Shown: positions 1-64,000 of the stretch, piece by piece
How positions within the stretch are numbered: the first letter of the stretch is position 1
Layout: each line of letters starts with the position of its first letter
IMG/VR virus record: IMGVR_UViG_3300048838_001252
Span: 1-64,000 of that record
Length of the DNA: 64,000 nt
Reading direction: 5' to 3' (one strand)
Source: a virus
Position numbers and translations under genes: made by a program
Notes under the pieces: generated by a model
What the model was told of the DNA's origin: nothing
Database searches by the model: none
What the model saw: only the letters and a program-made list of their open reading frames with translations

Positions 1-721
1 ATAAACTATAATTAGTTAAATTATAATTTATTTTACCACCCTTTTTCGGTCTATTATTAAAATAAATTGGATATTTTATAGACTGTAACGATAATTTTAA
101 TTCAGGAAACATATCTATATGAACCACTCTAATATTTTCACATTTTTTTAATTCATATCCCTTCTCACGCATTTTAGTGTTTAATGTAAAATCCCAAAAT
201 GTTGATTCGTCAACAACCCAATAATTTATATCTTCGACCACTTTTCTACGCTGTATATTTACGCAAGTTACTATATTTACATCTCCAAAAATAACCCCCT
301 GATAATCAATTTTATTTTGAATTGAAATAACACCACCAACACCATTTCTTTTCAACATTAATTGTCCAATTTTAGGAAAAGCATCCATGACCTTCACAAT
401 TTCACGTAAAAAATATTCGGTTATAGGTGGACAATCGTTATCCCACTGCATTGTATATTCACAATCTTCATCCAGATTTTCATAACCAATTTTAGTTCCA
501 CCAAAATCACCCAGATTTTCTGTAAGATAAATTGGTTTTATTTTATAATAACCTTCTTTTTCTAAAGATTTTAACCATTGTCCAGTACCATCTGTACTTG
601 CTTGGTCTATAACAATTATTTTATAATCATCATATCCAGCCAAACGGTCAATTTCTCTTATTGTCAAAGAAGTATATTCCAGACGATTAAATGCTCTTAT
701 TATAATATTTACTCTTGCCAT
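1..721 (-). CDS. Family-2 glycosyltransferase, partial (runs off the left edge)
   Basis: Open frame from an ATG at 721 to the window edge with no stop, so the C-terminus is missing; at least 240 residues are visible. It begins MARVNIIIRAFNRLEYT and has the GT-A pattern of family 2: an N-terminal beta strand, a VIDQASTDGTG segment typical of nucleotide-sugar binding, and an acidic WDND motif in the DxD position. It would transfer a sugar from a nucleotide donor; donor and acceptor cannot be read. It is the last visible gene of the minus operon that starts near 2590 and lies 17 nt downstream of the next glycosyltransferase. Acceptors could be host glycan, phage DNA or virion protein. The family call is firm, the role open. 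Confidence 0.8.
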   Translation of the reverse strand, partial: MARVNIIIRAFNRLEYTSLTIREIDRLAGYDDYKIIVIDQASTDGTGQWLKSLEKEGYYKIKPIYLTENLGDFGGTKIGYENLDEDCEYTMQWDNDCPPITEYFLREIVKVMDAFPKIGQLMLKRNGVGGVISIQNKIDYQGVIFGDVNIVTCVNIQRRKVVEDINYWVVDESTFWDFTLNTKMREKGYELKKCENIRVVHIDMFPELKLSLQSIKYPIYFNNRPKKGGKINYNLTNYSL

Positions 722-738
722 TGTTTTATCTTTAAATA

Positions 739-1371
739 CTAAAAATTATGTTTTCTCCTAATGGCATTTACTGCGTCAACCTCACTATTTGAATTTGAAG
801 TGATACCGGAATCCAGATAATAGGCATAAAACGTCTTATCGTGCACTAAAACACCTTTACCACCCTGTTTTACAATTGTCAACCAGACATCCCAATCTTG
901 AAGTCTTCTCAGGCTTTCATCGAAACCCGGAAACGCTTCTCTGCGCACCAAACTCATTGTTGAAATATAATTACCATATTTTAACGCATCAGCATTAAAC
1001 TGCATTGCGGGAATCTGAAAATTTCCACGCATTGGGTGTGTTTCGGGATGCAACACAATACCGTGATATCCAGTATATGTAAAACTCAGTGTGGGGTCTT
1101 TAAGTAGTGGTTGTAATAATGATGATATATAATTGGCTGGTAACAAGATATCATCATCACAAAAAAACAAAAAAGGTTGCGTGGACTTCTTGAATCCTGC
1201 ATTTCTTTTCTTAGGTGCGCTACCTTCATCATCATTAACAATAATTTCAATTACGTCATTTGCCTCAATTAAAGGCAAAACCATGTTTTCAAAAAATTCT
1301 TTTCTGTTTTTACTTAGCGGAATTATAACACTTACTGGTAATCCATCATCTACTTTGTCTACTTTTATCAT
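739..1371 (-). CDS. Family-2 glycosyltransferase (GT-A fold)
   Basis: A 210-residue protein starting MIKVDKVDDGLPVSVIIPLSKNR. The SVIIPL strand opens a GT-A domain, IIVNDDEG is the nucleotide-sugar region and FFCDDDILLP carries the metal-binding DDD motif; RLQDWDVWLTIVKQG further on resembles the acceptor-side ED/DWD motif. This is a complete small family-2 transferase without membrane segments. Its start overlaps the stop of the upstream gene by four bases (ATGA), which indicates translational coupling. Family is clear from motifs; substrate is unknown. Confidence 0.85.
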   Translation of the reverse strand: MIKVDKVDDGLPVSVIIPLSKNRKEFFENMVLPLIEANDVIEIIVNDDEGSAPKKRNAGFKKSTQPFLFFCDDDILLPANYISSLLQPLLKDPTLSFTYTGYHGIVLHPETHPMRGNFQIPAMQFNADALKYGNYISTMSLVRREAFPGFDESLRRLQDWDVWLTIVKQGGKGVLVHDKTFYAYYLDSGITSNSNSEVDAVNAIRRKHNF

Positions 1372-2060
1372 TCTTCATAGCTTATTGGCAAATCATTTTT
1401 ATATTTTTCTACGAATTGTTTTCTATTTTCTTCCCATTGTTGATTTGTCATACCTACTGATTGATGTAAAATTCTGATGTCCGTAGTAACACCGATTTCA
1501 CAACCATCAAGATAATTTGGAACACAAAAACTGAGGTCATACAAGTGAAAACCTTTGAATTCTTCGTCCCATAAATCACAAATATTATTACAGTCTGCTG
1601 CAATAAAAAGACCGTCAACAAGTACCACTGGTTTTACAAATCCCTTTTTAGGTGGTGAATATTCATTTACCCAAGTAGTAATTCCGTTTGTGTGTTCAAC
1701 GACTCCATGCATTTTTGACCTGTCGTGCCACCACACACCATTTTCTGCCAAAAATGTTGTACCTGCAACACCTATAATCTGAAAATTCTTATAATTAAAA
1801 ATATTCAAAAGTATTTTACCCCACTCTTTGGTTTTAAATGAGATATCATTATGACAGAACACAATAATTGCGGTTTCATTATTATGTTCTTTAATTGCCC
1901 GGTTATAAATCTCTGGAAGACTAAACTGGTTGAAGTTAGGGTAGCAAACAGCTTTATGTTTCACACCAATTGTTGCTCCGATGTGCTGAATAAATTTCTG
2001 ATTTTCTTCCTCCGATAGATGTGAAGAAAACACCACTACAATATTATCCTTTTTTATCAT
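1368..2060 (-). CDS. Glycosyltransferase-like protein (Glyco_tranf_2_5 type)
   Basis: A 230-residue protein. SLPEIYNRAIKE followed by IIVFCHNDISF matches the layout of the Glyco_tranf_2_5 group of GT-A proteins, in which an HND/HDD motif replaces the usual DxD. It also has VVLVDGLFIAADC and a histidine-containing segment LHQSVGM near the C-terminus, a position where such enzymes often bind metal. It overlaps both neighbours by four bases (ATGA), so the set is translated as a coupled block. The donor sugar cannot be inferred. It could act with the two adjacent transferases to build a short glycan. Confidence 0.7.
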   Translation of the reverse strand: MIKKDNIVVVFSSHLSEEENQKFIQHIGATIGVKHKAVCYPNFNQFSLPEIYNRAIKEHNNETAIIVFCHNDISFKTKEWGKILLNIFNYKNFQIIGVAGTTFLAENGVWWHDRSKMHGVVEHTNGITTWVNEYSPPKKGFVKPVVLVDGLFIAADCNNICDLWDEEFKGFHLYDLSFCVPNYLDGCEIGVTTDIRILHQSVGMTNQQWEENRKQFVEKYKNDLPISYEE

Positions 2061-2590
2061 TGAGTAATATTTATTTCGCTTATAGCCTTATAAAAATAAT
2101 CAGTAAATGAACTCCTTCTTTCCCAATATGTCACAAGTAAAGCAGAAATAATCCAGTATTCTGCTTTACCAATTAGTTCACCATTTTCGTTCTTTTGTAT
2201 TTTTATAAACCAATAATGTGTAACATCTTTTTGAAAATGTGCTTTACAATTGACAGTTAAATTTGAATTGTCGGCTCTAACACCCTTCACATCAATCTTA
2301 AAACCATCGATAAATACATCTGCCGATTTTATTGGTCTTTCTTCAATTATTTCAAGTGCGGTATGTTTAATATTTTTTTCCGTTAAAAACTGAACAGCAA
2401 TTAGTTCTGCTGTAACTCCTAATTCATCTACACTACTTGCAAGACTACCTCTGTCATATTCAGGGGCAACTTCATGGAGTTTTGAATTAGTTTGTGTGCG
2501 TTTTTCACCGAAAAACCTTGCCTTTTCCTGAATTTCCTTGGGGTTTTCGAATGTAATTACACCGTGTTTTTCAAATGGAAAATCATTCAT
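2057..2590 (-). CDS. Putative PD-(D/E)XK nuclease-fold protein
   Basis: A 177-residue soluble protein and first gene of the leftmost minus operon. A conserved-looking core reads ELIAVQFL, then SADVFIDGFKIDVKGVR: a glutamate in a helix, then D...DxK on adjacent strands, the arrangement of the PD-(D/E)XK phosphodiesterase fold (D of ADV, D and K of DVK). This suggests a restriction-endonuclease-like or Holliday-resolvase-like enzyme, but the rest of the protein is not familiar and an inactive relative is possible. A host-type promoter lies immediately upstream, so it is probably made early together with the glycosyltransferases behind it. Confidence 0.5.
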   Translation of the reverse strand: MNDFPFEKHGVITFENPKEIQEKARFFGEKRTQTNSKLHEVAPEYDRGSLASSVDELGVTAELIAVQFLTEKNIKHTALEIIEERPIKSADVFIDGFKIDVKGVRADNSNLTVNCKAHFQKDVTHYWFIKIQKNENGELIGKAEYWIISALLVTYWERRSSFTDYFYKAISEINITQ

Positions 2591-2609
2591 TTATGTTATT
2601 TTTAATTTA

Positions 2610-2640
2610 CAAACATAATGAATTAAAACCGGAATGTCAA
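2610..2640 (-). promoter_or_regulatory. Host-type (Bacteroidota) promoter of the left glycosyltransferase operon
   Basis: On the minus strand TTG (2640-2638) is followed after exactly 20 nt by TATGTTTG (2617-2610), a full match to TAnnTTTG. The ATG at 2590 lies 19 nt downstream. Confidence 0.7.
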
Positions 2641-2643
2641 GGA

Positions 2644-2958
2644 TTATTGATTTTTGTATGCAGTTAATATTGCTTCGTAATCTGCCTTGACCTTTTGAAG
2701 TGGAAATGGTATCCTGATGAGTGTACCATCGGGGATGTCGAACTCATTCACAAACTCCGAATTTGCATAGAGAATCAGAAAATCATAGAAAGGATTACCA
2801 TAGTATTTTTGTGAAAGTTTATCCATTCTACTATACTCGGTATTCCAATACTCGTATTTATCACTCGGATTAGTGGGTAATTTTACAAAAGGCATTGAAG
2901 CAGTTGTACCATTACTGTTTTTTAATACCGAATATCTATTATAATCTACTTGTGGCAT
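2644..2958 (-). CDS. Baseplate wedge protein, gp53-like (LysM-like)
   Basis: A 104-residue protein. The core RMDKLSQKYYGNPFYDF, then DIPDGTLIRIPFPL, is the LysM-like signature of T4 gp53-family wedge proteins: DxLSxKYYGNPxYxxLI followed by a glycine turn and a basic-hydrophobic strand. In T4, gp53 joins neighbouring wedges into the baseplate ring; that role is inferred from family and context. It starts two bases after the stop of the large tail gene at 2961-6257 and shares its late transcript. Confidence 0.65.
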   Translation of the reverse strand: MPQVDYNRYSVLKNSNGTTASMPFVKLPTNPSDKYEYWNTEYSRMDKLSQKYYGNPFYDFLILYANSEFVNEFDIPDGTLIRIPFPLQKVKADYEAILTAYKNQ

Positions 2959-2960
2959 AA

Positions 2961-5900
2961 TTAACTTTCTTTATATCTATCTGGATTTTTTATTTTATCT
3001 TCTTTTGTTAGTTGTTCAATCTTTGAATTTAGAACTCCCTTCATAAAACTTTCTTGGATATCTGCAACACCTGAAGGTAATTGATATCTACCTTTATCTG
3101 TGAAGTTAGAGTTTGCATAATAATTATAAGTACATGCGTTTTGAAGTGCATCGATAGGTCCTTTCAACGACTGACCACCCATAATCTTGATGTTTAACGT
3201 AACGTTTGCCATCATGGGTTGCATACCAAAACCTTCGGGGTTCATATCCCAAGTTGTGTCATTATAATCAATATTTATGCTCTCTATAATAATTTTCGTA
3301 TAGAAAAAGTCACCTATTCTTAATATACAGATTGGCTGACGACCAAAAACAGAATTTCTTGCGGTTAAATCACCATCTACATTTGAAGTACTATATCTTC
3401 TTGCAGCACCCTGTCTTGTGCATTGTTGTAAGAATGTCAAGCGTTTATGAAAATCTTCCGGGGTCTGTGTATGAAAAATAGGATAATAATAATTACCATT
3501 TATTGATTTAAAACCACCAAGAATTGCACCATCACCTTCACTACTTTCGGTTTTACTTCTTTGGTTGTAAACATTATCACCAATTTTAGATTTAATTGTG
3601 TTTAATTTTGAATAAAGAAAGTCAATCTCTCTTTTTTTCTTACCTATAATTTCTTGTTCATCTGGTGTTAGTTTAACGGTTTTATTTGGTGTATCCTTAC
3701 TATTTCTTCGTATTGAAATATACGCAACCCTTTCATTTTTAGTGTCTTCTTCAGGTATTGCTGCCTTTGTTGCATTTTCCTTTTCTGCCTGTGTATCTCC
3801 AATACTACTACCTCTTTCATTATCATATATTACATCAATACCATCAGCCACACTCTTACCAAACATGGTTTCGAGTTTCTTTTTAATTAAATTTATAGTA
3901 GCATCTGCTCTACGTTTTCCTAATGCTAAATTATATTTATTTCCGGCTTCAATATCATTAGGATTTAATTCGGTATATAATTTAGATGCAGCACCATAGA
4001 CATATACAGAATATAATGGTCGTACATCTTCATTTTCAAATATTTCTTTAAGTCTTTTATTTAAAAGAGATTCACCATATGGTGCTTGATTATTTACACT
4101 AACTGCGGTATATTGTGAAACCGCATTTGCAACATTTTTATCTAAAATAAGTTTTGTCTCTCCACTTACTATTGTTGAAGTAATACCACTGATAAAATAA
4201 ATTTCATCATTTAAACCATATGCGGTAGTATCATTAATTAAATCAGATTCTAATCCATCCCATATCTCATAACCATTTCTATACATGGTATCAATAATGG
4301 TAGTAAGGTTGTCTTCGACCCTTGGAACATCATTTGGAAATCTTATTGTTAATGCATATGATTTTGCTTCAGGTTCTGCAGTAACTGGTTTACCCTCAAT
4401 ATCTTTAACATCATTATCTAAATCCCTTATTTTTATTTCAATTTTATCAATTTCGGCTTCTTCTACCTGCGCTTCCAATAAATCACCACCAAATGCAAAA
4501 AATTCTGAAATATCTTTATGCTTTCCATCTGGTGAAATATAATTTCTTAGGTGTTCAGGATAGTCCATAAGTAATGAAAATGAAACTGTTGCATTTCTTT
4601 CTGAATGCATATAATTATACATTGGTTCATTTCTACCAATCATCACCGTTGAATCCCATTTTGCTACTGCGGTTTCTACAATTTCAAGATTATATGGTGG
4701 AAACCACATGATACGACCATTGAACGGTCCGACCTCACTCAATGGTATTGGTGAACCCTGTTCATCATCCATAATACCATATGTACCCTTACTAATTACT
4801 CCAACTGCAAGGTTTTCAATACTAAACATCAGGTTTTTATTGTTTGTAATACCATTTTCCAATGCAGGTAATGTAGGATGAATTCTTGGCAATACACTAT
4901 CATATATTACTGAATTTTCATTTCCATCATAAACAATATTACCATTAAATCTAATTGCTTTTGCAAATCTGTCATATTGGTCTAATATTGTGTGTTGACG
5001 AACACCCTTTTTTCCTGCAATTCCGCTTTCCTGTGCATATTTACTATCATTAGCAGTCCATAAACCAGCACCCTGTAAACCAGTTAGTTTATTACCATCA
5101 GTAAATGCTTTTCTTGTTATATCAACAAATCTACCATTTGTAGCATTTAGTAAGTTTCTTGTGTATTCAAGTAATCCGGCTTTAACTTTAAAATTACCAT
5201 CAAAAGTATTGGCTTGAGCACCAGAACTTAATGCGTCACTACTCACACCCGGACGTAAATCACCTAATTCATTCTTAACTGCATCTGTTGTACCATTTAA
5301 ACCCCAGATAATCTTGTTTTCAATTGCATCTCCCGTAAATTCAGTGTTATTGTCCACCCAATTATTTGGGTTCGGACTTCTTAAATCTTCCCTGCTAATA
5401 TCAGGTGTTTTATTTGATTTACCAAAATTTGCATCAATATAATCTGTAGAAGGTGCATATTCCTGTGTTTCTCCACCGGAATTTTTATATGAAGACATCA
5501 TGTTTAAATCCGCATCATTAACAACAGCACCATCAGGACGATTACTTAAATAAGGATATTGAAGTTCACTATCAAAATTAAAAAATGTACGGTTATCAGT
5601 AATAGTATTTCTTGGTAAAATTGGTTTATCTACAATATTACCATATTCTGTTAATGTACTATCATTTTGTTTATAAATGTTTTGATTAATTGCAGAATAT
5701 AAAAATCCTAATTGACCATATCCACTATTTTTAATATAATCGGCATTGTTGGGATTCTTTGTAAAAGGATATCCCTTTGAAGGATGTGGAGTTGAGACGG
5801 TACGAAAAAATAATCTATCAAGAAAATTTTCAAAATCAGTATCACCCTCTTTTCTGGTAATACTAAAATTTATGTTTGGTGTAAATAATTTTGTGTTTTT

Positions 5901-6257
5901 AGCACCATCAAATAAGTTTGATACTTTTATAGTAGGAAATGTTTGTTGTGCAAGATTTGATGAGAAATTATATGCGAATTGTGTACCCAACATAGCCAAA
6001 CCAATTTCAGTTAATGGTGTCGGATTAGTAATAAGCCTACCGTAAACAGTATTTTTTAAATTATAAGACTTAAATGGAGCAACTGCACTAATTATACCAC
6101 TGATTGAGTCAACGACCCTATTAGCCGAATTCTGATTAGTAAGTGAATACTCAACATCCGGTGTGTAAAGATTTCGTGTATATAATGTTTCCCTGAGATT
6201 ATTTGAATTTGTTAATAGTCTCGAAGGATTGTAATTATAGGTACTGCTATCTGCCAT
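2961..6257 (-). CDS. Large tail/baseplate protein with an OmpA-like insert
   Basis: A 1098-residue virion protein with no close T4 counterpart that I recognise. Most of it is beta-rich, Asn/Thr-rich structural sequence. Around residues 730-850 lies a segment resembling the OmpA C-terminal peptidoglycan-binding fold: a YVYGAAS strand, YNLALGKRRADATINLI (compare the NxxLSxxRA helix), and NERVAYISIRR (compare NRRV). The C-terminal 150 residues (IIIESINIDYNDTTWD... then MANVTLNIKIMGG) look like a tail or baseplate domain. It is the first gene of a two-gene late unit with the gp53-like gene, separated from the tape measure gene by about 400 non-coding bases. A baseplate role, perhaps touching the cell wall during puncture, is inference. 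Confidence 0.6.
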   Translation of the reverse strand: MADSSTYNYNPSRLLTNSNNLRETLYTRNLYTPDVEYSLTNQNSANRVVDSISGIISAVAPFKSYNLKNTVYGRLITNPTPLTEIGLAMLGTQFAYNFSSNLAQQTFPTIKVSNLFDGAKNTKLFTPNINFSITRKEGDTDFENFLDRLFFRTVSTPHPSKGYPFTKNPNNADYIKNSGYGQLGFLYSAINQNIYKQNDSTLTEYGNIVDKPILPRNTITDNRTFFNFDSELQYPYLSNRPDGAVVNDADLNMMSSYKNSGGETQEYAPSTDYIDANFGKSNKTPDISREDLRSPNPNNWVDNNTEFTGDAIENKIIWGLNGTTDAVKNELGDLRPGVSSDALSSGAQANTFDGNFKVKAGLLEYTRNLLNATNGRFVDITRKAFTDGNKLTGLQGAGLWTANDSKYAQESGIAGKKGVRQHTILDQYDRFAKAIRFNGNIVYDGNENSVIYDSVLPRIHPTLPALENGITNNKNLMFSIENLAVGVISKGTYGIMDDEQGSPIPLSEVGPFNGRIMWFPPYNLEIVETAVAKWDSTVMIGRNEPMYNYMHSERNATVSFSLLMDYPEHLRNYISPDGKHKDISEFFAFGGDLLEAQVEEAEIDKIEIKIRDLDNDVKDIEGKPVTAEPEAKSYALTIRFPNDVPRVEDNLTTIIDTMYRNGYEIWDGLESDLINDTTAYGLNDEIYFISGITSTIVSGETKLILDKNVANAVSQYTAVSVNNQAPYGESLLNKRLKEIFENEDVRPLYSVYVYGAASKLYTELNPNDIEAGNKYNLALGKRRADATINLIKKKLETMFGKSVADGIDVIYDNERGSSIGDTQAEKENATKAAIPEEDTKNERVAYISIRRNSKDTPNKTVKLTPDEQEIIGKKKREIDFLYSKLNTIKSKIGDNVYNQRSKTESSEGDGAILGGFKSINGNYYYPIFHTQTPEDFHKRLTFLQQCTRQGAARRYSTSNVDGDLTARNSVFGRQPICILRIGDFFYTKIIIESINIDYNDTTWDMNPEGFGMQPMMANVTLNIKIMGGQSLKGPIDALQNACTYNYYANSNFTDKGRYQLPSGVADIQESFMKGVLNSKIEQLTKEDKIKNPDRYKES

Positions 6258-6674
6258 TAAGATTTATTTTTAATAAATACTTGCAGAATAATTTTATATA
6301 TACTACTTTTACATTGCCGAAATCCGTCCCAACGCAAAAAACATTAATAATATCTTTTATCTCAAACTAATTTTGGGTACTAAATCAATAATACCCTTTG
6401 ATAATTAATATTAAATGATTAATTTTGAGTTTTCGAAGAAAATGAGCATAGTTATCCCATATTGTCAAGTTATGATTTTATTTGTAAAGAAAATCACAAA
6501 CATTGGAACTTTGTTCTTTGATTCGGAGAAGCGAAGAAAGAGTTTTGAAGTCAAATTTGACATTCTGTCGTCAGACAACCACTGAGAGTTTTGACGAAAA
6601 AACTTGTCGAAGTTACAAAAAATAAAATTAAAAAACAAGACTTTTTTGTAAGATAGATAAAAAATTTTTAAAAA
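6258..6674. other. 417-bp intergenic stretch with several potential hairpins
   Basis: No convincing gene. The 6273 end holds the late promoter of the 2961-6257 gene. The rest contains a perfect 12-base palindrome GTCAAATTTGAC near 6550 and several short potential stems between 6510 and 6620 (for example TTCTTTG with CGAAGAA, TGTC with GACA, ACTT with AAGT). GGGTACTAA near 6375 can pair with the TAATACCC region. A structured RNA or 3' untranslated region of the tape-measure transcript is possible. A 47-codon plus-strand frame at 6442-6585 was judged doubtful. Confidence 0.4.
6273..6281 (-). promoter_or_regulatory. Late-promoter element
   Basis: AGTATTTAT on the minus strand, 15 nt before the ATG at 6257. 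Confidence 0.7.
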
Positions 6675-9164
6675 TTATCCTGATGCATATCCGTTTTTAA
6701 CTTCCAAGTCCCTTTGTACACGGGCATTTGGACGATAGGTTTTTTGAAAGATTTTTTCACCATCAATTTGCATTGTTATATTACTTACGACTGCAACGTT
6801 TTTATCATTAAATTCTACCTTTAAAGGTTTTTTTAACATATTAGCGAGTTCAGTAAGTGCACCCCCACCTCTAATATTTGCTTTTGAAATACTTGCAACT
6901 GCATTTTGAATTGCAATCCAGTCATCTTTTGTACCTTTCATAGATACACCCATTTTTGCAATTGAGTTAGCAACAAGAGCAGTTGCACCAGCACCTATTG
7001 CTACAGCAGCCATTACTCCGGCAAATGCACCAATACCTAATGCACTTAAAGGATTACTGAATAAAGCAAGTGAACCAGCAATACCTGCAATTCCACCAGC
7101 AACCATCAACATATCTTTTCCTGCACCCTTCGAAGAACTAACAAGTGAACCAAGTCCTTCTGCCATTTTTCCAATACCTTTTGCAGCTAAGTTTATACCA
7201 AATCCGATACCAACTGCAGCAACACCAAGTGCTAATAATCCAACTGCACCAGCAGTACTTGCACCAGCAGCAGCAGCAATAGCTGGGGTAAATGCAAAAA
7301 ATGATGCAGATAAAGCCAATACTGTTGCAGGTAATGCCCAGATTTGTGTACTATCTAATGCACTCATTGATTTTGCGAGTTCGCCTATACCTTTTGCTGC
7401 CAACATTACGCCAGCACCAATACCTGCAGCAGCAGCACCGACACCAGCACCTGTTCCAAGTGCTTTCATACCAGCACCTTTGGAAGCAGCACCTGCACCA
7501 ATACCTCTACGTTGTTCAGCTAAACCGCTTGGACTTCCGGGAAGAACAGATGCAGTACCAGCATTTCCAACACTTCTTCCAACACCAGCACCTTTAGTAA
7601 CCCATTTTTCAATACCGTGATTAAATTTAGTAACTACACCTTTCCAAATTACAGCAGCAGCAATTAAACCTGCACCCGTTCCCCATGCGCCAATTGATTT
7701 AGAAAAGTTTGTAAGTGGTTCTAAGATATTTGTTCTTGTCCAAGTTAATGTTTTATTAATTGTATTTAAAATTGGTAATAATGTTGCTTTTAATTCATTA
7801 AGTGTTGCTTTCAGAGTTTCTTCGAAGGTCATTGCTTCTTTTGCACGTTTTTCTAAACTCACAGTTTCTTTGGCAAAACTTTCTGCCTGTGCTTTTGTTA
7901 AATTAGCAACATCTTGCATTTTACCAGCAAGTTTAACTTCAAATCTTCCGGTTTCTTTATTAAATATAGCAGCACCTTCAATAAGTTCTTTTTCCTTATC
8001 ACCCAATCCCATACCCGCCATTTGTTGACGCATTCTCTGAATTTCTGCCTGTCTTTCAGCCATTTCTGTTAAAGCACTGGCTTCCATACCCAGAGATTTA
8101 GCAACAGCAGCAAGCCTATCACGGTCGGCAGGACTAATAAATTTCTCAAAACTACCATCAGCCATTTTTCTAAAGGTAACAACACCCTTAGTCATTTCTG
8201 TAATTTTTTCAGTAAATTTTGCCGGGTCATTACGAGATAAGAAAAGCATTTCGAACGGGTCGGTTTTTGCAAATTCACCACCCATAATCTGTAGGTTTGC
8301 AGCTAAGTCAATAGCACCTTCAAGACTTCTGGCAACATCAGCAGCATTAAGTGCTTGAGTAATATCTACTCTGAACTTTTCAGCATAACTTGCCATTTGA
8401 GCAAAACCCTTAACACCTTGTTGAAAAGTATATGTGTTTAATCTTTTAAAATTATCATTAACATTTTTTAATACTTTAGTAGTATTAACACCCATTCTTT
8501 CAGTTGTGTCTACAACACCCTGAACATATTCCATTGTAGACCTTGCATCAAAACCCATTAATTCAAATTGTGCACCAAGACGGGTTGCTTGTTCGATACC
8601 TAAACCAGTACCTTTACCAATTGCAGTAATATCCCTAACCATTTCTGCAGATAAAACACGTGCTCTTCCAGTTTCATCAGCATATCCGGTCATTATAGTA
8701 CCAACATCTTCAAGACTACCACCAAGACTTGCAACATATCCAGCAGACTGTTCAAATGAATCTCTCATTAGTGCTGCTTTAGCACCGGACATTCCTAAAT
8801 TAAGAATTGTTGATTTAATAATTTTGTCTGAGTCCATTAAATACCTGAGTCCCAGACTTATTTGATGATTTACTTCTTTAACTCTATCAACAAGTTTTTT
8901 TCTATTATTAACTTCCTTTTCTAATTGAGTATTAATTCCTTTTTGTCTGTTTTCAATTTCTTTTAAGTATTTTTCTTCTTCTTTAGTTAAATCCTTACCT
9001 TTACCACGAAGTTCAGCAATAATTTTTTCATTATTGGCAAGAATTTCTGCTTGACTCGCTCTGGCTTGCTCAATATTATTAAGAGCCAATGCTATAGTTT
9101 TTTGTTGTTCAAGCAAAAGATTTAATTCACGAAGTTCTTTAATAGTATCTTTATTGTCTGCCAT
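6675..9164 (-). CDS. Tail tape measure protein
   Basis: An 829-residue protein with tape-measure architecture. Residues 1-110 are highly charged and predicted coiled coil (ELRELNLLLEQQKTIA...). The middle is helical, and roughly residues 500-760 hold long Ala/Gly-rich hydrophobic stretches such as GAGVGAAAAGIGAG, expected for the part that enters the host membrane. Tape measure proteins set tail length and are ejected ahead of the DNA. It sits directly after the gp26-family gene and its frameshift frame, the position expected of a tape measure gene behind tail assembly chaperones. It has its own late promoter. At about 0.15 nm per residue it would suit a tail of very roughly 120 nm; that figure is an estimate. 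Confidence 0.8.
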   Translation of the reverse strand: MADNKDTIKELRELNLLLEQQKTIALALNNIEQARASQAEILANNEKIIAELRGKGKDLTKEEEKYLKEIENRQKGINTQLEKEVNNRKKLVDRVKEVNHQISLGLRYLMDSDKIIKSTILNLGMSGAKAALMRDSFEQSAGYVASLGGSLEDVGTIMTGYADETGRARVLSAEMVRDITAIGKGTGLGIEQATRLGAQFELMGFDARSTMEYVQGVVDTTERMGVNTTKVLKNVNDNFKRLNTYTFQQGVKGFAQMASYAEKFRVDITQALNAADVARSLEGAIDLAANLQIMGGEFAKTDPFEMLFLSRNDPAKFTEKITEMTKGVVTFRKMADGSFEKFISPADRDRLAAVAKSLGMEASALTEMAERQAEIQRMRQQMAGMGLGDKEKELIEGAAIFNKETGRFEVKLAGKMQDVANLTKAQAESFAKETVSLEKRAKEAMTFEETLKATLNELKATLLPILNTINKTLTWTRTNILEPLTNFSKSIGAWGTGAGLIAAAVIWKGVVTKFNHGIEKWVTKGAGVGRSVGNAGTASVLPGSPSGLAEQRRGIGAGAASKGAGMKALGTGAGVGAAAAGIGAGVMLAAKGIGELAKSMSALDSTQIWALPATVLALSASFFAFTPAIAAAAGASTAGAVGLLALGVAAVGIGFGINLAAKGIGKMAEGLGSLVSSSKGAGKDMLMVAGGIAGIAGSLALFSNPLSALGIGAFAGVMAAVAIGAGATALVANSIAKMGVSMKGTKDDWIAIQNAVASISKANIRGGGALTELANMLKKPLKVEFNDKNVAVVSNITMQIDGEKIFQKTYRPNARVQRDLEVKNGYASG

Positions 9165-9184
9165 GTTAAAATTATTCTGTTACT

Positions 9185-9193
9185 ATAAATACA
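9185..9193 (-). promoter_or_regulatory. Late-promoter element (TGTATTTAT variant)
   Basis: Minus strand, 20 nt before the tape measure ATG at 9164; overlaps the tail of the upstream terminator hairpin. Confidence 0.65.
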
Positions 9194-9195
9194 AA

Positions 9196-9221
9196 AGACC
9201 GAGATTTTATTTTCCCGGTCT
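9196..9221 (-). terminator. Terminator-like hairpin after the gp26-family/frameshift unit
   Basis: Minus strand AGACCG, a 14-nt loop, CGGTCT, then TTTTG. The stem includes the last codons and stop of the 59-residue frame, so it could also influence translation there. Confidence 0.5.
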
Positions 9222-9386
9222 AAAGTTTATACTGTTTTTTTGTTTATCGTGTATTTTCTCAATTTCCTCATTTTCTTTATTAAGTAAAAATAGAAAATGT
9301 CGTCTGCGATATATCGGTAGATTTTCTATATAATCTGCTTGAAACTTAGCGTGTTTGGTCAATATATATATCTCTTCGTTGACCAT
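9207..9386 (-). CDS. Small frame downstream of the gp26-family gene, likely reached by -1 frameshift
   Basis: A 59-residue frame from an ATG at 9386: MVNEEIYILTKHAKFQADYI..., helical and charged (ENLPIYRRRHFLFLLNKE). It resembles the short helical T-type extension found after tail assembly chaperones. The same frame is open upstream of the ATG through the end of the gp26-family gene (PKHLAGEYKK precedes the Met), so it can be reached by a -1 shift at the T run 9417-9425. It could instead be translated from its own ATG. It is shorter than typical gene-calling thresholds. Its place between the gp26-family gene and the tape measure supports a chaperone-like role. Confidence 0.6.
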   Translation of the reverse strand: MVNEEIYILTKHAKFQADYIENLPIYRRRHFLFLLNKENEEIEKIHDKQKNSINFRPGK

Positions 9387-10321
9387 TTTTTTGTATTCAC
9401 CCGCTAAGTGTTTGGGAAAAAAAAATCCAGACCGAGAGATAAATACGCATCAAACTTATATCCATCTTTGGCTTGAAATTCGTATTTCATGTCAATATCA
9501 GGACTTACTTCCAAGATTTTTCTACGAATGGTTACCGCATCCAAAGCTGGCATTGCATCTACAAATTTATCAATATATGACCTATCTGTTTTTTCATTTA
9601 TTGCAACAATATGTGCCTTGAGTTTCATGGTATTATAATCGCTGTATTCATTACCATATGCTTCTTTAATAGATTCGGCTTTTTTAAATAACTGAGCATC
9701 TTCACCAGAAGTTAACAACCTGAAAGTCACTAACTTTTTCCTCATTGGTATTTCTACGGTAAATAAGCCATTTGCGTTTGGTTTTTCGTTTACCTCTTTA
9801 TATCTCAATTTAAGTAAATCTACTGTTGATTGAAACTTAACTCCGGTTCTGGGGTCTGTTACTTCTACACTATAATCAGCACCATAACTACTGGTACGAA
9901 GAAAGAGAATAATTGCATTTCTATCTCCATTTAATAGTTCATTTGCATTAATACCCGGAGTTTTTATTTTTCTTTTTAATAAAATATTAAGAATTTCACC
10001 ACTATCAATTAATGAAGGTGTTGTTAAAAGGTCTTCATCTCTACTTGTCATGTATTCAACATCGACTTCTGAAATACCGTGTGCATAAAATAAACCCTTT
10101 GAAGGTAATTGAACAATTTCGTATGAAGTCATTAAATCCGGGTCAGTTTCCCTTGACATCATTTTTTCATATTCTTCTGGATTAAAAACAGGTGCTTTTG
10201 GAATTGTATGACTTGTTGCTGATTGAATGTTTTCACCTGAAGCATCACCAGTACCTTCTTTAAATTTCTTGATTACATCCGAAATATTTTCTTTTGGCGG
10301 TAAATTACCCTTTTCTCCCAT
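9207..10321 (-). CDS. Predicted -1 frameshift fusion of the gp26-family protein (about 371 aa)
   Basis: The zero frame ends GAT TTT TTT TTC CCA AAC ACT TAG. The nine T at 9425-9417 contain the slippery heptamer T TTT TTC. A -1 slip there continues as TTT CCC AAA CAC TTA GCG and stays open to the TAA at 9209-9207, adding about 66 residues to the body. This mirrors the classic G/G-T tail chaperone arrangement directly before a tape measure gene. What is seen: the open -1 frame, the slippery run and the gene order. What is inferred: that shifting happens in vivo. A homopolymer sequencing error joining two true halves is the main alternative. Confidence 0.55.
9404..10321 (-). CDS. gp26-family baseplate/tail assembly protein (zero-frame product)
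   Basis: A 305-residue protein. The segment MTSRDEDLLTTPSLIDSGE followed by ILNILLKRKI is the hallmark of the T4 gp26 family (T4_baseplate): a membrane-free helical protein needed for baseplate hub assembly. The N-terminal 60 residues are low complexity and charged. The C-terminus reads LGLDFFFPNT, encoded across a run of nine T. The neighbouring tape measure gene and the -1 frame behind it suggest it serves as, or doubles as, a tail assembly chaperone. Its own late promoter lies 34 nt upstream of the ATG. Confidence 0.7.
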   Translation of the reverse strand: MGEKGNLPPKENISDVIKKFKEGTGDASGENIQSATSHTIPKAPVFNPEEYEKMMSRETDPDLMTSYEIVQLPSKGLFYAHGISEVDVEYMTSRDEDLLTTPSLIDSGEILNILLKRKIKTPGINANELLNGDRNAIILFLRTSSYGADYSVEVTDPRTGVKFQSTVDLLKLRYKEVNEKPNANGLFTVEIPMRKKLVTFRLLTSGEDAQLFKKAESIKEAYGNEYSDYNTMKLKAHIVAINEKTDRSYIDKFVDAMPALDAVTIRRKILEVSPDIDMKYEFQAKDGYKFDAYLSLGLDFFFPNT

Positions 10322-10355
10322 TTTATAAAATTTTATACTTTATTATTATTTTTTC

Positions 10356-10364
10356 ATAAATACT
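10356..10364 (-). promoter_or_regulatory. Late-promoter element
   Basis: AGTATTTAT on the minus strand, 34 nt before the gp26-family ATG at 10321. Confidence 0.65.
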
Positions 10365-10478
10365 GAGAAAAATATTTTATACATATTCAAGATTTTTAAA
10401 TAAAGTCCGTATTACCATATGTAATTGATTATAATTTAAAAATAAAAATTAGTTAAAGTATTACACTAAATAAAATTT

Positions 10479-11351
10479 ATGGCAAAAAGGGATAGATTCC
10501 AAGAGGAAAAAGAATTTGTAGAGTTGACTTCGGTAAACAGTGGGGAACAGATATCAAAAATAAAATCAGAAATAAGTAAACTTTTACCAAATGATATAAA
10601 AATTATAGCAAAAAACGATAGCCAGAAAAAATTAATAAATTCAATAAAAAATAATGAAATCACGATTTGTGCAGGTCCTGCCGGGACTGGAAAGACTTTT
10701 GTTGCGATGGCATATGCCTTGAGTTTATTAAGAAAAAACACAAACAGATATAAGAAAATTTATTTGGTTAAATCTGTAACAACACTAAAGGGAGAAGAAA
10801 TTGGATTTTTAAAGGGCGACCTAAAAGAAAAGATTGAACCCTTTATGTGGAGTTTTTATATTAATATGGAAAAACTATTGCTGGATTCTACAATTAAAGC
10901 ACTTATTGATAAGGACATCATTAGACCCTTTCCTCTTGCATATATGAGAGGTGCAAGTCTTGATGATTGTATAATCATTGCTGATGAAATGCAGAATGTC
11001 ACACTTGATAATTCCAGAACATTACTAACGAGAATCGGTAGTAATTCCAAGTTGATATTACTTGGAGATATCAATCAAATTGACATGAAAAACAAAAGTG
11101 AGAGTTCTTTGGAAATATTGCTTGAACTTTTTGATGATGTTGACAATATGGGAGTTATTAAAATGAATGAGGAAGATACAAATGTCAGAAACCCATTGAT
11201 TACAATTATTGAAAACAAATATAAAGAACTATCTGTGACAACATCCGGGACTTCAAGAAATAATAAAACCAATAGAATTTTATTAAATGAAAATATAAAG
11301 AAAACTGAACCCGATTATCAAAACATAGGAAGGGCAGCAAAATTTGAATAA
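10479..11351 (+). CDS. phoH: PhoH-like ATPase
   Basis: A 290-residue P-loop protein. Walker A GPAGTGKT lies at residues 66-73, preceded by the adenine-contact glutamine region NDSQKKLINSI. Walker B is IIADEMQNVT near residue 166, and LLGDINQIDM is a sensor-like motif. These are the features of PhoH, the helicase-like ATPase common in large phages; its role in infection is unsettled, with RNA processing usually proposed. It opens a plus-strand operon that ends with the late sigma factor. The 157 bp upstream hold no clean TAnnTTTG promoter, so its control is unresolved. Confidence 0.9.
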   Translation: MAKRDRFQEEKEFVELTSVNSGEQISKIKSEISKLLPNDIKIIAKNDSQKKLINSIKNNEITICAGPAGTGKTFVAMAYALSLLRKNTNRYKKIYLVKSVTTLKGEEIGFLKGDLKEKIEPFMWSFYINMEKLLLDSTIKALIDKDIIRPFPLAYMRGASLDDCIIIADEMQNVTLDNSRTLLTRIGSNSKLILLGDINQIDMKNKSESSLEILLELFDDVDNMGVIKMNEEDTNVRNPLITIIENKYKELSVTTSGTSRNNKTNRILLNENIKKTEPDYQNIGRAAKFE

Positions 11352-11352
11352 C

Positions 11353-11634
11353 ATGGAAAGTAAGATTTTAGTAATATATATAGGTGTTTTCGGAATTCGT
11401 AGTGAAGATATTACTGATTACACACAAAAAGTTTCAAAAAAAATTATACCCTCAACTTTTGAGGGGGAAATTATTGTAATTCCGGTACATTCTCCAGATA
11501 CAAGAATAGAATGTATTAATCCAAAATACATTACCGATGCCGATTTAATTAAAGAGCATACCGAAATGATGAAAAAATTACAGGAAGAACTTCACAATGA
11601 GTTGAAGGTATTAAAAGAAAATAAAAATGAGTAA
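11353..11634 (+). CDS. Hypothetical protein, 93 aa
   Basis: Begins MESKILVIYIGVFGIR at the ATG 11353, two bases after the phoH stop; an in-frame TTG at 11344 would overlap phoH and is less likely. A beta-strand start (ILVIYIGVFG) is followed by a charged helical C-terminus (EHTEMMKKLQEELHNELK). The end overlaps the next start. I do not recognise the family; the operon position suggests an early or middle protein. Confidence 0.65.
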   Translation: MESKILVIYIGVFGIRSEDITDYTQKVSKKIIPSTFEGEIIVIPVHSPDTRIECINPKYITDADLIKEHTEMMKKLQEELHNELKVLKENKNE

Positions 11635-12367
11635 AGTAACAGTAGGAATTGACATTAACGAAGTTTTTAGAGCAAAATGGCTTCAATTTGATAGATTTTT
11701 TGTTCAGGAATTTGGTGAAGAAAGTGTACCTAAAGACCAACCATATGTCTTTGATTTATTTAAGGGGTATCCTTGGAAAGATAGTGTTGAAACCATTAAA
11801 GAATTAAAAGAACCGGATGAAATGCCAGAAGACATTAATCCTCTGGATTATCAAATTGATGAAAAAACCGGAGAAGCTAATGCTGATGTGTTTTTATTTA
11901 AAAAGAATGAAACCGTTAATATTAGCGCACGTGAAGCCTATAATCGTTTCATGTATGAGGATTATGTTTTTGAAATTCATGCAAGTTCACCAATGATGTA
12001 TAAAGGCATGGATTTACACGTAAAGAATTTTTATTTAAAATATCAAAATGCTGTGGACTTCAGCATTTTATCGGTTGAAAATCAATTTAGTATTCCACCT
12101 ACACTTTTCTTTTTAAGTAAGATGACGTGTAGATTTGAAAACTATCGATTTGTAGAAAAGGGAATTGATATGTGGAAACACGTTGATGTTCTTATTACAA
12201 CAGACCCCGAAATACTACAATTAGGTGCTCCTTGGGGTAAGAAATTAATAAAGTTGACCAGACCTTATAATGAAAACATTAAATCCGGCTCATTAGAAGT
12301 ACTTCAAGTAGCGGATTTAATCGATAATAAGGAATTTGAAAAAATAATTAAATATAAAAACAAATAA
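11627..12367 (+). CDS. HAD-like protein with altered motif I
   Basis: A 246-residue protein beginning MSKVTVGIDINEVFRAKW. The strand plus DxN (DINE) sits where HAD phosphatases and 5'(3')-deoxyribonucleotidases carry DxD; LITTDPEIL and KKLIKLTRPYN near the C-terminus fit the later HAD motifs. The second catalytic aspartate of motif I is replaced by asparagine, so the enzyme may have altered chemistry or be inactive. It lies between phoH and two glycosyltransferases. A nucleotidase role would fit the dUTPase and ThyA elsewhere in the window, but this is tentative. Confidence 0.45.
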   Translation: MSKVTVGIDINEVFRAKWLQFDRFFVQEFGEESVPKDQPYVFDLFKGYPWKDSVETIKELKEPDEMPEDINPLDYQIDEKTGEANADVFLFKKNETVNISAREAYNRFMYEDYVFEIHASSPMMYKGMDLHVKNFYLKYQNAVDFSILSVENQFSIPPTLFFLSKMTCRFENYRFVEKGIDMWKHVDVLITTDPEILQLGAPWGKKLIKLTRPYNENIKSGSLEVLQVADLIDNKEFEKIIKYKNK

Positions 12368-12371
12368 ACAA

Positions 12372-13520
12372 ATGGAAGAACAAGTATTAAATAATGAAGC
12401 ACAGAAAGCTGAGTTAGAAAAGATTGAAAAGATTAGGGTTTCTCTAAGTAAAATATATGATAAGAAATCTAAGTTTCTTTTCTGTATACCTGAATCACAG
12501 AATCCTGCAGCAAGTATATATGAAATTTATTTTCATGCAACAGTTGTTAAAAAAATGGGTTATGAAGTGGTTATTATGGTAGAAAAGGGTGATTATATTG
12601 TACCTACATGGGTAGAAAAAGAACTCACCAATCATAAACACATGTCAATGAGTGACCCAAAACTCACTGTCGGACCGGAAGACATCATGGTAATTCCTGA
12701 AGTGTATTCAAACATTATGGAACAAACAAAAAATCTTCCATGTTTGAGAATTGGTTTATTACAATCAGTTGACTACATGTTAAATGGTTTAATTCCGGGA
12801 AGCGACTGGAAATCGTTTGGTATAAATGATATCATTACCACATCCCCCACACTTAAAGAATGGGTTGAGACATATTACGGTAATAAGTTCAATATCAAAA
12901 CATATAATGTTGGAATTCCTTCATATTTTCAGAAGTCGGACTTACCACAAAAACCAATTATTTCAGTTGTTGGTAGAAATGCAAATGAGGTTGCAAAAAT
13001 TGTTAAATTATTTTTCGCAAAATATCCTCAATATAGCTGGGTAACTTTTGACCCCATGCTTACCAAGAGCAAACCGCCACAGCAAATGCGTAGAATTGAC
13101 TTTGCAAAGAGATTGCAAGGCAATTTTGCTGCAGTCTGGATTGATAGAATTGCAAGTTTAGGTACGTTCCCTCTTGAATGCATGAAATCAGGTGTAATTC
13201 CAATCTGTTTAAAACCAGATGTAATGCCGGAATACATGATTGAAAGAGATGAAAATGGCATTCCGGTTAAAGCTGTTGAAGGTGCAGGTGTATGGACTGA
13301 AAACTACTATGACCTTCCTATTTTAATTGGAGAGGTTTTGGTTAAATTTCTTGATGATGCAATTCAGCCAGCATTATATGAAACAATGGATAACGTTGCT
13401 TCGAAATACACACAAGAAGCCAGCGAAGCAAAACTAATTGAAATATACACAGAGTATATTAACCAGAGAGTCAGCCTTCTTGAAGGTGCAATTGAACCAA
13501 AGGTTGAAGAAAAATTATAA
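12372..13520 (+). CDS. GT-B-type glycosyltransferase-like protein
   Basis: A 382-residue protein with two Rossmann-like halves. The N-terminal part has FLFCIPESQ and VVIMVEKGDY; the C-terminal part has IISVVGRNANEVAKI and then GTFPLECMKSGVIPI, which corresponds to the GxxPLExMxxGxP nucleotide-sugar motif of GT4-type enzymes. T4 DNA glucosyltransferases also use the GT-B fold, but no sequence link to them is visible. It is followed 20 nt later by a family-2 transferase, so the two probably act on a common substrate. Confidence 0.65.
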   Translation: MEEQVLNNEAQKAELEKIEKIRVSLSKIYDKKSKFLFCIPESQNPAASIYEIYFHATVVKKMGYEVVIMVEKGDYIVPTWVEKELTNHKHMSMSDPKLTVGPEDIMVIPEVYSNIMEQTKNLPCLRIGLLQSVDYMLNGLIPGSDWKSFGINDIITTSPTLKEWVETYYGNKFNIKTYNVGIPSYFQKSDLPQKPIISVVGRNANEVAKIVKLFFAKYPQYSWVTFDPMLTKSKPPQQMRRIDFAKRLQGNFAAVWIDRIASLGTFPLECMKSGVIPICLKPDVMPEYMIERDENGIPVKAVEGAGVWTENYYDLPILIGEVLVKFLDDAIQPALYETMDNVASKYTQEASEAKLIEIYTEYINQRVSLLEGAIEPKVEEKL

Positions 13521-13540
13521 GAATTTTAATTAAAAAAGAA

Positions 13541-14365
13541 ATGAATATATCAGTAATAATTCCAGTTCATGAACATAATGATGAGTTATCATTATATTTA
13601 GATAAAGCAGTTGAATCAATCGCAAAACAAGAAAATGTCGATGAGTTGCCACAATTAGTTTTGGTATTTTCACCGGAACTTGAAGCAGCAATTGAAGGAT
13701 TTAAGGATGCTACAATTCGTAAATATCAGGATAAATTTCCTTACACAAAATTTACTCTTGTGAAAAATGAAGGAAAATGTGATTATCAATCACAAGTAAA
13801 CCTTGCTGTTAAATCAGTAACAACCGATTATTTCTCGGTACTTGAATTTGATGATGAATATAGTAATGCCTATTTTAAGAATGCCAGTAAATATGTTGAA
13901 AGTTACCCGGAAGTCGATGTCTTCTTAACTATGATGATTGAAGTAAACGAACAAAACCAAGGTATAAAACTAACAAATGAGACTGTCTGGGCACAACAGT
14001 TTGTTGGCGAAAACGGTGAAATGGGATTTTTGAATGTGAATGCACTAAAACAGTATACTGATTTTAAATTAAGTGGTGCTGTGATAAAGAAAAGCGAGTT
14101 TGAAAATCTTGGTGGATATAAATCAAACATCAAGCTAACATTCATGTATGAGTTCTTACTCAGGGCATTAAATAATGCATGTAAGATAATGACCATTCCA
14201 AAAATTGGTTATAAACATCTTGCGACTCGTGAAGGTAGTTTGTTTAATACATATTTAAAAACAATGCCTGTTAATGAAAGAAAGTTTTGGTTCGAAACCG
14301 CAACAAAAGAAGCAAATTTCACAAATGACAGAGTAATAGATATGTCAAGACTTCAACAGTCATAA
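13541..14365 (+). CDS. Family-2 glycosyltransferase
   Basis: A 274-residue protein starting MNISVIIPVHEHNDELSLYL. SVIIPVHE is the first GT-A strand, VKNEGKCDYQSQVN matches the donor-binding region, and VLEFDDEYS carries the DxD-type metal site. LSGAVIKKSEFENLGGY fits the acceptor-side motif of this family. It has no membrane segments. It is the fifth glycosyltransferase in the window and is paired with the GT-B-type gene upstream. Function beyond sugar transfer is not inferable. Confidence 0.8.
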   Translation: MNISVIIPVHEHNDELSLYLDKAVESIAKQENVDELPQLVLVFSPELEAAIEGFKDATIRKYQDKFPYTKFTLVKNEGKCDYQSQVNLAVKSVTTDYFSVLEFDDEYSNAYFKNASKYVESYPEVDVFLTMMIEVNEQNQGIKLTNETVWAQQFVGENGEMGFLNVNALKQYTDFKLSGAVIKKSEFENLGGYKSNIKLTFMYEFLLRALNNACKIMTIPKIGYKHLATREGSLFNTYLKTMPVNERKFWFETATKEANFTNDRVIDMSRLQQS

Positions 14366-14395
14366 AAATAATCTAATGTGTTAATTTTATGATAC

Positions 14396-15151
14396 ATGAA
14401 AGAAGATAATGATATTAATATTCCGTATTTTGCGGAACGTGAAGAACAAGCAGTAATTGATTATATTAATTCTGATTCGGTAGAAGTTAAGAATCAAATA
14501 TATAATGAAATACTGCTTGAACCCTTCCGTAAAATGATTCAATCTATTTTAAGACGATATCCGATACATATTGGAAATTATGATATGGAAGAGGTTGAGG
14601 AAAATGCACTAACTCACCTTATTGAACATATGGTGAAGTTTAATCCTGATAAAATTACAAAATCCGGTGTTAAAACCAAAGCATATAGTTATTGTCAAAC
14701 CATTATTAGAAACTATTATAAAGACCACAGTAAAAAAAGCTATACCGAAAAAAAGATTAATTTGCCATATGATGATTATATCGATGAGATAAACGAAAAC
14801 GTTGAGTATTCATATGAAATTGAGACAGAAACACAACACCAACTCGAATTATTAATTAATACTGTAGTGGCAAAAATCGAAGATAAAATAGACAACGACC
14901 CAACGATGAAAAAAAATGAAATAATTGTTGGTGATGCAATTGCAAATGTCTTAAAAAATTGGCATCTTTTATTTCAGGAAGATACACCAGATGGTAGATA
15001 TAATAAAAGAATCACAAATAAGTTCGCTAAAAATAAAATACTGTTGTTTCTAAAAGAACAAACCGGATTAAATACCAAAGAAATCAGAATGGCAATCAAA
15101 CCATTTAAAGAAATATATTTTGTTGAAAAAATTGGATATCTGGATGATTAA
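14396..15151 (+). CDS. Late-transcription sigma factor, gp55-like
   Basis: A 251-residue protein with a sigma-70 region 2 pattern: EPFRKMIQSILRRYP, a helical AxxHLIEHMVKFNP segment, and AYSYCQTIIRNYYKDHSKK, equivalent to the core-binding and -10-reading helices of small phage sigma factors such as T4 gp55. It is longer than T4 gp55 (185 aa), with an extra C-terminal domain (about residues 170-251) that might hold further DNA contacts. It ends the phoH operon, and the first late-promoter element of the plus strand lies 15 nt past its stop. It is the obvious candidate to read the AGTATTTAT elements. Confidence 0.75.
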   Translation: MKEDNDINIPYFAEREEQAVIDYINSDSVEVKNQIYNEILLEPFRKMIQSILRRYPIHIGNYDMEEVEENALTHLIEHMVKFNPDKITKSGVKTKAYSYCQTIIRNYYKDHSKKSYTEKKINLPYDDYIDEINENVEYSYEIETETQHQLELLINTVVAKIEDKIDNDPTMKKNEIIVGDAIANVLKNWHLLFQEDTPDGRYNKRITNKFAKNKILLFLKEQTGLNTKEIRMAIKPFKEIYFVEKIGYLDD

Positions 15152-15166
15152 AGAAATTTAATAATT

Positions 15167-15175
15167 AGTATTTAT
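15167..15175 (+). promoter_or_regulatory. Late-promoter element
   Basis: AGTATTTAT followed by AT, 23 nt before the ATG at 15199; starts the 15199-18743 virion operon. Confidence 0.7.
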
Positions 15176-15198
15176 ATGTACTAAAACTATAAATTATT

Positions 15199-15588
15199 AT
15201 GCCAAGACCTCAGAGAAAAAAATTAAAGTTCGATGAAGAAAGTGTAAATAAACTTCTTCAGGAAATTTATGATGAAAGTCATAATCAAAAAGCAAAAATT
15301 ACCAGACTATTTACCAAATGGGAACAAAAGGTTAAAGAAGGTGGTGAGATTGCAGCGATTGGCGACCAGATAGTAAAACTTATTGCTGCTGAAGCCAAGA
15401 ACCAAGACCAGAAAATCATGTTACTTAAATATCTGAAAGAAGTGGTATTTGAGAACAAAGCAAATACGGGCGGTGGTTTTCAACAGAAAAAAGAAGAGGA
15501 AGGACAGGTTTCGTCTGATGATAGAAATGAACTTCTTGATTTTGTACAAAAAGAACTCGAAAAAAAGAACAAAGAAAAAAACCAATAA
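15199..15588 (+). CDS. Hypothetical charged protein, 129 aa
   Basis: Lysine- and glutamate-rich, mostly helical (KITRLFTKWEQKVKEGG, then ELLDFVQKELEKKNKEKNQ). No family recognised. It is the first gene of a late operon that ends with the OB-fold baseplate protein, so a virion or assembly role is likely. The acidic-hydrophobic ELLDFV near the C-terminus loosely recalls sliding-clamp-binding tails of late transcription factors, but this resemblance is too weak to name it. Confidence 0.7.
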   Translation: MPRPQRKKLKFDEESVNKLLQEIYDESHNQKAKITRLFTKWEQKVKEGGEIAAIGDQIVKLIAAEAKNQDQKIMLLKYLKEVVFENKANTGGGFQQKKEEEGQVSSDDRNELLDFVQKELEKKNKEKNQ

Positions 15589-15591
15589 AAT

Positions 15592-16896
15592 ATGGGTTTG
15601 ATTGATGATAAAAAAAATGTTTTTACTACAATCGGTGCATATACTTCCTTAAAACAAGAAAGAAATTTACCGGATGCAACAAACCTATACCCGTCAGTCA
15701 ACAATAAAAAGGATGCAATACCTTTTTTACTTGATGTTTTAAAAACCGTTGTTGGTAGCACAGCATTAAAAGATTTGACTGGTGAATTATTTACTAAGTT
15801 CGTTGATGGAGTAGAGCCTAAAATGAAAGATGCATTAAAAAATCAAATGATTCAATTTGATGCAGGTAATTTACTCCCTGACGAATTTAAAACAAACGGC
15901 TACACTGTTCCGGTTAAAGATATTGATATTTACGGAAAACTAAAAACCAATCCAAATTCGAATACTGGTAGTTTATTATATGGCGTAACCAATAGCTTCG
16001 ATAGTGTTGCCTATCAAGCAATTGTGAATAATGGAACGGAAACGCCTTATAATAACATGTATATTAAGTATAATTCTGTAACCGATAGTTTCACTTTTAA
16101 ACCCAAACTTGATGTAACTCCAAACCCGTCTGTTGGTGATTGGATGGGGTCATTTATTGATGATACTGTTCTTATTGATAAAAAGGAGTTTTTAACCAAC
16201 GTAATGGATGGTATATATGGTAGTGTAGCATCAAATCAAAATAAAACCACAGAAGAATTATATCAGGAACTTCAAATAAAAAAATTAATTGAAAATTTAA
16301 TCGAAGACAACGATACTTTCGAAATAACACAGGACGAATTTGATGTCTTATTACAAAAGGCAAAAGAATTACAAGAAGGTGTAGTTTATTATGATATGGG
16401 TTGTAGAGTTGTGGGTGCAACACTTCCACTGAGTGGAATGACAGCACTAATTCAACAAATATCTGGTTCAACCGATAGTTTTGCTGTTGGAAATGCAGTC
16501 GAATCAACAATTGATAGTAGTTTAGTTGATAATTCGGATATTGCCAACGAAAATAAAGAAACAATAAAAGACGGATTTTTTCAAAGACTAATCAGAATTA
16601 TCCAACAGATGTTGGCTCAAATTCTAACCACATCTCCGCAAATAAGAGCACTTCTTGCTATAAGCAGTGCATTTAAAAACAATAACGTGGTTCAGATTGG
16701 TAACCCCAAAGATGATTTGAAAAAATTCAAGGTGTTTTTAAAATGTATAATTAAGGAAGCAATTAAAATGATAAACGAATTTATATTTAATATTGTTGTT
16801 TCGTTTTTAATTGCATTGCTTTCACCAATTATTAAAAAAATAATAAGAGAAAAAATAAATCAATACGTAAGTATTTTAAAAAGTTTAATAACGTAA
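15592..16896 (+). CDS. Putative baseplate/tail structural protein, 434 aa
   Basis: No family recognised. The N-terminal two thirds are mixed alpha/beta. The C-terminal 100 residues are strongly helical and hydrophobic (AIKMINEFIFNIVVSFLIALLSPIIKKII), which could be a membrane-active or buried helical region. It sits three bases after the previous gene and three before the next, inside a late operon. A virion component is likely from context; the hydrophobic tail is unusual for a baseplate protein. Confidence 0.65.
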   Translation: MGLIDDKKNVFTTIGAYTSLKQERNLPDATNLYPSVNNKKDAIPFLLDVLKTVVGSTALKDLTGELFTKFVDGVEPKMKDALKNQMIQFDAGNLLPDEFKTNGYTVPVKDIDIYGKLKTNPNSNTGSLLYGVTNSFDSVAYQAIVNNGTETPYNNMYIKYNSVTDSFTFKPKLDVTPNPSVGDWMGSFIDDTVLIDKKEFLTNVMDGIYGSVASNQNKTTEELYQELQIKKLIENLIEDNDTFEITQDEFDVLLQKAKELQEGVVYYDMGCRVVGATLPLSGMTALIQQISGSTDSFAVGNAVESTIDSSLVDNSDIANENKETIKDGFFQRLIRIIQQMLAQILTTSPQIRALLAISSAFKNNNVVQIGNPKDDLKKFKVFLKCIIKEAIKMINEFIFNIVVSFLIALLSPIIKKIIREKINQYVSILKSLIT

Positions 16897-16899
16897 ATT

Positions 16900-17241
16900 A
16901 TGATAGTAGACCAGAAATTAAACAAGCAGTTTGTTGGAGTATACCTTATCGATGGTAAAATCGATGGCACTCAACTCGCAACAACAAATAAACCAAATTG
17001 GTTTAGAAGAATCACAACCAGATTATTCTTGGGTTGGAGATGGATTAGCATTAAAAAATTAAAAGCAACTCCAACAACATTCAAGGAAAGAGTTAAAGCA
17101 TGGTTCGATGAAAGTATCGAAAGCATCAAAACATGGTTTTTTGAAAGCATCGAAAGTCTTAAAGCATGGTTTTTAAGTGTAATTGAAAACCTAAAAACTC
17201 GTATCAATAAGATATTAGACAAAATGAAATTTTGGAAATAA
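16900..17241 (+). CDS. Small protein with tandem 11-residue amphipathic repeats
   Basis: A 113-residue protein. The C-terminal half repeats an 11-residue unit: WFDESIESIKT, WFFESIESLKA, WFLSVIENLKT. The period of 11 with Trp-Phe at the start and charged residues between suggests a long amphipathic or coiled helix, possibly lipid-binding or stacked against a partner. The N-terminal half (QLNKQFVGVYLIDGK) is beta-like. Family unknown. The late operon position suggests a virion or assembly factor. Confidence 0.65.
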   Translation: MIVDQKLNKQFVGVYLIDGKIDGTQLATTNKPNWFRRITTRLFLGWRWISIKKLKATPTTFKERVKAWFDESIESIKTWFFESIESLKAWFLSVIENLKTRINKILDKMKFWK

Positions 17242-17242
17242 T

Positions 17243-17650
17243 ATGGCAATAGATTTTAGTAATATAGATGCTATTATTGGTGGTTTTGATAAAATATTAA
17301 AACTTAGTTCAATAGGTGGTCCGCCACCTGTTCCTACACCACTTATATTAATTGGTGCACCAAGACGACCCGGTTTATCACCGACAAAGATAGCGTCACG
17401 TATTATTGCCAGAAAATCTGAAGCAGGTTTGCCTGTTGGTGTTTTGCCTTCCGGTAGCGTTAGTCCTGATGAAATTATGGAAAGAATCAGGATTGAAGAA
17501 ATCGTAAAAGCATTACAACAAGATGCAATTATTAGTGTTGCAATTCCACCGGGAATAACACTAACAGCAGCAGGTATTTCACCAACAGGACCGGTTTCTG
17601 TTTTCGGTTCAACAATTACTTTTTCTAAAGGATATGGAGTTATACAATAA
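17243..17650 (+). CDS. Hypothetical Pro/Gly-rich virion protein, 135 aa
   Basis: Contains proline-rich turns (IGGPPPVPTPLIL, VAIPPGITLTAAGISPTGPV) around a charged helix (PDEIMERIRIEEIVKALQQD). No recognised family. It starts one base after the previous stop, and its stop overlaps the next start (TAATG). It probably folds with its baseplate neighbours. Confidence 0.65.
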   Translation: MAIDFSNIDAIIGGFDKILKLSSIGGPPPVPTPLILIGAPRRPGLSPTKIASRIIARKSEAGLPVGVLPSGSVSPDEIMERIRIEEIVKALQQDAIISVAIPPGITLTAAGISPTGPVSVFGSTITFSKGYGVIQ

Positions 17651-17856
17651 TGGAAGATTTAACAAAATATAGTCCAACAGAGTTGCTTAAAATAATTAAT
17701 GATACCAAAGTAAAGCATGATAGGTTAAAACAGGAAATTTTTAATCATCTTACTGAAATTGATAAAATTGAGATTGAGATAAATAAAAAAATTTTAGAAT
17801 TAACCGAAGAAGAAAAATATTATGTGGAATTGGTTGATGAATTAAATAAAAGATAA
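17650..17856 (+). CDS. Small coiled-coil protein, 68 aa
   Basis: Almost entirely heptad-like helix rich in Leu, Ile, Lys and Glu (HLTEIDKIEIEINKKILELTEE). It overlaps both neighbours at TAATG junctions, showing translational coupling. It may be an assembly chaperone or a small structural subunit; no family recognised. Confidence 0.65.
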   Translation: MEDLTKYSPTELLKIINDTKVKHDRLKQEIFNHLTEIDKIEIEINKKILELTEEEKYYVELVDELNKR

Positions 17857-18743
17857 TGTCATATAATAAACCAATCATACAAACAACTAATCCATTTAAA
17901 AAAGATGGTGTGTTTAAGGTTAGTAGAACTATTTACTACGGGCAGGTCGTTTCTATTGAAGATGAAACCGATGGTGGAAGAATTAAGGTTAAAATCCCGG
18001 ATTTAGATAATAAGGCTGCAACTGAAGACGTACCTTGGTGTTATCCGTTAATGCCTAAATTTTTTCATGTGTTTCCGCAGGTTGGTGAAATGGTAAGAGT
18101 TTTTATTGAAGACATTCATTATCCGCAAAGAAGTAGATTTTGGCTTGGTAGTGTTATCTCACAACCACAAAAAATTGGATTTGATAACATATACACCGCA
18201 TTATCTACAACAAACATGGGACTAACCATCCCAGAACCAGCACCTTCAACATATCCTGAAGCCACTGGTGTATTTCCGCTTAAAACTGATGTAGCTATTG
18301 TTGGTAAGGTTAATACCGATGTTATACTGCGCATCAATGAGGTTCATATTCGTGCTGGCAAACATGAAAACGATGATATTTTAAAACTTAATAGAAAAAA
18401 TCCGGCACAAATTAGCTTGGTTTTTGAACAGGAAAATAAAAGTGGGGAATATAAAAGCAGTTCGATTATTATGGGAGATAAAATTGCTTTGATTTCACAT
18501 ACCGGAGAACCACAATTTAAGGCAGCAGACCTTAATCTCGAAGACAGAGAAAGAATTTTTGATGAAGGACACCCAATTGCAAGGGGTGATGTTCTTGTTG
18601 AAGCATTGAATATTCTTAGAAAAGCACTTGTAAACCACATTCATGGTTATTCAAATCTTCCAGCAGATAAAAATTCTGTCATTAATGATTTAGAAAACAT
18701 TAATTTCGAAGCAATTTTACAAAAAAATATTGTAACTAACTAA
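17856..18743 (+). CDS. Baseplate central spike/hub protein with OB-fold (gp5/gpV-like)
   Basis: A 295-residue protein. Residues 25-100 carry a phage OB-fold: YYGQVVSIEDETDGGRIKVK, then VPWCYPLMPKF and VGEMVRVFIED followed by RFWLGSV, the pattern of gp5 N-domain/VgrG-type baseplate hubs. The remainder has no lysozyme domain, so the wall-degrading function must lie elsewhere (compare the transglycosylase at 48516). It ends the late operon starting at 15199 and is followed by a separately promoted nuclease gene. Confidence 0.7.
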   Translation: MSYNKPIIQTTNPFKKDGVFKVSRTIYYGQVVSIEDETDGGRIKVKIPDLDNKAATEDVPWCYPLMPKFFHVFPQVGEMVRVFIEDIHYPQRSRFWLGSVISQPQKIGFDNIYTALSTTNMGLTIPEPAPSTYPEATGVFPLKTDVAIVGKVNTDVILRINEVHIRAGKHENDDILKLNRKNPAQISLVFEQENKSGEYKSSSIIMGDKIALISHTGEPQFKAADLNLEDRERIFDEGHPIARGDVLVEALNILRKALVNHIHGYSNLPADKNSVINDLENINFEAILQKNIVTN

Positions 18744-18758
18744 AATTTTGTATATTTG
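18730..18758 (+). promoter_or_regulatory. Host-type promoter of the RecB/Cas4-like nuclease gene
   Basis: TTG (18730-18732, part of TTGTAAC), 18 nt, then TATATTTG (18751-18758). The ATG follows only 5 nt later, so the message is probably leaderless or nearly so. Confidence 0.65.
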
Positions 18759-18763
18759 CTCAC

Positions 18764-19552
18764 ATGAATAACACGATAATACCAAGCGAATTATTTACCG
18801 CTTTTAACGATATTACGTTTTACGATGAACCACACAAATATTTTCTTGAAAATCAGGAACTTATTTCTGTTACTACATTAATTCACAAGTATCAAGAAGA
18901 ATTTAATGAAGACTATTGGTCAAACTATAAAGCCGACCAATTTTTTTTAACACAAAGAGAAATTTTACGTGGATGGAACTTCATTAATAAAAAGGGAACT
19001 ATTAAAGGTTCTGCAATTCATGATTATGCCGAAAATCTATTTTTAAATAAAAAATACGAATACCCCAAAGACATTATTTTAAATGAATTTGGTTTTGACC
19101 CGGTTCACAGGGAATATGATATAACCAAAAAACACGTAAATAAATTTTATGATGATGTTAAGGGTAAATTAATTCCAATTAAAACCGAATTGGTTATTTA
19201 TGATAAAGAATCATTAATTGCGGGAATGCTTGATATGTTATTTTATAATGTAAAATATAAAGTTTTTCAATTATTTGATTGGAAAACAAATAAAGATTTT
19301 ACGTTTGAAATGAAAAGTAGACATTTACTTGATGATTTATGTGTGATTGAGGATTGTGATTTGGAAATTTATTCGCTTCAGCTTGGATTATACAAATATA
19401 TTATTGAGAAAAATACTGGAATAAAACTCGGTAAATCATATCTGGTGTGGTTTTCACATAACAATCCAAATTATCAGATTATTGAAGCAAAGGACAGGTC
19501 TGTTTATGTTAAAATGATTGTTAATAACAGAATTCAGGAATTAGCAGCATAA
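18764..19552 (+). CDS. RecB/Cas4-like PD-(D/E)XK nuclease
   Basis: A 262-residue protein with the motifs of the RecB-type nuclease family: GSAIHDYAENLF (the upstream GxxxH motif), LIAGMLDMLFYN (GxxD), FQLFDWKTNKDF (DxK) and YSLQLGLYKYIIE (the QxxxY motif). Such enzymes are ssDNA exonucleases or recombination nucleases in many phages. It lies between baseplate and tail tube genes but has its own host-type promoter rather than a late element, so it is probably an early gene placed inside the virion cluster. A bidirectional terminator separates it from the tail tube gene. Confidence 0.75.
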   Translation: MNNTIIPSELFTAFNDITFYDEPHKYFLENQELISVTTLIHKYQEEFNEDYWSNYKADQFFLTQREILRGWNFINKKGTIKGSAIHDYAENLFLNKKYEYPKDIILNEFGFDPVHREYDITKKHVNKFYDDVKGKLIPIKTELVIYDKESLIAGMLDMLFYNVKYKVFQLFDWKTNKDFTFEMKSRHLLDDLCVIEDCDLEIYSLQLGLYKYIIEKNTGIKLGKSYLVWFSHNNPNYQIIEAKDRSVYVKMIVNNRIQELAA

Positions 19553-19556
19553 AACA

Positions 19557-19581
19557 AAAAAGCCACAATAATGTGACTTTT
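19557..19581. terminator. Bidirectional terminator between nuclease and tail tube genes
   Basis: AAAAGCCACA, ATAA, TGTGACTTTT: a stem with one internal mismatch and A/T tracts on both sides, between convergent genes. Confidence 0.6.
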
Positions 19582-19601
19582 CGTAAATCTCTTTGCGTTT
19601 C

Positions 19602-20093
19602 TTAAAGATTGAGAATACATCTCCAAGGCTGGATTTCAAGTGTGATGTTTGTTAATTCATCATTACCATAATCATTTTCTCCAAAGTCAATTGATGTAAT
19701 CATACATTGCTCCAAGAACCATTTTTCAACTTCAACTCCCGTTGGGTCTAACGATTTCAACAGAATATTTTTCTTGTATCCTGCTGCGTAACCCATACGA
19801 CCTGTAAGTGATTCAGCATGTAAACGAACCCATTCCATGAGTTGTTGTGATGTTGAAGGACCGATTGGGTCAAGGAATGTAATTGACATCGAATCCCAAG
19901 TATATCTACCTGCGACATAGTTTTTCTCGTTCATGTAGTCAATTTCAACCTTATTAATTTTCATTGAAGGTCTTTTGAATTTCTGAACTTTCCAGACTTC
20001 AACGCCTAATTCATCTGCAAATTCTGCGAAGAATCTGTTTGCACGTTTTGGTTCGTATTCGAATGGGATACCCCTAATCATTTCTCCTGCCAT
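19602..20093 (-). CDS. gp19: Tail tube protein, gp19-like
   Basis: A 163-residue protein, the length of T4 gp19. It starts MAGEMIRGIPFEYEPKRANR, then FAEFADELGVEVWKVQKFKRP, and has the SMSITFLDPIGP and YAAGYKKNILLKSLDPTG segments typical of T4-type tube monomers, which form hexameric rings around the DNA channel. It has its own late promoter and is separated from the sheath gene by a short acidic gene. The call rests on length, family motifs and position. Confidence 0.8.
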   Translation of the reverse strand: MAGEMIRGIPFEYEPKRANRFFAEFADELGVEVWKVQKFKRPSMKINKVEIDYMNEKNYVAGRYTWDSMSITFLDPIGPSTSQQLMEWVRLHAESLTGRMGYAAGYKKNILLKSLDPTGVEVEKWFLEQCMITSIDFGENDYGNDELTNITLEIQPWRCILNL

Positions 20094-20130
20094 TTTATTA
20101 TCTGTTTTTGTATATGCTTTTTATTTTATA

Positions 20131-20139
20131 ATAAATACT
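20131..20139 (-). promoter_or_regulatory. Late-promoter element
   Basis: AGTATTTAT on the minus strand, 37 nt before the tail tube ATG at 20093. Confidence 0.65.
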
Positions 20140-20164
20140 TATGATGTTGAAAACAATTCATTAA

Positions 20165-20539
20165 TTATTCCGGTAATTTACCAGTTCTTCTATAATGTCT
20201 CAATTCTGCAACACTTAATTCAGCAATAGTTTTTTTTCTTACTGTTATTTCTTCCTGAATAATTTCTTCAATTTCTTTTTTAAGGTCAACACCAAATTTT
20301 TCATCAAGGTCTTTCACATCTTCTTCAAGAAATGTTATTTTAATTGAAGGTACTTCGATTTCACCATCTTCTTCACCGTCATCTTCATAAACTGGAGATT
20401 CTATTTCTTCATCAACTTCTGGCATTTCTGCTTTTAGATTAATGCTAATTGGTTCACATTCAACAACCTCTTCTTTTTTTATTTCTGGTTGTTCTTTCAC
20501 GTTTTGGTTCAGAACAGCCTTTCTATTTCTTTTTGCCAT
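20165..20539 (-). CDS. Acidic hypothetical protein between sheath and tube genes, 124 aa
   Basis: Start taken at 20539 (MAKRNRKAVLNQNVK): an upstream in-frame ATG at 20602 would lie within the sheath terminator, and the late element at 20573 fits the shorter form. The protein is very acidic in the middle (EVDEEIESPVYEDDGEEDG) with a helical C-terminus (EEITVRKKTIAELSVAELRH). No family recognised. Monocistronic late expression between the two tail polymer genes suggests an assembly factor or minor virion protein. Confidence 0.65.
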   Translation of the reverse strand: MAKRNRKAVLNQNVKEQPEIKKEEVVECEPISINLKAEMPEVDEEIESPVYEDDGEEDGEIEVPSIKITFLEEDVKDLDEKFGVDLKKEIEEIIQEEITVRKKTIAELSVAELRHYRRTGKLPE

Positions 20540-20572
20540 AATTTTTATATAAAATTTAACAATTATTTTTAC

Positions 20573-20581
20573 ATAAATACT
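20573..20581 (-). promoter_or_regulatory. Late-promoter element
   Basis: AGTATTTAT on the minus strand, 33 nt before the ATG at 20539 and just downstream of the sheath terminator. Confidence 0.65.
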
Positions 20582-20592
20582 CATAAATAAAA

Positions 20593-20618
20593 AAAGACCC
20601 ACAAATATGTGGGTCTTT
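20593..20618 (-). terminator. Terminator of the tail sheath gene
   Basis: AAAGACCCACA, AATA, TGTGGGTCTTT: an 11-bp perfect stem with a four-base loop, 18 nt past the sheath stop. Confidence 0.8.
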
Positions 20619-20635
20619 AGTAATTAGTGTATTAA

Positions 20636-23359
20636 TTATGCACCTACGTCTGCGAAACTTGCTCCAGAAGGTGTAATTGTAAACGTGATTCCAATAAATT
20701 CGAGAGCACGTGTTGGCTTCAAGAATATTTCACCGTATAATTCGTTTCTGTCACGACTTTCTGGTGAATTGTTACTATCGTCCATTTTGATTCTGAACTC
20801 CTGTAAACCTCTTTCTCTTTTAATTGTGTCGAGAACCGGAGTTGCTTTTTGTAAGAATTGGTCAATAGTTGCTTGGTCATTTTGTTCAAACACAAGTCTG
20901 ATTGCGATATTAGCGATAAGAACTTTAATTTGAAGTAAAAGTCTACGAACGTTAATTCTGTTAAGCGCACTTTCTTTAACCTGTAAAGTTTTTTGTCCGA
21001 AAATTGCTGTTCCTGCATCTGCAAAGTCAGCCAATGGATTAATTCTACCTGAGTAAAGAATATCACGAGCGTCAAGACTTAATTTATATTTAGATTTTCT
21101 TGCAGCAGTTACACCACGAGTTAAACCAGCAGGTGCAAACCAAGGGAATTTTGTGTTATCAGTAAACGCCATCGCTTTCACTACCTCACCTGTTGGTGGA
21201 AGATAAACATTAACGTTATTCTGGGTGTCACGCATTTGAATCCAAGGGAAGTAAGTACATGCGTAGCTACTATCGATTTCTGCTGTGTCAAGCAATTCTA
21301 CGATATCCTGTGCAGCAACAACATCAGATTTGGTTTCACCAATGATTTGCTGAATATTACTATCAGGAGAATCGATTATATATAAAGTATCGGTTCTTTC
21401 CTGTTCAAGCATTTCAATTGTGTTCTGAACCAAGATATTCTGGTCACTCCAGTTAATACCGGGAGTTGCAAATAAGTTGATTGTAACTTCTTCTGGGTTT
21501 GCGAAAGTATTAATACCTGTTTCCCATGCTTGGAAGTCATTTCTTGGGTTTCCGTTAGGAACAACACCATCATAAATTCCATTTAGACGATAAAGGTCAC
21601 CATAAGAACGACTTGTTCTGTGAACATCCCAACCATCAAAACCACCAGCAGGTACAAAAGTGAATTTTCTTGTTACCGTTTCAAAATATGGATTTTCTGG
21701 GTCAACAACATCTTCGACTGTTCTAAATCTACCAGCACCTACTTCAAATTCGAAGTCATTATATGTTCCGGTAGCACCGCTATCCATGTGGAATCCTTTG
21801 CTGTTAACAAAACCACCATAACCATTGAAGTTAAAGAAGTTCTGGTTTACTCCTGAACCAAGTAAACTATTGTCGTCTGCATCATAACCATGTTCAGAAA
21901 TACCAAGATAAATTTTTCTTGCTCTTTCATCATCATCATATTTGGTTTTGTAGTAGATTTTTGGTGTTACACCACTAAAATCTGAGAAGTCTTTAAAATT
22001 GTAACCCTCAAAACCTGCAGGGAATACACCGGGTTCAATCTCACCAGCCAATTCAACCATAATATATCTGCTCTGAAGGTCATATTCGCCATCAGAAGTA
22101 CCGATACGCTGTGCAATGTAACCAGTAGTACCAACTGTTAAATTACATCTTGAGAATGTTTCAAGAATTCTTACGCTGTCGTCAGTATCGTTAAAGTCAC
22201 GAACAACAACATCAAATTCCAATGTAATTGGGTTAATATTTACAATACTGATTTTAATTTCTTGGTTTGCAGCATCACCATCAGAAATGCTGATGAATTT
22301 GAATAATCTGTCAACACTGCTACCTTTTAATTGTGATACAATCCAAGGAGTTTCAGGTGTTCTGAATGCAGCACTACCACCAGCAGGTCTGTAGTTGGTA
22401 AATACATCATCAGTACAGTTAAGTATTGTTGTGTTTATTCCATATGCAATACCATCAGCATCCAATTTTTTAATTAAATCGGCATAAATAGCTTCAACCC
22501 AAATTTTTGTATTTTTGTCTTTTGGTTCATAACCCACAACATTTGGTAAGAAGCTACTTGAATTCGGATTCAATGTAGCAACATATGTTTCAGTGCTTGC
22601 AGTACTTGATGCAATTAATGTAAATTGACCAAACAAATCACCAGTACTTATATTAGTTGTATTACCAGTCATTGTAAGACTTGTGGTTTCAAAAACAGTC
22701 TTTGGAGTTGCATTCACTTGGTCTTGAACATAACCTCTACTTCTTAAAACTGCAAGTACCATACCTTCATATTCTGTATATGATGTACCAGACAATAAAG
22801 TTACTTTATCAGTTACTGTTCCACCAGTTGTAGTTTTGGTTGTTGCAGTGAACTCATGTAAATAACCTTCAAATTCTGTTGCACTTACTTTTGTGAATCC
22901 ACTGAAATAAGAGCCAGTGTCCCCGGTTGCATTTAACGCAACACCTAAATAGTAACCATCAGTAAAAGGTACTCCAGTATTTGTAATTACAGTAGTAGTT
23001 GCACCTGTGGTTTCTGGGTCAACGCCAGCGTTTAAGGTAATCGCCCATGCAGTTCCTGCATCATATCCGCTCAAACCCAATACTCTGGTTACCCATAATT
23101 GATTTGATTCTTCTAAGTATGCATTTGCTACATATGGTAATTGATATTGTAGATTTCCATTTGAAAATCTTTTTGTGTTCTGTGCACCAAACCTTTGAGC
23201 GAACTGTGTTTTATCTTGAATAAAAACGGGTTCGAATGCCGGACCTTTTAATGTCTCGCCTACAAGACCTAAAGTGGTTACACCAACATTACGTGTTACA
23301 AATGTCAAGTCACGTTCTCTAAATTTTACTCCCGGAGAGGTAAATACGAATTCTGCCAT
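20636..23359 (-). CDS. gp18: Contractile tail sheath protein, gp18-like
   Basis: A 907-residue protein, larger than T4 gp18 (659 aa). It opens FVFTSPGVKFRERDLTF (the SPGV motif of sheath proteins). The C-terminal third has the conserved sheath core: YFPWIQMRD, then PPTGEVVKAMAF and PWFAPAGLTRGV, followed by INPLADFADAGTAIFGQKTL and the terminal NELYGEIFLKPTRALEFIGITF. The central 450 residues are Thr/Gly/Asp-rich and probably form outer decorating domains. It is monocistronic, with a late element 62 nt upstream and a strong terminator downstream, as expected for an abundant protein. Confidence 0.9.
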   Translation of the reverse strand: MAEFVFTSPGVKFRERDLTFVTRNVGVTTLGLVGETLKGPAFEPVFIQDKTQFAQRFGAQNTKRFSNGNLQYQLPYVANAYLEESNQLWVTRVLGLSGYDAGTAWAITLNAGVDPETTGATTTVITNTGVPFTDGYYLGVALNATGDTGSYFSGFTKVSATEFEGYLHEFTATTKTTTGGTVTDKVTLLSGTSYTEYEGMVLAVLRSRGYVQDQVNATPKTVFETTSLTMTGNTTNISTGDLFGQFTLIASSTASTETYVATLNPNSSSFLPNVVGYEPKDKNTKIWVEAIYADLIKKLDADGIAYGINTTILNCTDDVFTNYRPAGGSAAFRTPETPWIVSQLKGSSVDRLFKFISISDGDAANQEIKISIVNINPITLEFDVVVRDFNDTDDSVRILETFSRCNLTVGTTGYIAQRIGTSDGEYDLQSRYIMVELAGEIEPGVFPAGFEGYNFKDFSDFSGVTPKIYYKTKYDDDERARKIYLGISEHGYDADDNSLLGSGVNQNFFNFNGYGGFVNSKGFHMDSGATGTYNDFEFEVGAGRFRTVEDVVDPENPYFETVTRKFTFVPAGGFDGWDVHRTSRSYGDLYRLNGIYDGVVPNGNPRNDFQAWETGINTFANPEEVTINLFATPGINWSDQNILVQNTIEMLEQERTDTLYIIDSPDSNIQQIIGETKSDVVAAQDIVELLDTAEIDSSYACTYFPWIQMRDTQNNVNVYLPPTGEVVKAMAFTDNTKFPWFAPAGLTRGVTAARKSKYKLSLDARDILYSGRINPLADFADAGTAIFGQKTLQVKESALNRINVRRLLLQIKVLIANIAIRLVFEQNDQATIDQFLQKATPVLDTIKRERGLQEFRIKMDDSNNSPESRDRNELYGEIFLKPTRALEFIGITFTITPSGASFADVGA

Positions 23360-23421
23360 GTTAATTAGTTATTTAATTTTTATATTTATTTTTCATTCTA
23401 AGCAATGCTTAATCTTTTTCA

Positions 23422-23430
23422 ATAAATACT
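23422..23430 (-). promoter_or_regulatory. Late-promoter element of the sheath gene
   Basis: AGTATTTAT on the minus strand, 62 nt before the ATG at 23359, the longest leader among these elements. Confidence 0.6.
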
Positions 23431-23634
23431 GAAAAATTATCGAAAAGGTGTTTTGTGCTAATTATTATAGTATTGCCACAGACGACCATAAACCCCAATT
23501 TTTATCGATTTTAAATTTTTTACTCTATATTTTAAAAAAAAACGATTTTTTTGGTTTAAATTTCTGTGGATTTCTTTAAAAAAAAATTTAAAAATTTTTG
23601 ATTTTTTTTCTTCCGGTATGGTTTTTCTTAAATT

Positions 23635-23643
23635 AGTATTTAT
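23635..23643 (+). promoter_or_regulatory. Late-promoter element
   Basis: AGTATTTAT followed by GG, 15 nt before the ATG at 23659. Confidence 0.7.
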
Positions 23644-23658
23644 GGAAAAGCATTATAT

Positions 23659-25767
23659 ATGAATAGGTCACAACGAATTTATTTGGATGTTAATTCTCTT
23701 GATGTAGATAATCACATTAAAATAAAACTCGAACAAGAAACAGACAGTCTTGAATTTTTAAGCATGAGCATCGATACCAAAGATGTTTATCAGGATTTTA
23801 ATGCTGATTATGGTGTTTTGGTGGGTAGAGTTATAGCAAATGGTGGTATAGGTATCCCAAATGCCAAAATAAGCATTTTTATGCCCCTTACAGACGATGA
23901 TGCTGAGAATGGTGAGATATACAGTATATACCCCTATAAGACTCCCAGAGACAAGAATATAGAGGGAAAACGATATAATTTATTACCAAGGGTAGGTAAA
24001 AAAAATCCTGCCACACAAGAAGTAAAACCTAAACAACCATTTGGCAGTTTTCCAATCAAAGAAGAAATTGTAACAAATGAACCGTTTTTAAATGTTTATA
24101 AAAAATACTATAAATATACTGCTACCACAAATGATGCTGGTGATTACATGATATTCGGTGTTCCAATTGGTACACAAACTGTTCACCTTAGTGTTGATAT
24201 TACCGATATTGGTAAATATAGCATGACACCAGCAGCTATGGTAACAAACTTAGGCTATTCACCAAACCTATTTACTGATGGTGGCAGTAAAATTAAACCA
24301 AGTAATGACTTAGGTGACCTACCACACATTGAAACACAAGAAATTAGTGTTGATATCATACCGTTTTGGGGTGATGTTGAAAATTTTGAAATAGGTATTA
24401 CTCGTCAGGATTTCAGAATTAGGTCAGTATTATCAAATACATTTACAATTTTTGGTAGTATTTTCACAGATGGTGATAATTCAATGTGGGGTGCTAATAA
24501 TGAAGATGGTAGAACAATTAGAGAGTTATATAAACTTAGAAGTAATACCAGTGAAAATAAAGGAATGGTATCGAAAAGAATCGGAATTGTTACAGAAAAA
24601 ATTTATTACTATCCCGCTTCCATAAATGATAGTGAAATAAGTACTGCCGACCCTAAAACAGATATGTTACTTTTAGACCCAACGCAATATTCTGCATATA
24701 AAAGAGATGGTGATTTTGTTTTTATTATTAATTGTAATAGAGGTAGGGTTATTACTGATGAATTTGGTAATGAAACACCTGTAGATGAAAATTCTTCCAC
24801 AGGTGTTTATACTAAGTTTAAAGGTTTTATGACATTAGAAGCAACTGTTGATGATATACCCATGAATTTCACCGGAGATTTAGGTAGTAGTACCACATTA
24901 AGACCAATTAGATATAAATTTAAATTTCCACAATTTGCTTCTGAAGGTCGAGGACTCAGAAGAGACAACCGTGACTCACAATCACAAGCAGATGTTCAAA
25001 CATGGAGAAAACAACACTATACATTTTCTGGCGGTGGTTTTTATAGTGTTTCAAGATTTCATGGTGTTGTATATAATGCGCATAATAATGAAAACGAAAA
25101 TAATGATTTTGATGACCACACAAATAATGCGTTTTCAAACAGGGACGCAATAAATGACCCAAAGGATAGAGATACAAATTGGGATGTTGGAATTATTCAA
25201 ACCAATGATGTTGATGTTACTGGTAACACACAGTATGGAATGGTTTATAATACAACATATTCAACACAACAACTTTTTGGTGCAAACTGGTTAAATTTTG
25301 CAATACATTTACCACAGGTAGCATTTTTATCGAACGGATATTCATATGTAGAAAATTGGCGTTCAAATACCAATTTCACTCATGATTTTAAAAGCACACA
25401 TTTCTTTGGGGATAATAGTCAGATAATTGCAGGTAATGACTTCAACACTAAATTCATGGCACGTTCCGACTTGCACTGGACTGACTTTATTCATGTGCCA
25501 AAAGAAGACCTTCCTGAATTAAAGAATATGCCAAAAGGGTTTAAAGGTACAGGAACAAATGGAAATTCTATACCGGGTTATACACTTAAAGGTAAATATC
25601 GTAATGGTAAATATATACCATCGGGTTGGACTGCAGCCTGTCCTTTAAAGGGTGGAAGATTAAATGGTGATGCCGATGTTAGTACACAAGACCCAAATAC
25701 CTACTTTTACAAAGGTTTTGATACTGCGGATTGTATTGATTATTTATATTTATTAGGACTTGTTTAA
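23659..25767 (+). CDS. Tail/baseplate-associated protein with a carboxypeptidase-regulatory-like domain
   Basis: A 702-residue virion protein. Near residues 50-190 it has a transthyretin/CarboxypepD_reg-like beta sandwich: VLVGRVIANGGIGIPNAKIS, later TTNDAGDYMIFGVPIGTQT, a fold common in Bacteroidota surface proteins. The rest is beta-rich with many Asn and Asp residues and a C-terminal TAACPLKGGRLNGDAD segment. It may be a fibre or baseplate arm that contacts the host surface; no T4 counterpart is evident. It forms a single-gene late unit closed by a strong bidirectional terminator. Confidence 0.6.
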   Translation: MNRSQRIYLDVNSLDVDNHIKIKLEQETDSLEFLSMSIDTKDVYQDFNADYGVLVGRVIANGGIGIPNAKISIFMPLTDDDAENGEIYSIYPYKTPRDKNIEGKRYNLLPRVGKKNPATQEVKPKQPFGSFPIKEEIVTNEPFLNVYKKYYKYTATTNDAGDYMIFGVPIGTQTVHLSVDITDIGKYSMTPAAMVTNLGYSPNLFTDGGSKIKPSNDLGDLPHIETQEISVDIIPFWGDVENFEIGITRQDFRIRSVLSNTFTIFGSIFTDGDNSMWGANNEDGRTIRELYKLRSNTSENKGMVSKRIGIVTEKIYYYPASINDSEISTADPKTDMLLLDPTQYSAYKRDGDFVFIINCNRGRVITDEFGNETPVDENSSTGVYTKFKGFMTLEATVDDIPMNFTGDLGSSTTLRPIRYKFKFPQFASEGRGLRRDNRDSQSQADVQTWRKQHYTFSGGGFYSVSRFHGVVYNAHNNENENNDFDDHTNNAFSNRDAINDPKDRDTNWDVGIIQTNDVDVTGNTQYGMVYNTTYSTQQLFGANWLNFAIHLPQVAFLSNGYSYVENWRSNTNFTHDFKSTHFFGDNSQIIAGNDFNTKFMARSDLHWTDFIHVPKEDLPELKNMPKGFKGTGTNGNSIPGYTLKGKYRNGKYIPSGWTAACPLKGGRLNGDADVSTQDPNTYFYKGFDTADCIDYLYLLGLV

Positions 25768-25770
25768 AAC

Positions 25771-25799
25771 AAAAAACCCCTCGATATTGAGGGGTTTTT
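25771..25799. terminator. Bidirectional terminator
   Basis: AAAAACCCCTC, GATATT, GAGGGGTTTTT: a perfect stem between the convergent 23659 gene and the lipoprotein gene. Confidence 0.85.
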
Positions 25800-25811
25800 A
25801 ATTGTATATTA

Positions 25812-26267
25812 TTAACGTTCAAGGGTATAAATACCATTAATGGGGGTATCACTCTTCACACAATCAATGAGTTTCAATTTAAGTACAGTACCGTTAAAGG
25901 TTTCGGCATTAAGAATTTGAAGTTCAATTTGGTCTTCAAAATTAATCACCAAATCATTAAGAGTATAGTTATATTCTGCTTCCCAGACACCATCATTATT
26001 ATCAAAATATGGGTCATTAAGGGTTGCGGTGGCTGTGGTAACATCCAAAAGACTTAGACCAACAAGGTCGTAGGTTTCATTTAGTGTCCAGAGTTCAGCT
26101 TCTGTGTCATAGACAGTTCCGTTAAATTCCAGAGAAACGAAATTCCAGTCACCAAGCAAATCCTGAACGGTAATCTGGTCTTCAACAATAGGGTCTTCTT
26201 TTTCGCAGCTAAAACTCATCAGAGTAATTGCGAGAACAACAGTCAGTAAATAAGCAAATTTTTTCAT
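25812..26267 (-). CDS. Lipoprotein with lipocalin-like domain (phage cargo gene)
   Basis: A 151-residue protein with a signal peptide (MKKFAYLLTVVLAITLMSFS) ending in a lipobox and Cys21. The residues after the cysteine (EKEDP) are charged and acidic, as in the surface-export signals of Flavobacteriia lipoproteins. LLGDWNFVSLEFNG and later strands match the lipocalin-like lipoprotein domain common in Bacteroidota. It is monocistronic on the minus strand inside late virion genes, lacks a late element, and has a host-type promoter nearly identical to that of the 55205-55591 gene. A role in superinfection exclusion or altering the infected cell surface is inference. Confidence 0.75.
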   Translation of the reverse strand: MKKFAYLLTVVLAITLMSFSCEKEDPIVEDQITVQDLLGDWNFVSLEFNGTVYDTEAELWTLNETYDLVGLSLLDVTTATATLNDPYFDNNDGVWEAEYNYTLNDLVINFEDQIELQILNAETFNGTVLKLKLIDCVKSDTPINGIYTLER

Positions 26268-26307
26268 AATTTCAAATTTTAGTTAAACATTTTTGTTTGC
26301 TACACGC

Positions 26308-26340
26308 TTATACGTAATGTATTTAAAAATGTTACAAAAA
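26308..26340 (-). promoter_or_regulatory. Host-type promoter of the lipoprotein gene (paired with 55598-55630)
   Basis: Minus strand TTTTTTGTAACATTTTT, then TTACGTATAAG; TTG to TACGTATA spacing is 18 nt. The -7 box departs from TAnnTTTG after TAnnT. Confidence 0.55.
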
Positions 26341-26358
26341 ATCATAAAAATTTTTGAA

Positions 26359-26367
26359 GGTATTTAT
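26359..26367 (+). promoter_or_regulatory. Late-promoter element (GGTATTTAT variant)
   Basis: Only 5 nt before the ATG at 26373, so transcription probably starts at or next to the start codon. Confidence 0.6.
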
Positions 26368-26372
26368 ATGAT

Positions 26373-28022
26373 ATGGATGAAAACATCAAAATATTGCTTA
26401 ATAGTAATCAGAACATTGATTCGGTAAACGTGAATAGTTACAATAAAATAGAACTGCAAAACAAACGTTTACCTATTCTTGAATATGACATCAGAAATGT
26501 ATTAAGTGCAACGGAAATATTTGATATTGAAAGAGAAACAAATGAGATTTACAGGATTTACGGTAAAATCGAATACATGTCGCTTTTAAATGGTTTAAGA
26601 ACAGGATATAGTAAACTTGAACATTTCTTTTTACCTTTACAGAATTTAACAACTTCAAAAAACCTATTGAATTCTTTTGATTTTTATCTCGTTAGACCAG
26701 CAGTTAGCGGATATACGACTTTTGGTGGAAATACTGGTACAAGCACAACATTTTATTATGTAAATGAAGACTTTGATGATTGGATAACAAGCACCCCAAG
26801 TGACTATCCTGCTGGTTGGACTGTCAGTGTTGGTGTTGGTAGTTATGTTGAACAAACTGTAACAAATCAAGCTAAATTTGTTCTTGGAAACAATCCTTTT
26901 ATTAATTTAATTACATTATCAAAAGAATTAACTACTCCTGCATATGGTGATATCACAATTGAAACAGTTGTTGACATCTTACCGAATTTAATTCCGGGGA
27001 CAGATTTATTTACAATAATCTTATTCAACGGAAGTAACATATTACATAGTTTCAATACTCTTTCAGGTAGTACTGGATTGAAAACATATCAAGTTAATGT
27101 TCCTATCGGTACACCAGTAACTAAAGTCACTATTATTGCAAACAGTACAAATAAAAGTATTTTCATGGATTATTTTAAAATGTATACCGGAACATTTGGT
27201 GGCGCAAGTAATACAGGATTCATAAGATACTTTCAAGTAGTGGCAACACCGAATGAATTTGAATTATTTCCTGTCGGTTTTGCAAACAACATTTATAACG
27301 AACAAACATATGGATTCAGTTTTAATACGGATTTTGATGTTAGTAATTATGTTGATAATTTTGGTTTTCCATTAACTGAGTTGTTTTTATATGCAGCATA
27401 TAAAAAATGGAATTCACCAGCAGAAACCCTTTCATTTACAAGGTTTTCTACAGGCGGTACTGCAACAAAAGTTGCGTTTTCAACAACTTCTTTAAATATT
27501 GGTGATTATGTTAAAACCACTACGGGTGAAAAAATCGGGGATGTTGTAGAATATTCCAAACCAGATTTTTATCAGGCACAATTAACACCGCAAACATTTT
27601 ACATAAGAACACCATATGTTGATGGCTTTACAAGTAAGGCACTTATCTGGAAATACAATCCATTTATTCCATTTAGATTAAGATATTTTAGTAATGAAAT
27701 ATATAAAACAAACATTAATAACTCATCATATGAACAGGTAATGTCAATACCTTATTATGCAACAGCATTGGATAGTGGTAATTATGTCTGGAGAACCATA
27801 TTACCTCAAGGCTATGTTGACCCATTAACTGGTATAGGGGTAGATTATCCCTTTGTAAATAAAAAAAGGTATTTATTTTCAACAATTATACTTGATGTAG
27901 TTCCAGACTTAACTGATGCTTTAACATATACCGCATTTAAAGACATAAAATTTGGAACACCAACGAATTTAAACATTACACCTATGAGTGATTTGAATAA
28001 TATCGGAAAGCCATGTCTATAA
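26373..28022 (+). CDS. Putative tail fibre/baseplate structural protein, 549 aa
   Basis: Beta-rich and Thr/Asn/Tyr-rich with few charged helices, typical of fibre or baseplate proteins (for example FGGNTGTSTTFYYVNEDFDD and FDVSNYVDNFGFPLTELF). The middle part (about residues 130-280) looks like a jelly-roll carbohydrate-binding module: ITIETVVDILPN, then KVTIIANSTNKSIFMDYFK. No named family is certain. Its stop overlaps the start of the next gene. The start follows the late element so closely that the message may be leaderless. Confidence 0.55.
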   Translation: MDENIKILLNSNQNIDSVNVNSYNKIELQNKRLPILEYDIRNVLSATEIFDIERETNEIYRIYGKIEYMSLLNGLRTGYSKLEHFFLPLQNLTTSKNLLNSFDFYLVRPAVSGYTTFGGNTGTSTTFYYVNEDFDDWITSTPSDYPAGWTVSVGVGSYVEQTVTNQAKFVLGNNPFINLITLSKELTTPAYGDITIETVVDILPNLIPGTDLFTIILFNGSNILHSFNTLSGSTGLKTYQVNVPIGTPVTKVTIIANSTNKSIFMDYFKMYTGTFGGASNTGFIRYFQVVATPNEFELFPVGFANNIYNEQTYGFSFNTDFDVSNYVDNFGFPLTELFLYAAYKKWNSPAETLSFTRFSTGGTATKVAFSTTSLNIGDYVKTTTGEKIGDVVEYSKPDFYQAQLTPQTFYIRTPYVDGFTSKALIWKYNPFIPFRLRYFSNEIYKTNINNSSYEQVMSIPYYATALDSGNYVWRTILPQGYVDPLTGIGVDYPFVNKKRYLFSTIILDVVPDLTDALTYTAFKDIKFGTPTNLNITPMSDLNNIGKPCL

Positions 28023-28813
28023 TCAGAGAAGTTGTAAAATATAATCAAACCGATATTAATATCAAAATACCTATTGGAATAACTGATGGATTTTCGGGAT
28101 ATCAGCAGGAAATTGAAAAACTTACATCATTTTCTGCAACAAATTTGGTTAACCCGGAGAACGATATTGAGGTGAGAAGGTTTAAATATTACACCACAAC
28201 AAACTCAACAATGCAGTTTCAGTTTTATAATGGCTCGAATTATAGTACAAATTTTACATATGCCGGATTTGCTTCAGCAGAAATAAATCCAAGTAATGGA
28301 AAAATAACCAATAGTTTTTTTATTCTGGATTTTTATGATTCGTTCGACCCATATAATCAAAATAAAATATTTTCAACGTACCAAACCAAATTGGTAACTG
28401 GTACAAGTAAGACAGCCAATTATAAAATCATCACCTCACAATTTTATAATTTTTATGTTCCCATTAATTATATTAATTCTTTCACAGGAACAACGGTGAT
28501 TGGATATAGTAAATTCAGTTTTTATAATGCTAAAACCGGAAAAATTCAGTTATTTTTTAATAATGATAATAGTAGTATGCTCTTATCACCAGAAAAACTA
28601 TATTATAAAACTGAATTAAATTTAACTGCAAAGACATGGAGATTTATCACTTCCTCATCTCCAAACATGATTGCAAAAGAAATACCTTACACAACCAACA
28701 CAGAATATAGTGATAAGGTAAATAACACTTTTGATAAATTCAATAGTAAAGCACAAGATTACCCAAGTGGCAATACGTTTAACTTTGAAGACGGAACTTA
28801 TGATATAACGTAA
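28013..28813 (+). CDS. Putative tail/baseplate structural protein, 266 aa
   Basis: Overlaps the previous gene by 10 bases, so the two are coupled. It begins MSIIREVVKYNQTDINIKIP and is beta-rich with aromatic residues (TTTNSTMQFQFYNGSNYSTN). It probably partners the 549-residue protein. Its 3' end overlaps the convergent gp15-like gene by 16 bases with no terminator between them. No family recognised. Confidence 0.55.
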   Translation: MSIIREVVKYNQTDINIKIPIGITDGFSGYQQEIEKLTSFSATNLVNPENDIEVRRFKYYTTTNSTMQFQFYNGSNYSTNFTYAGFASAEINPSNGKITNSFFILDFYDSFDPYNQNKIFSTYQTKLVTGTSKTANYKIITSQFYNFYVPINYINSFTGTTVIGYSKFSFYNAKTGKIQLFFNNDNSSMLLSPEKLYYKTELNLTAKTWRFITSSSPNMIAKEIPYTTNTEYSDKVNNTFDKFNSKAQDYPSGNTFNFEDGTYDIT

Positions 28814-29562
28814 CCAATTTTTGGTTTTCTGGTCGTTTTAACTATCTCAAATTCTTTTTCGTCCTGAATAAAACCAAGAACTTTAAGTGCGTACTTAGAT
28901 ACGAAGAATCTATCACCGTCAATGTTTTCAATCGGGTTGCTCTCTGCAAATCCCTCAAAATGTAATGGAAGTGGATTTCCTTTTACAAACAAATAGTCTT
29001 GACGACTGGCAAAATTTCTTAAAACCTGTTCATCGTACTGGTTCACATCAACCCTGTATTTGGTGAATAATGCTGCTTCATAGATTAAGTCAACATTCAC
29101 GGGTTCTGGCATTCTGAATTGCAAGTAAATAACTTCACCATTATCCAGTATAGGAACGTTCATATATCTGAACTTGCGTGCCTGTGGAACACGATACTTA
29201 CCACCAATACGAGTTCCGGGTTGTTTATCAATACGTCTCACCGTAATATATGGGGTTGGTACGTTATTATCATTATCCATGAACTTCCATGTCTTACTAA
29301 ATTCTCCCCAACGGTCATTATCAAGATAAAATGTCGGGACGATTTTGTTGTCAATCACACATTTCATGTTGTCCTGATTGACATAATCAAAAACAGCTTG
29401 GTCTAAATCTTCAAATGCAATGGTTCTTGGTAAGAATTTAGTTTTTGTGTCGGTCTGACGCATAAGTTCTTCAATTCTATCCATACCATATTTAAGGTAT
29501 TCTGTACCAACACTTGGTGGATTAGTGTCCAGAGTAAGTTTTACTTTTTTTGGAAGTGACAT
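28798..29562 (-). CDS. gp15: Tail completion/sheath stabiliser, gp15-like
   Basis: A 254-residue protein close to T4 gp15 in length (272 aa). The segment LIYEAALFTKYRVDVNQYDE, then QVLRNFA, corresponds to the gp15 signature (T4: IYELSIFTRYEDD followed by EQILPYF), and RFFVSKYALKVLGFI fits the later strand. In T4, gp15 forms the hexameric ring closing the tail and joining it to the neck. It is placed 6 kb from the gp13-like neck gene. Its own late element lies 15 nt upstream. Confidence 0.65.
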   Translation of the reverse strand: MSLPKKVKLTLDTNPPSVGTEYLKYGMDRIEELMRQTDTKTKFLPRTIAFEDLDQAVFDYVNQDNMKCVIDNKIVPTFYLDNDRWGEFSKTWKFMDNDNNVPTPYITVRRIDKQPGTRIGGKYRVPQARKFRYMNVPILDNGEVIYLQFRMPEPVNVDLIYEAALFTKYRVDVNQYDEQVLRNFASRQDYLFVKGNPLPLHFEGFAESNPIENIDGDRFFVSKYALKVLGFIQDEKEFEIVKTTRKPKIGYVIS

Positions 29563-29577
29563 TTATTCTTTTTTATT

Positions 29578-29586
29578 ATAAATACT
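29578..29586 (-). promoter_or_regulatory. Late-promoter element
   Basis: AGTATTTAT on the minus strand, 15 nt before the gp15-like ATG at 29562; it abuts the TTG of the opposing host-type promoter. Confidence 0.7.
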
Positions 29587-29587
29587 C

Positions 29588-29618
29588 TTGCACTTTAATT
29601 CTTAATGCACTATATTTG
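29588..29618 (+). promoter_or_regulatory. Host-type promoter of the nucleotide-metabolism operon
   Basis: TTG (29588-29590), 20 nt, TATATTTG (29611-29618), 20 nt before the ATG at 29639. Full match to TAnnTTTG. Confidence 0.75.
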
Positions 29619-29638
29619 TTTTCTAAAAATATGTCATT

Positions 29639-29974
29639 ATGCTTGTAGAACGCAAAGAAGTTAAAAATGAAGATGATAGTATTGGATACATAGAATCAAT
29701 TTTTAAATCAGATAACATACTAAAAACCACATATTTTCCTGCAATGCAGAGACTTTATATTGCTTTTAGCAGGGGTCATACGTATTCATATGGAAACATA
29801 TCACCGGATTTTTATGAAGAATTTGAGGAAGCCGAATCTCATGGAAAATTCTTTCACCAGTACATAAATAACAAGACAAAATATCCTTATCGTAAGGAAT
29901 TTACACTATATCCTACGGAAATAAACGAAGTTAGACAAATAATCGAAGAAAATAAAGCCGAAGATAATGAATAG
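29639..29974 (+). CDS. KTSC-domain protein
   Basis: A 111-residue protein. YFPAMQRLYIAFSRGHTYSY, then PDFYEEFEEAESHGKFFHQY, matches the KTSC fold: a short beta unit L-x-V-x-F-x-x-G-x-x-Y-x-Y followed by a helix and an AxSxGxFF motif. The function of KTSC proteins is not established; they are common in phages and are sometimes fused to RNA or nucleotide enzymes. It is the first gene of the early-type operon. Confidence 0.75.
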   Translation: MLVERKEVKNEDDSIGYIESIFKSDNILKTTYFPAMQRLYIAFSRGHTYSYGNISPDFYEEFEEAESHGKFFHQYINNKTKYPYRKEFTLYPTEINEVRQIIEENKAEDNE

Positions 29975-30281
29975 TATGGAAGACTATCAAAACATAATTG
30001 AAATGCTTAAACAAGCATTATCTTTTTATGCAAATCCTGATAATTATAGACAGAAACACCCAATAAATCACGAATTGTTTTCATATATTGAAATGGATAG
30101 TGGTTCTCAGGCAAATTTCGCACTAAATAAACTCAGAGATTTAGAAAATTTAAATAAAAACATGGAAGAAGTGTTTGTAAAAAACATGACCAATGCGATT
30201 GAAACCGGAGAAAGCGTTGAAAATATTCAAAAAATGATTGAAGAGTTTAAAAATTTAAGTGAGAATGATAACAACGTTTAA
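29967..30281 (+). CDS. Hypothetical protein, 104 aa
   Basis: Helical and acidic (YQNIIEMLKQALSFYANPDN, with IETGESVENIQKMIEEFKN near the end). It overlaps the KTSC gene by eight bases and the MazG gene at its end; a second Met at residue 4 could be the true start. No family recognised; presumably an early protein. Confidence 0.6.
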   Translation: MNSMEDYQNIIEMLKQALSFYANPDNYRQKHPINHELFSYIEMDSGSQANFALNKLRDLENLNKNMEEVFVKNMTNAIETGESVENIQKMIEEFKNLSENDNNV

Positions 30282-30639
30282 CGAATATCAGAAAGAAGCA
30301 AATTTTCTTAAAATATCTTTAGATAAATTTATCGAAGAACATCCAGATACCCCAAAAGATGTAAAATTACTACTTGCGGTGGCTTATGATGGTTTGGGAT
30401 TGGGTGAAGCGGGTGAAGTTCAGGGTAAAATAAAGAAAATTATACGTGATAATGGCGGTAAAATTACACGTGAACACGTCATTGAAATAAAAAAAGAATT
30501 GGGTGATATACTTTGGTATGTAGCATCAATGTGCGATAATCTTGAAATTAGTTTGGAAGACGTTGCCACCGGAAATATTGAGAAATTAAAGGGTAGACGT
30601 GACAGAGGTACATTACATGGAAGTGGAGATAATCGATAA
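30265..30639 (+). CDS. MazG-like NTP pyrophosphohydrolase
   Basis: A 124-residue protein from the ATG at 30265; an upstream in-frame GTG at 30259 is less likely. LGLGEAGEVQGKIKKI and KKELGDILWYVASMCDNLEI carry the EAGE...ELGD metal-binding motif of MazG pyrophosphohydrolases, followed by the usual NIEKLKGR and GSGDNR tail. These enzymes hydrolyse NTPs to NMP plus pyrophosphate and may lower alarmone or damaged nucleotide levels during infection. It sits with dUTPase and ThyA in a nucleotide operon. Confidence 0.85.
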   Translation: MITTFNEYQKEANFLKISLDKFIEEHPDTPKDVKLLLAVAYDGLGLGEAGEVQGKIKKIIRDNGGKITREHVIEIKKELGDILWYVASMCDNLEISLEDVATGNIEKLKGRRDRGTLHGSGDNR

Positions 30640-30641
30640 TC

Positions 30642-31034
30642 ATGAGATATAATTGGTCATTAAGAAGATTTTGGTGGTCTTGGTTAAAACAAGATTATAA
30701 AAAACTTTTTTATAAAATCCTGTATGGATGGAAAATGGGTGCATTTGATGGTACAATGTTGCCAGATACTGGAAAGGGGAAATATGTTTCGGTTTATCGA
30801 AAAGGCGATATTATCCAGATTAAACACGAAAGTGGATATGAAGATTTACAATTTGATGAAATCAGAATCATCCCGTATCAACCCAATCATGGTGTAATGG
30901 TTGAAAGATGGAAAGACGGTAAAATGTATAATAGACATCATCTTGATATTAAACAATTAAGTAAAAGCATAATATATGCTTCAAATGTTGAGGCATTAGC
31001 AAGTAAAAAGAAAAATAATGGAAATCAGATTTAA
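30642..31034 (+). CDS. Hypothetical basic protein, 130 aa
   Basis: The Trp/Tyr/Lys-rich N-terminus (RRFWWSWLKQDYKKLFYKIL) is followed by a beta-rich domain (YVSVYRKGDIIQIKHESGYE). No family recognised. It overlaps the dUTPase start by 17 bases. The aromatic-basic leader could associate with membrane or nucleic acid. Confidence 0.6.
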   Translation: MRYNWSLRRFWWSWLKQDYKKLFYKILYGWKMGAFDGTMLPDTGKGKYVSVYRKGDIIQIKHESGYEDLQFDEIRIIPYQPNHGVMVERWKDGKMYNRHHLDIKQLSKSIIYASNVEALASKKKNNGNQI

Positions 31035-31494
31035 AAAATTAATACCGGAAGCAAAAACACCATACAAAGCCATTGATATTGACGCTGGTTTTGATTTATT
31101 TGCGACAACAATTGATGAAAATGAGAATTTCATTCAATACGGAACTGGAATTGCCGTTGAAATACCTGAAGGGTATGTTGGATTAGTGTTTCCCAGAAGT
31201 TCAGTCACCAAATATGATTTGATGCTTAAAAACGGTGTTGGTGTAATTGATGCATCATATCGGGGAGAAATAATGTGTAGATTCACACCAATTATCAATA
31301 ATAATATCAAGGACATTGTGATTGACGAACGTGGTTTTGATTTCATGTTTGATGAAAATAAACGCTACAATATTGGTGACCGTGTGGCACAAATAGTATT
31401 CATGGAAATTCCAAAAATAACATTAGTTGAAGCACAAGAACTATCAGATACTGAACGTGGTGATGGTGGCTTCGGGTCAACTGGTAGTAAATAA
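31018..31494 (+). CDS. dut: dUTPase
   Basis: A 158-residue trimeric-type dUTPase with all five motifs: AGFDLFA (1), PRSSVTKY (2), GVGVIDASYRGEI (3), GDRVAQIVF (4) and RGDGGFGSTG (5). It converts dUTP to dUMP, which feeds the thymidylate synthase two genes downstream and keeps uracil out of phage DNA. A roughly ten-residue insertion lies between motifs 3 and 4 (DERGFDFMFDENK). Confidence 0.95.
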   Translation: MEIRFKKLIPEAKTPYKAIDIDAGFDLFATTIDENENFIQYGTGIAVEIPEGYVGLVFPRSSVTKYDLMLKNGVGVIDASYRGEIMCRFTPIINNNIKDIVIDERGFDFMFDENKRYNIGDRVAQIVFMEIPKITLVEAQELSDTERGDGGFGSTGSK

Positions 31495-31522
31495 ATAATA
31501 ATAATATTAATAAATCTTGATT

Positions 31523-31726
31523 ATGAAGGGTACAACTGGAATCAGAATTAGAAGAGAAAGTGCAAGAAAAGCACTTGAAGCACAATTGGTGCGTGGCACA
31601 AAGCCAGAAAAAATAAATGGTAAGACTACCAGTAACATGGTCGCACTTACAGATGGTGATAAAAAACGTATTGAACGTGAAATCGAGACATTGAGTAAGT
31701 CAAAGAATAAAACTGTATTGACGTAA
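31523..31726 (+). CDS. Small basic hypothetical protein, 67 aa
   Basis: Start taken at the ATG 31523 (MKGTTGIRIRRESARKALEA); an upstream TTG is in frame but less likely. Lys/Arg-rich and helical (DKKRIEREIETLSKSK), so it may bind nucleic acid. Its stop overlaps the thyA start (TAATG), indicating coupling. No family recognised. Confidence 0.6.
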   Translation: MKGTTGIRIRRESARKALEAQLVRGTKPEKINGKTTSNMVALTDGDKKRIEREIETLSKSKNKTVLT

Positions 31727-32784
31727 TGAAACAATATCTGGACTTATTACAAAACATCGTTGATAACGGTGTGGAAAAGGAAAGTGGTAGAGCAAATATG
31801 CCAAATACCATAGGTATATCACACGGTGTGATTAAAATGGATTTACAAGAAGGATTTCCACTGCTAACCACAAAGAAAATGTACTGGAAAGGCATTGTAC
31901 ATGAACTTCTTTGGTTTCTCAGAGGTGATACAAACATTAAATATCTTGTTGATAACAACGTGAACATCTGGAATGGTGATGCTTATCGCTGGTATTTGAA
32001 ATGGTGGGAAGAAGAAGGTAAAGATGTTATCGGCAATAGAAAATGCGATTCAATTGAAGAATTTATCACAGAAGTTAAACAAAATCGTGCCCTTTACCCA
32101 TTTCCGTGGAAAGGACATGGAGAATATATGATAGGTGATTTAGGTAAAGTCTATGGTTATCAATGGCGTAATCAGAATGGTGTTGACCAAATAAAAGAGG
32201 TTATCGAAGGTTTGAAGTCAAATCCTTATAGCAGGTATCATATAATTGATGCGTGGCAGAAATCAGATTTTAAGGAAATGGCACTTCCACCATGTCACCT
32301 TCTTTATCAGTTTATTGTAAGACCTTTGAGTCAAAAAGAAAGAGTTGAATGGTATTTCAATGAATTTAAGCCATTATTACCTCTTATTAAAAAAGATGTT
32401 GATATGGTATTAAATAATACTAATGTTCCGAAATTCTATCTCGACTTGAACATGTATCAAAGGTCGGTAGATACACCGCTTGGTTGTCCATATAATTTAG
32501 CGTCAATGTCATTACTATTAATGATATTTGCGAAAGCAAGTAATATGATTGCGGGTGTTGCTACTTGGATTGGTGGTGATACACATATTTATGTTAATCA
32601 ACTCGATGGAGTTAATGAACAATTAAAAAGAGAACCATATAAGTTACCTCAAATGGTAATAAATAAGGAGTTAAATTCACTTGAAGATATTTTATTATTA
32701 ACTATTGATGATTTTGAGTTAGTTGATTATGTCTCGCACCCAACAATTAAATTCGAATTATCTGTGGGTTTAAAAAAGGTGTAG
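31726..32784 (+). CDS. thyA: Thymidylate synthase (ThyA type)
   Basis: A 352-residue ThyA, longer than the usual 264. It has FPLLTTKKMYWKGIVHELLW (folate and N-terminal motif), the catalytic LPPCHLLYQF near residue 189, and LNMYQRSVDTPLGCPYNLAS (dUMP-binding RS and N). Insertions include about 45 residues after WYLKWWEEE and about 40 after IVRPLS, between the catalytic strand and FYLDLNMYQRS. It methylates dUMP to dTMP using methylene-tetrahydrofolate. The gene is uninterrupted; a GIY-YIG endonuclease gene follows 51 nt later, a contrast with T4, where such a gene lies inside a thyA intron. Confidence 0.93.
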   Translation: MKQYLDLLQNIVDNGVEKESGRANMPNTIGISHGVIKMDLQEGFPLLTTKKMYWKGIVHELLWFLRGDTNIKYLVDNNVNIWNGDAYRWYLKWWEEEGKDVIGNRKCDSIEEFITEVKQNRALYPFPWKGHGEYMIGDLGKVYGYQWRNQNGVDQIKEVIEGLKSNPYSRYHIIDAWQKSDFKEMALPPCHLLYQFIVRPLSQKERVEWYFNEFKPLLPLIKKDVDMVLNNTNVPKFYLDLNMYQRSVDTPLGCPYNLASMSLLLMIFAKASNMIAGVATWIGGDTHIYVNQLDGVNEQLKREPYKLPQMVINKELNSLEDILLLTIDDFELVDYVSHPTIKFELSVGLKKV

Positions 32785-32811
32785 GACTACCATTCAATTT
32801 TTCATTATTGG

Positions 32812-32820
32812 AGTATTTAT
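32812..32820 (+). promoter_or_regulatory. Late-promoter element of the GIY-YIG gene
   Basis: AGTATTTAT, 15 nt before the ATG at 32836. It lies inside an otherwise early-type operon. Confidence 0.65.
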
Positions 32821-32835
32821 GATGAAAGAAATGTT

Positions 32836-33567
32836 ATGACTGGAATATATAAAATCAGAAATAAAATAAACAATAAATGTTATTATGGTTCAGCAAAAAA
32901 CATTAAAAGACGATGGGCGAGACATAAATCTCAACTAAAACATAACAGACATGAGAATATTGTCTTGCAGAGGGCATGGAATAAATATGGTGAAGAAAAT
33001 TTTGAATTTGTAGTAGTTGAGATATGTGATGAAAATAATTTATTAATTTCTGAACAAAATTATTTAGATTTAAAACCAGAATATAATATTGGTAGACAAG
33101 CATCTGGTGGTGATAATTTAACTAATCACCCAAATCGAAATGACATTATTTGTGAAAGAAAAGTTAGTAATAGAAGAAGAATTGATGAAATGTCTGATAA
33201 TGATAGAAAGAGAATATGGTCAAGACCTAAAGAAAATAATGGAAAATGGAGTGGAGGTGTTTCAATCAAATATTGTGTCTGTGGTAAACAAATTGCGTCC
33301 GAACATAAATATTGTATTGAATGTCTACCAAGAAATGGTGAAAATAATCCATTTTATAATAAACATCATACCGAAAAAACTAAAAGAGAACTATCTGAAC
33401 TACGAAAAGGAAAGTATAATGGTACACAAAATATTAAATTTATGATTGATGATGTCGAATACTTTTCTCTCGGTGATGCTCATATTAAATTAGGTACACC
33501 TATAGCAACAATATTATGGAGATTAAAATCAAAAAATAAGAAATTTGAAAATTATAAATATTTGTAA
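32836..33567 (+). CDS. GIY-YIG homing endonuclease, free-standing
   Basis: A 243-residue protein. The N-terminal GIY-YIG domain is clear: GIYKIRNKINNKCYYGSAKN (the YxG half reads YYG), RRWARHKSQL (catalytic Arg), and later the metal-binding Glu in LLISEQNYLD. The middle has a CxCGK...CxxC zinc-finger-like pair (YCVCGKQIASEHKYCIECLP), followed by a region with NUMOD-like NPFYNKHHTEKTK and a C-terminal helix-turn-helix-like end. This architecture is that of phage Seg/I-Tev-type endonucleases, which spread by cutting alleles lacking them. Its own late element lies just upstream. Confidence 0.85.
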   Translation: MTGIYKIRNKINNKCYYGSAKNIKRRWARHKSQLKHNRHENIVLQRAWNKYGEENFEFVVVEICDENNLLISEQNYLDLKPEYNIGRQASGGDNLTNHPNRNDIICERKVSNRRRIDEMSDNDRKRIWSRPKENNGKWSGGVSIKYCVCGKQIASEHKYCIECLPRNGENNPFYNKHHTEKTKRELSELRKGKYNGTQNIKFMIDDVEYFSLGDAHIKLGTPIATILWRLKSKNKKFENYKYL

Positions 33568-33569
33568 TA

Positions 33570-34103
33570 ATGAACGATTTTAAAACAGGTGGCTATTGCC
33601 CCACGTGCTTACATGCAACTTCAGGATGTACTTGTATGAAAGATTACTGGAATATTGTTGGAAATAATGAAATAAATAAGGTGTTCAAAATACATGTTGG
33701 TGATATTTCAGAAGATGAAAAAGAAAAAATCATAAAAAAATGGAAATCATCGGGATTATTAGAAGGTCTTACTGATAATTTTGATGAAAATATCGCCAGA
33801 GTCTTTGATTTTAATAAACGACAAATTATAATGGATGAAAGATTAAAAGATGTTAACCTCTTAGATGAATTAAGAGAAACAATGGAAGACGTTGAAATTC
33901 AACTTTTCGAAGATGAGAAACGTTGGGGTGATACGTGGAAAGAACGTGGTTTGGTTTATAATGGAATGAATCAGGAAACACGTTGGTTTTACAAAATGCA
34001 AGACTATTTCCAAGATTTTATGGATAATGGCACACCAATTCCTTGGGATAAGGTTATTGGTGAAGCACATATTGCCAAAGTAAGAGAAAAGAAACTTAAA
34101 TAA
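33570..34103 (+). CDS. Cys-motif protein with a capsid-N-terminus-like segment
   Basis: A 177-residue protein. Residues 10-22 form a compact C-x2-C-x6-C-x-C cluster that could bind zinc. Residues 58-79 read W-x3-GLLEGL-x2-N-x2-EN-x-A-x2-F, the same spacing and largely the same residues as positions 29-50 of the major capsid protein of this phage. The C-terminal part is helical. It starts two bases after the endonuclease stop. No known family for the full length; the capsid-like segment may be a shared binding motif. Confidence 0.6.
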   Translation: MNDFKTGGYCPTCLHATSGCTCMKDYWNIVGNNEINKVFKIHVGDISEDEKEKIIKKWKSSGLLEGLTDNFDENIARVFDFNKRQIIMDERLKDVNLLDELRETMEDVEIQLFEDEKRWGDTWKERGLVYNGMNQETRWFYKMQDYFQDFMDNGTPIPWDKVIGEAHIAKVREKKLK

Positions 34104-34107
34104 TTGA

Positions 34108-34350
34108 ATGTTTATACTGTATATAGTGATATTAATATTAGTGGTAATAGTATTACTACTTGTAATATCACTATATTTTCTTGTCAGGAAAACCACCTAT
34201 TTTTCTGACAAAGAAAAGGAATTCATTGTCTTCGTGATTGACATATTTAAGGAATATGGTGATGACTTAGGTATTCAATCCAAAGAACAGCATAAAAAAT
34301 TGGTTGAAGAACTTGAAAAAATAAAAAAGAAAATAAATGACAAAACTTGA
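34108..34350 (+). CDS. Small single-pass membrane protein, 80 aa
   Basis: Residues 2-28 form a strong hydrophobic helix (FILYIVILILVVIVLLLVIS), followed by a charged helical cytoplasmic-type tail (EEKSK-like, ending KKLVEELEKIKKKINDK). No recognised lysis family; a holin would more often have two or three helices, though single-helix pinholins exist. It overlaps the next gene by 14 bases. Confidence 0.65.
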   Translation: MFILYIVILILVVIVLLLVISLYFLVRKTTYFSDKEKEFIVFVIDIFKEYGDDLGIQSKEQHKKLVEELEKIKKKINDKT

Positions 34351-34612
34351 ACAAATTGTAGAATGGTATCCAGATGAAGAATTACTTTCTGCTGATGGAT
34401 TTGAAGACTGTGTAATCGGTGTGACCCTTGATAAGTCTACTGCTGTGTATAAACTTGTGTACTCCACATCTAAATGTATTGAAGTCCTGATTACCAGAGA
34501 CAAAATGAGTAAGGAAGAAGCAGAGGAATTCTTTGACTTTAATGTTGAGGGTGCATATATGGGTGAAAAAACACCAATATTTGTTGATGATTTTATGTTT
34601 TATTGTGAATAA
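34337..34612 (+). CDS. Hypothetical protein, 91 aa
   Basis: Acidic alpha/beta protein starting MTKLEQIVEWYPDEELLSAD and containing a FEDCVIGVTLDKSTAVY strand segment. No family recognised. It ends the early-type operon at a bidirectional terminator. Confidence 0.65.
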   Translation: MTKLEQIVEWYPDEELLSADGFEDCVIGVTLDKSTAVYKLVYSTSKCIEVLITRDKMSKEEAEEFFDFNVEGAYMGEKTPIFVDDFMFYCE

Positions 34613-34636
34613 AAAAGGGAGTGTTAACTCCCTTTT
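34613..34636. terminator. Bidirectional terminator
   Basis: AAAAGGGAGT, GTTA, ACTCCCTTTT: a 10-bp stem between the convergent 34337 and 34624 genes. Confidence 0.85.
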
Positions 34637-35175
34637 GTTTCTGATAAAAACGGAACAACATCTTCTTTCACCGGAACTCCAGTTATTCGTTTCCAATACG
34701 GTTTAAAACCACCAATTGTTTTTTTAGTTTCATCTGTAACATTATTTGCGGATTCAACTTCATAATATCTACTTTTTTCACCACTCATGTTATATTCAAT
34801 AATGTCACCCCTATCAATTTCGATTTGTTTTTCTTCTAATTCTTTAAGATAAACACCAAAACTAATATTTCCGGTATCATCCCTAACAATACCACCGGGA
34901 TTACCACCATAAAAGTCTTGTTTCCCTTCTTCAATACTCACCATTACCGAAATTCGAACTGGTGGCATGAACTTTTTATCTTTTGTCTTGGCTTGACCAT
35001 ATAAATTATGTGATTTGGTTTCAATTATATTGATTTTGTGTATTATAACTTCCTGTGCATTATCTGTTTGTAAGAAGTTTCTGCCGTACATAACATCCAA
35101 ATCGAAAGAATTGTCTGTCATAAACAAACCCATTCTTTGTTCTTCAAGGTCAATTATTTGTTTTTTCTTCTTCAT
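34624..35175 (-). CDS. Putative neck protein, gp14-like
   Basis: 183 residues from the ATG at 35175; an upstream in-frame TTG overlaps the previous gene. Its position immediately after the gp13-like gene, one base past its stop, matches the T4 order 13-14. The segments LFMTDNSFDLDVMYGRNFL and LKELEEKQIEIDRGDIIEYN, with the GDxIxY turn, fit the gp14 outline, but the protein is shorter than T4 gp14 (256 aa) and similarity is low. The call rests mainly on context. Confidence 0.5.
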   Translation of the reverse strand: MKKKKQIIDLEEQRMGLFMTDNSFDLDVMYGRNFLQTDNAQEVIIHKINIIETKSHNLYGQAKTKDKKFMPPVRISVMVSIEEGKQDFYGGNPGGIVRDDTGNISFGVYLKELEEKQIEIDRGDIIEYNMSGEKSRYYEVESANNVTDETKKTIGGFKPYWKRITGVPVKEDVVPFLSETKGS

Positions 35176-35176
35176 A

Positions 35177-36295
35177 TTAAATCGCAATTATTGGGAACAT
35201 AGGTGGTTGATAGCCACGTTCTTTATTAACGTTTTCTGCAATTTCTGCACGAATCTTAGTCATGTTTTCCTGACTCAATTTATCTAATTGGTCAAGAATT
35301 AATTTTTCCATGTCCTCTTTTAATTTTGTGCCTTCATCCAATAGGTGACGATAGTCCATAGTTAATTGCTTGTCTGCAACACCGAGTTCACCACTATAAA
35401 AACCTCTAATTCCACCAATTACTATTTTTACTTTGGCTATAAGTAAATTTCTTATTTGCTGACGAGCAACATCATTCATGTTGTCCCATCTCAATACTTT
35501 TGTTGGGGAATCTGAAGGTAATTTAATAATATCACTATTTTCTTCCAAACACTTATCTCTACCAACATCATTTGTGTCGTAATACCAATACCAAACTTTT
35601 CTTCCGGCATAATGTTTACCCCACGAACTACTTATTTCATATCGGTCTCCGGGAACTGGATATAGATGTAATATTTTTTCACCACTTGCCAAACCCGTAA
35701 TACGATATGTAAGCACAGATTGTAAAACTCTTTGTTTCATTCTTCTATCCTGTGCAGATAAAAGTGTTGAGAATGTTGGCTGCACATACATTGCTGGACG
35801 ACCCATATACGACCAACCAACCATACCGGGAGTCCACGCATTTAATGCAAAGGGGTCAACTAAGCCACTATCTATCTGTGGTGGTGTTTCCCATAATACT
35901 TCATTTACTTCTCTCCCTGCGGGGATTATATAGTGCTGTGTGTGTGCAGATGTAACAATATAGTCACGTTTTAATTCCCAACCAGTTGCTGCGGGTGCAT
36001 TTGTACCCAAACCAACCTGTCTTGAATAAGCATATGTGAAACTTTCCATATATGCATTTGATTTAGTTGTAAATGCTGCGAGAAAATCACTATTTTCTTT
36101 ACTTAAACCCTCTAAACTAATCCATTGCTGTTGTATTAACCATTGATTAACAAGCGATGAATAGTCTTCCACCACCATCTCCAAATAAGAATCCATCATT
36201 TCATCTTTAATTTCAAATGGTCTCAACGGATGTCCTAATTCATGTTTAACATGAAGAAATAGTTTGTTTTTATCTGCTACTGTTATTAGTGCCAT
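35177..36295 (-). CDS. gp13: Neck protein, gp13-like
   Basis: A 372-residue protein. It opens with KHELGHPLRPFEIKDEMMDS, then MVVEDYSSLVNQWL, the N-terminal pattern of gp13-type neck proteins (conserved LGxP and acidic helix). A C-terminal helical region (MDYRHLLDEGTKLKEDMEKL, then AEIAENVNKERG) matches the family ending. In T4, gp13 and gp14 close the head after DNA packaging and accept the tail. It is the first gene of a two-gene late unit with its own late element. Confidence 0.7.
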   Translation of the reverse strand: MALITVADKNKLFLHVKHELGHPLRPFEIKDEMMDSYLEMVVEDYSSLVNQWLIQQQWISLEGLSKENSDFLAAFTTKSNAYMESFTYAYSRQVGLGTNAPAATGWELKRDYIVTSAHTQHYIIPAGREVNEVLWETPPQIDSGLVDPFALNAWTPGMVGWSYMGRPAMYVQPTFSTLLSAQDRRMKQRVLQSVLTYRITGLASGEKILHLYPVPGDRYEISSSWGKHYAGRKVWYWYYDTNDVGRDKCLEENSDIIKLPSDSPTKVLRWDNMNDVARQQIRNLLIAKVKIVIGGIRGFYSGELGVADKQLTMDYRHLLDEGTKLKEDMEKLILDQLDKLSQENMTKIRAEIAENVNKERGYQPPMFPIIAI

Positions 36296-36314
36296 GATAT
36301 TGCTTTATTTTAAT

Positions 36315-36323
36315 ATAAATACT
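36315..36323 (-). promoter_or_regulatory. Late-promoter element of the neck unit
   Basis: AGTATTTAT followed by AT on the minus strand, 19 nt before the ATG at 36295. Confidence 0.7.
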
Positions 36324-36342
36324 AAAAAGTTTTTTTAAATAA

Positions 36343-36375
36343 TTGCTATGATTTAGAATTTTTTTGATATATTTG
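36343..36375 (+). promoter_or_regulatory. Host-type promoter of the helicase operon
   Basis: TATATTTG at 36368-36375, a full match, 20 nt before the ATG at 36396; the nearest TTG (36343-36345) is 22 nt upstream, slightly wide. Confidence 0.6.
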
Positions 36376-36395
36376 TGGTTATCAATATTTAAGAT

Positions 36396-36845
36396 ATGCA
36401 TAAAATAGAGTATGATTTAGATTTAAATGATGAAGGTAGACCCTGTATTCAATTATCAGATAATTACGAAGATAAACCGGAAGACAAGTTTTTTGCAATT
36501 GAAATATCCAGATACATTATACATGATGTTTTGTCTCGAAGAAGCGCAGAATTTGACCAAGAAACAAGTGAAAAACTAAATGAATGTCTGAATATGCTTG
36601 GACAAATTGGTGATGAAATTGCAGCTTTATTGTGGGAAAACATGAAGATGTTAGGAGATGTAGACCTTATGATTAATAAAAATTATAATATCATGGTAAC
36701 ATCACTCGAAAACAGAGATAATCTGGGTAAATATGTTTCCTCAAACGGAAAAATATATGAAAAAGTAGACGGATTCAAAGTACTTGTTACTGAAGAAATG
36801 AAAATATATGAATTTAAAGACGAAAACTGGAACGAAATAATATGA
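36396..36845 (+). CDS. Hypothetical protein, 149 aa
   Basis: Acidic protein starting MHKIEYDLDLNDEGRPCIQL, with a helical middle (LNECLNMLGQIGDEIAALLW) and a short beta C-terminus (YVSSNGKIYEKVDGF). It overlaps the helicase gene by four bases (ATGA). It may be a helicase partner; no family recognised. Confidence 0.65.
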   Translation: MHKIEYDLDLNDEGRPCIQLSDNYEDKPEDKFFAIEISRYIIHDVLSRRSAEFDQETSEKLNECLNMLGQIGDEIAALLWENMKMLGDVDLMINKNYNIMVTSLENRDNLGKYVSSNGKIYEKVDGFKVLVTEEMKIYEFKDENWNEII

Positions 36846-38329
36846 ATTTTAAACCAACCCCAGAACAAGAAAGAATATTCTTATTCACAAAGAAAAGACC
36901 GGAAAATATTTTAATCAAGGCATATGCTGGTGCAGGAAAAACTTCAACAATCGTTGAAGCCGTAAAATTATTGCCTAAAGACAAATCAATTATGTTTTTG
37001 GCATTTAATAAACACATTCAGGAAGAATTAAAAACAAGACTCCCGGAACACGTTCGTTGTTATACCACTTATGGTCTTGGTACTGCAGCAATCAAAAGAA
37101 AATATGGCGATAAAATCAGGTTTGATGAATTCAAGGTTGATAAAATCATACAAAAAAAAGCCAAATCTTGGGGATTAGATGATGAGTTTAAAAATGATGA
37201 AGCAATTACAAATTATCTTACAAGTATAAAGAAGTTAGTTGATTTGTGTCGTTTGACATTAACTTTAAAGCCGGAATACATTCCATATATCACCGAAAGA
37301 TACGATATAAGTATCAACAAACCCAAGGACATAAAGAGAGTACTTAAAGTATTGGATGAGGTCACAACAGATAGAACCAGTTTTGATTATACTGATATGA
37401 TTTATCTTCCTGCTGTTGATAATGGTATCTGGATGTTTCCACAGGATTATGTTTTTGTTGATGAGGTTCAAGACCTAAACCGTTGTCAAATCAGAATAAT
37501 TGAAAAGGTACTTAAAAAAGATAAATTATCTGGTAAACTAACTGGTCGATTAATATGTGTTGGCGATTTCTTTCAGGGAATCTATGGTTTCAATGCTGCC
37601 GATGAAAAATCGTTTGAATGGTTTGAGAAGTTTCAAAACACTAAAGTTCTTCCATTATCAGTATCGTTCAGATGCTCACAGGCAGTAATAAGAAAAGCAC
37701 AGGAAATTGTGCCGGATATCAAAGCACTTCCAGATGCACCAGAGGGTTGTGTTAGGGATGGTGATGTTTTAAAGGAGGCACAAAGCGGTGATTTCATTCT
37801 ATGTAGAACAACAATGCCATTGGTTAAACTATTTTTCGAATTTTTGGTGCAACATAAAAAGGCAATAATAAAAGGTAGCGATATTGGAATACACTTAATT
37901 GAATTAATTGGTAAAATTAACAACATACCAAAACTAAACCAGTTCTGGGAACAAGAGTTGTCGAATTTTAGAACCGAATTAAAGAAAAGTGGTGTTTTAA
38001 ACCCAAACGAACATACAGCTTATGTTGCATTAGAAGATAAGGTGACTACACTATTGTTTTTGGCTAAACTTGCTGATAGCATTGAGGACTTAAAAAATAA
38101 AATAAGAAGCATTTTCACTGATGAAATTCAGGGAATTGTATTAAGTACCGTTCATAAAATCAAAGGTTTGGAAGCAAACCGAGTATTTATTATCAGACCG
38201 GATTTATTGCCAATGAAGGCACAAAAATCTTGGCAACACATACAGGAGAAAAACCTTGAATATGTTGCATACACAAGGGCAAAACTGGAATTAATTTTTG
38301 ATAGAACATGGACAGACGAAGAAGAATGA
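36842..38329 (+). CDS. Superfamily 1A (UvrD/PcrA-like) DNA helicase
   Basis: A 495-residue helicase with all SF1 motifs: an N-terminal Q motif (TPEQERIF), Walker A AYAGAGKTST (about residues 28-37), Walker B VFVDEVQDLN near 203, motif III GDFFQGIYGFNAA, motif IV SVSFRCSQ, motif V STVHKIKGLEANRVF and motif VI VAYTRAK. It would unwind DNA 3' to 5' in replication or recombination. It is shorter than cellular UvrD, with reduced 1B and 2B domains. It lies in an early-type operon between neck and capsid genes. Confidence 0.9.
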   Translation: MNFKPTPEQERIFLFTKKRPENILIKAYAGAGKTSTIVEAVKLLPKDKSIMFLAFNKHIQEELKTRLPEHVRCYTTYGLGTAAIKRKYGDKIRFDEFKVDKIIQKKAKSWGLDDEFKNDEAITNYLTSIKKLVDLCRLTLTLKPEYIPYITERYDISINKPKDIKRVLKVLDEVTTDRTSFDYTDMIYLPAVDNGIWMFPQDYVFVDEVQDLNRCQIRIIEKVLKKDKLSGKLTGRLICVGDFFQGIYGFNAADEKSFEWFEKFQNTKVLPLSVSFRCSQAVIRKAQEIVPDIKALPDAPEGCVRDGDVLKEAQSGDFILCRTTMPLVKLFFEFLVQHKKAIIKGSDIGIHLIELIGKINNIPKLNQFWEQELSNFRTELKKSGVLNPNEHTAYVALEDKVTTLLFLAKLADSIEDLKNKIRSIFTDEIQGIVLSTVHKIKGLEANRVFIIRPDLLPMKAQKSWQHIQEKNLEYVAYTRAKLELIFDRTWTDEEE

Positions 38330-38466
38330 ATTCAAACCCATACGATTTGGGACAATTGGGAATGGGATTTAATCAACCATGTCCTAAATGTGGACTTGAA
38401 ATTGATAGAAGGGCAAGTCCTTATGAACCCATAGGTTTTAAAAAATATTGTAAATGTAAACGCTGA
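38326..38466 (+). CDS. Zinc-ribbon miniprotein, 46 aa
   Basis: Starts at the ATG overlapping the helicase stop (ATGA). It has CPKCGLE then YCKCKR: two Cys pairs spaced about 24 residues apart, a zinc ribbon. The coupling suggests a helicase accessory or a small nucleic-acid binder. Confidence 0.65.
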   Translation: MNSNPYDLGQLGMGFNQPCPKCGLEIDRRASPYEPIGFKKYCKCKR

Positions 38467-38470
38467 TATT

Positions 38471-38749
38471 ATGGAATGGATAGTTAAAATAGAAGAACAA
38501 CCAAATCAAAGAATTATGGTTAGGTTCAATCCCAAAAATGAAGAAATTTATTTTTATGGACAATATAAACCTAAAAATAAAGAATGGGTGGATTTTAGCG
38601 AAGAAACAAGTTCAATGGAAATTGATTTGGAGACAATTCAAACTCTTTTATTAAAAACCTATGAGAAATTGAAGGAAAGACTTAAAGCATATGAAAATCT
38701 TTCAGAGGGTTTTGATGTAATTAAAGTAATTGAAATCAGTGAAGATTAA
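38471..38749 (+). CDS. Hypothetical protein, 92 aa
   Basis: Beta strands at the N-terminus (MEWIVKIEEQPNQRIMVRFN) are followed by a helical C-terminus. It ends the helicase operon and its last four bases overlap the end of the convergent membrane protein gene. No family recognised. Confidence 0.65.
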   Translation: MEWIVKIEEQPNQRIMVRFNPKNEEIYFYGQYKPKNKEWVDFSEETSSMEIDLETIQTLLLKTYEKLKERLKAYENLSEGFDVIKVIEISED

Positions 38750-39069
38750 TCACCTTTTACCGAAGCAAGATTAGAGTTGTCTTTAACTATTGGTTGTTTT
38801 TCTGAAGAACCTATATTAATTTTTAATTCAGTAATTTCCTTTGTGAAAGTTTTATTTAGTTCTTTCTGTTCTTGATACATTTTTTCATAGTTTTTTTCCA
38901 TGTTTTCCATTCTCGGCATAATAACAAGCATATAAAAACCAAAAAAGATTCCAATCATACTGCCGATTAATGCAAAAAAACTTTTAATTGTAAATATAAT
39001 TTGTGTGTTGCCACCAATTGATGTTGCTGTGACGTTTCTCGCAGTTACTGTGCTTGTTGCCTTAACCAT
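38746..39069 (-). CDS. Small membrane protein, 107 aa
   Basis: Start taken at the ATG 39069; an in-frame TTG lies further upstream. A single transmembrane helix (SFFALIGSMIGIFFGFYMLV, about residues 30-50) follows a Thr-rich N-terminus, then a coiled-coil tail (ENMEKNYEKMYQEQKELNK). It is expressed late (element 17 nt upstream). Spanin or lysis roles are conceivable but unsupported. Confidence 0.7.
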   Translation of the reverse strand: MVKATSTVTARNVTATSIGGNTQIIFTIKSFFALIGSMIGIFFGFYMLVIMPRMENMEKNYEKMYQEQKELNKTFTKEITELKINIGSSEKQPIVKDNSNLASVKGD

Positions 39070-39086
39070 ATAAACCAAATTTTAGA

Positions 39087-39095
39087 ATAAATACT
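39087..39095 (-). promoter_or_regulatory. Late-promoter element
   Basis: AGTATTTAT on the minus strand, 17 nt before the ATG at 39069, just after the capsid terminator. Confidence 0.7.
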
Positions 39096-39102
39096 ATATA
39101 AT

Positions 39103-39135
39103 AAAAAAAGGTGGTCAAATTGACCACCTTTTTTA
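39103..39135 (-). terminator. Terminator of the major capsid gene
   Basis: AAAAAAAGGTGGTC, AAATT, GACCACCTTTTTT: a strong symmetrical stem 16 nt past the capsid stop. Confidence 0.85.
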
Positions 39136-39150
39136 TTCTATATCCAGTGA

Positions 39151-40806
39151 TTACTGTAAGTCACCAATTCCGAAAGTCTGAAGACCATCGCAGAAAATTC
39201 TACCGTAGTAACGGTTAAGAACCATTTTCTTTGCATAACGAGTCATGATACCACGAATCGGAGTGAAATCGAATGGGTTGTACATAACCGGAGTCAACTG
39301 CATCGGTACGTAAGGAGCGTAAATGTAACCAGTCTCAAGGATTGATGTACCTTTATGTCCAATAAGTACGGTGTTAGCAGGTGCGTATGGGTCACGATAA
39401 ACGATGTAACGTCCACTAAGAGTACCAATTTTTTCAATACCCATGTTATACTTATCCTGTTCAGGACTTGCATTACTTACGTGGAAGTACTCAAGGTCAT
39501 CGAATACTGCACTAACTTCAGGAGATACAACTACCCATGATGCACCACCACGAAGAGTTGCTTTGTGAATCTGTGCTGAAATCTGGTTGATTTTTGTAAC
39601 CAATGTCTGATTCCAGTCTTTCTGTGTACCGTAGTATGCAGTAGATTGTCTACGAAGACCATTATAGTCCCAACGAGCAGTCCATGCAGCACCTCTACGA
39701 AGGTCACGAAGAATTTCACGGTCGATTTCAGCAGCCATTTGTTCTGAAAGAAGAGCAGTTAACTCAGCTTCAGCGTCAATGTTGTGGAATGCACTAACGT
39801 CCTGTGCAAGTTCTGGTGTCCACATAGCACGCATTTTACGTGTTTCAACAGATACTGTTACTTGGTCAAGTACGAAAGTTACTTCAGCCATTCTTGAATC
39901 TTCTTCAAGGTCAGAGTATACTCTGTAAGTTACAGAGAAAGTAGGTGTGCTTGCAGCACTCATTGCTTGATAACCATCAGTTCCAGCGTACTGTAAGTCA
40001 GCGATAAGAACGATTTGACCATCTGAGTTAACAATTGGCTGTCCGTATTTCTGAACTTTTACGTTGAAAGGAATAGCATCACCAGCAGCGATACCTTCAA
40101 AACCAGCAGGTGCAGTTAATGCAACATCTGCAAATACTTTCAATCCAGCAAGGAAAGTTTCAGTATCCATAGGAACACCAGCAGGACCGATTAATTTACC
40201 CTGTGAATCGGTAGCGAAACCACCAACTGTTAAGGTAACGAATTTATCAGTACCAAGTACAAATGTAGCTGCTGTAGTAGCACCTGTGATTACGTCAATC
40301 TGACCCCTTGAACGGTCGAACAATGAAGTACCTTCTTCACCATATTCAGTTGCATAGAATGCATCGTATAATGAACGTTCTTCAAATCCGGTTCTGTTAG
40401 TGTTAGTTGCTGCGTTCTGGTATGCACCATTTGGTGATGTATGAATTCCAGTTTCAGCATCAGTTACTCTAACGCTTGCTTTAGGGTTGATGTAGTATAA
40501 TTTACCAATAGGTAAATTGAGAGCCTGTACAGAAACGATGTCGTTTGCTAAAAGTTTAGCAAATACCCTACGAATAACAGGGAATGCAACAGTTTCAAAC
40601 TGACCTGACGCTGCAGAATCAGTAGATTCGTTAATCATGTGTGAAAGCTGGTTTTCGAATAACTGCGCACAGTTTTCTTTAACATTACCTTCAAGTCCTT
40701 CAAGAAGACCAATCTTTTCCCACCTGTTGGTGGTTATTTCTCTTTGCTCACGAAGTTGTTTTAATCCAATATTACCAACTTCTGCGCTTTCCATTAAAAA
40801 TCCCAT
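39151..40806 (-). CDS. gp23: Major capsid protein, gp23-like
   Basis: A 551-residue HK97-fold capsid protein of the T4 group. The N-terminus has the RWEKIGLLEGLEGNVKENCA segment followed by FENQLSHMINESTD, where T4 gp23 has its cleaved 65-residue propeptide; INE at 58-60 is a good (I/L)xE prohead protease site. Later conserved parts include MRAMWTPELAQDVSAFHNID, AELTALLSEQMAAEIDREIL, GRYIVYRDPYAPANTVLIGHK and IYAPYVPMQLTPVMYNPFDF. It follows the scaffold gene with no promoter of its own and ends at a strong terminator. Confidence 0.93.
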   Translation of the reverse strand: MGFLMESAEVGNIGLKQLREQREITTNRWEKIGLLEGLEGNVKENCAQLFENQLSHMINESTDSAASGQFETVAFPVIRRVFAKLLANDIVSVQALNLPIGKLYYINPKASVRVTDAETGIHTSPNGAYQNAATNTNRTGFEERSLYDAFYATEYGEEGTSLFDRSRGQIDVITGATTAATFVLGTDKFVTLTVGGFATDSQGKLIGPAGVPMDTETFLAGLKVFADVALTAPAGFEGIAAGDAIPFNVKVQKYGQPIVNSDGQIVLIADLQYAGTDGYQAMSAASTPTFSVTYRVYSDLEEDSRMAEVTFVLDQVTVSVETRKMRAMWTPELAQDVSAFHNIDAEAELTALLSEQMAAEIDREILRDLRRGAAWTARWDYNGLRRQSTAYYGTQKDWNQTLVTKINQISAQIHKATLRGGASWVVVSPEVSAVFDDLEYFHVSNASPEQDKYNMGIEKIGTLSGRYIVYRDPYAPANTVLIGHKGTSILETGYIYAPYVPMQLTPVMYNPFDFTPIRGIMTRYAKKMVLNRYYGRIFCDGLQTFGIGDLQ

Positions 40807-40827
40807 TGTATGAATGTTTTAAATTTT

Positions 40828-42384
40828 TTAAAGATTATTTTTTTTGCCTCTATGTTCTACGTATTCAATAAGTTTTTTCATTTTCTGAATATGTTTATCG
40901 TTTTCGTAGGCTGTTTTTTCCACTACTTCGTCAAGTTTTTGTTTTGAAGACGGTTGAATTGAGGCGTTCACCTTTTCTTCAATACTTTCAGTTAAAGTTT
41001 TTTTGCTTTCTTTCATTTCTGTAAGAACTGCTTTATACTTCTTCTGTGATTCAGTAATGCTATCAACTTTTTTAAATTCGTTGATAATTTTAATTTTATC
41101 TTCCTGAGTCAATGCCAATTCTTCATTTACCAAAAGGTTATTTACATGTGCCAAATTGGTATTAAAAACTGCCATCTCCTTCAATTGATTACGATACTTG
41201 TCAAGTGCGGTCTTATAGCTTTCAACTAAAGTTCCAACGGATTCCTTGTACTTCTTTGTTTCGTTCATTTTCTTGGTCAACTTCTTGTTTTCCTCAAGTA
41301 AACTTTCAAACTTTTTCTCAGTACTTTCGTTTTGTGGATTGTTTACACTACCATAACGTTTGTGACGCTGTGGTGCGAAATCTTTTCCCGGTAAATGGTC
41401 ACCAGCTACATGTTTGCTTGTACTGTGAGCCATACCAGATGCTTCATCAACAGATTGCTCTGCAGGTGCACCCAATACTGCTTCAATATCAGCATCAGTA
41501 ATTGGTTCTTCATCAATCATCTGAGTGGTAGGACCACCATTTTCACGACCGGGGATACTTTGTTTTCCACCTTGGTTCTTCTGTTCTTCTACAGGTAATT
41601 CTTCGTCAATCATTTGAGTGGTCGGACCACCATTTTCACGACCCGGAATACTCTGTTTTCCACCTTGATTTTTCTGCTCTTCAACGCCAAACCCTTTAAT
41701 CATTTCATCGAGTTTGTTTCTCATGTTAACAAGTTCTGAATATGGGTCACTATCTTTAGCTTCTTCCATAGCATTCATCCCGTTAAGGTTTTCCATGCTT
41801 GCAATTTCGCTTTCAATTTCTTCCATTGTTAGAACTTCGTCTTCATCATCAGCATTTTCCAAAGCAGAACCGACACTATCAACATCGAGTTCTGTTACAT
41901 CAAATTCTTCAGAAATGTTTGAAATCGGTTTTCCTGAACTTGGATTTACTTTATCGGTGAAGATGTTACCTTTCTCGGTTTCACCTTTTCCCTGATTTGG
42001 CGTATCGCTTTCGATATCAGCCATAAATTCTTTCTCACGTTCTTCTTTAACGGTTTCAAGTCCTTTTGCTTTTTCATCAAAGGGTTTTCCTTCTCCAGCA
42101 TTTTCTTTTACAACCTTTTTGGTCTCTTTAGTTTGATTCTTCATAACAGATTCTTTATTTGTTTCAACATCATCTGATTCCTCAGATTCTTTCTTTACAT
42201 CCAATTTTTTATAGGATTCTTTTTTTGATTTATTTTTATTTATTTCTTCCTTTAATAAGCTACTAAACTTTTCAGGAAATTCTTCGGCTAATTTCTTTTT
42301 AGCATTAGTTTCCGCAGCCTCCTTGATTGCATTGTAATCAGTTAAGGCTTCTTTAATAATCGATGATTTTTTATCGTCTTTCAT
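40828..42384 (-). CDS. gp22: Prohead core scaffold protein, gp22-like
   Basis: A 518-residue, highly charged, coiled-coil protein between protease and capsid genes, the T4 gp22 position, though almost twice its length (269 aa). Glu/Lys-rich with many (L/I)xE-type sites for destruction by the prohead protease. A 31-residue unit (VEEQKNQGGKQSIPGRENGG...) occurs twice in tandem. The C-terminal 150 residues (EENKKLTKKMNETKKYK and on) are the likely scaffold core. It starts the late unit scaffold-capsid; the element is 37 nt upstream. Confidence 0.8.
   Translation of the reverse strand: MKDDKKSSIIKEALTDYNAIKEAAETNAKKKLAEEFPEKFSSLLKEEINKNKSKKESYKKLDVKKESEESDDVETNKESVMKNQTKETKKVVKENAGEGKPFDEKAKGLETVKEEREKEFMADIESDTPNQGKGETEKGNIFTDKVNPSSGKPISNISEEFDVTELDVDSVGSALENADDEDEVLTMEEIESEIASMENLNGMNAMEEAKDSDPYSELVNMRNKLDEMIKGFGVEEQKNQGGKQSIPGRENGGPTTQMIDEELPVEEQKNQGGKQSIPGRENGGPTTQMIDEEPITDADIEAVLGAPAEQSVDEASGMAHSTSKHVAGDHLPGKDFAPQRHKRYGSVNNPQNESTEKKFESLLEENKKLTKKMNETKKYKESVGTLVESYKTALDKYRNQLKEMAVFNTNLAHVNNLLVNEELALTQEDKIKIINEFKKVDSITESQKKYKAVLTEMKESKKTLTESIEEKVNASIQPSSKQKLDEVVEKTAYENDKHIQKMKKLIEYVEHRGKKNNL
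41509..41694 (-). repeat. 93-bp tandem coding duplication in the scaffold gene
   Basis: Two 31-codon units, nearly identical in protein (EEQKNQGGKQSIPGRENGG, then PTTQMIDEE) but differing at many third codon positions, so the duplication is old and the protein sequence is conserved. Confidence 0.85.
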
Positions 42385-42421
42385 GTTGTTAATAAGTCGT
42401 ATCTAATACTATAATTTTTAT

Positions 42422-42430
42422 ATAAATACA
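42422..42430 (-). promoter_or_regulatory. Late-promoter element (TGTATTTAT variant)
   Basis: Minus strand, followed by AT, 37 nt before the scaffold ATG at 42384. Confidence 0.65.
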
Positions 42431-42511
42431 TTCTCATTGCGAAAAAGTATGTTTTTTTATAAAATTCTTGATGTTTCCGAATTTTATCATTATTTTTGCC
42501 ACCATTTTTTC

Positions 42512-43213
42512 TTATAATAAGAATCGATTTACGGCTGTTATTATTTTACTGTCCTCTTCTTTTAAATAAATACCGTTCTTGTTCACATAGTTCTCACCGA
42601 ATCCAACGCTATTTTGTTTTTCTGGAAATAAATATGCACCGGGAGTACTTGGCGTAGCTACAAGGTCGAAACCGATTAATTCAAAATCATTCTGAACCAT
42701 GTTTTCACCATTAACTTCTTTGAGTGTACCAACACCACGACTGGAAATACCTAACTTAATTTTATTTTGTAGGTACAATACAATCTTATCACCAACTACT
42801 GAAACAACACCATATTTTATGTATCCCGGAGAAACAATTAATTTCAACTGACCATATAAAACATTTTCTTGCTCATTACTTCCCCACCACATCTTTGTAA
42901 TCATGTGAGAGATATTTTGAAGCGATATGATACTACTATCTGGGTGGTCGGCTTCTGAAACAGCACTGTTTGTTTTAACCAATTCCTGATAAACGTCAAC
43001 TTGTGGTATTAAAACGTCTTTGGGGTAGATACGACCGTTTTTGTTTTTAACGCCCCATTTTTGTAAAATACAGTTAACTAATACAGGTTGTCCGGGTTTT
43101 AACTCAAAACTTTCGGTTAAAATATCCTTGTTGATTTCACTATTAATATATCCAGCATCATGTTCAATCAGAATTCCGAATCCAACATCACCTGCTTGTA
43201 ATATCTTGCTCAT
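42512..43213 (-). CDS. gp21: Prohead protease, gp21-like
   Basis: A 233-residue serine protease of the T4 gp21 family (herpesvirus assemblin-like fold). NGRIYPKDVLIPQVDVY opens the conserved core, the catalytic His is H90 in EADHPD, and the nucleophile Ser is in KLGISSRGVG (residues 157-158). LIGFDLVATPSTPGAYL is the conserved third segment. It removes the core and cuts capsid precursors after (I/L)xE. It has its own late element 15 nt upstream. Confidence 0.88.
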   Translation of the reverse strand: MSKILQAGDVGFGILIEHDAGYINSEINKDILTESFELKPGQPVLVNCILQKWGVKNKNGRIYPKDVLIPQVDVYQELVKTNSAVSEADHPDSSIISLQNISHMITKMWWGSNEQENVLYGQLKLIVSPGYIKYGVVSVVGDKIVLYLQNKIKLGISSRGVGTLKEVNGENMVQNDFELIGFDLVATPSTPGAYLFPEKQNSVGFGENYVNKNGIYLKEEDSKIITAVNRFLL

Positions 43214-43228
43214 AATAATTTCTTTAAT

Positions 43229-43237
43229 ATAAATAGT
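43229..43237 (-). promoter_or_regulatory. Late-promoter element (ACTATTTAT variant)
   Basis: Minus strand, 15 nt before the protease ATG at 43213, overlapping nothing but the end of the 43243 gene region. Confidence 0.55.
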
Positions 43238-43242
43238 TTTGT

Positions 43243-43398
43243 TTATCGTTTTTTATTGTCACCGTTTTTTGATGTCGATAAACTCACAATTTTTCCCGCA
43301 TTATTAATGTTTAATAAAAAAGCACGGGTTTCTAATTTTGCAATAGCTTCTTCAAGAACTAAATTAATTTCCTTGAGTTTTTTAATTTTTTCCGGCAT
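43243..43398 (-). CDS. Small helical protein, 51 aa
   Basis: ATG at 43398, 13 nt past the stop of the 43412 gene. It reads MPEKIKKLKEINLVLEEAIA, then KLETRAFLLN, a single charged helix with a basic tail (NGDNKKR). It sits where T4 has the small prohead core genes 67/68, beside the protease. The short length makes it less certain. Confidence 0.5.
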   Translation of the reverse strand: MPEKIKKLKEINLVLEEAIAKLETRAFLLNINNAGKIVSLSTSKNGDNKKR

Positions 43399-43411
43399 GT
43401 CGATAAAAATA

Positions 43412-43891
43412 TTATTCTGTTTTCGTTAACTTTTCTAACTTTCCTTGAATCTCATCAAGTTTTGTTAAAATTTCGTTGGTTTGAAAACTCTCTATCTTTC
43501 CTTGAATATCTCCAAGAAGTTTCATAATTTTTTCGGATTCAACTTTCCCAATTTTCTCACTTAAATCAAGAAGAACAGATACACCATTTAATACATACAG
43601 GGTTTCTTTTTCACTTTCCATCCACTGTCGTGTTCTTTCTTCTTCACGTTTAAGCATTTCCAATCTAATTTTCTCCAGTGTTTCATTATGTTCTTTTCTG
43701 ATATTGTCTACTTTTGCAATTTGTTGGTCTTGCATTAATTTAAAATCTGCGCTTTTCTTTCTAAAGACACGTATGTAATATATCCACGAAATCATAGTGA
43801 CTATGGTGGATAAGATAAACAGGTAAAAGAAAGCGTTATAGTACCAAATCGGATGGTGAACAACTAATATCGTTTGTAGGATTGAACTCAT
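43412..43891 (-). CDS. Membrane-anchored coiled-coil protein, 159 aa
   Basis: Residues 18-42 form a transmembrane helix (AFFYLFILSTIVTMISWIYY), followed by a long charged helix (DNIRKEHNETLEKIRLEMLK and on to the end). It carries a late element 15 nt upstream. It could tether assembly intermediates to the membrane or take part in lysis (a spanin-like layout), but no family is recognised. Confidence 0.7.
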   Translation of the reverse strand: MSSILQTILVVHHPIWYYNAFFYLFILSTIVTMISWIYYIRVFRKKSADFKLMQDQQIAKVDNIRKEHNETLEKIRLEMLKREEERTRQWMESEKETLYVLNGVSVLLDLSEKIGKVESEKIMKLLGDIQGKIESFQTNEILTKLDEIQGKLEKLTKTE

Positions 43892-43906
43892 TTTTTCGTT
43901 TTAATA

Positions 43907-43915
43907 ATAAATAGT
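43907..43915 (-). promoter_or_regulatory. Late-promoter element (ACTATTTAT variant)
   Basis: Minus strand, 15 nt before the ATG at 43891. Confidence 0.55.
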
Positions 43916-43961
43916 TTAAATAGTTCAAATGTTTTGTCTATTTTTATATTTTTTACTGTGA

Positions 43962-43970
43962 GGTATTTAT
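43962..43970 (+). promoter_or_regulatory. Late-promoter element (GGTATTTAT variant)
   Basis: Followed by AT, 16 nt before the ATG at 43987; divergent to the element at 43907. Confidence 0.7.
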
Positions 43971-43986
43971 ATTTAAAATCAAAAGA

Positions 43987-46900
43987 ATGGCAAGTAATGT
44001 AGAACTTATTGACCCGAATGTGGTTGCGACAAAAGGAAATCCACATGTTAACGGTATACCACAATATCAGGACATGTATATTTTTGCCGAACTAACTGCA
44101 AAGAGTAGAGGTAGGACTGTTGTTATAACCACAAACGATGGGAATATAAGTAAAGGAACATTTAAAACAGGTTTAGAAAAACCAAGAAACGTTAATCTAT
44201 TAGGTGTGAATCAAATAGAAGATGACCCAAACTATCTTAATTTTACCACGAATTATTATGATGGTAGTACTGGAAATTATACACAATATGAAAGTTTTGG
44301 TATTAATAATATTAAGGTAATTATCAATTCATCGTTTGTTCCACAAGTAAACGTACAATTTGTTGATATAAGGGGTTTATCTTTCTTCAATCAAGAAGGT
44401 TCTCCATATAGAATGCTTTTTGATTTTCCACCACCAGTTTTTGAATTATCAATTAAGGGATATTATGGTAAAACACTTACATATCAACTACATCTCGTAA
44501 AATATACCACAGAATTTCAATCTGATACCGGAAACTTTGTTATTGATGCACAATTTGTGGCAGTTACATTTGCGCCACTAAGCGATGTATTATTTAGATA
44601 TGTTGTAAATGGTGCATTAATAGATAGAAATGTTTCATTATCACCCGAACCCGGAACTCCACCAAATAATACATTTGAATTAATAACCAAATTAAAAAAT
44701 TTATATACTCCACTTCCAGAATTTGTAAAAACAGATGTTGAGGTTAAAGAATATGATAATGCAAATGCCGATATAAAGGGTATTGAAACATTGGTTTCTA
44801 TAATTCGAAATTTTAAAGCAGACCCTGCCTTGGAAAAACTTGGCAATACATTTTTAATTGCCAAACAAAACGACCCAAAAAATTTTGTTCAGGTTGAAGT
44901 AACACCTGTTGTTGAAGACGATGACAATATTATTATATTAGAATCGTTATCTCAATATGATGATATTATAAAAAGTCTTGCAACCGATAGTATTCCCACA
45001 ACAATGACAAATAGATTGTATATTGTGACACCTACACAATATAATACAAGTCCCGAAGAAAAATACAATCCTTTCGCCACAGGCGATAATCCAATAAAAA
45101 GTTTTCCCGAACTACTTCCCGGTAAAATTAATAGTGAGAGATTGGCTTTTGATTCATTTAAAAATAAACTTGTTAAAAGAACAACAGAAATACTTGGAAG
45201 CACAGAATCTGTAACCCAATCGCAAATATCTGATATTATATTTGATAACTATAAAAATGTTTCAACCAATAAATTACAAAAAGAAACAACAAAATATATA
45301 GGTATTGATATCACTGACTATTATTTGAAACTATATAAAACAAATTTTTCGTTAAATAAGGATAAAGCCACGCTTTCAAAAAATATCGCAACAAAAATAA
45401 ATAACATGATATCCCAAAATCTGGGTATGATGCCAACAATTTATAATGTTTTTAAAATAATATTGGATGATGTTGATACATTTTTTGAAAAATTAAGAGA
45501 TACTTCGAAGGAAGCAGAAGTCAAACATAATGAATCTTCAAGCAGAAACATTATTATTGGTGATAGTTATAAGGACAATCAAGATAAAATATTTGCATTT
45601 CCGTTAATTGTTGATACACAAAAAGTTGTTTGTGGTGGAAATAAAGAAGAAAGAATAGCACCAATAGAATTAAGTAAAAAAACCACATTTCCTGAAATGG
45701 ATTTAGTAAATAAATTTATTAAAACATTTTTTGACCAACAGAAATTGGAGATTTTAAATACAATGCGTGAGAAAAAAAATGCTGAAGGTGTTAACGAGTG
45801 GTTACCAGTATCACCAGCAGATTCAACCATTGGCTCAAAAGATACCAAGAGTCCTTATGCTGGTGTTGATACCACAACGGGTATACCTAATTTATCTGAA
45901 GATAATAGGTTGTCACAAATATTAAAGATTGTTTTAAAGCGATACTACGCATTATCTCAGGGTATTATACCAAATGCTTTTTATAATACATATAATGGTC
46001 GTGTAAATGATGCTTATGTTAAATTATATGCTGAATCTGAAGCAGTAAACCTTGCAACATCTGCAACAAATTCTGAATATGGAAATCTTTTAAAATCAAA
46101 CGCTGCAATTTATAAGGATAATATTAATGGTATAAATGGTTTTTATACGCTATTACAGAATACCGTTCCAGATTTTTATGGGTTCGATAATGATGTGGTG
46201 ACCTCTATCAATATTACAGATACTAATGATGTGTATGTGGATAAAAATAATCCAAATTTTGAGGGAGTTATAATATACAGAAATGATATAAGCGAACAAC
46301 AAGTAGATAAAAACTCAAATAGACCAATAGATAAATTCAAAGCGGGGGTACAAAAAACTTTTTTCACCACAACAAAAAAAGAAGAATATTATACCTTCAC
46401 AGAGGAAAACGTTCAATTCATTGCAGATAAAAGAAGAAATAAAAGTGGTGAAGATAAAAGACAAAATAAGGACGATGGGAAGGGTAATAACATTATTACC
46501 AGATTTTTGACTGATGTGGAAATGAAAGTTGAAAATATCAACGAAACTGATGACTATCCAACTGTTCAACAATTATTAAATAGCGGTAATGCTGTTTGGG
46601 GATATTTGGGTACAAGTGCAGCTAAACAAAACATTAATCGATTTGAAAATATTATCGACATATGGGTTGACCAATTATCCAGTAAATATGGTGGTCAATT
46701 TTTTGATAATTTAATACATGATGAAATAATTAATACTCGTTCAAAATTAAGTGCAATGTTTATTCTTTCGAATTTTGGACATGCACTCGCAACATTCAAT
46801 GTAAAACCAAGTGCTTTAAATGAACTTATATTTACCACACCCGCAGTAGTTGAAGTTCCAAGATTTTTACCTGCATATATTGGTGCACTTATTGATGCTA

Positions 46901-48513
46901 AAGAAGATGGGTGGGATAATGAAATTATTGATTTTTTTACTGCCGGAACGGGTTCGAAATTCTACAATAATGGCTGCTTAATAATTGCAGATTATGTTGA
47001 CGTGAATAAATATATTTCTAAAAAAGACAAAGAAATTTTTAGGCAAGAGTTTCTCGATTATTATTCGAATGGTGCAGAACGTGGAGAGTATTATAGATAT
47101 GCATCAAGACTAAAAAATTTATATGACAGTGTTAATAGTGGCAATAAAGATAAAAAAGATACATATGAGGAATATTTAAATACTACAGGTGATTATTATG
47201 ATGGTGTCATATTACCAATGATTGAAAGAACAAATCTTGCAATTTTTAGTGAAAGAACATTCAGGAGAGTAACCACATATCCTGCCACATACAGGTCGAT
47301 AAAAAATATGACAGGTAAAACAGAAAGTGAAACAAATATAAATTATTTTAAGGTCTTCTTGACCAAACTAAATGATGAAATTCTTAAAAAGGATGAAGAA
47401 TTAAAGGAGCAGGAAGTTGAAGAAGAAAAAAAGAAAAGCGATAAGGACATTATAACCCAAACATACTATTCATTTAAAAATATTAATGATAAGTGGTTAA
47501 CAGGTCCTACTCAAAGCAATACCTATGGATATCCGTTTAATAGAACTAACAGAGCAAGACTAATTGATTCGTTTGTATTTGTTGATAGAGCAATGAATCC
47601 TATCGGTGACACTATACTCAATGCTGAAATACTTATTGATTTATTTGAAGACCCTAACGTAAGTTTATTCAGTGTTTTATCACAACTTTTATCGCTTAAT
47701 GGATTTGAGTTTTTTCCACTACAAAATTTTATGTCATATACTAATGACTCGTGGGAAGATTCTTTCAGAATTGATACAAGTGGTGATGCTGGTCAAAGAA
47801 CCGCATTTGTGTGTATGTATATAGGTGGCACATCAAGTTATCCCTCAACAGGTAGTAATGATTTTATTAATGATGGAATAGTTGATTTAGGAAATACTGA
47901 TGCCAAAGATTTCAGCACTACTGAAGAAAATTGTGAACAATTTCCAGATTTTGATAATCAAGTAGCATCTAACGAAGATTTTCCTTATAGAAAAGTCAGA
48001 GCATTTCGTGTTAGATTTGGAGAACAAAATCAATCGATGTTTATTAACATGAAAATCGATAGTAAGGAATATCCAGAAACAAACGAAAGCATTCAAATTT
48101 TATCAAGATTGGCTGGTGATAATAGAGAGCAAGCACCCATACCTAAAGGACAAAATTTATATAATCTGTACGAAAATAGGGCGTATAGCGCAACAATTAC
48201 TGGTCTGGGAAATGCTATGATTCAACCAACACAATATTTTCAATTAGAAAACATTCCTATATTTAACGGAGCGTATCTTATATTAAGTGTTGAGCATTCA
48301 ATTACTGCGAATAAAATGACTACGAGTTTTACTGGCACTAAAATTATGAAATATCCGATGCCAAGAGTAACATCACCATTTGCTTTTGCAGGTTTTGATG
48401 GTGAGTTGGATTTAAGCGAATTAACTCCGGGAGAACTTACACAGGCTGCAAATGCAATTAATACAGAACAAAAGGCACAATTTAACTCAATGTATGAATT
48501 CAAAATTCAATAA
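43987..48513 (+). CDS. Very large baseplate/hub protein, 1508 aa
   Basis: The largest protein of the window. The N-terminal 200 residues (FVDIRGLSFFNQEGSPYRML, then FDFPPPVFELSIKGYYG) and the C-terminal 150 (YSATITGLGNAMIQPTQYFQ, then GAYLILSVEHSIT) look like the two halves of a phage baseplate hub domain (gp27/gpD-like). Between them is more than 1000 residues of helical and Asn/Lys-rich insertion including a charged coiled region (EEKKKSDKDI). The lytic transglycosylase gene starts three bases later, as in tail-tip modules. The hub assignment is an inference from these end segments and context. Confidence 0.55.
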   Translation: MASNVELIDPNVVATKGNPHVNGIPQYQDMYIFAELTAKSRGRTVVITTNDGNISKGTFKTGLEKPRNVNLLGVNQIEDDPNYLNFTTNYYDGSTGNYTQYESFGINNIKVIINSSFVPQVNVQFVDIRGLSFFNQEGSPYRMLFDFPPPVFELSIKGYYGKTLTYQLHLVKYTTEFQSDTGNFVIDAQFVAVTFAPLSDVLFRYVVNGALIDRNVSLSPEPGTPPNNTFELITKLKNLYTPLPEFVKTDVEVKEYDNANADIKGIETLVSIIRNFKADPALEKLGNTFLIAKQNDPKNFVQVEVTPVVEDDDNIIILESLSQYDDIIKSLATDSIPTTMTNRLYIVTPTQYNTSPEEKYNPFATGDNPIKSFPELLPGKINSERLAFDSFKNKLVKRTTEILGSTESVTQSQISDIIFDNYKNVSTNKLQKETTKYIGIDITDYYLKLYKTNFSLNKDKATLSKNIATKINNMISQNLGMMPTIYNVFKIILDDVDTFFEKLRDTSKEAEVKHNESSSRNIIIGDSYKDNQDKIFAFPLIVDTQKVVCGGNKEERIAPIELSKKTTFPEMDLVNKFIKTFFDQQKLEILNTMREKKNAEGVNEWLPVSPADSTIGSKDTKSPYAGVDTTTGIPNLSEDNRLSQILKIVLKRYYALSQGIIPNAFYNTYNGRVNDAYVKLYAESEAVNLATSATNSEYGNLLKSNAAIYKDNINGINGFYTLLQNTVPDFYGFDNDVVTSINITDTNDVYVDKNNPNFEGVIIYRNDISEQQVDKNSNRPIDKFKAGVQKTFFTTTKKEEYYTFTEENVQFIADKRRNKSGEDKRQNKDDGKGNNIITRFLTDVEMKVENINETDDYPTVQQLLNSGNAVWGYLGTSAAKQNINRFENIIDIWVDQLSSKYGGQFFDNLIHDEIINTRSKLSAMFILSNFGHALATFNVKPSALNELIFTTPAVVEVPRFLPAYIGALIDAKEDGWDNEIIDFFTAGTGSKFYNNGCLIIADYVDVNKYISKKDKEIFRQEFLDYYSNGAERGEYYRYASRLKNLYDSVNSGNKDKKDTYEEYLNTTGDYYDGVILPMIERTNLAIFSERTFRRVTTYPATYRSIKNMTGKTESETNINYFKVFLTKLNDEILKKDEELKEQEVEEEKKKSDKDIITQTYYSFKNINDKWLTGPTQSNTYGYPFNRTNRARLIDSFVFVDRAMNPIGDTILNAEILIDLFEDPNVSLFSVLSQLLSLNGFEFFPLQNFMSYTNDSWEDSFRIDTSGDAGQRTAFVCMYIGGTSSYPSTGSNDFINDGIVDLGNTDAKDFSTTEENCEQFPDFDNQVASNEDFPYRKVRAFRVRFGEQNQSMFINMKIDSKEYPETNESIQILSRLAGDNREQAPIPKGQNLYNLYENRAYSATITGLGNAMIQPTQYFQLENIPIFNGAYLILSVEHSITANKMTTSFTGTKIMKYPMPRVTSPFAFAGFDGELDLSELTPGELTQAANAINTEQKAQFNSMYEFKIQ

Positions 48514-48515
48514 TC

Positions 48516-49466
48516 ATGGCATATAGACAATTAACAGAAGAGGGTAAAAGTTTCATTAGAAAAATTTGTGAAGGTAATGGTAATAGCTTACTTTCTGGAA
48601 AGAGTCGATTTAAAATCAAAGACCCCACCAACAAATTGTACAACCCTAATGGAGTTTTACCCTATTGTACCCCAGAAACACCTGCAACAAAAATCTGGAC
48701 ATCAAATGCTAAGTATGAAGGTAGTTTAATTACAACAAATGCTGCTCTGGGTGAAGCACTTATTAAGTGGTATGACAAATACGGAAAAATATATGAAATG
48801 GATGCTAATGTTTTAGCAGCGCAAGCATTTCAGGAATCTGGCTATTATATTTGGAATTATGCATTAACAAGCACGGCTTCCGGTATTAGTCAATTTACTG
48901 CCGATACACTTTGGGGAATTATTATAAATAATAATCATCCAAATATTACACCTTTATTTACTGACGATGAAATTAATGCAATAGCAAATAACATCACAGA
49001 CAATAAATTTGATAAAAATTCATATACTGTTAAAAGTGATAGTAATGGTAGAAAAAATAGGGCAATAATACATCAAAATGTTATCGATAACCCAGAAATA
49101 ATGATTAAAGCACAATTTAGATACATGAAGTACATTGCAAACAAATGCGATGGATTGGCAAGTTCAACATTATTGGGTTATAGTAGGGGGGACGGTCTTG
49201 CAACTAAATCATATGCTGAATCCATAAATAAAGTAATTAATTATGGAGTAAAAAAAGAAATGGATGAATATGAAAAAGAAGGTATTGACTACGTTTTTAA
49301 AATCTTTGCTTTATTAGGCGATAAAAATAACGAACTTACAAGTTCAAAACCCCAAGGTTATTATTTTGGTTATGATAAGGGAACACTGGATTTGAAAATG
49401 AGAAGTGGTGTTGTTTTTGATGCTCAAACCGCATTGGCTATTGATTCTAACGTGAGATACCAATAA
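48516..49466 (+). CDS. Tail-associated lytic transglycosylase (SLT-like)
   Basis: A 316-residue protein. Residues 95-135 carry the SLT/goose-lysozyme-like core: DANVLAAQAFQESGYYIWNY (catalytic Glu in QESGY), then ASGISQFTADTLWG, which corresponds to the GxxQFxxxT motif. It would cleave peptidoglycan glycan chains. There is no signal peptide or holin neighbour, and it is coupled to the giant baseplate gene, so it is probably a virion enzyme for entry rather than the lysis endolysin. Confidence 0.75.
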   Translation: MAYRQLTEEGKSFIRKICEGNGNSLLSGKSRFKIKDPTNKLYNPNGVLPYCTPETPATKIWTSNAKYEGSLITTNAALGEALIKWYDKYGKIYEMDANVLAAQAFQESGYYIWNYALTSTASGISQFTADTLWGIIINNNHPNITPLFTDDEINAIANNITDNKFDKNSYTVKSDSNGRKNRAIIHQNVIDNPEIMIKAQFRYMKYIANKCDGLASSTLLGYSRGDGLATKSYAESINKVINYGVKKEMDEYEKEGIDYVFKIFALLGDKNNELTSSKPQGYYFGYDKGTLDLKMRSGVVFDAQTALAIDSNVRYQ

Positions 49467-49490
49467 AAAATGCCACATTGTGGCATTTTA
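49465..49490. terminator. Bidirectional terminator
   Basis: AAAAAATGCCAC, ATT, GTGGCATTTT between convergent genes; it overlaps both stop codons. Confidence 0.8.
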
Positions 49491-50267
49491 AAGTAATTCT
49501 TTTTTCAGTTCATGTAGTGAGATTATGTCCTCGTCTACTTTATCTTCTTTATACACCATTTCCTTAATCTTCTCAATTGCTTTCGTTATACTGTCTTTAA
49601 CACTTTCTTTATTTAATCCTTCTAAAATACTGAGGCTCTCGTTCTTATATGCTTCAAGTAATTCCTCTTTTTCTTTATTGTTTGATTTAATTAAAGTGTG
49701 AAGTAGATTTTTGTCATCTTCATTTAATGAATTATATTTTTCGTTAAATTTATCAATCGCTATCTCAATAACGTCTTCATTTATTGGTTCAACATCAACG
49801 TTCTCGATTAAATTTTTCTTAGCAGTTCTTACATGATTTAGAACAAAACTAAATGATTCGTGAATTGCATCAACATCGATTTTATCGTAGTCATTTAATG
49901 ATTCTGTAATTAATCTGTCAATTGCAGTGTATAATTGAACCCTATTATCCTCAACCGGAAGATTTTCCTCACTAATAAACGCATTTAACTTCTCACGTTC
50001 AGCATCGATTTCTTCAATGGTGTACACTTCAAATAACTTGATATTATTATCAATATATCTGGTAGCAACCAATTCGTTATCTATGTGTTTGTTTTCGATG
50101 TTGTTAAAAACCTTAAACTCTAACTGTAGAATTGGAGATTCCTTTACTACATCGAAAAAATCAACAGTTAACTTTTTCGATTCCTCAATTAAACTACTAT
50201 TAAAATAAGAATCTTTTAATTTGTTTGAAATTATCAAATTAGCAATTCCTATGTTGAAATTTTTCAT
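49488..50267 (-). CDS. Putative prohead core/assembly protein, 259 aa
   Basis: Helical, acidic and Glu/Asn/Lys-rich, with many (L/I)xE-type sites (for example LITES, LIENV, ILEGL). It lies directly downstream of the portal gene, where T4 has the prohead core genes 67 and 68. No recognised family. The function is inferred from position and composition; it could also be a portal-associated assembly factor. It has its own late element. Confidence 0.55.
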   Translation of the reverse strand: MKNFNIGIANLIISNKLKDSYFNSSLIEESKKLTVDFFDVVKESPILQLEFKVFNNIENKHIDNELVATRYIDNNIKLFEVYTIEEIDAEREKLNAFISEENLPVEDNRVQLYTAIDRLITESLNDYDKIDVDAIHESFSFVLNHVRTAKKNLIENVDVEPINEDVIEIAIDKFNEKYNSLNEDDKNLLHTLIKSNNKEKEELLEAYKNESLSILEGLNKESVKDSITKAIEKIKEMVYKEDKVDEDIISLHELKKELL

Positions 50268-50287
50268 ACGGTTTAATTCGATTTATT

Positions 50288-50296
50288 ATAAATACT
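50288..50296 (-). promoter_or_regulatory. Late-promoter element
   Basis: AGTATTTAT on the minus strand, 20 nt before the ATG at 50267. Confidence 0.7.
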
Positions 50297-50343
50297 CTAA
50301 TTAATTATAAACGTTTATTTAACATCAATTTTATTAAATACTT

Positions 50344-52350
50344 TTAGTTTTCATCTAAATCAATGGATTCAAGTGTTTCGAAATCAATATCTTCTGCTTC
50401 GTTTGTTCTTTGAATTGCATTAATACTTTCCGAACTTTTTAGTAATTCATCGATTTCATTTATCATGTTTTGTGCATTTTGGTTCAATTTATCGTTGATT
50501 TGATTATTTTCATTGATAATTCTCTTCTGTTTGCTAATCTTTTTTCTTTCTGGTTCTTGACTATAACCAAAAACCATTTTTTCTACATGATTACTATATT
50601 CTTCATCTGTCATTTTACTGCTTTCTGCTAATGCTGGTGGCATTTCTCCACCACCCATTCCACCACCACCTAATGGTGCTGCTCCTGCTCCCGGAGGTGG
50701 CATTTCTCCACCTGCTGCTGGTGGTGCTGGTGGCATTCCACCACCTTCAGGTGGCATTCCACCTTGTTCTGTTCCACCCGTATCTGCAGCAACTGGCATA
50801 CCCTCAACAGGCTCACCGAATCTTTTATCAATGTCGGTAAATAAACCGGATTTCTTAATTGTAACTGGAGAATCAACAAGTTCTTGCATAACAACCTTTT
50901 CCATTTTCTGTTGTTTCAAGTCTTCAACAATTTCTCTGTCACTCATGTTGAATACCATACGTTTTGCAGTTGTATGTGACATTGCAGCAATACCGCCTTC
51001 AGCACGTGTTAATTCAGTATATGTTTGTGCTTTCTCACGTAATAATTCTGATTTGAGTAATTCCTGTTGTGTAGAAGGATTTGTAAGCGTCAATGTAAAA
51101 CTATTCAAGTCCTCACCACTATAACCCAACAAGAATAAATGTATCATTGCCATTTTATTGAGTTCCTGTATCATGGCTTGCTGAATACGATTAACCTTTT
51201 TTGCAAATCTGATATCATATTGTGCCATGTTTTTGCCAGCACCTGCAGCATCCTGAAAACTCAAGAATGGTTTTGGAATACCAAGTCCGATGAATAGATT
51301 ATCTCTAAGATATTCAATATCTTGAATCTGGTCGAGATTTGATGCACCCGCTAAAGTATCAATACCTGTTTGAGTATTTGCGTTTCTTACGGGTAGGAAA
51401 TAATCTTCATCGTTTCCCAATATATTGAAACGGTAATCAATTTGACCATCAGTGGGAGACACCTGTGCAATCTTTTTAAACTTGGTAGCAACTTTGTAAA
51501 TATAATCCTCAATATCGTCTTCATCTATGTTTCCAACGTCAATTTTAAAAACCTTCTTTTCACCTGCACGAATAATACGGTAGGTAAGCATAGCGTCTTC
51601 TGCCATTACTAATTGACGGAAAACTCTTCTGACTTTATTTAAAACCGATGAACCATATGGCAAGTACTTATCATCTCCAAGAAGTCTGAAGTGAGCAATT
51701 TCGAAAGTATTAAATTCGTCACCAGTCATTCTTTCTTTAAACTTCACAATTGGTTTACCGTTTTGTATTCTTTCGAGTCTTTCAATTTCATAATTAACCA
51801 ATTGTTTTACGTGTGTAATACCTTTCTTACGTTCACCATAGAGTAATACAAAATTATCACCATATTTCACAAGATTTCTTACCCAGAACGGTAAGTTTAC
51901 ATTCACGTTAACAGTATCGAAGAAAAATTCTTCAAGTAATGTTTTAATCCTTTCCTTATTCGAATATATGTTAAGCATTTTACCATTTAAACCAATGGTG
52001 GTTGCTTCTTCCATAAATAAATCCAATGCAGAAGAAATAATTGGGTAATATTCCATACCCTCATAGTCGATATATGCTGGAAGTCTGGCAGCTTCATATT
52101 GTAATGCCTTTTGAAAACCCCTATCGGTTGTCCTGAAGAATTTATTCTGAAGTTCTTTCTTCTGTTCTAACTCCAAACCCTTCCTATGTATTTCTTCGGG
52201 AGTATTACCTTTTATAATAACCTTTGGTTGTTTTGCTATTGGAGTTGATTGTGATACGGCAGGTTGTGAATCCTGAAAACCAAAACCATCCAAATTCAAC
52301 ATTTTGTTGAGTTGTTGATATAATGTGCCTTTTTGTTCCTTTTCAGCCAT
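50344..52350 (-). CDS. gp20: Portal protein, gp20-like
   Basis: A 668-residue portal (T4 gp20 is 524). Family segments include YPIISSALDLFMEEATTIG, YGDNFVLLYGE, FRQLVMAEDAMLTYRIIRAG, and IPKPFLSFQDAAGAGKNMAQ, then RFAKKVNRIQQ. Residues of about 535-580 are an unusual Gly/Pro/Met-rich linker (GGGMPPAPPAAGGEMPPPGA), followed by a charged C-terminal tail. It forms the dodecameric ring through which DNA enters the head and starts prohead assembly. Two late elements lie upstream (52375 and 52413). Confidence 0.9.
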   Translation of the reverse strand: MAEKEQKGTLYQQLNKMLNLDGFGFQDSQPAVSQSTPIAKQPKVIIKGNTPEEIHRKGLELEQKKELQNKFFRTTDRGFQKALQYEAARLPAYIDYEGMEYYPIISSALDLFMEEATTIGLNGKMLNIYSNKERIKTLLEEFFFDTVNVNVNLPFWVRNLVKYGDNFVLLYGERKKGITHVKQLVNYEIERLERIQNGKPIVKFKERMTGDEFNTFEIAHFRLLGDDKYLPYGSSVLNKVRRVFRQLVMAEDAMLTYRIIRAGEKKVFKIDVGNIDEDDIEDYIYKVATKFKKIAQVSPTDGQIDYRFNILGNDEDYFLPVRNANTQTGIDTLAGASNLDQIQDIEYLRDNLFIGLGIPKPFLSFQDAAGAGKNMAQYDIRFAKKVNRIQQAMIQELNKMAMIHLFLLGYSGEDLNSFTLTLTNPSTQQELLKSELLREKAQTYTELTRAEGGIAAMSHTTAKRMVFNMSDREIVEDLKQQKMEKVVMQELVDSPVTIKKSGLFTDIDKRFGEPVEGMPVAADTGGTEQGGMPPEGGGMPPAPPAAGGEMPPPGAGAAPLGGGGMGGGEMPPALAESSKMTDEEYSNHVEKMVFGYSQEPERKKISKQKRIINENNQINDKLNQNAQNMINEIDELLKSSESINAIQRTNEAEDIDFETLESIDLDEN

Positions 52351-52374
52351 TTTTATAATTTTTTATACTTTTTT

Positions 52375-52383
52375 ATAAATACT
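52375..52383 (-). promoter_or_regulatory. Late-promoter element, proximal to the portal gene
   Basis: AGTATTTAT on the minus strand, 24 nt before the ATG at 52350. Confidence 0.65.
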
Positions 52384-52412
52384 ACACTTTTCTTGAAAAG
52401 TCGTTCATAGAT

Positions 52413-52421
52413 ATAAATACA
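52413..52421 (-). promoter_or_regulatory. Late-promoter element, distal to the portal gene (TGTATTTAT variant)
   Basis: Followed by AT on the minus strand; 38 nt upstream of the proximal copy, suggesting tandem promoters for the portal gene. Confidence 0.5.
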
Positions 52422-52426
52422 TTTGA

Positions 52427-54478
52427 TTATTTCTTTTTCTTATCTAATCCATCAAATAACCATGAATGTGCAAGATATGGATTCATCGATGATGGACTAT
52501 TGGGGGAAATCATTGGTTTATTTTTTATGTCTTGTTTTCTTCCTATTTCAGAAATATCGTTATTGGTAATGATGGCATTAAGCATTTTTTCAGTAACACC
52601 CTTACTTTGCTTAAATCTTGCCATATCAAAATTCAAAACATATAATCCAATTGACAATCCCATTATACTATCATCGTGAAAACTACGTTTATGGTCAGCC
52701 ACACGATTTCCGGGAATCGTGACGAATGTTTTTAATTCATTCAATAATCTTACTGACCTAATAATCACGTCTTCCAAATGCACTGCTCTTTGCATTTCAA
52801 GAAGCACCGAAGCACGGTTATTTCCAATAAAGAATCCGGGAATCAGGTCAACATTTACGACAGAACCATCTGCCATTGTTTTCTGACCCTTTTTAATATA
52901 TCCTTGTAACCTATCTCTTGAAGGTTTATGTGTAACTTCTGCAAAGTGAACACTATCGTACCCAAATTCAAGTAATTTTTCCACGCTTTGCACACCATAA
53001 CCACCAGTTATATCAACAACCGCATATGCATTATTATATCGTTTTCCATATTGATATGCAATTTCTGCAAGCATTTGTGGTGTTACTTTTCCATAGTATT
53101 CCGCAACCTGTTCAACTTTATGTCTTCTGATTTTAACTTTTTTTATTTTATCGCCCTTTTTAATAACCTTTTCTTCAATTACTTCAACAGTTTTCAACAT
53201 ATTCAATGTTGAATTGTCATCACCGTGTCCCGGAGACGCATCGAGTGCTATAATGTAATCTTCTCCCGGTAATGGGTCTTCAAAAATCCACATATTTAAG
53301 TCGGTGTATTCTTGACGAATAGGTGTACGTACTTCATTTTCCTGAATACGTTTAAGATATTCTTCAGCGATAAAGTTATCACCAGAACCCAAGAATGAAC
53401 ATAAAAGTTCTTGCGCAATTTTACGCATATCTCCGTTTGCATCTCTAACTTGTTCTTCAAACCAAGGACTGCTGGCTTCCCAACCGTCTTCCATCATTTG
53501 AATTCTGGTTTTTTTATCCCAATTTTGGTCAATTAATTTCTTTTCGTTTTCTTTACCTTTATTTTTCAACCAGCACAAATCTTTATTATATCTTGGGTCA
53601 TTATACCACCATAGTTCAACCGCTTTAAAGTTATTTTCGTTTCTTCGTGCACCATCAAATGTTTTGTAGAATACTGCATCAAGACCGGAAGGAGTACTAA
53701 CCATAATCGCAGCACCACCAGTTTGAAGTGTTGGTTTCGCTGCAGTCCAGAATTTATCTCCCTTTTCTGTCCATGCAGTTTCGTCCCAGAAAATAAGTGT
53801 TGGTGTCATACCACGAAGACCTTTAGAAGAGAAAGCACCTAATCTTGAATTATTATCGTAAATTTTTAATTTTTGTGTGTCCTTGAAATTACCAACAGCT
53901 TCTCTACCAGTTTTTGGTCTAAGCCAATCCGGGCAACCTTCAATAAATAAAACCACATCACTCATAATTTCATCACGTGCGGTTTCAAGTTTATCTGCAA
54001 CAATTGCAACCTGTCTGTTCGGGTTGAACATCACATACCATGCTATATATGCACAAGTTGTCGTGGATATACCTGCCTGACGATATTTGTTGGCAACCAC
54101 AAATCTATTATCTCGATATGTTTGGATTAATTCTTTCTGAAAATCAAAAAGTTTGAATGGTACAATCATACCAGCCATACCCTGTGTCTGGTCAAAAATT
54201 GTTAAATATGTCTCAATAAAATATACGGGGTCTGTTGCACACCTAATGATTTCCTGCTTTTGTTCTGTGATTGTTAATTCACTGGCTCTCTTAGCAATAC
54301 CGTCTTTAGTAACAACAATTGGTTCAATCTTAGCAGATTGTTTTCTGAGTTCTGCAGCTAATTTCCTAATCTGTTCCTTTTCTTTTTCCCTCTGAACATC
54401 AATGGGTATTACTGGAACGTGTTCTGGAAATATATCTTCGATTTCTTTCTTTTCAACCTTTTCTTTATCAGTACTCAT
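52427..54478 (-). CDS. terL: Terminase large subunit, gp17-like
   Basis: A 683-residue packaging motor. ATPase domain: adenine-binding FKLFDFQKELIQTY; a deviant Walker A KYRQAGISTTT (residues 131-141) with Ile where the P-loop lysine usually stands; Walker B TLIFWDE (227-233); coupling motif STPSG near 260. Nuclease domain: IIALDASPG (D412), VVDITGGYG, and a final HDDSIMGLSIGLYVL. Similar Arg-Gln-x-Gly terminase P-loops occur in other phages, with a nearby Lys or Arg thought to substitute. No small terminase was seen in the window. Confidence 0.93.
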   Translation of the reverse strand: MSTDKEKVEKKEIEDIFPEHVPVIPIDVQREKEKEQIRKLAAELRKQSAKIEPIVVTKDGIAKRASELTITEQKQEIIRCATDPVYFIETYLTIFDQTQGMAGMIVPFKLFDFQKELIQTYRDNRFVVANKYRQAGISTTTCAYIAWYVMFNPNRQVAIVADKLETARDEIMSDVVLFIEGCPDWLRPKTGREAVGNFKDTQKLKIYDNNSRLGAFSSKGLRGMTPTLIFWDETAWTEKGDKFWTAAKPTLQTGGAAIMVSTPSGLDAVFYKTFDGARRNENNFKAVELWWYNDPRYNKDLCWLKNKGKENEKKLIDQNWDKKTRIQMMEDGWEASSPWFEEQVRDANGDMRKIAQELLCSFLGSGDNFIAEEYLKRIQENEVRTPIRQEYTDLNMWIFEDPLPGEDYIIALDASPGHGDDNSTLNMLKTVEVIEEKVIKKGDKIKKVKIRRHKVEQVAEYYGKVTPQMLAEIAYQYGKRYNNAYAVVDITGGYGVQSVEKLLEFGYDSVHFAEVTHKPSRDRLQGYIKKGQKTMADGSVVNVDLIPGFFIGNNRASVLLEMQRAVHLEDVIIRSVRLLNELKTFVTIPGNRVADHKRSFHDDSIMGLSIGLYVLNFDMARFKQSKGVTEKMLNAIITNNDISEIGRKQDIKNKPMISPNSPSSMNPYLAHSWLFDGLDKKKK

Positions 54479-54494
54479 TTATAATATTTTATAA

Positions 54495-54503
54495 ATAAAT
54501 ACT
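54495..54503 (-). promoter_or_regulatory. Late-promoter element of the terminase gene
   Basis: AGTATTTAT on the minus strand, 16 nt before the ATG at 54478. Confidence 0.7.
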
Positions 54504-54514
54504 TTCCAGTATAA

Positions 54515-54665
54515 AAACCGCAGAGCACGGTATGAATCTGGTCATATCGTGCTCCGAAACCTTTTCTCCCTAATCTGGTGAGATAGGCAATTTAAATTTG
54601 CAGGAAACGTATAATGTCTTGATTTACGATTCCCGATTTCCTTCTTCCAAATGGAAAGATGAACT
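54515..54665 (-). ncRNA. Candidate small late RNA upstream of the terminase gene
   Basis: About 190 non-coding bases in an otherwise packed region. On the minus strand a late element (54681-54673) would start a transcript that has no open frame of note, contains short stems (CCTA with TAGG; GCAA with TTGC) and ends in a 13-position hairpin (54554-54523) followed by GCGGTTTTTAT, like a terminator. The terminase promoter follows directly. The unit promoter - short body - terminator is what one would expect of a small RNA gene. It may instead be a plain leader; the hairpin pairs slightly better when read on the plus strand. Confidence 0.4.
54523..54554. terminator. Hairpin between candidate RNA and terminase promoter
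   Basis: GAGCACGGTATGA, ATCTGG, TCATATCGTGCTC on the plus strand (one G-T pair; an A-C mismatch on the minus strand), followed on the minus strand by a T-rich run. Confidence 0.5.
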
Positions 54666-54672
54666 TAAAAAT

Positions 54673-54681
54673 ATAAATACT
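54673..54681 (-). promoter_or_regulatory. Late-promoter element without a coding gene directly behind it
   Basis: AGTATTTAT followed by AT on the minus strand; overlaps the stop codon of the 54680 gene and faces the 190-bp gap. Confidence 0.6.
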
Positions 54682-55165
54682 ATATTTTTAATGAAGAAAC
54701 CTCAACAAATTCATTATCTTTTGCAATAATTTTTCTTGAGTTCAACATTTCTTTTATTTTTGCAAGTGTTATTCCGTAGTGGAAAACTAATAATGGCGTG
54801 TCATCGTCTTCATTTTCAAACATTTTCTGATAATCACTATAGCCATTAGTATCATCTTCTGGTGGTGGAATTTCGTATGCTAAAGCATGAATTGTGTGAT
54901 AACCATGCATATATTCTCTATCTACTGCTTCGTGCAGACAAAATAAATCAAATGTGCTGGTTTTTAAGTTATAAATTGAATTGATGAATTCTTCTGTTGG
55001 GGGCATTGCATTGTCGCAAGCAGGAGACATATCCCAACACCAACCTTCAATATCGATATTTGATGGGTCAAATGAAAAAATAAATTCAAACAACCCTTCG
55101 CCTTTTGCGTTATAACCAATTTTATTTACGTAAATTAGTTTTAACTTTTTATCGTCATTCTCCAT
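54680..55165 (-). CDS. Hypothetical protein, 161 aa
   Basis: Acidic alpha/beta protein with FEFIFSFDPSNIDIEGWCWD and a central FCLHEAVDREYMHGYHTIHA segment; several His and Cys residues could bind metal, but no family is recognised. It is a single late gene (element 15 nt upstream) whose stop lies in the next late element. Confidence 0.65.
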   Translation of the reverse strand: MENDDKKLKLIYVNKIGYNAKGEGLFEFIFSFDPSNIDIEGWCWDMSPACDNAMPPTEEFINSIYNLKTSTFDLFCLHEAVDREYMHGYHTIHALAYEIPPPEDDTNGYSDYQKMFENEDDDTPLLVFHYGITLAKIKEMLNSRKIIAKDNEFVEVSSLKI

Positions 55166-55180
55166 ATTATCTTTATTGAT

Positions 55181-55189
55181 AAATACTGA
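55181..55189 (-). promoter_or_regulatory. Late-promoter element
   Basis: AGTATTTAT on the minus strand, 15 nt before the ATG at 55165. Confidence 0.7.
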
Positions 55190-55204
55190 GAATAATGAAA
55201 CGTT

Positions 55205-55591
55205 TTATTGGTTCGATAATAATATACCATAATCCTCAAATATAACAATATCAACAATTTTGAGTGAAAACAAATACATTTTAATCCTGTTGGCAAGTCT
55301 TTTTCCCCAATAAATTTTAAGGAATTGAAAGAGAATTGATGTAGAGAATAATGATATGCTAAACACCGGAAATTGATATAAAATGAGGGCAAAAATAATT
55401 AGTATCCAAGATATTATTTCTGATACCTTTTTTCTACTAAAAAAGACGTGTAAATCGGCTTCACGTTCTTCAATAAGAAGTCTCCTGTATTCAAAATCCC
55501 TTTTTGCCTCTGCAAGTTTTACCAGTTCAGCATTTCGGTTTTTACCACGTGAGATTCTCAGTGTTGTGTATGTTCTATTAATATTTTTCAT
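55205..55591 (-). CDS. Membrane protein with host-type promoter (cargo gene)
   Basis: A 128-residue basic protein: a charged N-terminal helix (EYRRLLIEEREADLHVFF), then two hydrophobic segments (about residues 58-90: SWILIIFALILYQF and SISLFSTSILFQFL) and a basic tail. It lacks a late element and has instead the host-type promoter shared with the lipoprotein gene at 25812. It is flanked by late virion units. A role in altering the infected cell membrane is inference; no family recognised. Confidence 0.65.
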   Translation of the reverse strand: MKNINRTYTTLRISRGKNRNAELVKLAEAKRDFEYRRLLIEEREADLHVFFSRKKVSEIISWILIIFALILYQFPVFSISLFSTSILFQFLKIYWGKRLANRIKMYLFSLKIVDIVIFEDYGILLSNQ

Positions 55592-55597
55592 AAAGAC

Positions 55598-55630
55598 TTA
55601 TACGTAAAGAGAAAAAAAATGTTACAAAAA
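55598..55630 (-). promoter_or_regulatory. Host-type promoter of the membrane protein gene (paired with 26308-26340)
   Basis: Minus strand TTTTTTGTAACATTTTT, then TTACGTATAAG, with the same 18-nt spacing as at 26308. It starts within the T tract of the preceding terminator. Confidence 0.6.
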
Positions 55631-55655
55631 AACCGGACTTTTTTGCCCGGTTTTT
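55628..55655 (-). terminator. Terminator of the 801-residue head protein gene
   Basis: Minus strand AAAAACCGG, a 10-nt loop, CCGGTTTTTTT, 6 nt past the stop; its T run becomes the -33 region of the next promoter. Confidence 0.75.
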
Positions 55656-55661
55656 ATTTTT

Positions 55662-58067
55662 TTAAGTACCTAATCTACTTCTGCCTCTCGCAAAATCACT
55701 TGGTCCTCCAACCTCACTATGGTCTACTGGAATGTATTCCACAAAATTGTTTTTTCCAATCTTTAATTTACCCAAACCACTTGGGTCTGCTGCTGCTTGT
55801 TGTAGAATTACTAATTTATTTTCTGCTGGTGTTCTTGAGAGATATCTTTCAATACCACCTTCGAAATCAATTTTAAATGTTTTATTAAGCCAATGATTTA
55901 ATTCGTGTGGCTCTTCAACAGATAGTGAAGGTAAAACTGCTTTTAAGTCTTTTTGTTTTTTTAATCTACCTTCTGCCCATTGAGATGCTTTACCCATCCA
56001 ATCGGTAATACCTTCATCTACAACTTCATCTTTTTTTTTAGACACAACAGATTCATATAGACCAAACTGTTCGTCAATTATTTTATCGAGTCTTTTAAGT
56101 GTATCAGATTTTTTATCTTCGTTAAGACTTGCTTTTTTCAAACCAGCTTTAACTTCAAGACGTTCACGAATGTATTTTCTAATCTTTTTTTCTGATTCAC
56201 TCATTGTAACATTAACAGTTTTATTCTGAGCATCGACATTTACATCAACTCCTGTTGTTGGAGCACCTGCAGGTTTAACTGTATCTACACCAAGTGTTTG
56301 TGAATCTGGGGCGAAACCGATTTCAGGCGTACCTTCATCGTCAATTTCTTCAGCACCGTCTTCCATTAATGCATTTGGTTGAACTTCAACACCTGCCGGG
56401 TCAACACCTTCTGCAGCAAATTTACTTAAATTAGCAGTACCAGCTTTACTTCCAAGTTGATTTTGAATAGTTGCTAAAATACTTCTAACATTAACTGGTT
56501 GTTTTCCGGCTTTTTCTAATCTTGTATTTAATGCAGCAATTTGTTTACCCAAACTTGCAGCAACGGTTTCAAGTTTTTTTATTTCCCCCGGTACTTCACC
56601 TGTATGATATGCTTGTTTTACGTCAGTAGCGTATTGTCCTACTGCTTGTCCTGCCTTTTGTGCAGCACCCGCAACAGCACCACCTACTTTTTGTGCAGCA
56701 CCTGCAACAGCCTGTCCTGCCTTCTGAGCACCTGCTTTAATATCACCACCTACTTTTCCAAATGCTTGTTTCATACCGCCCCAAAGTTCATCAATTTGTG
56801 CAGCTTTATCTTCCTCACTTGCTTCACTTAATGAGTTAACCATTGGTTCTAATTGACTTGCGTATTCGTCATGTCCATAATCACCTTTTAATTTATCCAT
56901 GATTTCCGGTGTGATAAACAATGCAACTGCTTTGAAATCGCCATCATTCTGACCTTCACCATGTGCGTTTGCATAGCCACTAACCAAGTTAGCCATTTCT
57001 TCTTCACCACATTCCATAATTGATTCTCTGGTATAGCCACGTGATTCTGCGTACATTCCAAAGCTACCACATTCTGAACATTTTGCTTCTTCAACTTCTT
57101 CAGGTTCGTCAACAGACATATCATCACCAACTTCAATATCTTCGATATCTTCATCAGGAACAACCTTTAAAATTTTATCTGCCATTGCTTTTCTGTCTTC
57201 AATTTCTACTTCATCAAACTTGTCTTTAAATGCAGTAAGAAATGAATTTACATATGATTTAACCTGTGCAGGTTCTAATTCTGTTTTTCTGATTTTATTT
57301 GTTAATTTACCGAGACCCTTTTCAATTTCGGTTGTGGTAAGGTCTTTTTCTTCTGCGGGTGCAGCATCGCCTTCTCCACCTTCTGGTTCTTCTTCGCCAC
57401 CCATTTCTGCTGGCATTTCTTCTCCACCTTCTGGTTCTTCTTCGCCACCCATTTCTGCTGGCATTTCTTCTCCACCTTCTTCGCTACCCATGTCGGCAGG
57501 TAATTCTTCACCACCTTCGGGTGCAGGTTCATCAACAGGCATTTCTTCGCCACCCATTTCTGCTGGCATTTCTTCATCACCCATTGGTTCTCCACTAAAA
57601 TCAGGTTCTGGTTCGGCAGGAACTTCAGTTGCAGCAGTTGCAGCTTCCAAGTCACCTACTTTACTTGCAGCCATTTCAATTTCTTCACCAGCTTTGTCTT
57701 CATGAAGTTTTTGTTTTTTACTGCCAGTTTTACTTGGTTTCAATGTGACTGCCTCATTAATAACTTGAAACAACATGTTTCTTTGTTTATCAGCTTCAGC
57801 CAATGATTTGTATTGGTGTTTTGTAATGTTTTCTAAACCACCTATATATGCGAAATCAGATACGTTTGGGTCTTGTTTTAAACCACCCTTTTTAACAAAA
57901 TATTGGTGATTTTCTTTCACAATTCCATAAGCAACTCCATCTGCTGCTCTTTTGTAATCTATTAAAGTACCCAAATTACGAGTAGATTCTTTTATTGTGG
58001 GTTTCTTTACTTCTGCTAATTGCTGAAGCCTTTGGTAAAACGCTTCTTGTGAATTATGTTTCTTCAT
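55662..58067 (-). CDS. Large acidic head/prohead-core protein, 801 aa
   Basis: Helical and acidic overall. Residues about 145-235 are Glu/Gly/Pro/Met repeats (GGEEMPAEMGGEEEPEGGEE); about 445-490 is an Ala/Gly/Lys helix (GAQKAGQAVAGAAQKVGGAV). Several likely prohead protease sites occur (for example SLNEDK). The C-terminus is more globular. No T4 counterpart is recognised, but composition and position beside portal and terminase suggest an internal head or core protein. Its late element is 41 nt upstream. Confidence 0.6.
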   Translation of the reverse strand: MKKHNSQEAFYQRLQQLAEVKKPTIKESTRNLGTLIDYKRAADGVAYGIVKENHQYFVKKGGLKQDPNVSDFAYIGGLENITKHQYKSLAEADKQRNMLFQVINEAVTLKPSKTGSKKQKLHEDKAGEEIEMAASKVGDLEAATAATEVPAEPEPDFSGEPMGDEEMPAEMGGEEMPVDEPAPEGGEELPADMGSEEGGEEMPAEMGGEEEPEGGEEMPAEMGGEEEPEGGEGDAAPAEEKDLTTTEIEKGLGKLTNKIRKTELEPAQVKSYVNSFLTAFKDKFDEVEIEDRKAMADKILKVVPDEDIEDIEVGDDMSVDEPEEVEEAKCSECGSFGMYAESRGYTRESIMECGEEEMANLVSGYANAHGEGQNDGDFKAVALFITPEIMDKLKGDYGHDEYASQLEPMVNSLSEASEEDKAAQIDELWGGMKQAFGKVGGDIKAGAQKAGQAVAGAAQKVGGAVAGAAQKAGQAVGQYATDVKQAYHTGEVPGEIKKLETVAASLGKQIAALNTRLEKAGKQPVNVRSILATIQNQLGSKAGTANLSKFAAEGVDPAGVEVQPNALMEDGAEEIDDEGTPEIGFAPDSQTLGVDTVKPAGAPTTGVDVNVDAQNKTVNVTMSESEKKIRKYIRERLEVKAGLKKASLNEDKKSDTLKRLDKIIDEQFGLYESVVSKKKDEVVDEGITDWMGKASQWAEGRLKKQKDLKAVLPSLSVEEPHELNHWLNKTFKIDFEGGIERYLSRTPAENKLVILQQAAADPSGLGKLKIGKNNFVEYIPVDHSEVGGPSDFARGRSRLGT
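57373..57480 (-). repeat. 48-bp tandem repeat in the acidic head protein gene
   Basis: Two exact 48-nt copies (57373-57420, 57421-57468) plus a 12-nt partial third. Each encodes 16 residues, GGEEEPEGGEEMPAEM in one phase. Exact identity suggests recent expansion. Confidence 0.85.
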
Positions 58068-58108
58068 TTTTATATTTTTTTATGCCTATAATTTAGTTAC
58101 ATTTTTTT

Positions 58109-58117
58109 ATAAATACT
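58109..58117 (-). promoter_or_regulatory. Late-promoter element
   Basis: AGTATTTAT on the minus strand, 41 nt before the ATG at 58067. Confidence 0.65.
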
Positions 58118-58143
58118 TAATTAAGAACAAAAAAATGGAAATG

Positions 58144-58392
58144 TTAAATTATTTCCCATTTTTCATTGATAATTTTATGTTTGACAAGCATTTCTTGAAC
58201 TCTCGGTGTGATTAAATTCCTTCTACGAAAATCGTCAATTATCGACTGGTTCGCTTTTTTTTCTGAAACGTTCTCATTTAAAAACTTAGCGTTTTTATGA
58301 AGACTTTCAATAACAGAATAGAAAATCTTTTCCGCTTTCTTCTTTTCTACGAATTCATCTAATTGCTTGCGTGTAACGATTATTCTCTTCAT
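58144..58392 (-). CDS. Small helical protein of the head-protein operon, 82 aa
   Basis: Basic, helical (MKRIIVTRKQLDEFVEKKKA, then FYSVIESLHKNAKFLNENVSE). FLNEN includes an LxE-type site, hinting at processing during head maturation as in its neighbours, though its leader differs. It overlaps the nucleotidyltransferase-like gene by four bases. Confidence 0.6.
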   Translation of the reverse strand: MKRIIVTRKQLDEFVEKKKAEKIFYSVIESLHKNAKFLNENVSEKKANQSIIDDFRRRNLITPRVQEMLVKHKIINEKWEII

Positions 58393-59393
58393 GTTAAAAA
58401 TTCATTTAAACTCAATTCTTTGGTTAAATAGTCGTTCTTGATTTCAACCATTCTACCAAGATACCCGGTATTCCTTAATATTTTAAATACGAGATTTTCT
58501 GTTGAAAATTCTCCACCCGTATCAAGTCCGGTTTGTCTATATTTTTTTATTTTATTTTTTAATGCCTCATGCCTTTTTATAAAGTCTTTTTGGGTAATGT
58601 GACTTTCCAAATCTTCAATAGCATTCATTAAGTCTGCTGCCTTCAACTGTACGTCTGCAGTATCAATGTTGACAATTTTTTTTGTTGGTTTTCTAAGCCA
58701 TTCGTCTTTAATTAAAGAATATGTTCCAGATGAATGATGTGGTTCTGCGCTATCTTGAAAATACATTTCAACATCATGTCCTTTTATCTGGATTGGTAAT
58801 TTCTCTGCCCATAACTGTTTTTTCATTTTAAAGAAATCACCAACAAAATCCTTATTCTCTGAAATCTGATTAAAATCCAATATAACATGAACATCTAAAT
58901 CAGAATTCTCATTATAATTATAGTTGGACATACTACCAGTTAAAATTATGTCGTTGAATTTAAGATTTTCTGCATCACAAAATTCAATAAACCTTTTGGC
59001 GTTCATTAATAATGATTTCCTGACTTCAGTTTTCATTTTTTCATCGGATTCCCAGATAAGTGGACATAGTGTGTCATGCATTTGAATTGAAGACACGTCA
59101 ACAACATCTGGTTCAACAATTTCTTTTAAAATATCTGAAACATTATTTCTCGACCAGAATTTACATGACCAATAACGTGGAGTTGTTTTATCTTTGGCAG
59201 TGTCACACTTATGACGAGCACGAAAACTTTTACGTCTTTCTGGGTCATCACGTTTAATCTCCATATTAGGGTCACCAAAATTAACCTTTTTAACGTTATC
59301 TGTGCTTGGGTCTTTAACAAAGACCTTATACTTTTTAACGTCACCCTTCGTAGGTTTATTTAATTCGACACTATTTCCTTGATATTCTGCCAT
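58389..59393 (-). CDS. Nucleotidyltransferase-fold protein with phage structural N-terminus
   Basis: A 334-residue protein in two parts. Residues 35-80 form a conserved phage motif (FGDPNMEIKRDDPERRKSFR, then ARHKCD...PRYWSCKFW) seen in many phage virion-associated proteins. Residues 150-212 are a polymerase-beta-type nucleotidyltransferase: LTGSMSNYNYNENSDLDVHV gives G153-S154 and D165/D167, and HDVEMYF supplies the third acid (E209). All three metal ligands are present, so it may be active, adding a nucleotide to an RNA, protein or small molecule. It lies in a head-protein operon, so it could be packaged and injected. Confidence 0.7.
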   Translation of the reverse strand: MAEYQGNSVELNKPTKGDVKKYKVFVKDPSTDNVKKVNFGDPNMEIKRDDPERRKSFRARHKCDTAKDKTTPRYWSCKFWSRNNVSDILKEIVEPDVVDVSSIQMHDTLCPLIWESDEKMKTEVRKSLLMNAKRFIEFCDAENLKFNDIILTGSMSNYNYNENSDLDVHVILDFNQISENKDFVGDFFKMKKQLWAEKLPIQIKGHDVEMYFQDSAEPHHSSGTYSLIKDEWLRKPTKKIVNIDTADVQLKAADLMNAIEDLESHITQKDFIKRHEALKNKIKKYRQTGLDTGGEFSTENLVFKILRNTGYLGRMVEIKNDYLTKELSLNEFLT

Positions 59394-59408
59394 AATATTC
59401 TTTTCAAT

Positions 59409-59753
59409 TTAATTAATATATGTGGTTAATTCGTATTTACCACTTTCCATTCGATAAATTATAATTTGTAGTGCTTTTCTCTGCTCCTTACCGTCTTTAT
59501 ATATCGCAATACTACCACGTTTAGTTTCACCATATCCAACACCACCAGTACCAAATTGATTAAATAATTCGTCATTGTCAACAGTAAATCCTCTACTTTC
59601 AGCCATTTGAACTGCTGCTTCAAGTGCTGCGCTTAATGTTTCAAAATATGTTTCTGGTTTAAATGTTGAAATTTCATTTAAATTATCTTTAAATGATTTA
59701 TCAACTTTTGACATAACCTCAAAAAGTCTCTGTTTATTATCAACTTTTTTCAT
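59409..59753 (-). CDS. Putative internal head protein with LNE-type leader, 114 aa
   Basis: The leader NKQRLFEVMSKVDKSFKDNLNE (residues 6-27, given here in part: RLFEVM...NLNE) is shared with the next two upstream genes and ends in an (L/I)xE prohead protease site. The mature part has FGTGGVGYGETKRGSIAIY and ALQIIIYRMESGKYELTTYI, a small beta domain. By analogy with the T4 internal proteins, the leader may direct it into the prohead and then be removed. Function of the mature domain is unknown. Confidence 0.6.
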   Translation of the reverse strand: MKKVDNKQRLFEVMSKVDKSFKDNLNEISTFKPETYFETLSAALEAAVQMAESRGFTVDNDELFNQFGTGGVGYGETKRGSIAIYKDGKEQRKALQIIIYRMESGKYELTTYIN

Positions 59754-59770
59754 AAAGAATTTTTTAAACT

Positions 59771-60205
59771 TTATTTTCCAACTTTTGCAATATCAACAAC
59801 TGGAATTTTTGATTTTTTTTCTTCTTCGGCAGGTGCTTCATCATTTTCTTCAGCTTCTGGTTCGTCATCATCCATTTTACGACTTGAACCTTCTTCTTCG
59901 CCTTCTTTTTCTTCTTCTTCACCGTGCATCCAACCATAAACATCATTAAGATGCTCTTTAGCTATAACAATTTTATCTTGCACCCATGAAGGTAAATCAC
60001 CTTCAGGTAATCCTTCATATGCTTTTTTTGCTAAATCAACAAGTTCTTCTAATTTGGCTTTATATGATGCACCTTCTTTTCCGTGTTCCTGTGGTTCTAC
60101 AGAAATTTCTTCTTTTTCTTCAAACTCTTCATTTAAATTAGGTTTAAATGTTTTGTCGAGTCTACCCATGACTTCGAAAAGTCTTACTTTTGTATTTTTT
60201 TTCAT
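59771..60205 (-). CDS. Putative internal head protein with LNE-type leader, acidic, 144 aa
   Basis: Leader VRLFEVMGRLDKTFKPNLNE (residues 7-26) matches that of its neighbours. It continues with a helical domain (YKAKLEELVDLAKKAYEGLP, then DLPSWVQDKIVIAKEHLNDV) and a very acidic tail (EEEEKEGEEEGSS and on). First gene of the operon 60205 to 58144, with a late element 14 nt upstream. Confidence 0.65.
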   Translation of the reverse strand: MKKNTKVRLFEVMGRLDKTFKPNLNEEFEEKEEISVEPQEHGKEGASYKAKLEELVDLAKKAYEGLPEGDLPSWVQDKIVIAKEHLNDVYGWMHGEEEEKEGEEEGSSRKMDDDEPEAEENDEAPAEEEKKSKIPVVDIAKVGK

Positions 60206-60219
60206 GTTTTTATTTTTCT

Positions 60220-60228
60220 ATAAATACT
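60220..60228 (-). promoter_or_regulatory. Late-promoter element of the internal-protein operon
   Basis: AGTATTTAT followed by A on the minus strand, 14 nt before the ATG at 60205. Confidence 0.7.
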
Positions 60229-60233
60229 TATAA

Positions 60234-61424
60234 TTAATGTATTAACAAATATACCCCAAGTACATCTTTTCGATGTGCTGCAGTATCTGCATCTGAAGGT
60301 GTTACGATAACATTCCAAAGATTTGTTCCTTGCTCTGGTTTTTTCAACATTTCGTCAGAAGATATAATTGTATTTCTATCAATATCGTAGAATGTTGCCA
60401 TAAAATCTTTTAACTGATTAAGTGCTTCTGGTGATTTGTAACGGTAAATATTTTTATATTCGGGTTTACCTTGTTTCATTACCTGCTCACCCTTTTTATT
60501 TAGGACTGGTTTCTTAATTACATTAATATAGTCTTTAAAGACATGTTTTGGAACAACATCTGCGTGCTTATCTTTTAGTTTGTCTATTAAATGTGTTTCT
60601 GGAGAACCGGGGTCAACCGAGAACCGGAATACAAAATTATCTGGAACATCTGCTTTTTTTGCAGAAGAAACCATTTTTGTATATGCATAATGTAAAACAT
60701 TTGGCGTTCTTCTTGCAATGTCCATAGCTAATTCAAGGTATTTGTCAGAAATAAAATCTCCAGAATCATGCCATCTAACTATTGTCGTTAAACCCTTTTT
60801 TTCATTGTTAATTCTGGCAGTTTCAATTTCATCAATAACTTTATATCTAAACTCATCCCAATGATTTAAAAGAAAATTTAAAATTCTTGATTTGCTCATT
60901 GCAGCATCATTGTACATTACAGACCTACCTTTTTGCTGAAAACAGTAATCTTTACAATGACCAGCGTTTGGGCAAGTATCCACAACTTTAAATTCTTTAT
61001 TTTTTTCGTCAAAGAACAAACCCTTATATGCAGGTAATGAAATTTTTAATATGTTGGTTTTTCCAACCTTATCATTTGTACCTAAAATTGTTAATGGTCT
61101 TTGCGTAAATTCTTGTGCTAATTTTTTATCGTCAATTACGTTTCCACCCATGTCAACAATTTCAATTGTTTTTTTATGAATGTATGGGTCTTCCCTATCA
61201 CGGGGAGCATCACTTTTTCTTTTATCTGTAATTGTTTGTACATCTGCAGGTCTTAATCCAACCCCCTCAATATCTTCTTCAAGATTAGGGGTTTTCGCAA
61301 AACTTTCTAAATCGATGAAATCGCTACCATCAAAACCCGGTGGTAATGAACCAGCTTCGTTTAATTTCATACCTGCGACTCTTTCCATCATTTCAAAAAG
61401 TCGCTTTTTAGTATCCTTTATCAT
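60234..61424 (-). CDS. GP88-like Cys-motif protein with LNE-type leader
   Basis: Start taken at 61424 (MIKDTKKRLFEMMERVAGMK) because the upstream ATG at 61442 lies inside the late element and the shorter form aligns with the leaders of the next two genes; LNE is at residues 21-23. The 396-residue body has TCPNAGHCKDYCFQQKGR (Cys 151, 157, 161) and VRWHDSGDFISDKYLELAMD (217-236), then HYAYTKM, the pattern of the phage 'gene product 88' family. The cysteines may hold a metal or iron-sulfur centre. Biochemical activity of that family is not established to my knowledge. The leader suggests delivery inside the virion. Confidence 0.65.
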   Translation of the reverse strand: MIKDTKKRLFEMMERVAGMKLNEAGSLPPGFDGSDFIDLESFAKTPNLEEDIEGVGLRPADVQTITDKRKSDAPRDREDPYIHKKTIEIVDMGGNVIDDKKLAQEFTQRPLTILGTNDKVGKTNILKISLPAYKGLFFDEKNKEFKVVDTCPNAGHCKDYCFQQKGRSVMYNDAAMSKSRILNFLLNHWDEFRYKVIDEIETARINNEKKGLTTIVRWHDSGDFISDKYLELAMDIARRTPNVLHYAYTKMVSSAKKADVPDNFVFRFSVDPGSPETHLIDKLKDKHADVVPKHVFKDYINVIKKPVLNKKGEQVMKQGKPEYKNIYRYKSPEALNQLKDFMATFYDIDRNTIISSDEMLKKPEQGTNLWNVIVTPSDADTAAHRKDVLGVYLLIH

Positions 61425-61440
61425 TCTGAAATCATTTTTC

Positions 61441-61449
61441 ATAAATACT
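61441..61449 (-). promoter_or_regulatory. Late-promoter element
   Basis: AGTATTTAT on the minus strand, 16 nt before the ATG at 61424. Confidence 0.7.
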
Positions 61450-61470
61450 TCAATATATTCAAATACAAAT

Positions 61471-61479
61471 AGTATTTAT
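61471..61479 (+). promoter_or_regulatory. Late-promoter element
   Basis: AGTATTTAT followed by A, 18 nt before the ATG at 61498; divergent to the element at 61441. Confidence 0.7.
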
Positions 61480-61497
61480 ATTAAATTCTTGTACAAA

Positions 61498-63354
61498 ATG
61501 AATTTAGAATGCTTAAACGACATAATAACCGATAATTTGGCTATACATATTGACCTAACGAACGTTAAGTCATGGGACTTAAATACGGGGTTCACATCAA
61601 TTAGTTTAACTAAATGGTCTGGTGCAGTTTCTGATAATCTGGACTTAATTGATTTCGGTTTAACTGGTTTTGATAACGGCAGAACCGATAAAATGTGGGA
61701 AGGAATTAAATTTACACCCAAAGATACATTATTTACTATGTATCGTATAGGGTATAACGTAGTTGATAATCCAACAAGCGGTGAAACAAGTGGTGTTACG
61801 GTTTCAACCGAATTTGACTTATATCCAATAAGTGCCATAACCACCGGAGCAAGCGGAAACTACTTTGAACTTGCTGGTGGGTATTTACAAGGATTTTTCA
61901 AATTAGACCAATATAATTACGAACTTCTACCCGCAAGATATAATAATGGTATAACCATAGAAACACTATTATACTTACACCCAAATTCTCAGGGTATTTT
62001 TTACATGATGGGTGCACGTGCGGAAGATAAGTATAATCCATACTTTAGTGGAGAAACCATTACAGGTATCACTTCAACTGGTGTCACTACAAGTTTTGAC
62101 AACTATCTCGATGCTATTAAGGAAAAGGAAACTGTAAAAAGTGGTTTTGGTGTGTATGAAGACAGAATGGAAATAACACCGGAACAAGTAAATCCAATTG
62201 AAAATATAAAAAATAATGTGATTGCTTTTGCAATGACCGAAGATAAAAAATTAGCGTACAAGTACATTAATAATGAAGGATTAGTTGTGGTTAACACATC
62301 GCCTTCTGCAATTAGTAGAACCGGATTTACGTGGATTACGATTGGTTTTGCACCCGATAGCGTGATAGATGACCCAGATTTACTTATTTGTGCAGAACAA
62401 AGAAAAGGAAGATTAACGTTCTATATCAATGGTCGTGCTTTCTGGACATTAAAAGAATTTCCAGAATTCTTTTTCAAATCGTTTGCAAATGACAAAGAAA
62501 AACAAATAGGTGTACCATATTCTATTAGTTGGGGTGGTGGTTCATTTGGATTAAAACACTCGTGGCACTATGATTATCAGACATATAATATCTATACTGG
62601 TCAAGACGATGATTACTTAAACAACACTTTTTTAATTCAAGGAGACCCAATCCCTAACGAATGTAACCCAACACCAAGTGAGCAATATTTACCGGGATTG
62701 TCATTAAGTGCTGATAGTACTACTTTCAGCGTTATTGATGAATGTAATCCAGAGGTAGAAACTCCATTGACTGTAATGAGGATTGAACATACCGGAAATA
62801 CAGCAACAACTTATTTTATTAAGTTCAACCAACCAGTTTCAGTATTATCGAACAGAAATTATGTTGTTGACATGTCAGTATATAACGATAATTTCTTCAC
62901 ATATCTTGCTCAAAATAAGAAAATAACAATTTTGGTTTACAGCGATACTGTAGATGTGAGTATTATAGAAAGTGTTGAATACACCAAGAATTCGTTTGTT
63001 GGTACATGGATGCCACTTAAAACTGTTTTCAGAACTGAAGAAAATAGTGGACAACATTTTGTTTATATTGGTATTCTTATTGAGTCCGACCTCGAATTTA
63101 ATCTAAATTCACCATTATTTGTAAGAGATTTTACATATACTGGTGCTGATATTCTTGTGATTGATGAAAGAAAAGATGATTTGTTGATTGAACAAAACTT
63201 TGACTCAGGCTTCATTGGTGGAATTCAAAAACTACGTATATATGATACAGCGTTGACCTCAACAGAAGTTCTACATAATATCTATTGGGAAACCAGAAAT
63301 AATCCGGGTCAGAACATTGTTGTCAGCAAGGGTGGAAGAATAATATATCGTTAA
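61498..63354 (+). CDS. LamG/ConA-like virion protein (fibre candidate), 618 aa
   Basis: Start taken at 61498 (MNLECLNDIITDNLAIHIDL); the frame is open further upstream, but that part overlaps the opposite gene and precedes the late element. Two concanavalin-A-like beta-sandwich regions can be suspected: FELAGGYLQGFFKLDQYNYE, then ITIETLLYLHPN and RLTFYINGRAFWTL (LamG-type strand), and a C-terminal GGIQKLRIYDTALTSTEV, which is the usual LamG ending. A carbohydrate-binding tail fibre or decoration protein is likely. The downstream zinc-ribbon gene follows with no gap. Confidence 0.65.
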   Translation: MNLECLNDIITDNLAIHIDLTNVKSWDLNTGFTSISLTKWSGAVSDNLDLIDFGLTGFDNGRTDKMWEGIKFTPKDTLFTMYRIGYNVVDNPTSGETSGVTVSTEFDLYPISAITTGASGNYFELAGGYLQGFFKLDQYNYELLPARYNNGITIETLLYLHPNSQGIFYMMGARAEDKYNPYFSGETITGITSTGVTTSFDNYLDAIKEKETVKSGFGVYEDRMEITPEQVNPIENIKNNVIAFAMTEDKKLAYKYINNEGLVVVNTSPSAISRTGFTWITIGFAPDSVIDDPDLLICAEQRKGRLTFYINGRAFWTLKEFPEFFFKSFANDKEKQIGVPYSISWGGGSFGLKHSWHYDYQTYNIYTGQDDDYLNNTFLIQGDPIPNECNPTPSEQYLPGLSLSADSTTFSVIDECNPEVETPLTVMRIEHTGNTATTYFIKFNQPVSVLSNRNYVVDMSVYNDNFFTYLAQNKKITILVYSDTVDVSIIESVEYTKNSFVGTWMPLKTVFRTEENSGQHFVYIGILIESDLEFNLNSPLFVRDFTYTGADILVIDERKDDLLIEQNFDSGFIGGIQKLRIYDTALTSTEVLHNIYWETRNNPGQNIVVSKGGRIIYR

Positions 63355-63558
63355 ATGAGCAGACTACTTGAAATTTACGAAGGCTGGAAAAATTACACGT
63401 TTCCAAATGCTGAAGTTGAAAAGCAAGCCAAGGAAAGAATGAAAATTTGTATAGACTGTAAAATGATAAAGAAAAATAACGTCTGCATGATGTGCGGTTG
63501 TTATATGCCAGCCAAGGTCAGAAGTCCAAAATCCAGTTGTAAGTTAAAAAAATGGTAG
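63355..63558 (+). CDS. Zinc-ribbon protein, 67 aa
   Basis: Cys pairs CIDCKM and CMMCGCYMPAKV, and a last Cys in SSCKLKKW, form a zinc-binding module seen in many small phage proteins (CxxC...CxxCGC...C-K-W). It begins right after the LamG-like gene stop and is presumably cotranscribed. Function unknown; perhaps an assembly factor for the fibre protein. Confidence 0.7.
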   Translation: MSRLLEIYEGWKNYTFPNAEVEKQAKERMKICIDCKMIKKNNVCMMCGCYMPAKVRSPKSSCKLKKW

Positions 63559-63559
63559 T

Positions 63560-63976
63560 TTAAATTGTACTTGTTGTGAGAACATATGAGTTTTCAAGTG
63601 CTTTCCCTTCAAAAACATCATCATCTAAACACATCTTATTGTATTGTTCGAGAATTTTAGTTTCACCGTGAATAATAATTTCGAGACGACCATTCAAACA
63701 TGTAATACAACCAATATATTCTCTCTTTTTAAGGTCAAAATATGCACCCTTGGGAATGTAAAAGAAAATTGTTTTTTCTTGAGGTTTGTCTGTATTAACA
63801 ACCTTTTTATATTTAATTTGGGTATTATCTTCACAGTTGTCCCAATATGTGAAAAAACGAATAATAATACCATCATCAACTTCGTGAACAACAGGAAGTT
63901 GTTGAATTAGCAATTCTTTTCTTTTGTCGATTAAATCATTAATTTTTTTTAATATTTCCCTTTTTTCATTGTTCAT
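63560..63976 (-). CDS. Hypothetical protein with cupin-like segment, 138 aa
   Basis: A helical charged N-terminus (KREILKKINDLIDKRKELLI) is followed by a beta-rich part (TIFFYIPKGAYFDLKKREYI, then CLNGRLEIIIHGETKIL) that resembles a small cupin barrel without the His cluster. Its 3' end lies one base from the convergent zinc-ribbon gene. The upstream region is outside the window. Confidence 0.55.
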   Translation of the reverse strand: MNNEKREILKKINDLIDKRKELLIQQLPVVHEVDDGIIIRFFTYWDNCEDNTQIKYKKVVNTDKPQEKTIFFYIPKGAYFDLKKREYIGCITCLNGRLEIIIHGETKILEQYNKMCLDDDVFEGKALENSYVLTTSTI

Positions 63977-64000
63977 CTTTTTAACAATATGGTGCTTTAC

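Follow-up and report, generated by a model that had tools for sequence, protein, structure and literature searches.

A tail assembly chaperone of the T4 gp26 family is very probably made here as a short and a long form, the long one by −1 ribosomal frameshifting at a run of nine T's near the 3′ end of its gene. The window, the 64,000-nucleotide stretch analyzed, covers positions 1 to 64,000 of IMG/VR virus record IMGVR_UViG_3300048838_001252. In it, the gp26-family gene (9404–10321, minus strand) ends GAT TTT TTT TTC CCA AAC ACT TAG, with GAT at 9427–9425, TTC at 9418–9416, and TAG at 9406–9404, and direct reading gives a T run of exactly nine nucleotides (9425–9417, minus strand). After a slip, the −1 frame would read CCC AAA CAC TTA GCG GGT and continue past an ATG at 9386 (17 nt beyond the stop of the gp26-like gene) to a TAA at 9209–9207, a length of 69 codons after the three phenylalanines and about 66 past the zero-frame stop; the ATG-started frame inside this stretch (9207–9386) encodes 59 residues. 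The gene ending and the open −1 frame down to 9207 are as an earlier note on this DNA described them. The slippery site, the conserved −1 coding, the covarying RNA, and the homology discussed below are all read from sequence. The features at the junction are:

9404–10321, minus strand: TAC-N, the zero-frame gene of the predicted tail assembly chaperone, T4 gp26 family, 305 aa (PF12322, PHROG_150, AlphaFold plus BFVD)
9416–9425, minus strand: slippery sequence TTTTTTTTTC (phenylalanine codons fixed in 64 distinct relatives)
9425–9419 and 9422–9416, minus strand: the in-frame heptamers T_TTT_TTT and T_TTT_TTC, respectively
9207–9415, minus strand: TAC-C, the −1-frame extension after the predicted slip, 68 or 69 codons plus stop (conserved −1 frame, helical model, PHROG_634 in relatives)
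9344–9409, minus strand: RNA element starting 6 nt downstream of the heptamer (fold predicted for the window; pairing and third-position covariation in 59 relatives)
9409–9402 with 9351–9344, minus strand: outer stem of the RNA element, 8 bp
9385–9379 with 9362–9356, minus strand: inner stem of the RNA element

Comparison with relatives supports this signal in several ways. Some 160 loci were collected from IMG/VR scans and phage records, and those at 50% identity or more, which formed one group (SH-aLRT 99), were taken as close relatives; codon tests used 64 distinct close relatives, which fell into 51 clusters at 80% nucleotide identity and had pairwise identities down to 51%. First, the junction phenylalanine codons were TTT in 64 of 64 sequences, TTT in 64 of 64, and TTC in all 61 of the 64 that had phenylalanine at the third position, as compared with 66–90% TTT in six other conserved phenylalanine columns of the same gene. 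The third codon stays TTC although TTT is the commoner phenylalanine codon (76%), which preserves a proline in the −1 frame. Second, four forms of the T run occurred, eight or nine T's long, and every one of them contained one or more in-frame T heptamers. Third, the extra domain lay in the −1 frame in 84 of 84 close-relative loci of the split type, the window included. Across the relatives, then, synonymous changes do not interrupt the T run and conservation extends to the −1 frame, which is the pattern that the earlier note had proposed to look for. As in G/GT-type systems, frames that are open in relatives overlap near the 3′ end of the gene at a conserved slippery site; as in −1 signals generally, an X_XXY_YYZ heptamer (T_TTT_TTC) is followed after a short spacer (6 nt) by a structure, here a pair of covarying stems. 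The suggestion of a G/G-T-like −1 signal was thus largely right, with the T run kept, the −1 frame conserved, and covarying RNA following at the usual spacing.

The conserved two-helix RNA element downstream of the slippery site is well supported by pair counts. In the predicted fold of the window, an 8-bp stem starts six nucleotides past T_TTT_TTC, and a second stem lies within its loop; taken alone, this fold was unremarkable (z −1.3). RNAalifold consensus folding of the relatives did not recover the two-stem element, the only helices it returned being ones that involved the T run, and the structure was therefore tested by counting pairs directly. In 59 relatives, 88.2% of cells were paired, as compared with 22–46% when partners were slid, and 46 cells were changed on both sides, as compared with 22 in shuffles. 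The key pairs join third codon positions to third codon positions. An Ala/His pair was GC in 32 sequences, AU in 16, GU in 6, and unpaired in five, and a Val/Leu pair was CG in 28, UA in 15, GC in 2, AU in 1, UG in 1, and unpaired in twelve. Canonical third-to-third pairs numbered 242, as compared with 210.9 ± 3.7 (maximum 221 in 1000) when synonymous codons were shuffled among sequences. We call the element well supported rather than proven, because relatedness inflates these covariation tests, because the structure was taken from the window's own fold to begin with, and because RNAalifold missed it. At three loci (L016, L017, and L029), the predicted fold was a GC-rich competing hairpin directly after the T run.

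This element bears on a different origin for the long product, in which RNA polymerase would slip on the nine T's and some transcripts would carry one more U. All close relatives of the split type have at least eight consecutive T's, as polymerase slippage would have it, but a covarying RNA element at 6-nt spacing is expected for ribosomal and not for transcriptional slippage, and the eight-T forms still hold an in-frame heptamer. We consider polymerase slippage very unlikely.

Also very unlikely is a separate small gene, the 59-residue frame being translated from its own ATG (9386), perhaps by translational coupling. An ATG was present at that codon in 52 of 59 relatives, with A-rich sequence ahead of it, but the −1 frame is also under protein constraint upstream of the ATG, where TAC-C begins PKHLAGEYKK. 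From the zero-frame stop to the internal ATG, 64% of codon differences were synonymous in the −1 frame, as compared with 4% in each other frame; on the two sides of the ATG, the −1 values were 64% and 68%, as compared with 4–12% in other frames. In the remaining seven of the 59 relatives, the ATG was replaced by TTG, TTA, GTT, ATA, or CTT, and three of these seven, L048, L054, and L089, had no ATG, GTG, or TTG anywhere in the −1 stretch. Moreover, the extension was modeled as helical (pLDDT 88), with residues 5 to 25 as helix 1 and the methionine inside it at position 14, and a start at the internal ATG would cut this predicted helix. A separate gene also leaves the fixed phenylalanine codons unexplained. 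The constraint before the ATG, the missing starts, and the helix running across the methionine therefore argue against a separate ATG-started gene as a general explanation. A sequencing error or decayed gene, the true sequence being one continuous frame, has a negligible probability, because 64 distinct sequences drawn from many metagenomes share the split, 60 with an unchanged distance to the stop, and because protein-level constraint acts on the −1 frame, even though homopolymers are error-prone and one relative, L095, has a continuous frame. Both the independent ATG start and the sequencing error were rejected on the evidence of the relatives, and −1 ribosomal frameshifting is the reading followed below.

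Searches with the two parts of the protein point to the T4 proteins gp26 and gp51. The 305-residue TAC-N matched Pfam PF12322 (E 7e-8; 32.9 bits against a cut-off of 24.5), as did all 45 members of set A10, and it matched PHROG_150 (E 1e-7); its AlphaFold model (pLDDT 83) had BFVD matches to T4-like baseplate hub assembly proteins, with E-values down to 3e-24. PHROG_634, the T4 gp51 family ("baseplate hub assembly catalyst"), matched the extension in 10 of 39 relatives (best E 2e-4) and residues 315–366 of the fused L095 protein (E 7e-5), which identifies a long form with a gp51-type C-terminal domain through the relatives and L095. The window's own extension had no significant match to PHROG_634, and its gp51-type membership thus rests on the relatives. 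T4 gp51 itself matched PHROG_634 over residues 147–246 and PHROG_150 over nearly its whole length, and T4 gp26 matched PHROG_150, so that gp26 and gp51 fall in one family by their profiles; gp26 accordingly corresponds to the short form and gp51 to the long form, both of which would come from one gene here. Profile searches of PDB sequences yielded nothing of use, hhalign comparisons with single T4 proteins were weak, and Foldseek found no significant match in the PDB, where the HK97 tail assembly chaperone 2ob9 ranked fifth (E 1.8; TM 0.45 by target length).

We infer that most ribosomes would stop at the TAG and release TAC-N (305 aa), and that a minority would move back by one base at T_TTT_TTC, or at T_TTT_TTT, which overlaps it, aided by the RNA structure six nucleotides downstream. 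The predicted product of the slip, TAC-NC, would have about 371 aa, its last part being a helical domain that corresponds to the C-terminal end of T4 gp51. If the lambda gpG/gpGT pair is a guide, these proteins would act as tail assembly chaperones, with TAC-N binding the tape measure protein and TAC-C recruiting tail tube subunits. The lambda system resembles this locus in the position of its gene just before the (here probable) tape measure gene, in a −1 shift near the 3′ end, and in a short main product and longer minor product (here predicted); it differs in its slippery site, which is not T_TTT_TTC, and a covarying RNA element lies downstream here.

Among T4-like phages, the 2022 study of Vladimirov, Gautam, and Davidson is said to have found frameshifting conserved in several groups, with T4 using genes 26 and 51. 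According to a 2016 review, long-tailed phages other than T4 conserve the G-T frameshift (PMC5009743). The earlier note had considered such a frameshift not typical of the T4 gp26 family. This does not hold, as T4-like tail assembly chaperones had already been identified (Vladimirov, Gautam & Davidson, Virology 2022, 566:9–15, according to passages in PMC10274946 and PMC12846349), and polyT sites are described as −1 signals in TAC-N genes of T4-like phages in a passage of PMC12846349. With frameshifted T4-like chaperones reported before, the locus here is a further case of a known system, with the same gp26-family TAC-N, gp51-type C-terminal domain, and polyT slippery site. It differs from T4, which has the short and long forms as separate genes 26 and 51, and it belongs to a group of uncultured IMG/VR phages, for which the RNA element is described here. 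A passage of PMC12846349 likewise describes, for the Vandenendeviridae/Andersonviridae chaperone (phage Adele), a conserved −1 shift at a polyT sequence, GTTTTT, with the −1 frame open in all genomes; those phage families are other than the present group, and the likeness lies in the frameshift. The present case adds a broad group of uncultured phages, some of them on contigs of more than 300 kb, to those with frameshift-made tail chaperones.

The direction of the shift appears to have changed within this family. Of 75 distinct loci that are more distantly related, 73 had the TAC-C domain in the +1 frame, and the junctions were mostly TTT TTT TGG CC (41) or TTT TTT TAC CC (23). Mel-JY01 and Flavobacterium phage immuto, together with many IMG/VR contigs, have homologous TAC-N and TAC-C and the same FF-x-P junction, but they carry TAC-C in the +1 frame, in most cases following TTT TTT TGG or TTT TTT TAC. 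Either a +1 or a −2 slip would reach that frame, and a +1 slip would fit more of the variant sites. The tree required four changes among the three states, as compared with 27 in shuffles. We think it likely that one homologous chaperone family switched the direction of its programmed shift, with −1 at T_TTT_TTC and the conserved RNA element here and +1 (or −2) at TTT_TTT_T in the sister group; the family would have retained its long product and changed the way it is decoded. Possibly new are the conserved RNA element and the sister group that has the domain in the +1 frame; our limited literature search found no earlier report of the covarying element or of the −1/+1 switch, which falls short of showing that none exists.

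Two distant loci, L108 (within an otherwise +1 group) and L011, had the C-terminal domain in the −1 frame; they have long branches or a longer linker and were left uninterpreted. In L095 (2324–3457), TAC-N and TAC-C form one continuous frame with the junction GAG TTT TTT TTG CCC, and the 95.5-kb contig has only one such gene; this frame is a natural fusion unless it is an artifact of assembly. One chaperone family thus offers a natural comparison of routes to the long form: a −1 shift, a +1 frame, two genes (T4), and a fused frame (L095). Current annotation misses or clips the C-terminal domain, for example in Mel-JY01 (L007:4728–4964) and immuto (L008:4827–4937), where it is entered as a separate or clipped hypothetical protein with no frameshift annotated.

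Three further features lie at or beyond the end of TAC-C:

9196–9221, minus strand: terminator-like hairpin at the TAC-C stop (1 found, 0.1 expected)
9184–9192, minus strand: GTATTTATA motif, candidate promoter of the next gene
6675–9164, minus strand: probable tape measure gene, 829 aa (place, size, and hydrophobic segments at aa 572–736)

The gene following TAC-C is probably the tape measure gene, judging by its place and shape. A long frame began about 44 nt after TAC-C in 48 relatives. The 829-aa protein resembled an annotated tape measure protein only weakly and matched no family in Pfam or PHROG, and tblastn with this gene and the gene after it found no phage match. A hairpin similar to that at the TAC-C stop, with compensating changes, was present in most relatives, and the chaperone and the next gene may therefore be separate transcripts. 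The GTATTTATA motif, likely a phage promoter, stands just upstream of the next gene, in keeping with the earlier description of a stop adjoining that gene's promoter. It occurred 15 times in the window, as compared with 1.4 expected (a second example is at 43963–43971, plus strand), and 13 of the 15 copies sit 4–61 nt before a same-strand ATG frame. The motif resembles the reverse complement of the T4 late promoter TATAAATA.
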